Notes: generated by a model from the letters alone, not told the origin. A stretch of DNA of 46,241 nucleotides from Ideonella sp. (GCA_025458335.1 JALOSQ010000006.1:1-46241), one strand, 5' to 3'. Counted from the stretch's first letter, positions 1 to 46,241 are shown. Numbers and translations are program-made.

Positions 1-1458
1 ATGGGCGAGCACTACAAGGCCGAGATCATCGGCAGCATCCCGGCCGGCGAGGACGTGAGCCTGTACCGCGAGGGCGGCTTCGAGGACCTGTGCCGCGGGC
101 CGCACGTGCCCAGCACGGGCAAGCTGAAGCACTTCAAGCTGATGAAGGTGGCCGGTGCCTACTGGCGCGGCGACCACCGCAACGAGATGCTGCAGCGCAT
201 CTACGGCACGGCCTGGGCCACCAAGGACGAGCTGCAGCAGTACCTGACGCGGCTGGAAGAGGCCGAGAAGCGCGACCATCGCCGGCTCGGCCGTGAGCTC
301 GACCTGTTCCACCTCGACGAGCACGCGCCGGGCCTGGTGTTCTGGCACCCCCGGGGCTGGACGGTGTGGCAGTGCGTCGAGCAGTACATGCGGCAGGTCT
401 ACCGCGACAACGGCTACCAGGAGGTCCGGGGCCCGCAGATCCTCGACCAGACGCTCTGGGAGAAGACCGGCCACTGGCAGAAGTACCGGGAGAACATGTT
501 CACCACCGAATCGGAGAAGCGCGACTACGCGCTCAAGCCGATGAACTGCCCCGGCCACATCCTGATCTTCAAGCAGGGCATCAAGAGCTACCGCGACCTT
601 CCGCTGCGCTTCGGGGAGTTCGGCCAGTGCCACCGCAACGAGCCCTCGGGCGGGCTGCACGGCATCATGCGGGTGCGCGGCTTCGTGCAGGACGACGGGC
701 ACATCTTCTGCACCGAGGACCAGATCCTGGCCGAGTGCACGGCCTACACGGCGCTGCTGCAGCGGGTCTACCGCGATTTCGGCTTCACCGACATCCTGTA
801 CAAGGTCGCGACCCGCCCCGAGGCGCGCATCGGCAGCGACGAGAGCTGGGACAAGGCCGAGCATGCGTTGATGGAGTCGCTGCGCGCCTCGGGCTGCGAG
901 TTCGTGGTCTCGCCCGGCGACGGCGCGTTCTACGGCCCGAAGATCGAGTACACGCTCAAGGACGCGATCGGCCGTGAGTGGCAGTGCGGCACGATGCAGG
1001 TCGATTTCTTCATGGCCGAGCGGCTCGGAGCCGAGTACGTGGCCGAGGACGGCAGCCGCAAGACGCCGGTCATGCTGCACCGGGCCATCGTCGGCAGCCT
1101 CGAGCGCTTCATCGGCATCCTGATCGAGCAGCACGCCGGCGCGTTGCCCGTCTGGCTCGCGCCGGTGCAGGCGGTGGTCCTCAGCATCACCGAAGCGCAG
1201 GCCGCCTACGCCGCAGATGTGGCGAAAGCGATGCAGAAACAAGGAGTTAGGGCGATCGCCGACGTCCGGAACGAAAAGATCACGTATAAAATCCGCGAGC
1301 ATTCCCTGCAAAAGGTGCCGTACCTCCTGGTCGTCGGCGACAAGGAGGTTGCCAGCGGCACTGTTTCAGTGCGCGCCCGCGGGCAACAGGATCTCGGTGT
1401 GATGCCGCTCGACGCCTTCGGCCAGAAGGTCGGCGAAGCCATCTCATCCAAGGCCTGA
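1..1458 (+). CDS. thrS: Threonine--tRNA ligase (5' truncated by window edge)
   Basis: Threonyl-tRNA synthetase charges tRNA-Thr in the cytoplasm. The frame is open from base 1 and encodes 485 residues. The family is usually about 635-640 residues, so roughly 150 N-terminal residues (TGS and the start of the editing domain) lie upstream, and the ATG at base 1 is probably an internal methionine. Seen in order: the CRGPH motif of the editing domain (residues 31-35), the class II catalytic core with the zinc-ligand region MNCPGH, HRNEPSG and DDGHIFC, the motif 3 region [12 protein letters not shown], and a C-terminal anticodon-binding domain ending near [19 protein letters not shown]. It is followed by infC after 55 bases, the usual thrS-infC-rpmI-rplT order. 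Identification is certain; only the 5' end is missing. Confidence 0.97.
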
Positions 1459-1513
1459 GGACCGGGCGCGTTGTCGTTGACCAGGGGCCGTGGTGGCCCG
1501 AAGGACCTGAACC

Positions 1514-2062
1514 ATCGTTACCTTCTTTGACCGTCGCATCCGCAACGACGAGCGCAAGCACCGGCTGAACCGGGAGATCATGGCCCCGGAGGTCCGGCTC
1601 AACGGGGTCGAGAACGAGCCCCTGGGCGTCGTGAGCCTCATGGATGCACTGAGGATGGCCGGCGAGCTGGACGTTGATCTCATCGAGATCGCTCCCCAGG
1701 CCGAGCCGCCCGTCTGCCGGTTGATGGAGTACGGCAAGTTCAAGTACCTCGAGCAGAAGAAAGCCGCGGAGGCCAAGAGCAAGCAGAAGGTCATCGAGAT
1801 CAAGGAAGTGAAGTTCCGCCCGGGCACCGACGAAGGCGACTACGCGATCAAGATGCGCAATCTGCGCCGCTTCATCGCCGAGGACGGTGACAAGGGCAAG
1901 GTGACCTTGCGCTTTCGCGGTCGCGAAATCACGCACCAGGAGATCGGCATGCGCCTGCTCGAGCGCATCCGCGACGAGCTCGCGGACGTCTCCGTGGTCG
2001 AACACATGCCGCGCCTCGAAGGGCGGCAGATGGTGATGGTGCTCGCCCCCAAGCGCAAATAG
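1514..2062 (+). CDS. infC: Translation initiation factor IF-3, ATC start codon
   Basis: IF-3 binds the 30S subunit and checks the start codon and initiator tRNA. The ORF track begins at ATG 1580, but the conserved N-terminal region (the HRLNREI equivalent of E. coli NRINGEI) lies upstream of it. Reading back in frame reaches a TGA at 1508-1510 with no ATG, GTG or TTG between. The first plausible initiator is ATC at 1514, with an AAGGA Shine-Dalgarno at 1501-1505 and an 8-base spacer. This gives 182 residues, the normal size. IF-3 is known to start on rare AUU/AUC/AUA codons so that it can repress itself, so the ATC start is probably regulatory. The N-domain is followed by PNAEPP-like [15 protein letters not shown], and the C-domain contains [11 protein letters not shown] and [14 protein letters not shown], ending in LAPKRK. 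Confidence 0.93.
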
Positions 2063-2092
2063 CGACGGGGCCCTCCTCACCAGGGGAATCGC

Positions 2093-2119
2093 CGCACCCG
2101 GCTCGGTCAGCCGGGTGTG
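2093..2119 (+). promoter_or_regulatory. Leader hairpin upstream of rpmI
   Basis: The infC-rpmI gap (2063-2203) holds a perfect 9-bp stem, CACCCGGCT / AGCCGGGTG, with a 5-base loop. It extends by a G-U and a C-G pair. No T-run follows, so it does not look like an intrinsic terminator. In E. coli this leader folds into structures bound by ribosomal protein L20 to repress rpmI-rplT. The position fits that role, but no sequence homology can be claimed. A smaller 6-bp stem (CGGTGG/CCACCG, 2151-2167) lies closer to the rpmI start. Confidence 0.4.
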
Positions 2120-2203
2120 AGCGACAGAAGCGGCGCGAGGCTCGCAAAGACGGTGGAGACCCCACCGGCGCCCCGCGGCGTGCACAACAGCGAAGGAGCA
2201 GCA

Positions 2204-2407
2204 ATGCCCAAGATGAAGACCAAGAAGAGCGCGGCCAAGCGTTTCCGCGTTCGCCCCGGCGGCACCGTCAAGCGGGGTCAGGCGTTCAAGCGCCACATCC
2301 TCACGAAGAAGTCGACGAAGAACAAGCGTCACCTGCGTGGCTCGGCCAACGTGCACGAGACCAACATGGGCCACATCGCCCAGATGCTGCCGTTCGCGGG
2401 CCTCTGA
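2204..2407 (+). CDS. rpmI: 50S ribosomal protein L35
   Basis: L35 is a small, very basic protein of the large ribosomal subunit. The track ORF begins at 2117, but the conserved protein starts at [14 protein letters not shown]. The ATG at 2204 is preceded by GAAGGAG with a 5-base spacer, which decides the start. The product is 67 residues, close to the family's usual 64-67. The pattern [10 protein letters not shown] near the N-terminus and the C-terminal region [11 protein letters not shown] are typical. It lies between infC and rplT in the conserved IF3-L35-L20 operon. Confidence 0.97.
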
Positions 2408-2449
2408 GCCCGGCGGCTTTCTTCGCAACCCCATCGAGAGGAGTCGACC

Positions 2450-2809
2450 ATGCCCCGCGTCAAACGTGGTGTCACCGCCCGCGCCCGCCACAAGAAGGTC
2501 ATCGCCCTGGCCAAGGGCTATCGCGGCCGCCGCAAGAACGTCTTCCGCATCGCCAAGCAGGCGGTGATGCGAGCCGGCCAGTACGCCTATCGTGATCGCC
2601 GCAACCGCAAGCGCGTTTTCCGCGCTCTGTGGATCGCACGGATCAATGCGGCTGCCCGCAGTGCCGGCATCACCTACAGCAAGTTCATGAACGGGCTGAA
2701 GAAGGCGTCGATCGAGATCGACCGCAAGGTGCTGGCCGACATGGCCGTGCACGACCCGGCGGCGTTCGCGAGCATCGTCCAGAAGGTCAAGGCCCAGCTG
2801 GCGGCCTGA
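2450..2809 (+). CDS. rplT: 50S ribosomal protein L20
   Basis: L20 binds 23S rRNA early in large-subunit assembly and, in characterised bacteria, represses its own operon by binding the rpmI leader. The 119-residue product has the expected length and hallmarks: [16 protein letters not shown] at the N-terminus, the [15 protein letters not shown] stretch, and the globular C-terminal part with [21 protein letters not shown]. The ATG has a strong GAGAGGAG ribosome-binding site 6 bases upstream. It sits 42 bases after rpmI and 114 bases before pheS. Confidence 0.98.
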
Positions 2810-2923
2810 TACCTCGCCGCGGGGGGCCAGGCCCCGGCCCCTCGGGGCTCCCGACGACGCCGGGCGATGCCGGCCCTGGCCGCGCCCTGCCACCCACAGG
2901 CTGACACCGATCCGACCCGATCG

Positions 2924-4003
2924 ATGAGCGCTTCGACCTCCCTGGCCGATCTGGCCCACGCTGAGTGGGTGCGTCAGGCCCTTGCCGAATTCGCGGCGGC
3001 CGACACCCCGGCCCAGCTGGAGAACGCCAAGGCCCGGTTCCTCGGCAAGGCCGGCGTGGTCACCGAGGCCATGAAGAGCCTGGCGGCGCTGACGCCCGAC
3101 GAACGCAAGGCGCGCGGCGCGGCGATCAACGCTGCGAAGCAGCAGATCGAGGCGGCGCTCGCGGCGCGGCGCCAGGCACTCGCAGAGTCCGAGCTCGAGC
3201 GCCAGCTGGCCGCCGAGGCACTGGACCTCACCTTGCCAGGCCGCCGGCGCGGGCAGGGCACGATCCATCCGATCTCGCGCGCGGCTGAGCGCATCGAGGC
3301 CATCTTCGCGTCGATGGGCTTCGACGTGGCCGAGGGTCCCGAAGTCGAGACCGACTGGTACAGCTTCACGGCGCTGAACAACCCGGAGAACCATCCGGCA
3401 CGGTCGATGCAGGACACGTTCTACGTCGACCTGAAGGACGCTGAGGGGCGTTGGCTCAACCTTCGGCCGCACACCTCGCCGATGCAGATCCGGTATGCCC
3501 GACAGCATGTCGAGGCCCATCGCGACCTGATCGCGCGGGGAGGGCGCATGCCCGACATCCGCGTGATCGCCCCCGGCCGCACGTACCGCGTGGACAGTGA
3601 CGCCACGCATTCGCCGATGTTCCACCAGGTCGAGGGCCTGTGGGTCGGTCAGGACGTGAGCTTCAAGGACCTGAAAGTCGTCTACCTCGAGTTCATCCAG
3701 GCCTTCTTCGAGACACGAGAGCTGTCGCTGCGTTTCCGGCCGAGCTACTTCCCGTTCACCGAGCCGAGCGCGGAGATCGACATCCGCTTCGAGGCCGGTC
3801 CGCTGGCCGGACGCTGGCTCGAGGTGTCCGGCGCGGGCCAGGTCCATCCCCAGGTCATCCGCAACTACGGTCTCGATCCCGAGCAGTACATCGGGTTTGC
3901 GTTCGGGTCGGGCATCGACCGACTCGCGATGCTGCGCTATGGGGTCAACGATCTGCGGGCCTTCTTCGAGGGCGATCTGCGCTTCCTGGCGCAGTTCCGC
4001 TGA
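2924..4003 (+). CDS. pheS: Phenylalanine--tRNA ligase alpha subunit
   Basis: PheS is the catalytic alpha subunit of the alpha2-beta2 phenylalanyl-tRNA synthetase. The track ORF starts at 2867, but the extra 19 residues are GC-rich and unlike the family; [10 protein letters not shown] at 2924 is the likely start, giving 359 residues. The N-terminal coiled-coil (about residues 1-90) is followed by the class II core: motif 1 around the [14 protein letters not shown] stretch, the [21 protein letters not shown] motif 2 region, and a C-terminal [13 protein letters not shown] motif 3. No clear Shine-Dalgarno precedes the ATG. pheT follows after 18 bases, so the two subunits are expected to be co-expressed. 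Confidence 0.97.
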
Positions 4004-4021
4004 ACGGACAGGGCACGAGCC

Positions 4022-6448
4022 ATGCAGTTTCCCGAGTCCTGGCTGCGCGAGTTCTGCGATCCGCCGCTGTCGACCCAGGACCTCGCCGACCTCCTCACGA
4101 TGTCGGGTCTCGAGGTCGAAGACCTGCGCCCGGTCGCGCCCCCGTTCAACGGGGTCGTCGTGGCCGAGGTGCTGGCGGTCGAGCCCCATCCCAATGCCGA
4201 GCGCCTGCGTGTGTGCCGCGTCTCGACCGGCGGCCCGGAGGCGTTGACGATCGTGTGCGGCGCGCCGAACGTCCGCGCCGGCATGAAGGCGCCGCTGGCC
4301 ACGGTGGGCGCCAACCTGCCGCCCTCCGAACCGGGCGGTGCGGCTCTGCGCATCGGGGTCGGAAAGCTGCGCGGCGTCGAAAGCCGCGGCATGCTGTGCT
4401 CGGCGCGCGAGCTCGGGCTGTCGGACGACCACGGCGGACTGCTCGACCTGCCTGCCGACGCCCCGGTGGGGGTTGACCTCCGATCGGCGCTCCGCCTCGA
4501 CGACACCCTCTTCACGCTCAAGCTCACCCCGAACCTCGGCCACCTGCTGGGCATCTACGGCATCGCGCGCGAGGTGTCGGCCTTGACGGGTGCCCCGCTG
4601 AAGAGCCCGACCTTCGCCCCAGCCCCCCCCATGATTGCCGACGTGCTGCCGGTGCGTGTCGAGGCAACGGACCTGTGCGGGCGGTTCTCCGGGCGCATCG
4701 TTCGCCACGTCGACCCCAAGGCGCCCACGCCGGCCTGGATGGTCGACCGCCTGGCCCGCTGCGGGCAGCGTTCGGTGTCGGCGCTGGTCGACATCTCGAA
4801 CTACGTGATGTTCGAACTCGGCCGCCCCAGCCACATCTTCGACCTCGAGAAGATCCACGGCGGGCTGGTCGTGCGTTGGGGTCGCGAGGGCGAGTCCCTC
4901 GAACTGCTCAACGGCAGCACGATCACGGTCGATGGGACCGTCGGCGTGATCGCCGACGACCGCCAGGTCGAGTCGCTGGCCGGCATCATGGGCGGCGAGG
5001 CCACGGCCGTCGGCGACGATACGCGGCACGTCTACCTCGAGGCGGCGTTCTGGTGGCCGGAGGCGGTCGCCGGACGGTCGCGCCGTTTCAACTTCAGCAC
5101 GGACGCCGGGCATCGTTTCGAGCGCGGCGTCGATCCGGCGACGACGGTCGAGCACCTCGAGCGGATCACCCAGCTCGTGCTCGACATCTGCGGCACGCCC
5201 GAGACGGTCTGCGGCCCGATGGACGACCAACCAGTGGCGATGCCGGCGCGCGCGCCGGTGGCCTTGCGCGTCGAGCGTGCGTCCAGGGTCATCGGCATGC
5301 CCGTCACCCAGGCGCAGTGCGCCGACGTGTTCCGCCGCCTCGGGCTGGGCTGCACGCAGTCGCCGGGCGTCCTGACGGTCACGCCACCGTCGTGGCGGTT
5401 CGACCTGACGCTCGAAGAGGACCTCATCGAGGAGGTCGTCCGGGTGCTGGGGTACCACACCTTGCCGACCGACCCTCCGAGGGCGCCACTGCAGGCCCTG
5501 GTGCGGTCCGAGTCGCGTCGATCCACGTCGTGGCTGCGCCGGCAGCTGGCCGCGCTCGACTACAGCGAGACGATCAACTTCAGCTTCGTCGACGCCGCTT
5601 GGGAGCGCGACCTGGCGGGCAATGCCGATCCGGTCCGGGTGCTCAACCCGATCGCGAGCAACCTCGCCGTGATGCGCTCGAACCTGTTCGGGGGCCTGCT
5701 CCAGGTGCTTCGGACGAACCTCGCGCGCAAGGTCACGCGCGTGCGGGTGTTCGAGGTCGGTCGGGCCTATCTGCGCGACCCGGCTGCGACCGACGGACCC
5801 GACTGCGTGCGTGGACTGCGCCAACCCCTGCGCGTGGCGGGACTCGCTTATGGGCCGGTCGACGACTTGCAGTGGGGCGTGCCCGAGCGTCAGGTCGATG
5901 TGTTCGATGCCAAGGGTGATTTGGAGCAGCTCGTGTGGCCGCTGCGTCCGCGGCTGACCGCTGCGCCACATCCGGCCTTGCACCCCGGTCGCAGTGCACA
6001 GGTCTGGCTGGCGGATCGCCCGATCGGCTGGATCGGCGAGCTGCATCCACGCTGGCGTCAGTCGCTCGAGCTGCCGCAGGCCCCCATGCTCTGGGAACTC
6101 GACGTCCAAGCCCTCTCGTCGGTTCCGCTGCCGGCCGCCCAGCCCGTGTCGCGGTTGCCCGGTGTCACGCGTGATCTGGCCCTGGTGGCGCCTGACGCGG
6201 TCACCCACGACGACCTGATGACAGCGATCGCCGGGGCGGCCCAGCCGCTGGTGCGCAGTGCGCGGTTGTTCGACGTCTTCCGCCCGTCCCAGCCCACGCC
6301 GGAGCTGGCGTCCGGTGAGCGCAGCCTCGCGGTGCGCCTCGAGCTGCGAGACGATGCCGGCACGCTGACGGATGGCCGGATCGACGAGTGCGTCCGGCAG
6401 GTTCTGGCCGCGGTCACCCGCACCCTGCCGGTCCGGCTGCGCTCCTGA
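4022..6448 (+). CDS. pheT: Phenylalanine--tRNA ligase beta subunit
   Basis: PheT is the beta subunit of PheRS; it holds the tRNA-binding and editing domains. The 808 residues match the usual size of about 790-810. Seen in order: the N-terminal start [11 protein letters not shown], an EMAP/OB-fold tRNA-binding domain at about 40-150 ([19 protein letters not shown]), the B3/B4 editing region (about 200-390, with [19 protein letters not shown]), the B5 domain (about 400-480), a catalytic-like domain ([11 protein letters not shown]) and a C-terminal FDX-ACB anticodon-binding domain ([13 protein letters not shown]). It overlaps none of its neighbours; ihfA starts 23 bases downstream. Confidence 0.98.
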
Positions 6449-6471
6449 TCCCCGCCGGTCGCCCGTCGCCC

Positions 6472-6837
6472 ATGGCCACTCGACGCCCCGATGCACCCGC
6501 GAGTCCGGCGCTGCCGTCGCTGGAGACGCCGACGCTCACCAAGGCCGAACTGGCTGACCTCCTGTTTGAGCGCCTTGGCCTGAACAAGCGCGAATCGAAG
6601 GACATGGTCGAGGCCTTCTTCGAGATCGTGCACGGCTCGCTGTCCGTCGGCACCGATGTGAAGCTGTCGGGTTTCGGTAACTTCACGATCCGCCGCAAGG
6701 CCCCGCGGCCGGGCCGCAACCCGCGCACCGGGGAGTCAATCCCGATCAAGGCCCGGCACGTGGTCACATTTCACGCGAGCCAGAAGCTCAAGGCCCAGGT
6801 GCAGGGTGACACCCCGTCGAAAGAGGACTTCGAGTAA
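6472..6837 (+). CDS. ihfA: Integration host factor subunit alpha
   Basis: IHF-alpha pairs with IHF-beta to bend DNA at specific sites in transcription, replication and recombination. The 121 residues contain the whole HU/IHF fold: [20 protein letters not shown], a [23 protein letters not shown] core, and the beta-arm with [10 protein letters not shown] carrying the DNA-intercalating proline. The protein is about 20 residues longer than E. coli IhfA because of an N-terminal Pro/Ala-rich extension. ATG 6472 is the only in-frame start near the domain; the track start at 6388 lies inside pheT. No Shine-Dalgarno is obvious. The pheST-ihfA-merR order is conserved in proteobacteria. Confidence 0.96.
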
Positions 6838-6862
6838 AGTCTAGGAGATACACCCGAACTCG

Positions 6863-7417
6863 TTGATCCAAATGGAAAAAGCGCTTCCGCAAATCCCCGC
6901 GAAGCGCTACTTCACGATCGGCGAGGTCAGCGAGTTGTGTGGCGTCAAGCCCTACGTGCTCCGGTACTGGGAGCAGGAGTTTTCGCAGCTCAAGCCGATG
7001 AAGCGCCGGGGCAACCGGCGCTACTACCAGCACCACGAGGTGCTGCTGGTGCGTCGCATCCGCGAGTTGCTGTACGAGCAGGGCTTCACGATCAGTGGGG
7101 CGCGCAACCGCCTGGTCGATGGGGAGGGCGATTCGCCCACGGGCGAGCCTCTGCGTTCCGATGCCCAGGCGATCCCGTCCACTGATGCCCCGCTCGCCGA
7201 AACTCCGACCGTCACGATCCTGCCAGCGGACGGGTCAAACGAGGCGACGGCGTCGGCCCCCTTGGGTGCGGCCATCCGATGGGGCCGACGGGCGACCGAC
7301 CTGCCTCCGAGCGAACTGCTCAAGGGCGCCGTGGTCGATGGCGCGTTGTCGAGCCCTGCGACGCCACGCCAGGTTCGCGATGAACTGGTCTCGATCCGGG
7401 GCTTGCTCACGCTCTGA
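6863..7417 (+). CDS. MerR family transcriptional regulator downstream of ihfA
   Basis: This is a small MerR-type DNA-binding protein of 184 residues. The winged helix-turn-helix is clear at about residues 15-80: [26 protein letters not shown] followed by [23 protein letters not shown]. The remaining 100 residues are Ala/Pro-rich and low in complexity, with no cysteine metal-site pattern, so the effector is unknown. A homologue follows ihfA in most beta- and gammaproteobacteria. The start is uncertain: TTG 6863 (15 bases after AGGAG) or ATG 6872 (24 bases after). The core protein is unaffected. The gene is 25 bases from ihfA and probably the last protein gene of the operon. Confidence 0.9.
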
Positions 7418-7501
7418 AGCCATCTTGGCCGATGCGGGGGGCACCCTTCGGCCGTGGACCGTGTGACGCGCCCGCCTCGGGCCCGTCGATCGACCACCGC
7501 C

Positions 7502-7521
7502 GGCCGGTTGCCGGACCGGCC
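7502..7521 (+). terminator. Inverted repeat after merR, possible terminator
   Basis: GGCCGGT and ACCGGCC form a 7-bp stem with a 6-base loop, 85 bases past the merR stop and just before the tRNA promoter. No T-run follows, so it is only a weak terminator candidate. Confidence 0.3.
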
Positions 7522-7538
7522 ATCGGGAACAGTCGAGG

Positions 7539-7544
7539 TATGAT
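7539..7544 (+). promoter_or_regulatory. Probable -10 box of the tRNA-Pro promoter
   Basis: TATGAT (5 of 6 bases of TATAAT) ends 12 bases before the mature tRNA 5' end, which would put transcription start a few bases upstream of the tRNA. No convincing -35 box lies at the right distance; the nearest TTG-containing stretch is too far away. Confidence 0.4.
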
Positions 7545-7556
7545 CTTGGGCTTCGT

Positions 7557-7633
7557 CGGGGTGTAGCGCAGCCTGGTAGCGCACTTGCATGGGGTGCAAG
7601 GGGTCGCGAGTTCGAATCCCGCCACCCCGACCA
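7557..7633 (+). tRNA. tRNA-Pro (anticodon GGG), CCA encoded
   Basis: The full cloverleaf can be drawn by eye. The acceptor stem is CGGGGTG/CACCCCG, the D-arm is GCGCAGCCTGGTAGCGC, and the anticodon stem CTTGC/GCAAG encloses the loop ATGGGGT with anticodon GGG. The variable loop is short, the T-arm contains GTTCGAATC, the discriminator base is A and a 3' CCA is genomically encoded. The length is 77 bases. It reads CCC and CCU proline codons. Confidence 0.97.
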
Positions 7634-7642
7634 ACGTCATCG

Positions 7643-7681
7643 ACGGGCCGACCTGGCAACAGGCCGGCCCGTTGTCTTTTG
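7643..7681 (+). terminator. Intrinsic terminator after tRNA-Pro
   Basis: A 13-bp stem (ACGGGCCGACCTG / CAGGCCGGCCCGT, one A-C mismatch) closes a GCAA tetraloop and is followed by TGTCTTTTGTT. It starts 10 bases after the tRNA CCA end. This is a textbook rho-independent terminator. Confidence 0.9.
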
Positions 7682-7733
7682 TTCGTGCCGCGCGGCATCC
7701 GACCCGTGCTCGATCGCCGGTCGGCCTGCCAGC

Positions 7734-7753
7734 GCGTGCCCGACCCGGCACGC
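7734..7753 (-). terminator. Hairpin downstream of chrA, possible terminator
   Basis: GCGTGCC / GGCACGC form a perfect 7-bp stem with a 6-base loop, 34 bases past the chrA stop on the minus strand. No U-run is present, so the assignment is weak. Confidence 0.25.
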
Positions 7754-7786
7754 ACGGGCGCGTGGCGTCGGCCGGACCCGGCCGAC

Positions 7787-9010
7787 TCAGCCGACGCTCA
7801 TCAGCCAGCCGGCCCCTGCAGCCAACATCACGACCCAGGCCGGTGACCACCGCGCAAAGACGAGCAGGCCGAAGGCGGCGAGCGCCAGGCCGAAATCCAT
7901 CCGCGTGTGGATGGCGCTGGTCCACACCGGGTCGTACAGGGTCGCGGCCAGCACGCCGACCACGGCGGCGTTGATCCCAGCCACCGCGCGCTGCACCGAG
8001 GGGTGCCGCCGCAGCTCCTCCCAGAACGGCAACGCCCCGGCCACCAGCAGGAAGCCAGGCAGGAAGATCACCAGCAGCATCGCGACCCCGCCCGCCCAGC
8101 CGCCCAGGGGCGAGGCCATGGCCGCCCCAAGGTAGGCCGCAAACGTGAACAGCGGCCCGGGGACCGCCTGTGCCGCGCCGTAGCCGGCGAGGAAGGCGTC
8201 CTGGCTCACCCACCCAGCCGGCACGACCCCGGCCTGCAGCAGCGGCAGCACCACGTGGCCACCGCCGAACACCAGCGATCCCGCCTGGTAGAAGACGGCG
8301 GTCGCGCTCAACCAGGCAGAGGATTGCGATACCGCCAGCACCGGCAGCAGGCCGAGCAGCGCGAGCCACCCTCCCAGCAGGATCGCGCCGGTGGCGCGCC
8401 GCACCCCGAACGACAGGTGGGTCGAGGGCGCGGGCGCGGCGAGCCGCAGCAGCCCATGCCCGGCCAGAGCGCCGAGCACGATCGCCCCGACCTGGCCCGC
8501 AGCGGTCGGGATCAGCAGCACGCCCAGGGCCGCCACCACCGCGATGCCGGCGCGCAGTCGGTCGGGGCACAGCGTCTTGGCCATGCCCCAGACGGCCTGG
8601 GCCACGACCGCCACCGCCACCACCTTCAAGCCGTGCACGAGCCCCGATCCGGCAGCACCCGCCCACGACGCCACGCCCAACGCCACCAGGATCATGGCGA
8701 GGGCCGAGGGCAGGGTGAACCCGATCCAGGCCGCCAGGGCACCGGACCAGCCCGCTCGCGCCAATCCCAGCGCCATGCCGACCTGGCTGCTGGCCGGGCC
8801 AGGGAGGAACTGGCACAGCGCCACCAGGTCGGCGTAGCTCGGATCGTCGAGCCACCGGCGCCGTTCGACGAACTCGGTGCGGAAGTAGCCCAGGTGGGCC
8901 ACCGGTCCGCCGAACGAGGTCAGCCCGAGCTTGAGGAACGCGACAAGAACCTCGACGGCGGAGCCGGCCGGGCGGTAAGCGGGGTCGCGGGCGGTGGCAT
9001 CAGGCGGCAT
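7787..9010 (-). CDS. chrA: Chromate transporter family protein (ChrA, two CHR domains)
   Basis: ChrA proteins are inner-membrane transporters of the CHR superfamily; characterised members expel chromate. The chosen ATG at 9010 gives 407 residues, the usual size of the long bidomain form. The N-terminal CHR domain has LGLTSFGGPVAHLGYFR and LCQFLPGPASSQVGMALG. The second half repeats the pattern with AGSLVFGGGHVVLPLLQ and AAQAVPGPLFTFAAYLG. Long hydrophobic stretches fit about ten membrane helices. The longer track start (9163) adds about 51 Arg/Pro-rich residues with no family likeness. No chrB or other resistance gene is nearby, so the chromosomal role and true substrate are not proven. Confidence 0.92.
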   Translation of the reverse strand: MPPDATARDPAYRPAGSAVEVLVAFLKLGLTSFGGPVAHLGYFRTEFVERRRWLDDPSYADLVALCQFLPGPASSQVGMALGLARAGWSGALAAWIGFTLPSALAMILVALGVASWAGAAGSGLVHGLKVVAVAVVAQAVWGMAKTLCPDRLRAGIAVVAALGVLLIPTAAGQVGAIVLGALAGHGLLRLAAPAPSTHLSFGVRRATGAILLGGWLALLGLLPVLAVSQSSAWLSATAVFYQAGSLVFGGGHVVLPLLQAGVVPAGWVSQDAFLAGYGAAQAVPGPLFTFAAYLGAAMASPLGGWAGGVAMLLVIFLPGFLLVAGALPFWEELRRHPSVQRAVAGINAAVVGVLAATLYDPVWTSAIHTRMDFGLALAAFGLLVFARWSPAWVVMLAAGAGWLMSVG

Positions 9011-9188
9011 GGGGCGGCCGGATCGTACGTTGCGGGATGCGTCGAGGCATGACACCGGCGTGACGCCGCTGGCCGTGGGCGGTGGCCCGTGCCGGGGCCG
9101 AGGCCGGAGCGCGTTCGCGCGGGCGTGTTCAGGCAACGATCGCGAGCCGCGGACGGTCAGCACGCGATGTGCAGCCCCCCTCCGCGGG

Positions 9189-9785
9189 TCAGGCGACGAA
9201 GTAGCGCTTGAGCCCGGCCAACAGCATCTCGATGGCGATGGCAGTCAGCACCAGGCCCATCAGTTTCTCCATCGCAGCCACCACCGAATCCCCGAGGAGC
9301 CGCCGCAGGCGATCGGCGGCCAGCAGTACCGCGGTGCAGATCACCATCGCGACGGTGATGGCGCCGGCCCAGTGCCACATCCGGTCCGGCTGTCGCGAGG
9401 CGAGCAGCAGCACGGTGGCCATCGCGGACGGCCCGACCAGCAGGGGCACGGCCAGCGGGAAGATGAAGGGCTCGCGCGCCTCGCCTTCGCTGGCGTACAG
9501 CGTTGACGCACCGCCGAACACCATGCGCAACGCGATGATCAGCAGGATGACGCCGCCGGCCACCTCGAGCGAGCGGGGCGTGAGGTTCAAGGCCGCCAGG
9601 AAGTGCTGCCCGCCCAGCATGAAGGCGAGCAGCACAGCAAAGGCGATGCATCCCTCGCGCAGCGCGACCCGGGCCCGGCGCTCGGGCGCCACGCCCTTGA
9701 GCACCGAAATGAAGATCGGCAGGCTGCCCAGCGGGTCGAGGACCAGCAGCAGCAGGATCAGCGCCGAGACGAAGGTGTAGTCCAT
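9189..9785 (-). CDS. MarC family integral membrane protein
   Basis: MarC/YhgN-type proteins are six-helix inner-membrane proteins of unsettled function; the old link to multiple antibiotic resistance is not supported in E. coli. The 198-residue product starts at MDYTFVSALILLLLVLDPLGSLPIFIS, the standard N-terminus of the family with its conserved DPLG. It continues with ALRMVFGG and the PLAVPLLVGPSAMATVLLL repeat, which is diagnostic. The track ORF start at 9995 adds 70 residues of unlike composition and is rejected. It is on the same strand as chrA, 178 bases away; that gap shows nothing recognisable. Confidence 0.93.
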   Translation of the reverse strand: MDYTFVSALILLLLVLDPLGSLPIFISVLKGVAPERRARVALREGCIAFAVLLAFMLGGQHFLAALNLTPRSLEVAGGVILLIIALRMVFGGASTLYASEGEAREPFIFPLAVPLLVGPSAMATVLLLASRQPDRMWHWAGAITVAMVICTAVLLAADRLRRLLGDSVVAAMEKLMGLVLTAIAIEMLLAGLKRYFVA

Positions 9786-9861
9786 CCCGGCATTGTCCGG
9801 GCTCCCCACGGCCGGGCCTGCATGCCCGGCCGCTTCGCCAGGCACGGTCTCGCGTCCGGGC

Positions 9862-10065
9862 TCAGCCCCGCGACACGACGAGGAAGGCGAGGCCGAGGAA
9901 CACGAGCAACGTGGCCAGGCGCTGGGTCGTGGCGATGCCGAAGCCCAGCTTCGGGCCGAAGCGGGCAGCGAACCGCCCGACACCCCAGGCGACAATCAGG
10001 CAGCTGACCAGAGCCAGCGCCAGCCCGACGCTGCCACTCAGCAGACCGGAGGATCCCGAATCCAT
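9862..10065 (-). CDS. Small two-helix membrane protein, hypothetical
   Basis: I do not recognise a named family. The 67-residue protein (MDSGSSGLL start) has two hydrophobic segments, at about residues 10-30 (SVGLALALVSCLIVAWGVG) and 44-62 (TTQRLATLLVFLGLAFLVV), joined by a basic loop RFAARFGPKLGFG. A two-helix hairpin inner-membrane protein is likely. An AGGAG lies 9 bases before this ATG and only 3 before an alternative ATG at 10071, so 10065 is preferred. It ends 76 bases upstream of marC on the same strand and is divergent from the Nudix gene. Confidence 0.7.
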   Translation of the reverse strand: MDSGSSGLLSGSVGLALALVSCLIVAWGVGRFAARFGPKLGFGIATTQRLATLLVFLGLAFLVVSRG

Positions 10066-10144
10066 GTGCATGCTCTCCTGGATGACGCGGCCACTCTACC
10101 GCCGGGCTGCCGCACTGCCCAGCGTGATGACCTGATGAACGCCC

Positions 10145-10957
10145 ATGGCCGGCTCTCGTACAGCAACGCAACAGCAACGGCCGGACCGCCTGCCCGCGCT
10201 CGTGCAGCGGGCCCAGCGCGCACCGACCCGTTCGCGCGTGCCCCTGGCCCTGCCGGACGGGCGGGCAATCGGTACGCTGGAGCCGGCGCACGCGCGCTGG
10301 CTCGAGCCCGTCGCGCGCCTGCTGCCCCAGGCCGACGGCTCCTGGCGCATGCCCACAGGCGAGCCCGTCGATGCGGTGCTTGCCGCGCTGGCGCATGCGC
10401 TGCGCGACGCCGGCATTGCCGGCCGCTGGCGCGACGAGGCGCTCGACGTCACGACTGAAGCCGGGGAGGTGGTCGGCACCATCGAGCGTGCGGTGGTGCG
10501 ACCCCTGGGCATCACGACGTTCGCGGTGCACCTCATCGGGCGGCATCCCGATGGCGGCACCTGGGTCCAGCAGCGCGCGCTCGACAAGGCGACCGACCCG
10601 GGCTTGTGGGACACGCTGATGGGCGGGCTGCGGGCTGCGGGCGAGTCGATCCACGACACGCTCGAGCGGGAGACCTGGGAGGAGGCCGGTCTGCGGCTGG
10701 CCGACCTGCACGACCTGCGGCCCCTCGGCCGCTTCACGATGCGCCGCCCGGTCCAGGAGGGCTACATGGTCGAGCACCTCGACGTGTTCGAGGCGGTGAT
10801 CCCCGATGGTCTCGAGCCACGCAACCTCGACGGGGAGGTCGCGCAATTCGCCTGCCTCGGCGACGAGGCGGTCGAGGCGCTGCTCGCCGACGATCGCTTC
10901 ACGCTCGAGGCTGCGCTGATGCTGTGCGGCGCGACGGGCCTGCCCGGCCTGCGCTGA
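10145..10957 (+). CDS. Nudix hydrolase with N-terminal DUF4743-like domain
   Basis: Nudix enzymes hydrolyse nucleoside diphosphates linked to another group. The 270 residues carry a complete Nudix box, matching G-x5-E-x7-RE-x2-EE-x-G: GLRAAGE...RETWEEAGL, at about residues 160-180. The N-terminal 100 residues resemble the DUF4743 domain found next to Nudix domains in proteins related to the yeast thiamine-pyrophosphokinase-associated Tnr3 type, which act on damaged thiamine diphosphates. The substrate is inferred from this family link only. The gene stands alone, divergent from the small membrane protein and convergent with the FAD/GcvT gene. Confidence 0.88.
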   Translation: MAGSRTATQQQRPDRLPALVQRAQRAPTRSRVPLALPDGRAIGTLEPAHARWLEPVARLLPQADGSWRMPTGEPVDAVLAALAHALRDAGIAGRWRDEALDVTTEAGEVVGTIERAVVRPLGITTFAVHLIGRHPDGGTWVQQRALDKATDPGLWDTLMGGLRAAGESIHDTLERETWEEAGLRLADLHDLRPLGRFTMRRPVQEGYMVEHLDVFEAVIPDGLEPRNLDGEVAQFACLGDEAVEALLADDRFTLEAALMLCGATGLPGLR

Positions 10958-10977
10958 AGCTGTCGATCAACCCGACC

Positions 10978-10991
10978 GACGGGCGCCCGTC
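10978..10991. repeat. 14-bp perfect palindrome in convergent gap
   Basis: GACGGGCGCCCGTC lies between the convergent Nudix and FAD/GcvT genes, in a 117-base gap that is otherwise GC-rich and featureless. It could form part of a bidirectional terminator stem, although no T-run is present. Confidence 0.3.
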
Positions 10992-11074
10992 CGGACCGTG
11001 GTGCCCCCACGCGACGCGGGTGCACCCGGGTGGGCCCAAACGGGGCTGGCGATGCCGATCCCCGCGGCGAGGCG

Positions 11075-13534
11075 TCACGGTGGTGGCCAGCGGTCGTAGA
11101 CCCGGGCCGCGACGGGTTCGCCCCAGCATTCGACGGTGACCGGCCGGCCGTCGTGCGGTGCCTGCGCCGGTGTGCCCCGCACGTAACCGAGCGCCACGCA
11201 GCGGCCGCTGCGCCAGCCCCAGCCGGCCGACGTCAGCTCCCCGACGGGCTCGCCGTCGAGGTGGATCGGTTCGCCGCCCCAGCACCACGCGAGCGGGTCG
11301 TCGAGCACGACGGTCACGAGGCGTTTTCGCAGCGGCTGGCCACGCGCCGCCTGCAGGGCCGCGCGCCCGACGAACTCGACCGGCTTGTCGAGCGACACAC
11401 CCGCCCACAGCCCGGCCTCGGCCGGCGTCTCGTCCGGGCCGAGTTCGGCGCCCCAGGCGCGGCGGCCCGCCTCGATGCGCAGGGCATCGAGCGCGTAGTA
11501 GCCGGCATCGCGCAGGCCCAGGCCCTCGGCCGCGTTGCGCATCACCTGATCGACGTGTCGCGCCGCCTCGACGGGCACGTACAGCTCGAACCCGGGGCCG
11601 CCGACGTAGCTCATGCGCGCCGCGCGCACACGGGCATGGCCCAGGTCGATCTCGCGCGTGTGTCGGGCGGGCAGGGCGGCGGGGGACAGGTCGTCCGGGC
11701 TGACGCGGGACAGAAGCTGCGGCGCTCGCGGCCCCATCACCGACAGGACCGCCCAGGCGCCCGTCACCTCGTCGATCACCACCTCCTCGCCCTCGAGGCG
11801 ATGTCGGCGCAGGTGATCGGCGTCCCGCACCGGCTGCGCCGAGCCTGTCACGAGCAGGAAACGATCGGGGCCCAGACGGATCACCGTCAGGTCTCCCTCG
11901 AACCCGCCATGCGGGTTGAGCATCGCGCTGTAGACCATCCGGTCGACCGGTACGTCGACGTCGGCCGCGCAGACCCGCTGCAGCAGCGCGAGCGCGCCGC
12001 CACCCTGCACCAGCAGCTTGCCGAAGCTCGTCTGGTCGTAGAGCGCGACCGCCTCGCGCGTGGCGCGCTGCTCGGCGATCACGTTGGGCAGCCACCCAGG
12101 CCGATGCAGCGTCGGCGGTGGCTCGGTCTGCCCGGGCTCGAGGAAGTAGTTGGCTCGCTCCCACCCGAACTTGCTGCCGAACACGGCCCCCGCGGCCCGC
12201 AGCCGGTCGTACAGCGGCGACGTGCGCAACGGACGCGCGGTCTGCAACTCCTGTCGCGGCCAGCGCATCGCATAGTGCAGGCCCAAGGTCTCGCCGGTGC
12301 GCTCGGCCAACGCCCGACGGTTGGATTGGTAGGGACCGAAGCGGCGGATGTCGACGTCCCACAGGTCGCCTGGCGCCGTGCCGTCGATGATCCAGCGTGC
12401 GATCAGCTGTCCCGCGCCCCCGGCGTTGGCGATGCCGGCCGAATTGAAGCCCGCCGCGACGAAGAACCCACTGAGCTCGGGCGCCTCGCCGAGGATGAAG
12501 TTGCCGTCGGGCGTGAAACTCTCCGGGCCATTGAGCAGCATCTTGACGCGGGCCGTCTCCAGGCACGGTGTGCGGTGGATCGCGTTGCGCATCAGGATCT
12601 CGAACTGGTCCCAGTCCTCACCGAGCAACTGGAACTGGAAGTCCGCCGGGATCGGGTCGACGGTCCACGGCTTGGCCTTCGGCTCGAAGCCGCCCATCAG
12701 CAGGCCGCCGACCTCCTCCTTGTAGTAGATGTAGCCATCCGGGTCGCGCATGACCGGCAGCATCGGATGCACGCCGTCGATGCGATCGGTCACGATGTAG
12801 AAGTGCTCGGCGGGGTACAGCGGCACGTTCACCCCGGCCAGCGCCCCGAACTGCCGCGACCACTGGCCGGCGCAGCACAGCAGCGTGTCGCACTCGAGGG
12901 TCCGCACGGCGTCGCCGTCTGCCGAGCCGGTCGGCCGCACGCGCACGCCCGCCACACGACGCCCGGCCACCGCCGGACGGGTCAGCACCTCGACGACCTC
13001 GAATCCCTCGGCAAAGCGCACACCCCGCGAGCGAGCCCCCTTGGCCAGCGACATCGTGAGGTCGGCCGGGTTCGCCTTGCCGTCGCCCGGGATCCACAGC
13101 GCGCCGTGAAGGTCGTCGGTGCGCAGGAGCGGGTACAGCCGTCCGGCCTCGGCAGGGCCGACCAGTTCGACATCGACACCGAAGCTTCGGGCGAGGGCGG
13201 CCTGGCGTTTCAGCACCTTCAGGCGATCGGCCGAGGCCGCGACGTTCAGGCTGCCACAGGCCTTCCAGCCGGTGGCTAGGCCCGTCTCGGCCTCGAGCCG
13301 CCCGTACAGCTCGATCCCGTAGCGGCTCATGCGCGTCATGGTGCGGTTCGGGCGCATCTGCCCGACGAGTCCCGCCGCGTGCCAGGTCGTGCCGCTGGTC
13401 AGCTTGCCTTGCTCGAGCACCAGCACGTCACGCCACCCCTCGGCCGCGAGGTGGTACGCGGCCGAGCAGCCGGCGATGCCGCCGCCGACGACGATCACCT
13501 GGGCTCGGGTGGGCAGGGCGGCACGATCGGTCAT
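11075..13534 (-). CDS. FAD-dependent dimethylglycine/sarcosine dehydrogenase-like oxidoreductase with GcvT domain
   Basis: This 819-residue protein has the dimethylglycine/sarcosine dehydrogenase architecture. It begins with an N-terminal DAO-type FAD domain (VIVVGGGIAGCSAAYHL, residues 13-29). The WHAAGL motif with His52 follows; its equivalent binds FAD covalently in the mammalian enzymes. Next come the middle FAO region and, from about residue 440, a GcvT folate domain introduced by FGWERANYFLEPG. Family members oxidise N-methyl groups and pass the one-carbon unit to tetrahydrofolate. It is the last gene of the minus-strand phosphonate operon, 70 bases after the EamA gene. I infer a role in demethylating N-methylated aminophosphonates or N-methylglycines made from them, not general betaine catabolism. 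No Shine-Dalgarno is visible before ATG 13534. The exact substrate is unknown. Confidence 0.88.
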   Translation of the reverse strand: MTDRAALPTRAQVIVVGGGIAGCSAAYHLAAEGWRDVLVLEQGKLTSGTTWHAAGLVGQMRPNRTMTRMSRYGIELYGRLEAETGLATGWKACGSLNVAASADRLKVLKRQAALARSFGVDVELVGPAEAGRLYPLLRTDDLHGALWIPGDGKANPADLTMSLAKGARSRGVRFAEGFEVVEVLTRPAVAGRRVAGVRVRPTGSADGDAVRTLECDTLLCCAGQWSRQFGALAGVNVPLYPAEHFYIVTDRIDGVHPMLPVMRDPDGYIYYKEEVGGLLMGGFEPKAKPWTVDPIPADFQFQLLGEDWDQFEILMRNAIHRTPCLETARVKMLLNGPESFTPDGNFILGEAPELSGFFVAAGFNSAGIANAGGAGQLIARWIIDGTAPGDLWDVDIRRFGPYQSNRRALAERTGETLGLHYAMRWPRQELQTARPLRTSPLYDRLRAAGAVFGSKFGWERANYFLEPGQTEPPPTLHRPGWLPNVIAEQRATREAVALYDQTSFGKLLVQGGGALALLQRVCAADVDVPVDRMVYSAMLNPHGGFEGDLTVIRLGPDRFLLVTGSAQPVRDADHLRRHRLEGEEVVIDEVTGAWAVLSVMGPRAPQLLSRVSPDDLSPAALPARHTREIDLGHARVRAARMSYVGGPGFELYVPVEAARHVDQVMRNAAEGLGLRDAGYYALDALRIEAGRRAWGAELGPDETPAEAGLWAGVSLDKPVEFVGRAALQAARGQPLRKRLVTVVLDDPLAWCWGGEPIHLDGEPVGELTSAGWGWRSGRCVALGYVRGTPAQAPHDGRPVTVECWGEPVAARVYDRWPPP

Positions 13535-13604
13535 GGCGCGTAGGGCAGCGTTGGGCGAGGGGCGGACCGGGGCAGCGACTCCGGGGTGTCGCGTCGCGTG
13601 GCGC

Positions 13605-14486
13605 TCAGGCGAGCCGCAGCGCGATGACGCCGCCGAGGATCAGCGCCGTGCCCGTCGCGCGCTGCAGCCCGAACCGCTCGCCGAGCCAGCGCGTGCCGAT
13701 CAGCGCGGCGAACAGGACCGAGGCCTCGCGCAGCGCCGCCACTGCCGCGATCGGGGCGCGGGTCATCGCCCACAGCGCGATGGCATAGGAGCCCAGCGAG
13801 GCGAGCATGCCGATGGCCAGCAAGGGCGCGCGACGGCGCATCGCCGCGTAGGCGGCCGGCCGGCCGGCGGCGCCGCGCTGCCACAGCACCAGGGCGAGGA
13901 AGGGCAGCCCGTCGAACAGGAACAGCGCCGCCACGTACTGCAAGGCCTGTCCGCCGTGCTCGACGGTCGTGCGGATGCCCAGCCCGTCGACGACCGTGTA
14001 GGCGGCGATGATGCCGGCGTTGAGCAGCGCCCAACGAACCGCCGGACCCGGCATGCGCGGCAGGCCGCTGGTCCAGCGCGGGGCCGACGCCAGGCCGAGC
14101 AGCAGCACGCCGGCGCTGACGCCGAAGACCGCCAGCCAGCCCGCCAGCGGCAGGATCTCGCCGATGAGCGGTGCACTGGCCAGTGCGACGAGCACCGGCG
14201 CGAGGCCGCGCATGATCGGGTAGGTGAGGGTGAGGTCGCCGTGCCGGTAGGCGCCGGCGAGCGCGATGTAGTAGGCCAGGTGGATGATCGTCGAGGCGAC
14301 GATCCAGGGCCATGCCTCGGGGGGCGGGAAGCCGACGACGGCCAGCAGAGGAATGGCGGCGAACGCACCGAGCGAGTGCATCGTCGCGATGTCCAGCGAC
14401 TTGTCGTCGCCTGCCTTGACCATGGCATTCCAGGAGGCGTGCAGCAGTGCCCCGAAGAGCACGGCCGCGATCACCTCCCAGCTCAT
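13605..14486 (-). CDS. EamA/DMT family transporter in phosphonate operon
   Basis: This is a 293-residue drug/metabolite transporter superfamily protein with two EamA repeats and about ten hydrophobic helices. The N-terminal pattern ALLHASWNAMVKAG and the end of the second repeat (PIAAVAALREASVLFAALIG, WLGERFG) are typical. ATG 14486 overlaps the stop of the HD gene (TCAT on the plus strand, ATGA on the minus), which sets the start and implies translational coupling; the longer track ORF from 14735 is rejected. Within this operon it may move a phosphonate or an amine product across the inner membrane. Direction and substrate cannot be told from sequence. Confidence 0.9.
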   Translation of the reverse strand: MSWEVIAAVLFGALLHASWNAMVKAGDDKSLDIATMHSLGAFAAIPLLAVVGFPPPEAWPWIVASTIIHLAYYIALAGAYRHGDLTLTYPIMRGLAPVLVALASAPLIGEILPLAGWLAVFGVSAGVLLLGLASAPRWTSGLPRMPGPAVRWALLNAGIIAAYTVVDGLGIRTTVEHGGQALQYVAALFLFDGLPFLALVLWQRGAAGRPAAYAAMRRRAPLLAIGMLASLGSYAIALWAMTRAPIAAVAALREASVLFAALIGTRWLGERFGLQRATGTALILGGVIALRLA

Positions 14487-15051
14487 GCGGCCGCGCGCGA
14501 GGCACGGTCGATCTGGCAGCGAGCGGCGTAGCCGAGGAAGTGCTCCAGCGGCGGCGTGCGCAGGCCGGGCTGCTTGGCCCGGTCGTCCCACACCCGCAAC
14601 GCCACCGCGTCGCGCGCGCCGGGCTGCAGGATGAACGTGGCGGCCTGAACCTCGGTGAACACCCCGCCTTGCAGCTTCAGGCTGCGCTTGGAGTCCTCGG
14701 ACAAGTTGTCGTGGTAGGCCGGGTCGACACGGCACAGGTAGCGCTTGGCCTCCACGTGCAGCCGGATCGGCTCGCTCACCGCGGGCGCGAACAGGCCTCG
14801 AAGGTACATCGCGCCCAGGCGCTGGTGCGTGTCATCGATCCCTTCGAGCGTCGGCGTTCCGGAGCGGCGCGACAGCAGGTGACCAATGTCGTGCAGCAGG
14901 CAGGCCGTGATCAGCTCGGCGGTGGCGTCGGCCTGTTCGGCCAGGTGAGCCGACTGCAGCGCGTGCTCGAGGTGCGTGACGGGTTCGCCGTCGTACTGCT
15001 CGCCGCCGCGGTTGAAGAAGAGCAGACGCAGGTCGTCGAGGTTCGGCGCGC

Positions 15052-15055
<4 letters not shown>
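14483..15055 (-). CDS. Phosphonate operon HD-domain protein, PhnZ/TmpB-like di-iron oxygenase
   Basis: This 190-residue HD-fold protein belongs to the group found in phosphonate-degradation operons. In PhnZ and TmpB a mixed-valent di-iron centre splits the C-P bond of 1-hydroxy-2-aminoethylphosphonate or its N-trimethyl form. Metal-ligand candidates are present at PhnZ-like spacing: His31, His55-Asp56 (LLHDIGH), His77 and His100. Tyr21 and Glu24 (QYDGEPVTHLEHALQ) match the Tyr/Glu pair that contacts iron and substrate in PhnZ, as I recall that structure. It overlaps phnY by 4 bases upstream and the EamA gene by 4 bases downstream. No alpha-ketoglutarate hydroxylase partner (PhnY*/TmpA) was recognised. 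The substrate is therefore inferred. Confidence 0.9.
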
Positions 15056-18494
<3,439 letters not shown>

Positions 18495-18501
18495 GCACCG
18501 G

Positions 18502-18534
18502 ATTGGACGGGAGCGCCTGCAGATTGTCAACAAT
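18502..18534 (-). promoter_or_regulatory. phnR promoter with overlapping GntR-type operator
   Basis: On the minus strand, a perfect TTGACA (-35, plus-strand 18525-18530) is followed after 17 bases by TCCAAT (-10, 18502-18507). The -35 box sits inside the dyad ATTGT-CA-ACAAT (18523-18534), which fits the TNGTNNACNA-type site of FadR-subfamily GntR regulators. This suggests autorepression. The predicted start falls at or next to the phnR ATG, so the transcript may be leaderless. Confidence 0.6.
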
Positions 18535-18610
18535 CCACAGTAAAGCGTCTGCGGGAAACCGTGCCTTGCCACCCAGGGGGCGGCTTGGGCACCATCCGGG
18601 CCGACCGTCG

Positions 18611-18630
18611 AGCGTGACGTGTGTCACGCT
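18611..18630. promoter_or_regulatory. Strong dyad upstream of phnS, candidate operator
   Basis: AGCGTGAC and GTCACGCT form perfect 8-base arms around a GTGT spacer, 65 bases before the phnS ATG. It looks like a dimeric regulator site and differs from the GntR-type dyad at 18523. No plus-strand -10/-35 pair could be assigned with confidence in this gap. Confidence 0.45.
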
Positions 18631-18695
18631 GCTGCCATGAGCACGAAAGATGCTTGTGGATCGCTTGTTTCACCCACCACAGGACAGGAGTTCGC

Positions 18696-19775
18696 ATGAA
18701 CCGGGGTTCCCAGCGCCTTGCCACCGCCGCCCGACCGTTGGGCCATCTGGCCCGTGCCGCCGCGCTCACGGCCGTCGGCCTGTGCCTCGCCGCCGCCGCC
18801 TGGGCCCAGCGCACGACGCTCACCGTCTACACCGCGCTCGAGACCGACCAGCTCAAGGCCTACGAGAACGGCTTCAAGGTGGCCAACCCCGACATCGACA
18901 TCAAGTGGGTGCGCGACTCCACCGGTGTCGTCACGGCCAAGCTGCTCGCGGAGAAGTCCAACCCGCAGGCCGACGTGATCTGGGGCGTCGCCGCCACCAG
19001 CATGGCGCTGTTCGACAAGGAGGGCATGCTCCAGCCATTCGCGCCGCTGAACCTCGACGCGATCATGCCGCAGTACCGGGACCGCAAGAACCCGCCGGCC
19101 TGGGTCGGGATGAACGTCTGGGGCGCCACCGTGTGCTTCAACACCGTCGAGGCCCAGAAGCGCGGCATCCCCAAGCCGGAGACCTGGCAGGACCTCACCA
19201 AGCCGGTCTACAAGGGGCAGGTCGTGATGCCGAACCCGGCCTCCTCGGGCACGGGCTTCTTCGACGTCACCGCCTGGCTGGGACTGTGGGGCGACGACAA
19301 CGGCAAGGGCGGCGGCTGGAAGTTCATGGACGCCCTGCACGAGAACATCATGCAGTACACCCACTCGGGCTCGAAGCCGTGCGTGATGGCCGGCGCCGGC
19401 GAGGCCGTGGTCGGCATCGCCTTCGAGTTCCGCGCCAACACCATCAAGGCGCGCGGCGCCCCGATCGACCTGGTGTTTCCCAAGGAAGGTCTCGGCTGGG
19501 ACCTCGAGGCCGTCGCGATCCACAAGGGCACGAAGAACCTCGCGGCCGCTCAGAAGCTGATGAACTGGGCCACCAGCAAGGACGCCATGATGCTGTACGG
19601 CCGCAATTTCGCGATCACGGCCCAGCCGGGCGTGGCCGCGCCGCTGCCGAACGTGCCCAAGGACTACGAATCGCGCCTGGTCAAGAAGGACTTCGCGGCC
19701 GAGGCGGCGAGCCGGGAACGCATCCTGGCCGAGTGGACCCGGCGCTACAACGCCAAGTCGGAGCCGCGGCGCTGA
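18696..19775 (+). CDS. phnS: AEP ABC transporter substrate-binding protein
   Basis: This periplasmic binding protein belongs to an iron/AEP-type ABC importer; the family is the putative 2-aminoethylphosphonate binding component of Burkholderia-type clusters. The 359 residues start with a signal peptide (n-region MNRGSQRLATAARPLGHLAR, hydrophobic core to about 38, cleavage near AWA-Q). The mature protein has TLTVYTALETDQLKAYENGF and PASSGTGFFDVTAWLGLWG, typical of the family. ATG 18696 has CAGGAG 5 bases upstream, so the longer track start is rejected. It leads the plus-strand half of the phosphonate regulon. Confidence 0.92.
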   Translation: MNRGSQRLATAARPLGHLARAAALTAVGLCLAAAAWAQRTTLTVYTALETDQLKAYENGFKVANPDIDIKWVRDSTGVVTAKLLAEKSNPQADVIWGVAATSMALFDKEGMLQPFAPLNLDAIMPQYRDRKNPPAWVGMNVWGATVCFNTVEAQKRGIPKPETWQDLTKPVYKGQVVMPNPASSGTGFFDVTAWLGLWGDDNGKGGGWKFMDALHENIMQYTHSGSKPCVMAGAGEAVVGIAFEFRANTIKARGAPIDLVFPKEGLGWDLEAVAIHKGTKNLAAAQKLMNWATSKDAMMLYGRNFAITAQPGVAAPLPNVPKDYESRLVKKDFAAEAASRERILAEWTRRYNAKSEPRR

Positions 19776-19798
19776 AGGCCGACGACCTGCCGGCGGCT

Positions 19799-20890
19799 GT
19801 GGCGTCGAGCGGGCCTGCCGCCACGCGGCGGGCGGACGATTACGTCCGCCTGACCGCGGTCGGCAAGCGTTTCGGCGCCTTCGAGGCGCTTCGCGACATC
19901 GACCTCGCGGTCGGTGAGGGCGAGTTCGTCTGTTTCCTCGGGCCGTCGGGCTGCGGCAAGACCACGCTGCTGCGGGTCGTCGCCGGGCTTGAAGCGCCGA
20001 CGTCCGGCCGCGTCGAGCTCGGCGGCCGCGACGTCACCGCGCTGCCGCCGGCCGAGCGCGACTACGGGATCGTCTTCCAGTCCTATGCGCTGTTCCCGAA
20101 CCTCACGGTCGCCGAGAACGTCGGGTACGGGCTGGCCAACCGGCGCATGCCACGGTCTGCGATTCGCGAGCGCGTGACCGAACTGCTGGTGCTCGTGGGG
20201 CTGCCCGGCAGCGAGGGGAAGTTCCCGGCGCAGATGTCGGGCGGCCAGCAGCAGCGAGTGGCGCTGGCCCGCGCACTGGCCACGTCGCCGCGCCTGCTGC
20301 TGCTCGACGAGCCGCTTTCGGCACTCGACGCGATCGTGCGCGTGCGCCTGCGCGACGAGATCCGGGCCCTGCAGCGCAAGCTCGGCGTGACCACGATCAT
20401 GGTCACGCACGACCAGGAGGAGGCCTTGTCGGTCGCCGACCGGATCGTCGTGATGAACCACGGCGTGATCGAGCAGATCGGCTCGCCCCTCGAGGTGTAC
20501 CGGGACCCGTCGACGCCGTTCGTGGCCGACTTCGTCGGCAAGGTGAACATCCTGCCCGCCGCGGTCGAGGCGAACGGACGCCTGCGCGTGGGCGACCAGG
20601 CCTGGTACTGCGCCGGACCGGCGCGCGCGCACGGCCAGGTCAAGGCCTACCTGCGACCGGAGGACCTGCTCGCGCGCCCGATCGGCCCCGACGACGTCAA
20701 CGTGTTCGAGTCGACCATCGACAAGATCGAGTTCCTCGGACCGCTTTGCATGGTGCACGTGACCGCGCCGGCCGTCAGCCTCGAGGCGCTGACGGTCGCC
20801 CTGTCGCTCAACTACCTGACCGAGCAGCAACTGCGCGTCGGCAGCCGCCTGCCGCTCCGCGTGCCTCCCGACCGGATCCGCCTGTTTTGA
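19799..20890 (+). CDS. phnT: AEP ABC transporter ATP-binding protein
   Basis: This is the cytoplasmic ATPase of the AEP importer, 363 residues from a GTG start. Walker A is GPSGCGKTT, the Q-loop lies in FQSYALFPNLTVAENV, the signature is MSGGQQQRVALARAL, Walker B is LLLLDEPLSALD and the H-loop is MVTHDQEEAL. A C-terminal TOBE-like domain (about 270-363) includes KAYLRPEDLLARP. The track shows a 746-residue open frame from 18650, but its first 380 residues are out-of-frame shadow of phnS. GTG 19799 is the best in-frame start 23 bases after phnS; it has no strong Shine-Dalgarno, so the start is the weak point. Confidence 0.9.
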   Translation: MASSGPAATRRADDYVRLTAVGKRFGAFEALRDIDLAVGEGEFVCFLGPSGCGKTTLLRVVAGLEAPTSGRVELGGRDVTALPPAERDYGIVFQSYALFPNLTVAENVGYGLANRRMPRSAIRERVTELLVLVGLPGSEGKFPAQMSGGQQQRVALARALATSPRLLLLDEPLSALDAIVRVRLRDEIRALQRKLGVTTIMVTHDQEEALSVADRIVVMNHGVIEQIGSPLEVYRDPSTPFVADFVGKVNILPAAVEANGRLRVGDQAWYCAGPARAHGQVKAYLRPEDLLARPIGPDDVNVFESTIDKIEFLGPLCMVHVTAPAVSLEALTVALSLNYLTEQQLRVGSRLPLRVPPDRIRLF

Positions 20891-20934
20891 CCGCTTCGTC
20901 GCTGCCGTCCCCACGCTCGCCAGGACCGGCGGCC

Positions 20935-22620
20935 GTGCGGATGCGCGTGCCCGCAACGGACCGCCTGGCCCATGCCGCCCTCGCACTCGTGGGGCTGCTG
21001 CTGGCGGTGTTCCTGGGTGCGCCACTGGTCGCGATCGGCGTCGAGGCGGTTCTCGATCGCGAGGGCCGCTTCGTCGGCCTGGCCAACATCCTGAGCTACC
21101 TGACCACGCCGGCGCTGCTGCAGTCGCTGTGGAACAGCGTCTGGGTGTCGTCGCTGGTGACCTTGCTCACCGTGCCGATCGCCTTCGGATTTGCCTATGC
21201 GCTCACGCGCAGCTGCATGCCCCTGAAGGGCCTGGCCCGCACGATCACGCTGATCCCGCTGCTGGCGCCGTCGCTCCTGTCGGCGATCTCGCTGATCTAC
21301 TGGTTCGGCAACCAGGGAGCGGCCCGCGGGTTGATCCAGGCGTTCGGCTTCGAGAACATCTACGGTGCCCCGGGCATCGTGCTCGCCCAGTGTTTCGCGG
21401 TGTTCCCGCACGTGCTGATGATCCTGGTCACCGCGCTCTCGCTGGCCGATGCGCGGCTGTACGAAGCGGCCGACGCCATGGGCACCAGCCGGGTCCGCAA
21501 GTTCTTCACCATCACCCTGCCGGGCGCCAAGTACGGGCTCATCTCGGCTTCCATGGTGGCGTTCACGCTGGTCATCACCGACTTCGGCATCCCCAAGGTC
21601 ATCGGCGGCAACTTCAACATGCTCGCCACCGACGTCTTCAAGCTGGTCATCGGGCAACAGGACTTCCAGCGCGGGGCCGTGGTCGCGCTCCTGCTCCTCG
21701 CGCCGGCGGTGCTGACCTTCGCGGTCGATGCGCGCGTCCAGCGCAAGCAGGTGGCCATGCTCGGGGCGCGAGCCGTCCCGCTGCGGCCCCGGCCTTCGCG
21801 GGGATTCGACGCGCTGATGGGCGTGCTGTGCCTGTCCGTGTGCGCGCTGATGCTGGCGATGCTGGGCATGGCGGTGTTCGCGTCGTTCGCCACGTTCTGG
21901 CCTTACAACCTCGAGCCCAGCCTGAACCACTACCGGCACGGCCTCGTCGATGCCGAGGTCGGCGAGGCCTTCGTGAACAGCCTGCAGCTCGCCGCCGGCA
22001 CCGCCTTCTTCGGCACGGCGCTGGTGTTCGCCGGGGCGTACCTGCTCGAGAAGACGCGCGGCGCCGATGCCTTGCGCCCGCCGGTGCGACTGCTGGCGAT
22101 GCTGCCGATGGCCGTGCCAGGCCTGGTGCTCGGCCTGGGCAGCATCTTCTTCTTCAACGCCCCGTCGAACCCGCTGGGCTTCCTGTACCAGTCGATGGCG
22201 CTGCTGATCCTGTGCACCATCGTCCACTTCTACACCACCGGGCACCTGACGGCGGTCACGGCGCTCAAGTCGCTCGACCCGGAGTTCGAGTCGGTGTCGG
22301 CTTCGCTCAAGGTGCCGTTCTACCGCACGTTCTGGCGCGTCACGCTGCCGATCTGCACGCCGACGCTGGTCGACATCGCCCGCTACTTCTTCGTCAATGC
22401 GATGACGACCATCTCGGCGGTCGTCTTCCTCTACTCGCCGGAGACCAAGGTCGCCTCGATCGCCATCCTCAACCTGGACGAGGCCGGCGAAACGGGGGCC
22501 GCGGCAGCGATGTGCGTGATGATCGCGGCGGTGTCCCTGGTGTTCACCCTGCTCTTCATGGCCGCAGGCGCCTGGGTCGACCGGCGCACACAGGCCTGGC
22601 GGCACCCTTCCCACACCTGA
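20935..22620 (+). CDS. phnU: AEP ABC transporter permease, two fused permease domains
   Basis: This inner-membrane permease of about 561 residues has two binding-protein-dependent transport domains in one chain. The first EAA-like loop is [20 protein letters not shown] and the second is [20 protein letters not shown], so one subunit could form the whole channel. About twelve hydrophobic helices are visible. The start is uncertain: GTG 20935 (AGGA 9 bases upstream), ATG 20941, or TTG 20887, which overlaps the phnT stop as TTGA. The FbpB-like fused layout is usual for this AEP transporter family. phnW follows after 7 bases. Confidence 0.9.
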
Positions 22621-22627
22621 GTCCCCC

Positions 22628-23695
22628 ATGGACCGCGACCCTATCCTGCTCACCCCCGGCCCCCTGACGACGACCCTGCGCACCAAGCTGGCGATGCTGC
22701 GCGACTGGGGTTCGTGGGATGCCGACTTCAACGCCATCACCGCCGAGGTCCGGCGCGAGATCCTGGCCATCGCCCATGCCGCCGACACCCACGTGGCCGT
22801 GCCGCTGCAAGGCAGCGGCACCTTCGCGGTCGAGGCCGCGGTGTCCACCCTCGTGCCGAGGGACGGTCACCTGCTGGTGCTCGACAACGGCGCCTACTGC
22901 AAGCGGCTGGGCAAGCTGGCCACGCTGATGGGACGCCGCACGACGATCCTCGGCCGCCCGGAGGACCAGCCGGTCGACCCGGCCGAGCTGGACCGGCGGC
23001 TCGCCGAGGATCCGTCGATCACCCACGTCGGGCTGATCCACTGCGAGACCGGCACGGGCGTCCTGAACCCGTTGGCCGAGGTCGCCGCGGTGTGCGAGCG
23101 TCACGGCCGCGGGCTGATCGTCGATGCAATGAGCAGCTTCGGCGCGCTGCCGGTCGATGCCCGCACGACCCGCTTCGACGCGCTGATCGCCGCGAGCGGC
23201 AAGTGCCTCGAAGGCGTTCCCGGGATGGGCTTCGTGCTGATCCGACGGGCCGTGCTCGACGGCTGCGCCGGCCGTTCGCACTCCCTGGCCATGGACCTGC
23301 ACGACCAGCACGCCTACATGGAGCGCACGGGTCAGTGGCGCTTCACCCCGCCCACGCACGTCGTGGCGGCCCTGGCCGAGGCGATCCGCCAGTTCAAGGA
23401 GGAGGGCGGCCAGCCCGCGCGACTGGCCCGCTACCGGGCCAACGGCGAGGCGCTGGTCGACGGCATGGCGATCATCTACACCTTCCACGCACCGGCGCAT
23501 CCGCGCTACGACTTCAAGCGCTTCTACGCGGCGGCGAAAGCCCGGGGGTTCATCCTCTACCCGGGCAAGCTGACGGAGGTCGAGACTTTCCGCGTCGGCT
23601 GCATCGGCGCGATCGATCGCACGGTCATGCGCCAGATGGTCGCCGCGGTGGCCGATGCGATGACCGAGCTCGGCCTGCCGATCGGTCCGCGCTGA
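22628..23695 (+). CDS. phnW: 2-aminoethylphosphonate--pyruvate transaminase, with an internal gap
   Basis: PhnW is a PLP enzyme that converts AEP and pyruvate to phosphonoacetaldehyde and alanine. The 355 residues have [14 protein letters not shown] at the N-terminus, Asp166 (VDAMSSFGA), the PLP lysine Lys192 ([14 protein letters not shown]) and the substrate-carboxylate Arg in ETFRVGCIG. Relative to the family as I know it, about 14 residues are missing after DGMA at about residue 281, where others read like ALGF..PFL....QAP before the IIVTFHAP strand; here the sequence runs directly to IIYTFHAP. The gap is in frame and the rest is intact, so the enzyme may be a variant, impaired, or affected by a sequencing error. 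Its operon neighbours strongly support the assignment. Confidence 0.93.
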
Positions 23696-23790
23696 ACGAC
23701 ACGCCGCCCGCGGGGCCTGCGACGCGCCGCGGCGGTGCCGCCAGCCGAGCCCCGTCACCCCAAATGCCTGACCGACGAAAGGTCCTGCCG

Positions 23791-25197
23791 ATGCCGTCCC
23801 GTGCTGCCGCTGCCCCACGCTCCCGTGGTCCCAGGACCGGTGCCGTCGACGCGGCCGCACTGCGCGCCGCCGGCGCCCGCAAGGTGAAGGTGGCGGTGAG
23901 TGACATCGACGGCATCCTGCGCGGCAAGTACCTGCACCTCGACAAGTTCGAGTCGGCGCTGGCCGGCGGCTTCGGGTTCTGCGACGTGGTTTTCGGTTGG
24001 GATGCCCACGACAGCTGCTACGACAACACCCAGGTCACTGGTTGGCAGCACGGATTTCCCGATGCGATGGTGCGACTCGACCTGCACACCCGCCGCGCGG
24101 TGCCCTGGGACGACGGGGTGCCGTTCTTCCTGGGCGAGTTCGTCCAGGGTGACGGCTCGCCCTACCCGGTGTGTCCGCGTCAGGTGCTGCAGGGTGTGCT
24201 GCGCCGGGCCGCCAAGCTCGGCGTGCAGCCGATGTGTGGCCTGGAGTTCGAGTGGTTCAACTTCGCCGAGACGCCGCAGAGCTGGGCGGCCAAGCGCGGG
24301 GTCGGGCCCGAGCCGATCACGCCGGGCATGTTCGGCTACTCGCTGCTGCGCATGGCGGACCAGCAGGGCTTCTTCAATGCGCTGATGGACGACATGGCGG
24401 CCTTCGGCGTGCCACTCGAGGGCCTGCACACGGAGACCGGCCCTGGCGTGTACGAGGCGGCGATCACCTTCAGCGACGCACTCGAGGCGGCGGATCGGGG
24501 CATCCTGTTCAAGACGGGCGCCAAGGAGATCGGCAAGCGCTTCGGCGTGATGCCCAGCTTCATGGCCAAGTGGAGCGCCCAGTACCCCGGGTGTTCGGGT
24601 CACATCCATCAGAGCCTGTCGGACGGCAAGTCCAACCTGTTCTACGAGCCCAAGGGCAAGGGAGACCCGCGGCGCTCGATGAGCCGCGTCTTCGAGAGTT
24701 ACCTGGCCGGCCAACTCGAGTGCCTGCTCGAGTTCGCGCCCATGTTCTGGCCCACGGTGAACAGCTACAAGCGGCTGGTGGACGGCTTCTGGGCACCCGT
24801 CAAGCCAACCTGGGGGCTGGACAACCGCACCGCCAGCTTCCGCGTGATCGCCGGCAGCCCCAAGAGCACGCGCCTGGAAACGCGCTGCCCGGGCGCCGAC
24901 ATGAACCCCTACCTGGCCGTGGCCGCCGTGATCGCGGCCGGACTGCATGGCGTCGAGAAGGGGCTCAAACTCACCGCACCGCCCATCACCGGCACCAACC
25001 AGGGCGCCGAGCACATCCCGCGGGCGCCGCGCACGCTGATCGAGACCACCCGGGCATTCCGCCAATCGGATCGTGCGCGCGACTGGTTCGGCGACACTTT
25101 CGTGGACCACTTCGCGGCCACCCGCGAGTGGGAGTGGCGCCAGTGGCTCGACGCGGTCACCGACTGGGAGCTCAAGCGCTACTTCGAGATCATCTGA
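23791..25197 (+). CDS. Glutamine synthetase-like gamma-glutamyl-amine ligase
   Basis: This 468-residue protein has the full glutamine synthetase fold and ligand set. The beta-grasp region has SDIDGILRGKYLHLDKF and the metal-binding stretches are GLEFEWFNF and HTETGPGVYEAA. SGHIHQS is the GxxHxH-like loop, followed by NSYKRL, NRTASFRV and RLETRCPGADMNPYL. It lacks the adenylylation tail of nitrogen-assimilating GlnA and is closer to the PuuA/IpuC type, which joins glutamate to amines. ATG 23791 has GAAAGG 8 bases upstream; the track's 827-residue frame is an artefact overlapping phnW. Its place behind phnW suggests the amine could be AEP-derived or an amino alcohol. The substrate is not determined. 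Confidence 0.88.
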   Translation: MPSRAAAAPRSRGPRTGAVDAAALRAAGARKVKVAVSDIDGILRGKYLHLDKFESALAGGFGFCDVVFGWDAHDSCYDNTQVTGWQHGFPDAMVRLDLHTRRAVPWDDGVPFFLGEFVQGDGSPYPVCPRQVLQGVLRRAAKLGVQPMCGLEFEWFNFAETPQSWAAKRGVGPEPITPGMFGYSLLRMADQQGFFNALMDDMAAFGVPLEGLHTETGPGVYEAAITFSDALEAADRGILFKTGAKEIGKRFGVMPSFMAKWSAQYPGCSGHIHQSLSDGKSNLFYEPKGKGDPRRSMSRVFESYLAGQLECLLEFAPMFWPTVNSYKRLVDGFWAPVKPTWGLDNRTASFRVIAGSPKSTRLETRCPGADMNPYLAVAAVIAAGLHGVEKGLKLTAPPITGTNQGAEHIPRAPRTLIETTRAFRQSDRARDWFGDTFVDHFAATREWEWRQWLDAVTDWELKRYFEII

Positions 25198-25243
25198 GCC
25201 GTGCCAGGCGCGGCCGATACACCCCTTCGCACAGGAGACCGAC

Positions 25244-25933
25244 ATGGGAAGCACCGTGACCTTCAAGCGCCCTGACGGCCAGTCCGTCTCGGGCTACCTG
25301 GCCGAGCCCGAAGGCGGGCAGGGACCCGGCGTGGTGGTGATCCAGGAATGGTGGGGCCTGAACGACCAGATCCGGGGCGTCGCGGACCGACTCGCCGAGG
25401 CCGGCTACGTCGCACTGGTGCCCGACCTGTACCGAGGGAAGTCGACGGTCGAGGCCGAGGAGGCTCACCACCTCATGACCGGCCTGAACTTCGGTGAGGC
25501 CGCGTCGCAGGACATCCGTGGGGCCGTCCAGCACCTGAAGGCCCGGTGCCCGAAGGTCGGGGTGACGGGCTTCTGCATGGGCGGCGCGCTGACCGTGCTG
25601 TCGGTGACGATGGTGCCCGAGGCCGACGCCGGGTGCATCTGGTACGGCTTCCCACCGCTCGAGTTCGTCGACGCCAGCAAGATCAAGGCGCCACTGATCG
25701 CCCATTGGGCGACGCAGGACGTGCCGTTCCCCATCGCCAACGTCGCCGCGCTCGAGGAGAAGTTCAAGGCGGCCGGCGTGGCGTACCACGGGTATCGGTA
25801 CCTCGCGCATCACGGGTTCGCCAACGAAACCGCGCAGGGACCGGGCCGCATCGAGATGACCCAGTACGACGAGGCGTGGGCCCAGATCGCCTGGGACCGC
25901 ACGCTTCGCTTCTTCGGGCGGACCCTCGGCTGA
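25244..25933 (+). CDS. Dienelactone hydrolase family protein
   Basis: This 229-residue alpha/beta hydrolase of the dienelactone hydrolase family has the nucleophile Cys111 in GVTGFCMGGAL, Glu35 in IQEWWGLN, and a late His in YLAHHGFANE. The Asp of the triad is likely in the HWATQD segment. Cys in place of Ser is typical of true dienelactone hydrolases. CAGGAG lies 6 bases before ATG 25244, so the longer track start is rejected. The iron-ADH gene begins 2 bases after its stop. Its ester or lactone substrate is unknown; no chlorocatechol genes are nearby, so classic dienelactone breakdown is unlikely. Confidence 0.9.
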   Translation: MGSTVTFKRPDGQSVSGYLAEPEGGQGPGVVVIQEWWGLNDQIRGVADRLAEAGYVALVPDLYRGKSTVEAEEAHHLMTGLNFGEAASQDIRGAVQHLKARCPKVGVTGFCMGGALTVLSVTMVPEADAGCIWYGFPPLEFVDASKIKAPLIAHWATQDVPFPIANVAALEEKFKAAGVAYHGYRYLAHHGFANETAQGPGRIEMTQYDEAWAQIAWDRTLRFFGRTLG

Positions 25934-25935
25934 GC

Positions 25936-27081
25936 ATGACCATCACCACCTTCAGCTTCCCCACGACGATCCACTTCGGCGCCGGCGCCCGGCGACTGGT
26001 GGCCGACCACCTGCGCGGCCAGGGGCTGGTGCGGCCGCTCATCGTGACCGACCGCGCCCTCGCAGCCCTGCCGGTCACCGCCGAGTTCCGCTCGCACCTG
26101 GGCGGGCTCGAGGTGGCGGTGTACGACGGGGTGCACGGCAACCCGACGGCCTCGCAGGTCATGCGTGGGGCCGAGGCATTCCGCGCGCACCGCGCCGACT
26201 GCGTGATCGGCTTCGGCGGGGGCGCCGCGCTGGACGTGGCCAAGGTGGTGGCCCTGATGGCCGTGCACGAAGGCGACGTCATCGAATATGCCTGGGACCA
26301 CCCGCAGGCGCGTCCCATCGTGCACGCGCTGCCGCACTTCGTGGCGCTGCCCACGACCGCCGGCACCGGATCGGAGGTGGGCCGCTCCTCGGTGGTCGCC
26401 GAGGATGCGTCCCCTGGCGGTGGTCACGTGAAGCGCGCCGTGTTCAGCCCACATCTGCTGGCCAAGGCGGTGTTCGCCGACCCCGAGCTCACGCTGGCGC
26501 TGCCTCCCGCGGTGACCGCGGCCACCGGCATGGACGCCCTGACGCACAACATCGAGAGCTACCTGTCGCCCGCCTGGCACCCGATGTGCGACGGCATCGC
26601 CCTCGAGGGGTTGCGGCTGGGTGCCCGGGCACTCGAGACCGCCGTGCGTGAACCGGGGAACCTGCAGGCACGGTCCGACATGCTGATGAGTTCGCTGATG
26701 GGCGCGGTCGCCTTTCAGAAGGACCTCGGGTCGGTGCACGCCTGCGCCCACGCGCTGGGGGCCGTCTGCGACCTGCACCACGGGCTCGCCAACGCGCTGA
26801 TGATCGACACCGTGCTGGCGTGGAACCGCGACGCCGTGCCGGGCAAGTTCGACGAACTTGCCCACGCGGCCGGGTTGGCCGGCGGCGGGGCCGCGTTCGT
26901 GCCCTGGCTGCGTGGGCTCAAGCAGCGCATCGGCATCACCGGTGGCCTGGCCGACCGCGGTGTCCGCCGCGAGCACCTGCCACGCCTGGTGGAGATCGCG
27001 TCGGTGGACTTCGCCGGGCGCACCAACCCACGTCCTGCATCGCCCCAGGACTACGAGCGGCTGCTGATCGCCGCCATGTGA
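25936..27081 (+). CDS. Iron-containing (group III) alcohol dehydrogenase
   Basis: This 381-residue member of the iron-type alcohol dehydrogenase family reduces or oxidises NAD(P)-linked alcohols. The nucleotide region has IGFGGGAALDVAK. The metal site reads GMDALTHNIESY (Asp and His) and VHACAHALGAVCDLHHG (two further His at the spacing seen in FucO). In phosphonate biosynthesis, related enzymes (PhpC type) interconvert phosphonoacetaldehyde and 2-hydroxyethylphosphonate. Because this gene sits behind phnW, it may feed hydroxyethylphosphonate into the pathway or act on a glutamylated amino alcohol made by the upstream ligase. It starts 2 bases after the dienelactone hydrolase stop. Confidence 0.92.
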   Translation: MTITTFSFPTTIHFGAGARRLVADHLRGQGLVRPLIVTDRALAALPVTAEFRSHLGGLEVAVYDGVHGNPTASQVMRGAEAFRAHRADCVIGFGGGAALDVAKVVALMAVHEGDVIEYAWDHPQARPIVHALPHFVALPTTAGTGSEVGRSSVVAEDASPGGGHVKRAVFSPHLLAKAVFADPELTLALPPAVTAATGMDALTHNIESYLSPAWHPMCDGIALEGLRLGARALETAVREPGNLQARSDMLMSSLMGAVAFQKDLGSVHACAHALGAVCDLHHGLANALMIDTVLAWNRDAVPGKFDELAHAAGLAGGGAAFVPWLRGLKQRIGITGGLADRGVRREHLPRLVEIASVDFAGRTNPRPASPQDYERLLIAAM

Positions 27082-27165
27082 TCCCACCGCCGCGCGCCCA
27101 GCGGGGTCGGCTGGGCGACCACGGCGCCGCATGCGTCCTCCCACCTTCATCCCTCACCCGATGCC

Positions 27166-28560
27166 ATGAACGCCGGACCGATGCTCGACATCGTCAACCC
27201 CGCGACCGAGCAGCGAATCGCCTCGGTCACCGCCGACGCGGCCGAACAGGTCGCCTCCAAGGCTGCGGCCGCCCGCGCGGCCCAGCCCGCCTGGGCGGTT
27301 CGGCCGCTGGCCGAACGCGCCGGCTGCCTGCGGCGTTTCCGCGCGGCCGTGGAGGCCGAGTTGCCCACCCTCGCGGCCACCCTGACCAGCGAGATGGGCA
27401 AGCCGATCCGGCAGGCGCGCAACGAGCTCACGGCCTTCCTCGGGCGCATCGACTTCTTCCTGGACCAGGTCGAGCACGCCATCGCGCCTGAAGTCGTCCT
27501 GGCACCGCCTGGCCGTCCCGGCGACACCACCGAGGGCATCACGCACGACCCGCTCGGCGTGGTGGCGAATATCTCGGCCTGGAACTACCCGTACTTCGTC
27601 GGCGGCAATGTCTTCGTGCCGGCGCTGCTCACGGGCAATGCCGTGCTCTACAAGCCGTCGGAGCACGCGACCCTGAGCGGACTGCACATGACACGGCTGC
27701 TGCACGCGGCCGGCGTTCCCCAGGACGTGTTCATCCCCGTGATCGGGGCCGGCGGCATCGGCGCGGCCTTGCTGGCACAGGCGGTCGACGGCGTGTTCTT
27801 CACCGGCTCGAACGCCACTGGAGCTCGCATCGCCCAGGCGGTGGGTCCCCGGATGATCCGCATGCAGCTCGAGCTCGGCGGCAAGGACCCCACCTACGTG
27901 TGCGACGACGCTCTGGTGCGGGCCGCAGCCGAGTCGCTGGCCGACGGCGCGATGTACAACGCCGGCCAGAGCTGCTGCTCGGTCGAGCGCATCTATGTGC
28001 ACGAGCGCATCCACGACGCCTTCGTCGAGGCCTTCGTCGAGACGGTACGCGGCTTTCGCCTGGGCGACCCGATGGACGAGGACACCTACCTCGGGCCGAT
28101 CGCCCGGGCGCCGCAGTTGGCCGTGCTGGAAGCCCAGGTCGCCGATGCGGTGGGCAAGGGCGCTCGACTTCTCACCGGGGGTCGACGATTGCCGGGACCG
28201 GGCTGGTGGTTCGAGCCCACCGTGCTCGTTGGCGTCGACCACCGCATGGACGTGATGCGCGAGGAATCCTTCGGCCCGGTGATCGGCATCCAGCAGGTGC
28301 GCGACGACGACGAGGCGCTGGCCCTCATGAACGACACCCGCTACGGGCTGACGGCCGGCGTCTACACGCAGGACGAGGCCCGCGCCGCCCGGCTGCTGCC
28401 GCGCCTGAACGCAGGCAGTGTCTACTGGAACTGCTGCGACCGCGTCAGTCCGCGCCTGCCCTGGTCGGGCGTGGGCGCCTCGGGTATCGGCCTGACGTTG
28501 TCGACCTACGGCATCCAGGCCTTCACGCGACCGCGCGCCTGGCACCTGCGGCACCCGTGA
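27166..28560 (+). CDS. NAD(P)-dependent aldehyde dehydrogenase
   Basis: This 464-residue aldehyde dehydrogenase has the catalytic Cys in NAGQSCCSVERIYVH and the general base Glu in LELGGKDPTY. The cofactor loop is SAWNYPYFVGGNVFVPALL, and REESFGPVIGIQ and a SGIGLTLSTYG C-terminus are also present. The size and the lack of an N-terminal extension fit the short succinate-semialdehyde-like group, but it is not PhnY, which is encoded at 15052. Its pairing with the upstream alcohol dehydrogenase suggests an alcohol-to-aldehyde-to-acid route. It starts 84 bases after that gene and its stop overlaps the HAD gene start as GTGA. Confidence 0.92.
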   Translation: MNAGPMLDIVNPATEQRIASVTADAAEQVASKAAAARAAQPAWAVRPLAERAGCLRRFRAAVEAELPTLAATLTSEMGKPIRQARNELTAFLGRIDFFLDQVEHAIAPEVVLAPPGRPGDTTEGITHDPLGVVANISAWNYPYFVGGNVFVPALLTGNAVLYKPSEHATLSGLHMTRLLHAAGVPQDVFIPVIGAGGIGAALLAQAVDGVFFTGSNATGARIAQAVGPRMIRMQLELGGKDPTYVCDDALVRAAAESLADGAMYNAGQSCCSVERIYVHERIHDAFVEAFVETVRGFRLGDPMDEDTYLGPIARAPQLAVLEAQVADAVGKGARLLTGGRRLPGPGWWFEPTVLVGVDHRMDVMREESFGPVIGIQQVRDDDEALALMNDTRYGLTAGVYTQDEARAARLLPRLNAGSVYWNCCDRVSPRLPWSGVGASGIGLTLSTYGIQAFTRPRAWHLRHP

Positions 28561-29318
28561 GTCACGCGGCGTCGCCTGCCGACAGGCCGGTATCCGCCGC
28601 GCGGCTCGTGCTGTTCGACCTCGACCACACGTTGCTCGACGCCGACACCGACGTCCTGTGGTGCGCCTTCCTGATCGGCGAGGGCCTGCTCGATCGGTCG
28701 GTATTCGAGGCGCGCAACGCGGCGATGGAGCAGGGCTACCGGGCCGGGACGGTGACGGCCGCCGCATTCAGCGGCTTCTACCTGTCGACCCTTGCCGACC
28801 GCCTCGTCGAGGACACCGACGCGATGCGCCGGAGATTCGTCGCTCGCGAGGTGCTCCCGCGCATGAAGCCGGCGGCCCTGGACTGCCTGAATCGGCACCA
28901 GCGCCGGGGCGATCGGGTGATCCTGACGACTGCGACGAGCCGCGTCCTCACCGAACCCACCGCCGAGGCCCTGGGCATCGACGAGCTGATCGCAACCGAG
29001 GCGGAGCTCGCGAACACGCCCGCCGGCCCGCGTTACACCGGCCGGCCCGTCGGGACGCTCAACATGCGCGAAGGAAAGGTCGAGCGTCTGCGAGCGTGGC
29101 TCGGTTCCGCCGACGTCGACGCCGACGCCGAGGGCCGCGCCATACCTCGCGCGGACGTCGCGCCTTCCGCACTGGCAGCGGCGGTCTTCTACTCGGATTC
29201 CGCCAACGACTTGCCGCTGCTGCGCGCGGTCGGCCACGCGGTCGCCGTCGACCCTGACCGCCGACTGCGCCAGGAGGCGGCGTTGCGGGCGTGGCCGGTG
29301 TACTACTGGCGTCGCTGA
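28557..29318 (+). CDS. HAD-family phosphatase (HAD-IB, SerB-like)
   Basis: This 253-residue haloacid-dehalogenase-superfamily hydrolase has motif I FDLDHTLLD (nucleophile Asp), motif II TTATSR, a conserved Lys in MREGKVERL and motif IV DSANDLPLL. It is the phosphoserine-phosphatase-like HAD-IB group that often acts on small phosphorylated metabolites. The GTG start at 28557 overlaps the aldehyde dehydrogenase stop (GTGA); the track's longer frame is not real upstream of this. Residues around 175-195 hold an Asp/Ala-rich insert (SADVDADAEGRA). As the last gene of the plus-strand phosphonate unit it could release phosphate from an intermediate, but the substrate is unknown. Confidence 0.9.
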   Translation: MSHAASPADRPVSAARLVLFDLDHTLLDADTDVLWCAFLIGEGLLDRSVFEARNAAMEQGYRAGTVTAAAFSGFYLSTLADRLVEDTDAMRRRFVAREVLPRMKPAALDCLNRHQRRGDRVILTTATSRVLTEPTAEALGIDELIATEAELANTPAGPRYTGRPVGTLNMREGKVERLRAWLGSADVDADAEGRAIPRADVAPSALAAAVFYSDSANDLPLLRAVGHAVAVDPDRRLRQEAALRAWPVYYWRR

Positions 29319-29384
29319 TCAGGTCGGAGCGGGTGGGTTCGGGTTGGTCCTGAGGCGCGAGGGTGTTCGCTGCCGTATTCTCTA

Positions 29385-29396
29385 CCGACCGGTCGG
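29385..29396. promoter_or_regulatory. Palindromic PaaR (TetR) operator upstream of paaI
   Basis: CCGACCGGTCGG is a perfect 12-bp palindrome ending 15 bases before the paaI ATG. It matches the CCGACCGGTCGG-like boxes of TetR-type PaaR regulators in betaproteobacterial phenylacetate operons. The operon's own TetR gene (35081) is the natural partner. TATTCT just upstream (29376-29381) could be a -10 box that the repressor would cover. Confidence 0.65.
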
Positions 29397-29411
29397 CTTA
29401 AGCATTATCTG

Positions 29412-29870
29412 ATGACGTACACCTCGGAAGCCCAGAAGACCGCCGAGTTCGTCGGCGAGGCGATGTTTGCCAACGACCGCGCCTCCCAGGGGCTCGGCAT
29501 GAGGGTGGTCGCAATGGGCCCCGGCAGGGCGACGCTGACCATGACCGTTCGGGCCGACATGCTGAATGGCTTCGAGATCTGCCACGGCGGCTTCGTGACC
29601 ACGCTGGCCGACAGCGCGTTTGCGTTTGCCTGCAACTCGTACAACGAGATGACGGTGGCCTCCGGGCTGTCCGTCGACCTGCTGGCACCGTCACGCGAGG
29701 GCGACCAGCTGACCGCCGAGGCAGTCGAGGTCTCGCAGCAAGGTCGCACCGGGGTCTACGACATCACCGTGACGAACCAGCGCGGCGAACGGATCGCGGT
29801 GGTGCGTGGCCGGTCCTACCGCCTCAAGGGCCGCCCCGCAGTGCCCGGCAGCGCGGCGCCTGGGCGCTGA
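29412..29870 (+). CDS. paaI: Hydroxyphenylacetyl-CoA thioesterase PaaI
   Basis: PaaI is a hotdog-fold thioesterase that frees CoA from stalled ring-hydroxylated phenylacetyl-CoA products. The 152 residues include ICHGGFVTTLADSAFAFACN, which carries the catalytic Asp on the hotdog helix, and LLAPSREGDQLTAEAVEV. Length and position as first gene of the paa operon agree. The ribosome-binding site is weak. paaK follows after 21 bases. Confidence 0.95.
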   Translation: MTYTSEAQKTAEFVGEAMFANDRASQGLGMRVVAMGPGRATLTMTVRADMLNGFEICHGGFVTTLADSAFAFACNSYNEMTVASGLSVDLLAPSREGDQLTAEAVEVSQQGRTGVYDITVTNQRGERIAVVRGRSYRLKGRPAVPGSAAPGR

Positions 29871-29891
29871 ACCGGATTCCAGGAGATCCCC

Positions 29892-31199
29892 GTGCCCGTC
29901 AAGCAGCCCGCCCCCGGCGACCTCGAGCACATCGAACGCGCGAGCCGCGACGAACTCCAGGCACTGCAACTCGAGCGGCTCAAGTGGAGCCTGGAGCACG
30001 CCTATCGGAACGTGGCGGCCTACCGCGAGGCCTTCGATGCCAAGGGCGTCCATCCGAGCGATTTGAAGCAGCTGTCGGACCTGGCCCGGTTCCCCTTCAC
30101 GAGCAAGCAGACGCTGCGCGACCACTACCCCTTCGGCCTGTTCGCGGTGCCGCGCGAGCAGGTCGTGCGGGTCCACGCGTCCTCGGGCACCACGGGAAAG
30201 CCCACGGTCGTCGGCTACACCCGGCGCGACATCGACACCTGGGCCGACCTGGTGGCGCGGTCGATCCGCGCTGCGGGCGGTCGCGCCGGCGACATCGTCC
30301 ACGTGGCCTACGGCTACGGCCTGTTCACCGGCGGCCTCGGCGCGCACTACGGCGCGGAGCGACTGGGCTGCACCGTGATCCCGATGTCGGGCGGCCAGAC
30401 CGAGAAACAGGTGCAGCTGATCACCGACTTCCGGCCCGACATCATCATGGTCACCCCGAGCTACATGCAGGTGATCGTCGAGGAGATGCGACGGCAGGGC
30501 CTCGACCCGCGCGAGTCGTCGCTGAAGGTCGGCATCTTCGGCGCCGAGCCCTGGACGGAGGCCATGCGCCGCGACATCGAGCAGTCGGCCGGCCTCGACG
30601 CGGTCGACATCTACGGCCTGTCCGAAGTGATGGGTCCCGGTGTCGCGAACGAGTGCATCGAGACCAAGGACGGCCCGGTGATCTGGGAGGACCACTTCTA
30701 TCCCGAGATCATCGACCCCGAGACCGGCGAGGTGCTGCCCGACGGCAGCGAAGGCGAACTCGTCTTCACCACGCTCACCAAGGAGGCGCTGCCGGTCATT
30801 CGTTACCGCACGCGCGACCTCACGCGGCTGCTGCCGCCGACGGCACGCAGCATGCGCCGCATGGGCAAGATCGTCGGCCGCAGCGACGACATGCTGATCA
30901 TCCGCGGCGTCAACCTGTTCCCGACCCAGGTCGAGGAACTGATCCTGCAGCATGGCCAGCTGTCCGGGCAGTACCAGCTGGTGGTCACGCGCGACCAGTT
31001 GCTCGACGAGGTCGAGGTCCGGTGCGAGGTGACGCCCGAGCACCTGAACGTGAACCGCGAGGCGATCGGTCGCGAGCTGCAGCACCGCATCAAGACGCTC
31101 ATCGGCGTGAGCACGCAGGTCACGGTCGGCCTGCCCGACTCGATCGAGCGCACGCTGGTGGGCAAGGCTCGCCGGGTCGTCGACAAGCGCCCCCGCTGA
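29892..31199 (+). CDS. paaK: Phenylacetate--CoA ligase PaaK
   Basis: PaaK activates phenylacetate with ATP and CoA to phenylacetyl-CoA, the first step of the aerobic pathway. The 435 residues have the AMP-binding P-loop HASSGTTGKPTV (SSGTTGKP at 97-104), YGYGLFTGGLG, IYGLSEVMGPGV and the hinge RSDDMLIIRGVNLFPTQVEE that starts the small C-terminal domain. The start is a GTG at 29892 with AGGAGA 5 bases upstream. Size and order fit the family exactly. Confidence 0.97.
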   Translation: MPVKQPAPGDLEHIERASRDELQALQLERLKWSLEHAYRNVAAYREAFDAKGVHPSDLKQLSDLARFPFTSKQTLRDHYPFGLFAVPREQVVRVHASSGTTGKPTVVGYTRRDIDTWADLVARSIRAAGGRAGDIVHVAYGYGLFTGGLGAHYGAERLGCTVIPMSGGQTEKQVQLITDFRPDIIMVTPSYMQVIVEEMRRQGLDPRESSLKVGIFGAEPWTEAMRRDIEQSAGLDAVDIYGLSEVMGPGVANECIETKDGPVIWEDHFYPEIIDPETGEVLPDGSEGELVFTTLTKEALPVIRYRTRDLTRLLPPTARSMRRMGKIVGRSDDMLIIRGVNLFPTQVEELILQHGQLSGQYQLVVTRDQLLDEVEVRCEVTPEHLNVNREAIGRELQHRIKTLIGVSTQVTVGLPDSIERTLVGKARRVVDKRPR

Positions 31200-31220
31200 A
31201 CCCGCACCGAAGGAGTCCCC

Positions 31221-32222
31221 ATGTACACGCAGTCAATGGACGTCGGCCCCAAGGAAGAGCGCAAGGCGGTGCGCAGCGTCGAGGAGGCCGAGCTCGAGGC
31301 CCGCTTCGAGGCGCGCATCGACGACGGCGGGTTCATCGAGGCCAAGGACTGGATGCCCGACCACTACCGCAAGACGCTGGTGCGCCAGATCAGCCAGCAT
31401 GCGCACAGCGAGATCGTCGGCATGCTGCCCGAGGGCAACTGGGTCACGCGCGCGCCCACGCTCAAGCGCAAGGCGATCCTGCTGGCCAAGATCCAGGACG
31501 AAGGCGGTCATGGCCTGTACCTGTACGCCGCGGCGGAGACCCTTGGCACGAGCCGCGACCAGCTGCTCGACGCCCTGCACACCGGCCGCGCCAAGTACAG
31601 CTCGATCTTCAACTACCCGACGTTGAACTGGGCCGACGTGGGCGTGATCGGTTGGCTGGTCGATGGCGCGGCCATCATGAACCAGGTCCCGTTGTGCCGC
31701 TGCTCGTACGCGCCGTACGCGCGGGCGATGATCCGCATCTGCCGCGAGGAGAGCTTCCACCAACGCCAGGGCTACGACGCCCTGCTCGTGATGATGCGCG
31801 ACGGCACCGATGCGCAGCGCGCGATGGTTCAGGACGCCGTGAACCGCTGGTGGTGGCCGAGCCTGATGATGTTCGGCCCGCCCGACAGCGAGAGCACGCA
31901 CAGCGCGCAGAGCATGCGCTGGGGCATCAAGCGCATCAGCAACGACGACCTGCGCCAGAAGTTCATCGACGCCACCGCGCAGCAGGCGCAGGTGCTCGGC
32001 GTGAGCCTGCCGGACCCGCTCCTGAAGTGGAACGAGGACCGCCAGCACTGGGACTTCGGCCCGATCGACTGGGACGAGTTCTGGCGCGTGGTGGGCGGCG
32101 ACGGTCCCTGCAACCGCGAGCGTCTCGCCGAGCGGGTGCAGGCCTGGGAGGAGGGCGCGTGGGTGCGCGAGGCCGCACTCGCCCACGCCCGCAAGCGCGC
32201 AACCCGTCAGGAGGCCGCATGA
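31221..32222 (+). CDS. paaA: Phenylacetyl-CoA epoxidase subunit PaaA
   Basis: PaaA is the catalytic di-iron subunit of the PaaABCE monooxygenase that makes ring-1,2-epoxyphenylacetyl-CoA. The 333 residues contain ferritin-like iron ligands in [17 protein letters not shown] and [17 protein letters not shown], and the substrate region [27 protein letters not shown] lies 6 bases before the ATG. The stop overlaps the paaB start as ATGA, as expected for subunits made in fixed ratio. Confidence 0.97.
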
Positions 32223-32515
32223 GCCAGCCGAACGCCACCGAGTGGCCGCTGTGGGAAGTCTTCGTCCGCAGCAAGGCGGGCCTCGACCACAAACACTGCG
32301 GCAGCCTGCACGCGCCCGACAGCGCGATGGCGATCCAGATGGCCCGCGATGTCTACACGCGGCGCCAGGAAGGCACCAGCATCTGGGTCGTCCGCTCCGA
32401 CCAGATCGTGGCCAGCGACCCGGGCGACAAGGCATCGTTGTTCGATCCGATGGAGGACAAGGTGTACCGCCACCCGACCTTCTACAAGCTGCCCGACTCG
32501 GTCGACCACATGTGA
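32219..32515 (+). CDS. paaB: Phenylacetyl-CoA epoxidase subunit PaaB
   Basis: PaaB is a small structural subunit that bridges PaaAC units of the epoxidase. The 98 residues begin [32 protein letters not shown], a very conserved family opening, and end near [19 protein letters not shown]. It overlaps paaA by 4 bases (ATGA). The gene is hidden in the track inside an 843-residue open frame that mostly shadows paaK and paaA. Confidence 0.96.
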
Positions 32516-32524
32516 CCCAACGGA

Positions 32525-33346
32525 ATGTCGCCGATGCAAGCCTCCATCGAGCTCAACCCGGATCCCGCCGTCGCCGCGCGCGTGCGCTACCTGCTGCGGC
32601 TCGGTGACACCTGCCTGATCCTGGGCCAGCGCCTGTCGGAGTGGTGCGGCCGCGCGCCGGTGCTGGAGGAGGACATCGCCCTCACCAACATCGCGCTCGA
32701 CCTCATCGGGCAGGCGCGCGCGGTGCTCACGCACGCGGGCGCCGTCGACGGGCGTGGTCACGACGAGGACCGCCTCGCGTTCCTGCGCGACGAGCGCGAC
32801 TACGTCAACCCGACGCTGGTCGAACTGCCGAACTCGGGCCGCCCGGGCGACCGCCGCGGGCGCGACTTCGGCTTCACCGTGGTGCGCAACGCGATGGTGT
32901 CCACGCTGCTTCGGCTGCTGTGGGAGCGGCTCGAGTCGTCGACCGACGCGGAGCTGGCGGCCATCGCCGGCAAGGCGGTCAAGGAGGCCCGCTACCACGA
33001 GCAGCACAGCACGGACTGGCTGGTCCGCCTGGGTGACGGCACCGAAGAGTCGAAGGCCCGATGCCAGGCGGCGCTGGCCCAGCTGTGGCTGTACACGCCG
33101 GAGCTGTTCGAGCGGGATGCGATTGACGACGCGGCAGCCGGCATCGGGCTGGGTCCGCGCTGGGCCGACTTGCGCGACCCGTGGCTGGCCGCGATGCGTG
33201 CGGCACTGGACGAAGCCGGCCTCGCGATGCCTCCGGAGACACGGTTCCGCAGCACGGGCCGGCAAGGGGTGCACAGCGAGCACATGGGATACCTGCTCGC
33301 CGAGATGCAGCACCTGCAGCGCGCGTACCCTGGAGGCGTGTGGTGA
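32525..33346 (+). CDS. paaC: Phenylacetyl-CoA epoxidase subunit PaaC
   Basis: PaaC is the structural partner of PaaA, with the same ferritin-like fold but without a working iron site in known members. The 273 residues include LRLGDTCLILGQRLSEWCGRAP, ALTNIALDLIGQARAVL and EARYHEQHSTDWLVRLGDGTEES. A second in-frame ATG lies three codons later. The stop overlaps the paaD GTG start by 4 bases. Confidence 0.96.
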   Translation: MSPMQASIELNPDPAVAARVRYLLRLGDTCLILGQRLSEWCGRAPVLEEDIALTNIALDLIGQARAVLTHAGAVDGRGHDEDRLAFLRDERDYVNPTLVELPNSGRPGDRRGRDFGFTVVRNAMVSTLLRLLWERLESSTDAELAAIAGKAVKEARYHEQHSTDWLVRLGDGTEESKARCQAALAQLWLYTPELFERDAIDDAAAGIGLGPRWADLRDPWLAAMRAALDEAGLAMPPETRFRSTGRQGVHSEHMGYLLAEMQHLQRAYPGGVW

Positions 33347-33921
33347 ACCTGGCCCGGCCCCCCGGTGAGTCGATGCCGGTCTCGACGGCCGTTCGATCGG
33401 GTGCCGTGCCGAATGCGGCTGGACCGCGCGTCACCGCCGCCTGGGCCGCGCTGCAGGACGTGCTCGACCCCGAGGTGCCCGCCCTGTCGGTGTGCGACCT
33501 CGGCATCGTGCGCGACGTGCGAGAGCTCGACGACGGACGCCTCGAGGTCGTGCTGACGCCGACCTATTCGGGCTGTCCGGCCACCGAGGTGATCGAGCGG
33601 GCCGTGCTCGACGCGCTCGAGGCCGCCGGGCTCGGCCCGGCCATCGCCGTGACTCGTCGTTCGCCAGCCTGGACGACCGACTGGATCAGCGAGGACGGCC
33701 GCCGGAAGTTGCGCGAGTACGGCATCGCCCCGCCGGGGCCCGCCGAGCCCGCGACCGCCGTGCCGGTGCGGCTGGTACGGCGCGACACGGCGCCCGTCGC
33801 GTGCCCCCGCTGCGGCAGCGCGAACACCGAGCGCCTGTCGGCCTTCGGGTCGACCGCCTGCAAGGCCCTCTACCGGTGCCTGGCCTGCCGGGAGCCGTTC
33901 GAACACTTCAAGCCGATCTGA
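33343..33921 (+). CDS. paaD: Phenylacetate pathway iron-sulfur assembly protein PaaD
   Basis: PaaD is a MIP18/DUF59-family protein thought to help assemble the metal centres of the epoxidase. The 192 residues have VLDPEVPALSVCDLGIVRDV and TYSGCPATEVIE of the DUF59 domain. A C-terminal zinc ribbon follows, with CPRCGS and CLACREPFEHFKPI. The start is a GTG at 33343 overlapping the paaC stop (GTGA), with GGAGG 6 bases upstream; an in-frame ATG at 33373 is the alternative. The longer track frame is not used. Confidence 0.94.
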   Translation: MNLARPPGESMPVSTAVRSGAVPNAAGPRVTAAWAALQDVLDPEVPALSVCDLGIVRDVRELDDGRLEVVLTPTYSGCPATEVIERAVLDALEAAGLGPAIAVTRRSPAWTTDWISEDGRRKLREYGIAPPGPAEPATAVPVRLVRRDTAPVACPRCGSANTERLSAFGSTACKALYRCLACREPFEHFKPI

Positions 33922-33959
33922 GCGCCGCCCCGCCCGGATCGGCCCGCCACGACCTCGTC

Positions 33960-35042
33960 ATGAGCACCCTGTTCCACCCCCTGCGCGTGCGCGCGATCGA
34001 GCCCGACACGCCCGAAGCCGTGATCGTCTCGTTCGACGTGCCGCCCGATCTGCGCGAGCGCTTCGCGTTCACGCAGGGCCAGTACCTGACCCTGCGCGCC
34101 GAGATCGACGGGCAGGACCTGCGCCGGTCGTACTCGATCTGCGCCGGGGTCGACGACGCCCACCTGCGCGTGGGCGTGCGCAAGGTCAACGGCGGCGTGT
34201 TCTCCAACTGGATCAACTCGCAGGTCAAGCCGGGCGACACGATCCAGGTCATGCCGCCGCAAGGCCGGTTCTTCGTGCCGCTCGAGCCCGAGGCGCGGCG
34301 CCACCACCTGGGCATCGCCGGGGGCAGCGGCATCACGCCGATCCTGTCCATCATGAAGACGGTGCTCGCGCGCGAGCCCAGGTCCCGTTTCACGCTGATC
34401 TACGGCAATCGACGGCAGCAGTCCACGATGTTCAAGGAGGAGATCGAGGACCTGAAGAATCGCTACCTGACGCGCCTGGTGCTGCACCACGTGTTCTCCG
34501 ACGAGCCGACCGACAGCCCCATCAACCACGGGCTGATGAACCGCGACAAGATTGCCGAGTTCCTTCGCACCCTGGTGCCGGCCGCCGGGATCGACCACGC
34601 CTACGTCTGCGGCCCCTTCCAGATGAACGACGAGGCCGAGGCCGCGCTGCTGGCCGCCGGCCTGTCCGAGGACCGCATCCACATCGAGCGCTTCGGTGTG
34701 CCGCCGGGGCAGGCGACCGGTGGCGCGGTGGTCCACGAGGCGCGGCCCGAGGATGCCGACCGTTGCCGCGTCACGATCATCCGCGACGGCCTCACGCGCG
34801 AGTTCGACTTCCGCAAGGAGGACCCGAGCGTGCTCGACGCGGCCTCGGCGGCAGGCCTGGAGGTGCCGTTCTCGTGCACGTCGGGCGTCTGCGGCACCTG
34901 CCGCGCCAGGCTGGTCGAGGGTCGCGTTCGCATGACGCGCAACTTCGCGCTCGAGAAGCACGAGGTTGAGGCCGGTTTCGTGCTGACCTGCCAGTCGCAC
35001 CCGCTGACCGACCGTGTGGTGCTGTCGTTCGACGACCGTTGA
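33960..35042 (+). CDS. paaE: Phenylacetyl-CoA epoxidase reductase PaaE
   Basis: PaaE passes electrons from NADPH to the epoxidase. The 360 residues hold a ferredoxin-reductase FAD domain (RRSYSICAG), an NAD(P) domain (GIAGGSGITPILSIMK, YVCGPFQM) and a C-terminal plant-type 2Fe-2S ferredoxin with CTSGVCGTCRA and a later Cys in VLTCQSHP. The start ATG 33960 follows paaD by 38 bases. The TetR gene follows; its alternative TTG start would overlap this stop. Confidence 0.96.
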   Translation: MSTLFHPLRVRAIEPDTPEAVIVSFDVPPDLRERFAFTQGQYLTLRAEIDGQDLRRSYSICAGVDDAHLRVGVRKVNGGVFSNWINSQVKPGDTIQVMPPQGRFFVPLEPEARRHHLGIAGGSGITPILSIMKTVLAREPRSRFTLIYGNRRQQSTMFKEEIEDLKNRYLTRLVLHHVFSDEPTDSPINHGLMNRDKIAEFLRTLVPAAGIDHAYVCGPFQMNDEAEAALLAAGLSEDRIHIERFGVPPGQATGGAVVHEARPEDADRCRVTIIRDGLTREFDFRKEDPSVLDAASAAGLEVPFSCTSGVCGTCRARLVEGRVRMTRNFALEKHEVEAGFVLTCQSHPLTDRVVLSFDDR

Positions 35043-35080
35043 GCCGTCCCCACCTCAGCAGACCCGCCGACGACCAACCG

Positions 35081-35757
35081 ATGGCCCGTGGACGATCCCC
35101 CGCCTATGACGGCCAGCGCGAAGCGATCCTGGACCGCGCGGCGGATCTGTTCGCCCGCCAGGGCTACGCCGGCACCTCCATGAACGAGGTGGCCCAGGCC
35201 TGCGGCCTGTCCAAGCCGGCGGTCTACCACTACTTCAAGGACAAGTACCAACTGCTCCTCGAGATCGCCGAAGGGCATGTGTCGCGGCTCGAAGCCACCG
35301 TGGCCTCGGCGCTGCAGGCGCATCGCGACCTGCCGCCAGAGGCGCTGTTGCGGGTGCTGATCCAGCGCATCGTGCACGCCTACGCCGGCGCGCAGAACGC
35401 CCACCGGGTGCTCACTGAAGACGTCCGCTATCTCGAGCCGGACGATCGTCGGCGCGTGCTCGACACGGAGCGGCGCATCGTCGGCAGCTTCGCCGAGCTG
35501 GTCGGCCGCCTTCGACCTGAAGCGCATGCGGCCGACCTTGCCAAGCCGCTCACGATGCTGCTGTTCGGCATGGTGAACTGGATGTTCACCTGGCACCGTG
35601 CCGACGGTCCGCTGACCCACGAGGCCCTGGCACCTGTCGTGGCCGACCTGTTCACCGCCGGCATTGCGGCCGTCGGTTTGCCGGCCGCTGCTCCGCCGGC
35701 AGCCAACCCTGCCCCCCGTGCGGCGACCGTGCCGTACCCGAACCCGGCAACCCTCCC

Positions 35758-35761
<4 letters not shown>
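35081..35761 (+). CDS. paaR: TetR-family repressor of the phenylacetate operon
   Basis: PaaR is a TetR-type repressor whose likely inducer is phenylacetyl-CoA. The 226 residues start MARGRSPAYDGQREAILDRAADLF, with the helix-turn-helix in GYAGTSMNEVAQACGLSKPAVYHYFKDKYQLL. The C-terminal ligand domain is all-helical and followed by a Pro/Ala-rich tail. ATG 35081 resembles other PaaR proteins; TTG 35039, overlapping the paaE stop, is the alternative. No clear Shine-Dalgarno is visible. It overlaps paaZ by 4 bases. The palindrome at 29385 is the expected target. Confidence 0.9.
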
Positions 35762-37809
<2,048 letters not shown>

Positions 37810-37867
37810 ACCCCGCGTCCGATCGCGACGACGACCTTTGCGCCCCAGGGATCAGCGAACATCCCGA

Positions 37868-37888
37868 CCTGCCGTCACCGACGGCAGG
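37868..37888 (+). terminator. Perfect hairpin after paaZ
   Basis: CCTGCCGTC and GACGGCAGG form a perfect 9-bp stem with an ACC loop, 58 bases past the paaZ stop and 16 bases before the patatin ATG. No T-run follows. It may end the paa transcript or affect translation of the next gene. Confidence 0.4.
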
Positions 37889-37904
37889 CCAGGGAGGAAG
37901 AGGT

Positions 37905-40337
37905 ATGGGCAGCGCACCAGTCGCGGCGAAGGGGCCGGCGGGCCCCGCAGCCCTCGATTCATCGCGGGCGGGTCGCCCAGGGCAAGCGACGGGATGGCCG
38001 GTCCTCGGTTGCATCGTGTTCACACTGCTCGCGCCGAGCGGCATCGCCCACGGCACGCCCTCGTCGGCCAGCTCGACGACCGCCCCGCTGGTGACGCCGC
38101 TGGTGACGCCGCTCGTCACCCCGTTGGCGAACCCCACCCCGGCGACGGTCGCTTCCCCGACGGCTGCCCGGGCTTCCGGTGCGCATGCCCAGGGGCCGCA
38201 GACCCCGCGCCCGCGCATCGGCCTCGTGCTCTCCGGCGGCGGGGCGCGCGGTGGCGCGCACCTTGGTGTGCTGAGGGTGCTCGAGGAACTGCGCGTCCCG
38301 GTCGACCTGATCGTTGGGACGAGCGCCGGCTCGATCGTGGGGGCGGCCTATGCGAGCGGCATGCCCCTGGCCGAGATCGAATCCACCATGACCGCGGTGC
38401 GCACTGCCGACCTGTTCCGCGACGTCGTGCGCCAGGAGGTCCCGCTGCGCCTCAAGGCCGACGACCGCACCAATTTCCTCGGGCCGGAGATCGGGCACGG
38501 GCCCCAAGGCTGGGCCCTGCCCAAGGCCGCCGTGGCCGGCGTCGCGCTCGAGGCGGTCCTGCGCAAGCTCACGGTCCGCCAGCACGAGGCCGACTTCGAC
38601 CGCCTGCCGATTCCGTTCCGGGCGGTGGCGACCGACATCGCCACCGGCGAGATGGTGGTGCTCGGGCAGGGCTCGCTGGCAACGGCCATCCGCGCCAGCA
38701 TGGCCATCCCGGCGGCCGTGAATCCGGTCGAGATCGATGGCCGACTGCTCGTCGACGGCGGCCTTGCACGCAACATCCCGGTCGACGTGGCACGCAGCCT
38801 CGGCGCCAATGTGGTGATCGTGGTGAACATCGGCACGCCGCTGCTGCCGCGATCCGAGATCACCTCGCTGCTGAGCGTGTCCGACCAGATCACCCGGCTG
38901 CTGGGCGAGGCAAACGTCCGCCAGTCCCTCGGCGAGCTGCGCCCCGGCGACGTCTTGGTCACCCCGGACCTGGCGGACATCTCGTCGGCGGACTTCGACC
39001 GGCTGGCCGAGGCGGCCACGGCCGGCGAACGCGCGGCCCGCGATGCGTCCGAACGCCTGGCGGCGCTGTCGATCTCGCCTGAGGCGTACGCGACCTGGGG
39101 ATCCGACCGCCAGGCCCCGCCGATCGGGCGTCGCCCGCGCCCACTGGCCGAAGTCCGCCTCGAAGGGGCCGAGCGGGTCAACCCGGCGGTGGTCACGGCA
39201 ACGATCGCCACGCAGCCGGGCCGGCCCTATGACCCGGTCGTGGCCGAGAACGACATGAAGCGCCTGTATGCGACCGGCGACTTCGAGGGTGTGAGCTACC
39301 GACTGGACACGTCGGACCCCGAGCGCGACGTGCTCCTGATCCGTCTGGACGAGAAGGACTGGGGCCCCCAGTACCTGCGCTTCGGGCTGGGTCTGTCCAC
39401 CGACTTCCGCGGCGATGCCGACTTCCAGCTCAGCGCCACCCACCGATGGACCTGGCTCAACGCGTTCGGCGCCGAGTGGCGCAACGACCTGCGCATCGGC
39501 CGCGAGAACGGGCTGCGGACCACGTTTCATCAGCCGCTGGGAGCGGCGCAGCGTTTGTTCGTCGAGGCGCATGTCAGCGGGCGGCAGGTGCCGTTCGACG
39601 TGTACGGCGATCGGCGACGGGTCGCTCGTTTCCAGCAGGCGACGCGCGAGATCGGGCTCGAGCTGGGCGCGCCGCTCGACACGGTCGGTGAGCTGCGGGT
39701 CGGGCTGCGCGCCGGGCGCGTGCGCTTTGCCGACGACACGGGGATCTTCGATGCCGGCCGTGTGATCCCGCCCGCGGACCTGGCCGGCGCCCAGCTGGAG
39801 CTGCGCGCCGACACGCTCGACAGCTTGCGCTTCCCGCGCCGAGGCTGGGGTACCGGCGTGCGCGTGTACCGGTCGATGCCGCGGGTGGGCGCCTCCGATC
39901 CGTACACGAAGGTCTTGATGGACGCGCGCGCCGCCGTGTCCTCGGGTGTCCATACGGTGCGGCTGGCCGCCGAACTCGCCACGTCGGCCACAGCGGCACC
40001 ATTGCCGGACTACGAGCTCTACAGCTTGGGCGGCTTCCTGCGCCTGTCGGGGTACCGGCCGGGCGAGTTGCTCGGCCGCGACCTGCGCTTCGGACGCGTG
40101 GTCTACGCCCGCCGGCTGGCGACGCCAGGATTGCTGGACGGCGCCTACCTGGGCGCGTCGCTCGAGGTCGGCCGAATCGGCGAGCGGATCGGAAGCACCA
40201 GCGGCGCTGCGGGCGAGACGCGCCGCAGCCTCGGCGTGCATGCCGGCGTCGACACGCCGATCGGCCCGGTCTACCTGGGGGCAGGGTGGGGCGACGAAGG
40301 CCGGCGGTCGATCTATCTGTTCCTCGGTCCTCCGTGA
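37905..40337 (+). CDS. Patatin-like phospholipase autotransporter, type Vd (PlpD-like)
   Basis: This 810-residue protein combines a secreted lipase with its own outer-membrane channel. A hydrophobic segment at about 32-49 acts as a signal, after an unusually long 30-residue n-region. A Pro/Thr/Ala-rich linker follows. The patatin domain (about 103-320) has oxyanion hole GGGARG (111-116), catalytic Ser140 in GTSAGS and Asp284 in DGGL. A POTRA domain (about 385-460) includes AEVRLEGAERVNPAVV, and a beta-barrel of the Omp85 type fills the C-terminal 350 residues. This matches PlpD-type two-in-one secretion. GGAGG stands upstream of the ATG. The lipid target is unknown. Confidence 0.92.
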   Translation: MGSAPVAAKGPAGPAALDSSRAGRPGQATGWPVLGCIVFTLLAPSGIAHGTPSSASSTTAPLVTPLVTPLVTPLANPTPATVASPTAARASGAHAQGPQTPRPRIGLVLSGGGARGGAHLGVLRVLEELRVPVDLIVGTSAGSIVGAAYASGMPLAEIESTMTAVRTADLFRDVVRQEVPLRLKADDRTNFLGPEIGHGPQGWALPKAAVAGVALEAVLRKLTVRQHEADFDRLPIPFRAVATDIATGEMVVLGQGSLATAIRASMAIPAAVNPVEIDGRLLVDGGLARNIPVDVARSLGANVVIVVNIGTPLLPRSEITSLLSVSDQITRLLGEANVRQSLGELRPGDVLVTPDLADISSADFDRLAEAATAGERAARDASERLAALSISPEAYATWGSDRQAPPIGRRPRPLAEVRLEGAERVNPAVVTATIATQPGRPYDPVVAENDMKRLYATGDFEGVSYRLDTSDPERDVLLIRLDEKDWGPQYLRFGLGLSTDFRGDADFQLSATHRWTWLNAFGAEWRNDLRIGRENGLRTTFHQPLGAAQRLFVEAHVSGRQVPFDVYGDRRRVARFQQATREIGLELGAPLDTVGELRVGLRAGRVRFADDTGIFDAGRVIPPADLAGAQLELRADTLDSLRFPRRGWGTGVRVYRSMPRVGASDPYTKVLMDARAAVSSGVHTVRLAAELATSATAAPLPDYELYSLGGFLRLSGYRPGELLGRDLRFGRVVYARRLATPGLLDGAYLGASLEVGRIGERIGSTSGAAGETRRSLGVHAGVDTPIGPVYLGAGWGDEGRRSIYLFLGPP

Positions 40338-40394
40338 GCGGCGCCTCCGGTCCGCGGCCCGCCTCGGCCGCGCGCGGACCGCCGGGGCGGTGCG

Positions 40395-41663
40395 TCATGC
40401 CGCCAAGGGCCCCAGCCCGGCGCCGACCGCTCCCGCCACCGCCAGGCTCGGCACGAGCCCCGCGGCCACGCGTACCGCATACGCGGTGCCGCCGGCAAGC
40501 CGGGCCACGACCACCCGCATCACGGTGTTCGCGCCGATGGCGACCAGCACGCCCAAGGCGAGATCCGGCACGTCGAGCCGCGCCTGACCGGTGAGCGTCG
40601 CGAGCGCCGCGACCGCGGCATGGGCATCGCCCAGGGCGGCGAGCGCGACACCGCTCCACACCCCTGCCTGGCCGAATGCCTGCTGCCCCAGGGACACCGC
40701 CGCGCTCACGCCGGCCAGCAGCGCAGCAACGATCAGGGCCTCCCGCGGTCGCAGCGGCCGTGCGGACGACGGCAGCACCTGCGCGGGCAGCGCGGCAGCG
40801 GGCGTCCGCAGTGCCCACGCAGCAGCAGCGAGCGGCACGACGGCGCCCGCGAGCAGCATCGGCAGCAGGGCGGGCGCGGCCTTCGGCGCCGACGCCGTGC
40901 AGATCAGGCCGGCGAGCACCCAGGTGGCGGTCCCGGACAGGCTCGCTGCTGCCGCCAGCGGCCCCAGCAGGGTCGGCTCGGCCCGCGCCCGGTGGCCCAG
41001 CGTGGCCACCGTCGCCGTGCTCGACACGAAGCCCGACAGGAAACCCGCGAGCGGCAGCCCGCCGCGGGCTCCGAACGCGCGCAGGGCCACGTGCCCGGCG
41101 GCTTGCACGCCCAGGATCAGCACGAGCAGGACCAACAGGCGGCGGATGTCCAGGCCAGCCGCCCACGGTTGCGGGCCGGCCGGCAGCAGGGGCAGGGCGA
41201 TCAACACCAGCGCTGCGAGCAACAGGCCGTCGTGCAATTCCTGCTGACTGAGCAGCACGGTGGCCAGACGGTGCAGCCGATCGCGCGCCGCCAGCAGCAC
41301 CGCCAGCGCCACGCCGCAGGCGGCGGCCAGCGCGGGCTGCCCGGGGGCCTGCACGCCGATCAGGTAGGTCGCGAACAGTGCGATCTCCGTGGTCAGGCCG
41401 GGATCCCGGCTGCGGCTGCGTGCATAGGCGAGGGCGGTGAGCGCCGCGACCAGGAGGGCCCCGGCCACCACGAGCCCCGTCACGTCGAGCACCTGCGCCA
41501 ACGCGCCGGTGAGCGCCACGACGGCGAAGGTCCGGATGCCTGCTGCCTCGCGATGCGGCCCGCTTCCCTTGCGGCGCTCGCGCTCGAGGCCCACCAGCAA
41601 TCCGCAGCCGAGGGCCACGGCGAGGCCGACGACGCCTTCGGCGGACAGCAGGCCCGCAGTCAT
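40395..41663 (-). CDS. MgtC/SapB and DUF4010 domain membrane protein
   Basis: This 422-residue multi-pass membrane protein has an MgtC-like N-terminal domain (ALGCGLLVGLERERRKG, GIRTFAVVALTGALAQ) and a DUF4010 C-terminal part with GLPLAGFLSGFVSSTATVATLGHRA. About twelve hydrophobic helices can be traced. The function of this family is not established. The gene lies 39 bases downstream of the metallo-beta-lactamase gene on the same strand and is probably co-transcribed. It converges with the patatin gene across a 57-base gap. Confidence 0.9.
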   Translation of the reverse strand: MTAGLLSAEGVVGLAVALGCGLLVGLERERRKGSGPHREAAGIRTFAVVALTGALAQVLDVTGLVVAGALLVAALTALAYARSRSRDPGLTTEIALFATYLIGVQAPGQPALAAACGVALAVLLAARDRLHRLATVLLSQQELHDGLLLAALVLIALPLLPAGPQPWAAGLDIRRLLVLLVLILGVQAAGHVALRAFGARGGLPLAGFLSGFVSSTATVATLGHRARAEPTLLGPLAAAASLSGTATWVLAGLICTASAPKAAPALLPMLLAGAVVPLAAAAWALRTPAAALPAQVLPSSARPLRPREALIVAALLAGVSAAVSLGQQAFGQAGVWSGVALAALGDAHAAVAALATLTGQARLDVPDLALGVLVAIGANTVMRVVVARLAGGTAYAVRVAAGLVPSLAVAGAVGAGLGPLAA

Positions 41664-41702
41664 CGCGTGGTCACCCGTCGGACCGGGACGTTGCCGTGCG
41701 GC

Positions 41703-43064
41703 TCAGGAAGCGACCTCGTGCACGGAACCGTGCTCGGGCACGCGTGCGCGCCAGCCGAGCTCGTCCTGGATTCGAAGGCGAAGTGCATCCGCGGCCGAGG
41801 GCTCGCCGTGCACGACGAAGGTCTGCGCCGGCGCGCGTCGCAGGTGCCGCATCCACGCCAGAAGTCCGTCGGCGTCGGCATGCGCGGACAGGCCCTTCAG
41901 GTGCGAGACCTGGGCCCGCACCGGCACGTAGCGCCCGTGGATCTTGACCTCGGGAACGCCGGCGATCAGGTGGGCGCCGCGGGTGCCGGCGGCCTGGAAG
42001 CCGGGAAACACGATGTGGTGGCGGGGGTCCGGCGCCAGGGCGGCGAGGTGGTGAAGCACGCGCCCGCCCGTGGCCATGCCGCTGGCTGAGATGATCACTG
42101 CCGGATAGCGTCGGCCGGTCAGGGCGCGCGACTGCTGGGCCGTCTCGACCAGCGTGACGCCATCGGTCAGCGAGGCCACCTCGCGCGGCGCCAGCCGAAG
42201 CAGGCGACGATGACGCTGGTACAGCGCGGTCGCGGTCTGGGCCATCGGGCTGTCGAGGTGGATCGGCAGTCGCGCGGGGATCTCCCCGGCCGCGCGCAGG
42301 CGCTGCAGCAACAGCAGGAGCGCCTGCGCGCGCCCGACGGCGAACGACGGCAGCAGCACGCTGCCGCCTCGCCCGATCGTGTCGCGGACGATGCGGCCGA
42401 GCGCGGCGGCCGGATCTTCGGCGTCATGGCGCCGGTCGCCGTAGGTGGACTCGACGAGCAGCACGTCGGCCTCGGTGACCGGCTGCGGTGGCGGCATGAG
42501 CAGGTCGTCGTCGCGTCCGAGGTCGCCCGAGAAGACCAGGCGGGTGCCGCCGCAACGAACCGAGACGCTGCAGGCCCCGAGCAGGTGCCCGGCGGGCTGC
42601 AGTTCGACGATCGCCGACCCGATGCGGTGGGCACGACCCGGCACGAGCGGCTTGAAGCGTGCCAGGGCACGGCGCGCCTCCGCCACGGTGTACAGGGGAC
42701 GCGCCGGCGCGTGCTTCGACCAGCCGCCGCGGTTGGCGCGCCGCGCGTCTTCCTCGGCGAGGTGCGCGCTGTCCAGCAGCAGGACGGCCGCGACGTCGAT
42801 GGTCGCGGGAGACGCGAGCACAGGCCCCTTGAAGCCATGCCTCACCAGCACCGGCAACCAGCCGGAGTGATCGAGATGCGCGTGGCTCAGCACCACCGCG
42901 TCGATCGACGCCGCCGGGATGGGCAGTGGCGCCCAGTTGCGTTCGCGGTGCGTCTTCAGGCCCTGGAACAGGCCGCAGTCGAGCATCAGGCGGGTGCCGC
43001 CGACGTCGAGCAGGTGCCGCGAGCCGGTGACACCGTCCGCCGCGCCGAGGAACTGCAGTTGCAT
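41703..43064 (-). CDS. Metallo-beta-lactamase / beta-CASP RNase-like protein
   Basis: This 453-residue protein belongs to the metallo-beta-lactamase RNase group (CPSF73/Ysh1-like). The zinc motif is SHAHLDHSG (His61, His63, Asp65, His66), with QLQFLGAADGVTGSRHLL at the start. The beta-CASP region shows GSVLLPSFAVGRAQALLLLL, YPAVIISASGMATGGRVLHHL, and a C-terminal FVVHGEPSAADALR. Such proteins cut or trim RNA; bacterial members of this branch are poorly studied. ATG 43064 is chosen because the family sequence begins there; the track start at 43250 is rejected. A TATGGT -10-like box ends 7 bases before this ATG. Confidence 0.92.
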   Translation of the reverse strand: MQLQFLGAADGVTGSRHLLDVGGTRLMLDCGLFQGLKTHRERNWAPLPIPAASIDAVVLSHAHLDHSGWLPVLVRHGFKGPVLASPATIDVAAVLLLDSAHLAEEDARRANRGGWSKHAPARPLYTVAEARRALARFKPLVPGRAHRIGSAIVELQPAGHLLGACSVSVRCGGTRLVFSGDLGRDDDLLMPPPQPVTEADVLLVESTYGDRRHDAEDPAAALGRIVRDTIGRGGSVLLPSFAVGRAQALLLLLQRLRAAGEIPARLPIHLDSPMAQTATALYQRHRRLLRLAPREVASLTDGVTLVETAQQSRALTGRRYPAVIISASGMATGGRVLHHLAALAPDPRHHIVFPGFQAAGTRGAHLIAGVPEVKIHGRYVPVRAQVSHLKGLSAHADADGLLAWMRHLRRAPAQTFVVHGEPSAADALRLRIQDELGWRARVPEHGSVHEVAS

Positions 43065-43333
43065 GGTCGGGACCATAGCAGCGGTGCCGCGGCCCACGCG
43101 CAATGTTGACCCTGGGGCACCGCCGATTGACCTGCCACCTTCCGCCGTGCCTGCGTTCCGGAAAGAGTTCGGCACGGCCGCCGGGTAGCCGCGGAAGAGC
43201 GCGGTGCGGTCGAGCAACCGCGTCACGGACTCGCCCAAGATCCCGTCCATCGGACCGAGCGAGGGGCTTCAGTTCGCGGCGAAAACGCCGAGATCACGGC
43301 ACCACTGGCTTGCGCGTCGGCGCACTTCAGCCC

Positions 43334-44470
43334 ATGTCACTGCGCGTCAAGAACATCCAACACGTGCCCGAAGGATCCCCCCGGGAACTGTCGCGCCTGC
43401 TCGCGGCTTCGGTGGCCGACGGCGCACGCTCGGTGCTGGTGCTGGCCGGCGATGGCGTTCCGTGGCCAGAGCCAGAAGTCTCGCCCTTGCTTCGGCAATG
43501 CCCGGTGCCTGTGTTCGGCGGGGTGTTTCCGCAAGTCGTGCGGGACACGACGCACTCGGCCTCGGCACTCGTCGTGGTGGGCCTGGATGCGGAGGTCGAC
43601 GTGCACGCCATCGCCGGCCTTGACCGGACCGACACCGACTTCGCGCCTGCCCTCGGGCGGATCCCTCAGCCCGACGGTTCCGTGATGGTGCTGGTCGATG
43701 GCCTCGCGGTTTCGATCGCCCGCTTCATCGAGTCCGTCTTTGATCATGTCGGCGCAGGCCAACCGCTTGTCGGTGGCGGCGCCGGATCGCTCAGCTTCGT
43801 CCCCCGCCCCTGCCTCTTCTCGCCGGACGGTCTCCTGCAAGGCGCCGCGCTGTTGGTTCGCCTGCCTGGCAGCCTGCACGTCGGCGTCGACCACGGCTGG
43901 ATGCCAGTGAAGGGCCCCTTCGTCGTGACACGGACGCGGGGCAACACCATCGAGCAGATCGACTACCGACCTGCGTCCGAGGTGTACCGCAACTGTGTCG
44001 AGCCGCTGGCGGGGGTGACGCTGACCGCCGACAACTTCTTTGCGCACGCCAAGGCGTTCCCGTTTGGCATGGAACGGTTCGACGGATCGCTGCTCGTGCG
44101 TGACCCGATCGTGATGCAGGGCGACGCACTCGTATGCGTCGGCGAGGTCCCGGAGCAGACCGTCGTGCGCGTGTTGCAGGGCCATCCGGAGAGGCTGATC
44201 GCCGCGGCACGCAGCGGCGCCGAGCGTGCGGTCGCGGGCACACCCGGTGTCGTGCGCGGCGCGCTGCTCATCGACTGCATCAGCCGCGTGCTGTTCCTGG
44301 GAGACCGGTTCGGGGAAGAGCTGGCCGCCGTGCAGGGCGCGATGGCGCGCGACGGGACCCCGCCGCCGCTGTTCGGCGCCCTGACCCTGGGCGAGATCGC
44401 CAACAACGGCAAGCACTGTCTCGAGTTCTACAACAAGACATTCGTCGTGGCCGCGTTCGCCGATGATTAG
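43334..44470 (+). CDS. FIST-domain sensor protein, candidate NosP-like
   Basis: This 378-residue soluble protein has FIST N and C domains. Visible landmarks are LVGGGAGSLSF, the conserved HGWMPVKGPFVVTRTRGN turn, and the C-terminal GALTLGEIANNGKHCLEFYNKTFVV. FIST proteins sense small ligands; the NosP subgroup binds haem and nitric oxide and controls a kinase encoded in the same operon. This gene overlaps the following kinase by 8 bases, which fits that arrangement. His183 and His187 are possible haem ligands, but this is untested. The track start at 43103 adds 77 unlike residues; ATG 43334 is preferred although its ribosome-binding site is weak. Confidence 0.88.
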   Translation: MSLRVKNIQHVPEGSPRELSRLLAASVADGARSVLVLAGDGVPWPEPEVSPLLRQCPVPVFGGVFPQVVRDTTHSASALVVVGLDAEVDVHAIAGLDRTDTDFAPALGRIPQPDGSVMVLVDGLAVSIARFIESVFDHVGAGQPLVGGGAGSLSFVPRPCLFSPDGLLQGAALLVRLPGSLHVGVDHGWMPVKGPFVVTRTRGNTIEQIDYRPASEVYRNCVEPLAGVTLTADNFFAHAKAFPFGMERFDGSLLVRDPIVMQGDALVCVGEVPEQTVVRVLQGHPERLIAAARSGAERAVAGTPGVVRGALLIDCISRVLFLGDRFGEELAAVQGAMARDGTPPPLFGALTLGEIANNGKHCLEFYNKTFVVAAFADD

Positions 44471-46034
44471 CCAGGACACCAACGCCCTCGTCGCGCTCAA
44501 GTTCGAGCTGGCGATGGTGGTGGGCGAGTCGCTCGAGCTGGCGCCGATGTGTCGGCGCTTCCTGATCACGCTGCTCAACGCGACCGGCGGGCGCAGTGCG
44601 CAACTGTGGATCCGCGAGCCGAACGCATCGGCAGAAGCCGGAACGCAGTCGGAACGCTTCGCATATCCGCAGCGCAGCCTCATCATCCTCGCGGCGGACC
44701 CGGACCTTCACAGCTGGATGTCGGCCACCGCAGCCGATCCGCCGGGGGCGAACCGGCAGTGGAGCAACGGCGCGCGGCATGTCCACGCGCTGCCGGTCGA
44801 CCGGGCTGGCTGGTTGTTCATCGAGCCCGACGCCGCGACCTTGCCTGAAGCTGTCCTGGAGGCCATCAGCGTCGTGCTCATGCGGCTGGCGCGCGCCTGC
44901 ATGGCCTGCCACGAACATGCGCGCGCCCGGCGGCTGCTCGCCGCCAAGGAAGAGGCGGAGGCGGAGGTGCGGCATGCGCTGTTGCGCAAGCGCGAAGTCC
45001 TCGCGCTCAGCGGCGACGGCTTCGCCACCAGCGACCGCCGGGGCGAGTTGCTGTTCGCCAGCGAGCGAGTGAGCGAACTCGTGCACCAGGGCATGGCGCC
45101 CCTCGCGGGCCTCGGCGACATCGACGCCGCCCTGCAGAAAGCCGGAGCCGGCCCCACCAACCTCCACGCCCTGGCCATGTCCCTGGCACCGGGCGAGTCG
45201 AGGCAGGGCGGCGTCGTCCTGCACCGTCCCCGCCACCGCGACCTGCAGTGGACGCTGCGCTGCACCGACGACGGAGGGCGAGTCGTGCTGTTCCTGCGGG
45301 ACATCACTCGAGAGACGGAGCTGGACCGCATGAAGAGCCGGTTCCTGGCCACTGCGGCGCACGAGCTGCGCACGCCCTTGGCCAGCGTCCTCGGCTACTC
45401 GGAGCTGATGCTGCGGCGGGTCGATGCGCCCCCCGAGCGGCGGCGCCAGATGGTCGAGGTGGTCCATCGACAGGCCGGCCTGCTGGTGCAGCTGGTCAAC
45501 CAGCTTCTCGACCTGGCCAAGCTGGAGGCCAGTGACGGCGCGGCCGTGCGCATCAAGCCGACACCGCTGCACAAAGTCCTGGCTATGGCCACCGAAGCGT
45601 TCGGCGTCCGCGACGACGGTCGCGCGCCGACGGTCGTCGTCGGGGACCCCGAGGAACACCTGGCCGTGGATCCCGACGCGTTCGTGCGGGTCCTGGTGAA
45701 CCTGCTCTCGAACGCGCACAAGTACTCACCGGGCGGTGGACCGATCGAACTCACGGCGAAGGTCGAAGGACACAAGGGGCAGCGCACGGCCATCGTGACC
45801 GTTCGCGATCACGGCATCGGCATGACGGCCGACCAGTGCAGCCGCGTCTTCGAACGCTTCTATCGCGCCGACCCGAGCTGCCACATCCCAGGCAGCGGGC
45901 TTGGCATGAGCATCGTGAAGCAGATCATCGACCTGCACGGCGGTTCGATCGAGGTGGAGAGCCAGCCGGATCTGGGAACCACCGTGATCACGCGCTGGCC
46001 GCTCGCCATCGTCCTCGAGCCAGCGCCGGCCTGA
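44463..46034 (+). CDS. Soluble PAS-containing sensor histidine kinase
   Basis: This 523-residue histidine kinase has no membrane segment. The N-terminal 150 residues look GAF-like, followed by a short coiled linker (about 150-175) and a PAS-like domain (about 176-285, EVLALSGDGFATSDRRGELLF). HisKA carries the phospho-acceptor His300 in TAAHELRTPLASVLGYSEL. The ATP-binding domain has the N-box NLLSNAHKYSP, G1 DHGIGM, F-box FERFYR and G2 GSGLGMSIVKQII. It starts 8 bases inside the FIST gene and so is likely controlled by that protein. A response regulator on the opposite strand ends 114 bases downstream. Confidence 0.95.
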   Translation: MISQDTNALVALKFELAMVVGESLELAPMCRRFLITLLNATGGRSAQLWIREPNASAEAGTQSERFAYPQRSLIILAADPDLHSWMSATAADPPGANRQWSNGARHVHALPVDRAGWLFIEPDAATLPEAVLEAISVVLMRLARACMACHEHARARRLLAAKEEAEAEVRHALLRKREVLALSGDGFATSDRRGELLFASERVSELVHQGMAPLAGLGDIDAALQKAGAGPTNLHALAMSLAPGESRQGGVVLHRPRHRDLQWTLRCTDDGGRVVLFLRDITRETELDRMKSRFLATAAHELRTPLASVLGYSELMLRRVDAPPERRRQMVEVVHRQAGLLVQLVNQLLDLAKLEASDGAAVRIKPTPLHKVLAMATEAFGVRDDGRAPTVVVGDPEEHLAVDPDAFVRVLVNLLSNAHKYSPGGGPIELTAKVEGHKGQRTAIVTVRDHGIGMTADQCSRVFERFYRADPSCHIPGSGLGMSIVKQIIDLHGGSIEVESQPDLGTTVITRWPLAIVLEPAPA

Positions 46035-46122
46035 CGATTCGATGGCGACCCGCCGCCGCGGCCGGCTCGGGCCCGCCGGGTGAGAGCAGGGCAGCGGGAC
46101 CCGCCCGGACGCGGCACGCAAG

Positions 46123-46138
46123 CCCGCCCGCGGGCGGG
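46123..46138. repeat. 16-bp GC palindrome between kinase and response regulator
   Basis: CCCGCCCGCGGGCGGG lies in the gap between the convergent kinase and response-regulator genes. It could serve as a two-way transcription stop, but there is no T-run on either side. Confidence 0.3.
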
Positions 46139-46148
46139 GGCGAGTCCG

Positions 46149-46241
46149 TCATCGCAACAGCATCTGCACCGTGGATTCGAGGACCGCGACGCTGAAGGGT
46201 TTGCTCAGGTAGGCGTCGGCGCCGGCGTTCGAGCCCCGGTC
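46149..46241 (-). CDS. Response regulator receiver domain, C-terminal end only
   Basis: The last 93 bases, read on the minus strand, encode 30 residues: GADAYLSKPFSVAVLE followed by STVQMLLR and a stop. The invariant Lys-Pro of CheY-like receiver domains is present. The protein ends about 17 residues after this motif, so the receiver is at the C-terminus and no output domain follows it. It could be a single-domain regulator or the tail of a hybrid kinase. The gene is cut by the window edge and is missing from the ORF track. Confidence 0.85.
   Translation of the reverse strand, partial: DRGSNAGADAYLSKPFSVAVLESTVQMLLR

Follow-up and report, generated by a model that had tools for sequence, protein, structure and literature searches.

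Here we describe a catabolic locus on a 46,241-nucleotide stretch of DNA from Ideonella sp. (GCA_025458335.1, JALOSQ010000006.1:1-46241), hereafter the window, in which genes for the uptake and breakdown of 2-aminoethylphosphonate (2-AEP) are followed on the plus strand by genes for a glutamine-synthetase-like (GS-like) ligase, a dienelactone hydrolase (DLH) family protein, an iron-containing alcohol dehydrogenase (Fe-ADH), an aldehyde dehydrogenase (ALDH) and a phosphatase of the HAD-IB type (Table 1).

Table 1. Features of the locus, with coordinates counted from the first nucleotide of the window
Feature	Position	Strand	Basis and remarks
Phn-HD oxygenase	14483-15055	-	TIGR03276 234 bits, cut-off 215
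phnY, phosphonoacetaldehyde dehydrogenase	15052-16518	-	TIGR03250 847 bits, cut-off 636
phnA, phosphonoacetate hydrolase	16478-17701	-	TIGR02335 595 bits, cut-off 408
GntR regulator, phnR type	17673-18572	-	TIGR03338 316 bits, cut-off 272
phnS2, putative 2-AEP-binding protein	18696-19775	+	TIGR03261 484 bits, cut-off 393
phnT2, ABC ATPase	19772-20890	+	TIGR03265 498 bits, cut-off 458; start codon tentative
phnU2, ABC permease	20941-22620	+	TIGR03262 781 bits, cut-off 593
phnW, 2-aminoethylphosphonate aminotransferase	22628-23695	+	above three PhnW equivalog cut-offs
GS-like gamma-glutamyl-amine ligase, proposed glutamate-ethanolamine ligase	23791-25197	+	468 aa; PF00120 Gln-synt_C 1e-86
DLH family protein	25244-25933	+	229 aa; PF01738 2e-51
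Fe-ADH, proposed gamma-glutamylethanolamide dehydrogenase	25936-27081	+	381 aa; PF00465/PF25137, Fe-ADH 2e-41
Site of PuuD-like gamma-glutamyl hydrolase in relatives; empty in window	27082-27165	+	C26 peptidase here in most relatives
ALDH, proposed gamma-glutamyl-aminoacetaldehyde dehydrogenase	27166-28560	+	464 aa; PF00171 Aldedh 4e-131
HAD-IB phosphatase, proposed phosphoethanolamine phosphatase	28557-29318	+	253 aa; GTG start; HAD 4e-34; TIGR01490 above cut-off

The five genes are spaced in operon-like fashion behind phnW, with 95 bp between phnW and the ligase gene, 46 bp between the ligase and DLH genes, 2 bp between DLH and Fe-ADH, 84 bp between Fe-ADH and ALDH, and a 4-bp overlap of ALDH with HAD. 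A preliminary description, made from the sequence alone, had reported five same-strand genes with short gaps or overlaps behind phnW, and both the open reading frames and the Pfam families agree with it. A consensus scan of the interval from 18 to 30 kb returned zero promoter-like sites, and terminator-like sites were no commoner there than in shuffled sequences; no boundary between phnW and the module is thus visible. The PhnW-PhnY-PhnA set is complete in the window, every member scoring over its curated cut-off, as do the genes of the 2-AEP ABC transporter. The other flank of the module is occupied, by sequence reading, by a phenylacetate (paa) operon from position 29412.

Conservation of the module in the Burkholderiales

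Orthologues of the ligase gene were found in 80 genome contigs, with best segments 77-85% identical, and the order ligase, Fe-ADH, ALDH is repeated in most of these 80 loci, a recurrence far beyond chance. In related Burkholderiales, genes for the GS-like ligase, Fe-ADH, ALDH and a hydrolase resembling PuuD make up the conserved block, which in most cases follows phnW. Among 60 well-flanked loci, Fe-ADH lies downstream of the ligase gene in 57, ALDH is present in 54 and the PuuD-like gene in 47; phnW adjoins the ligase gene in 45 of the 61 loci for which 3 kb or more of upstream sequence is available. The association extends to whole genomes: in a sample of 399 genomes drawn evenly from the same order, with the window's own genome set aside, the ligase occurred in 16, PhnW in 45 and both in 12, against approximately 1.8 expected (Fisher p 1e-9, uncorrected for phylogeny). 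Where the two genes are not adjacent, their coordinates in this sample often place them ~7-50 kb apart. Adjacency and co-occurrence thus agree with the earlier claim that the module rides with phnW. The contrary outcome that had been envisaged, with homologous modules mainly in other contexts and with a known substrate, was encountered only in part, phnW being present at those 45 loci.

The PuuD-like gene of the relatives encodes a class I glutamine amidotransferase (Peptidase_C26) and lies between Fe-ADH and ALDH; its best curated match is PuuD, the gamma-glutamyl-GABA hydrolase, at a score under that model's cut-off. This gene is cleanly absent from the window copy, as it is from five other loci (L047, L061, L066, L089 and L127), and a search of the whole window returned no PuuD match. 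The window cluster therefore lacks the gamma-glutamylglycine hydrolase that belongs to the pathway proposed below, which leaves the final reaction to an enzyme encoded outside it. In this incomplete genome (81%) a single further PuuD-like protein was found; it is encoded on another contig (C52) in a polyamine-type cluster, with a 28% relative of GS, aminotransferases and a polyamine-type transporter as its neighbours. There is no support for the view that the window copy is decaying: deviations were seen at 5 of 282 conserved columns in the ligase, 3 of 183 in Fe-ADH and 2 of 198 in ALDH, no worse than the 7 of 204 in PhnW. The window copy would thus work like the pathway without being a complete member of it.

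The preliminary description had also counted DLH as a member of the module, an assignment that did not hold up, as none of the orthologous modules carries a DLH gene and a 77% homologue in a genome of the same genus (G001) lies just upstream of paaI-paaK-paaA. We judge DLH to be a passenger outside the pathway; it looks like a gene that originally adjoined the paa operon and was swept in as the island formed. A role for DLH as a stand-in for the missing PuuD was rejected as a general rule: the five loci named above that lack PuuD also lack DLH, and the position of the homologue beside the paa operon counters it as well.

The ligase and the case for ethanolamine

The ligase keeps E129, E131, E212, E220, H269, R321, R339, R344, E357 and R359, as do all 98 relatives compared, and in the same 98 of 98 proteins Y179 is replaced by F, N264 by P and E327 of the flap by W. 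The catalytic residues of glutamine synthetase are thus intact and the ammonia site is altered, as the gamma-glutamylation pathway demands; the three replacements presumably fit an amine larger than ammonia. The suggestion in the preliminary description that a gamma-glutamylation route is encoded here is supported, and the PuuD-like hydrolase, the fourth enzyme in routes of this kind, occurs at 47 of the 60 loci. Alcohol and aldehyde dehydrogenase genes adjoin the ligase gene, again as the pathway demands. The protein scores below every NCBIfam equivalog cut-off, its likeness to the solved C. salexigens GS 5dm3 (215 bits) is only moderate, and it shares 38-39% of its residues with proteins of Paenarthrobacter that are annotated as IpuC, so that membership of the family does not by itself settle the substrate.

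Genomic context makes a strong case that the most likely substrate is ethanolamine. At four loci (L049, L051, L062 and L067) the module lies directly behind a gene for an ethanolamine permease (TIGR00908, 625-629 bits, cut-off 381.75), and at a fifth (L130) an identical permease protein is encoded directly upstream. An ethanolamine permease is absent from the window. The five permease-linked loci have no phnW, and their module orthologues are ~80% identical; a search at 1e-40 found no PhnW in four of the five genomes, and the fifth (G154) is not among the PhnW-positive genomes. When the genomes of 16 loci without a neighbouring phnW were searched at 1e-40, 15 had no PhnW and one had a 41% match. 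The permease-linked ligases branch inside the clade of phn-linked ligases, and the two contexts therefore very probably share one substrate. At one further locus (L078) a permease resembling TIGR00908 (355 bits, marginally short of the cut-off) is encoded between phnW and the ligase gene, and HAD is absent. In a search of 22 genomes that bear the module or are related, EutB was absent throughout, the E. coli control being positive.

The HAD phosphatase, the transporter and a proposed scheme

The distribution of HAD was scored in 61 rows, comprising the 60 loci and the window. Of the ligase loci, 36 have the phn ABC transporter, and HAD is present at 31 of these; it is present at 0 of the 25 that lack the transporter. 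HAD was also absent from all 33 phnW loci of ligase-free genomes, 22 of which have the transporter binding protein, and its candidacy as a general companion of phnW was rejected on this count. The occurrence of HAD thus follows that of the ABC transporter and not that of PhnW, and HAD is seen only where transporter and module coexist. Five transporter loci are without HAD: in two (L023 and L044) the rest of the module is lost or displaced, in L133 the ligase gene lies away from Fe-ADH, L078 is the locus with the intervening permease, and L030, which has transporter and module, is a plain exception. In a Comamonas-like clade (L037, L038, L040 and L054), phnW and the module are kept, and the transporter at the 5' end and HAD at the 3' end are both missing. 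Phylogenetic pairing gave about five supported independent pairs, too few to reach significance, of which on average 3.4 changed the same way and 0 the opposite way (p ~0.25). The statistics by themselves thus fall short of proof, and the pattern may in part be explained by inheritance of a single composite cluster with subsequent losses. In the module HADs the HAD motifs are intact and the conserved residues are distinctive, and these proteins form a clade of their own apart from the housekeeping paralogue. Identification of HAD as the housekeeping histidinol-phosphatase-like gene was rejected, since that paralogue is encoded separately, on contig C290.

The confinement of HAD to loci with both transporter and module would be explained by a phosphatase that makes ethanolamine from imported phosphoethanolamine. 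We infer, with moderate support, that HAD frees ethanolamine from phosphoethanolamine brought in by the 2-AEP-type transporter; in the open-access literature searched, we found no paper on phosphoethanolamine uptake by a transporter of this type. The earlier idea that HAD releases phosphate fits, with the amendment that phosphoethanolamine, and not a phosphonate, is the likely substrate.

Taken as a whole, the locus is best explained as the union of two ways of eating aminoethyl-phosphorus compounds, a reading that we regard as probable. Gene content, order, conservation, the intact ligase and HAD motifs and co-occurrence are established, and from these we infer each enzymatic activity in the following scheme. 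The ABC transporter would import 2-AEP and, putatively, its C-O-P analogue phosphoethanolamine. PhnW, PhnY and PhnA would convert 2-AEP to acetate and phosphate, and HAD would split phosphoethanolamine into phosphate and ethanolamine. Glutamylation of ethanolamine by the GS-like ligase would then give gamma-glutamylethanolamide, which Fe-ADH would oxidise to the aldehyde and ALDH to gamma-glutamylglycine; a PuuD-like hydrolase would finally release glycine and glutamate. This genome would have to supply the hydrolase from outside the cluster, for example as the PuuD-like protein on C52. The scheme in its most specific form, which we advance tentatively, is that a single operon with a single transporter scavenges both 2-AEP (C-P) and phosphoethanolamine (C-O-P), and that a new, dedicated HAD-IB phosphoethanolamine phosphatase bridges the transporter to the gamma-glutamyl ethanolamine pathway.

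A simpler account, which we consider unlikely, is that the module is an ordinary ethanolamine pathway sharing an operon with the AEP genes only because both serve as nitrogen sources, with free ethanolamine entering by another route and HAD acting on something else. The core module does occur on its own, whether or not an ethanolamine permease accompanies it, HAD is dispensable for the reactions that break ethanolamine down, and L030 combines transporter and module without HAD. However, the restriction of HAD to loci with both transporter and module calls for an explanation that links the two.

It is improbable that the ligase works in the manner of IpuC or PuuA on a different amine or amino alcohol, for example isopropylamine, aminopropanol or a polyamine. 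The identity to the Paenarthrobacter proteins speaks for such a substrate, as does the finding that genes for glutamine amidotransferases also lie close to those ipuC genes, but the P450 and ferredoxin genes of the ipuC neighbourhoods are absent from the module, and the linkage to the ethanolamine permease speaks against it. The ligase is 26% identical to PuuA and scores far under the PuuA equivalog (NF045547, 172.9 of 650 bits); nor does it reach the models for type I and type III glutamine synthetases (TIGR00653, 194 of 429 bits; TIGR03105, 197 of 470 bits). Of the substrates offered in the preliminary description, an amino alcohol is retained. Glutamylation of AEP or another phosphonate-released amine, also offered there, or of hydroxy-AEP, is very improbable: the location behind phnW and the strong genome co-occurrence with PhnW suggest it, but AEP offers Fe-ADH no alcohol group, PhnW-PhnY-PhnA already deal with AEP, and the module is found in PhnW-free genomes and beside an ethanolamine permease.

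Relation to known systems

Each half of the union of 2-AEP and ethanolamine breakdown proposed here is a known kind of pathway; for a transporter-linked phosphatase and ethanolamine module in an AEP operon, no description was found in the open-access literature searched. If the proposal is true, many Burkholderiales use their phosphonate operons for phosphoethanolamine as well, and the presence of such operons would not report phosphonate use alone. The proposal would also assign a substrate each to a ligase subfamily outside all curated equivalogs, a HAD-IB clade and a C26 hydrolase, and would provide a route from ethanolamine to glycine in bacteria that were without EutB in every genome tested (22).

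The logic of glutamylation, aldehyde dehydrogenase and C26 hydrolase is shared with the putrescine Puu pathway of E. coli, whereas the module has Fe-ADH in place of the PuuB oxidase and PuuE. The PhnWYA pathway for 2-AEP, as found in Burkholderiales with PhnS2T2U2 and phnR (TIGR03261, TIGR03262, TIGR03265, TIGR03338), has all of its genes in the window, but lacks HAD at the 33 phnW loci of ligase-free genomes.

The preliminary description knew of no pathway with exactly this set of genes; its core set is nevertheless that of ethanolamine gamma-glutamylation, as described for Streptomyces (PMC6529630) and Phaeobacter (PMC10132767). In the GlnA4 route of Streptomyces coelicolor, ligase, dehydrogenase, aldehyde dehydrogenase and hydrolase steps are likewise proposed to end in glycine, but the dehydrogenase there is of the short-chain type, the route has a regulator of its own, and no link to phosphonate genes is reported (PMC6529630). 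C. salexigens and Agrobacterium are cited in PMC10132767 as demonstrated precedents. According to the same paper, the ethanolamine operons of C. salexigens, A. tumefaciens and Phaeobacter MED193 bring together a GS-like ligase, a gamma-glutamylethanolamide dehydrogenase, an aldehyde dehydrogenase and a gamma-glutamylglycine amidohydrolase, as does the conserved module save for the missing hydrolase of the window copy. As listed there, those operons have an ethanolamine TRAP transporter and neither phn genes nor HAD, whereas the window, without the amidohydrolase, has a 2-AEP-type ABC transporter, phnW and HAD.

Variation around the module

At the junction between the glutamine-synthetase-like ligase (GS) and FeADH genes, unrelated genes that differ between genomes are found in the window and in the related loci L015, L076, L098, L099 and L101, encoding a PIN-domain protein, an acetyltransferase, an amidohydrolase, a transposase, a solute-binding protein and DLH, as if this junction tolerated insertions. 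Some loci (L027, L065, L071 and L077) carry two PuuD-like genes close to the module. The genome of the window, G000, also has a second gamma-glutamylation cluster (contig C52, locus L102), with a PuuD-like gene, a GS (28% identical), two aminotransferases and a polyamine-type transporter.

Genes near phnY

The last 4 bp of phnY are shared with the Phn-HD oxygenase gene, and no gene for a hydroxylating partner (PhnY*) was noticed adjoining the latter. A Na/phosphate cotransporter-like protein, absent from the window, is a repeated neighbour of phnY or GS across many related loci and possibly exports surplus phosphate.

Features of the window and of related loci (L-numbers)
Feature	Locus	Position	Strand	Remark
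Phn-HD oxygenase	window	14483-15055	-	TIGR03276, above cut-off
FAD-dependent oxidoreductase/GcvT-like folate domain fusion	window	11075-13534	-	819 aa
DLH	window	25244-25933	+	GS-FeADH junction
Na/phosphate cotransporter-like	L133	6095-7807		
Na/phosphate cotransporter-like	L136	10998-12743		
Na/phosphate cotransporter-like	L028	1-836		
Na/phosphate cotransporter-like	L033	6377-8041		

A fused FAD-dependent oxidoreductase

The FAD/GcvT-like fusion protein is encoded close to the phn genes, as it is in L079 (67%), L139 (58%) and L178 (55%), and could be a demethylase of an N-methylated aminophosphonate or betaine. The domain fusion distinguishes this protein from PbfB, PbfC and PbfD, the FAD enzymes that have been described in phosphonate clusters.
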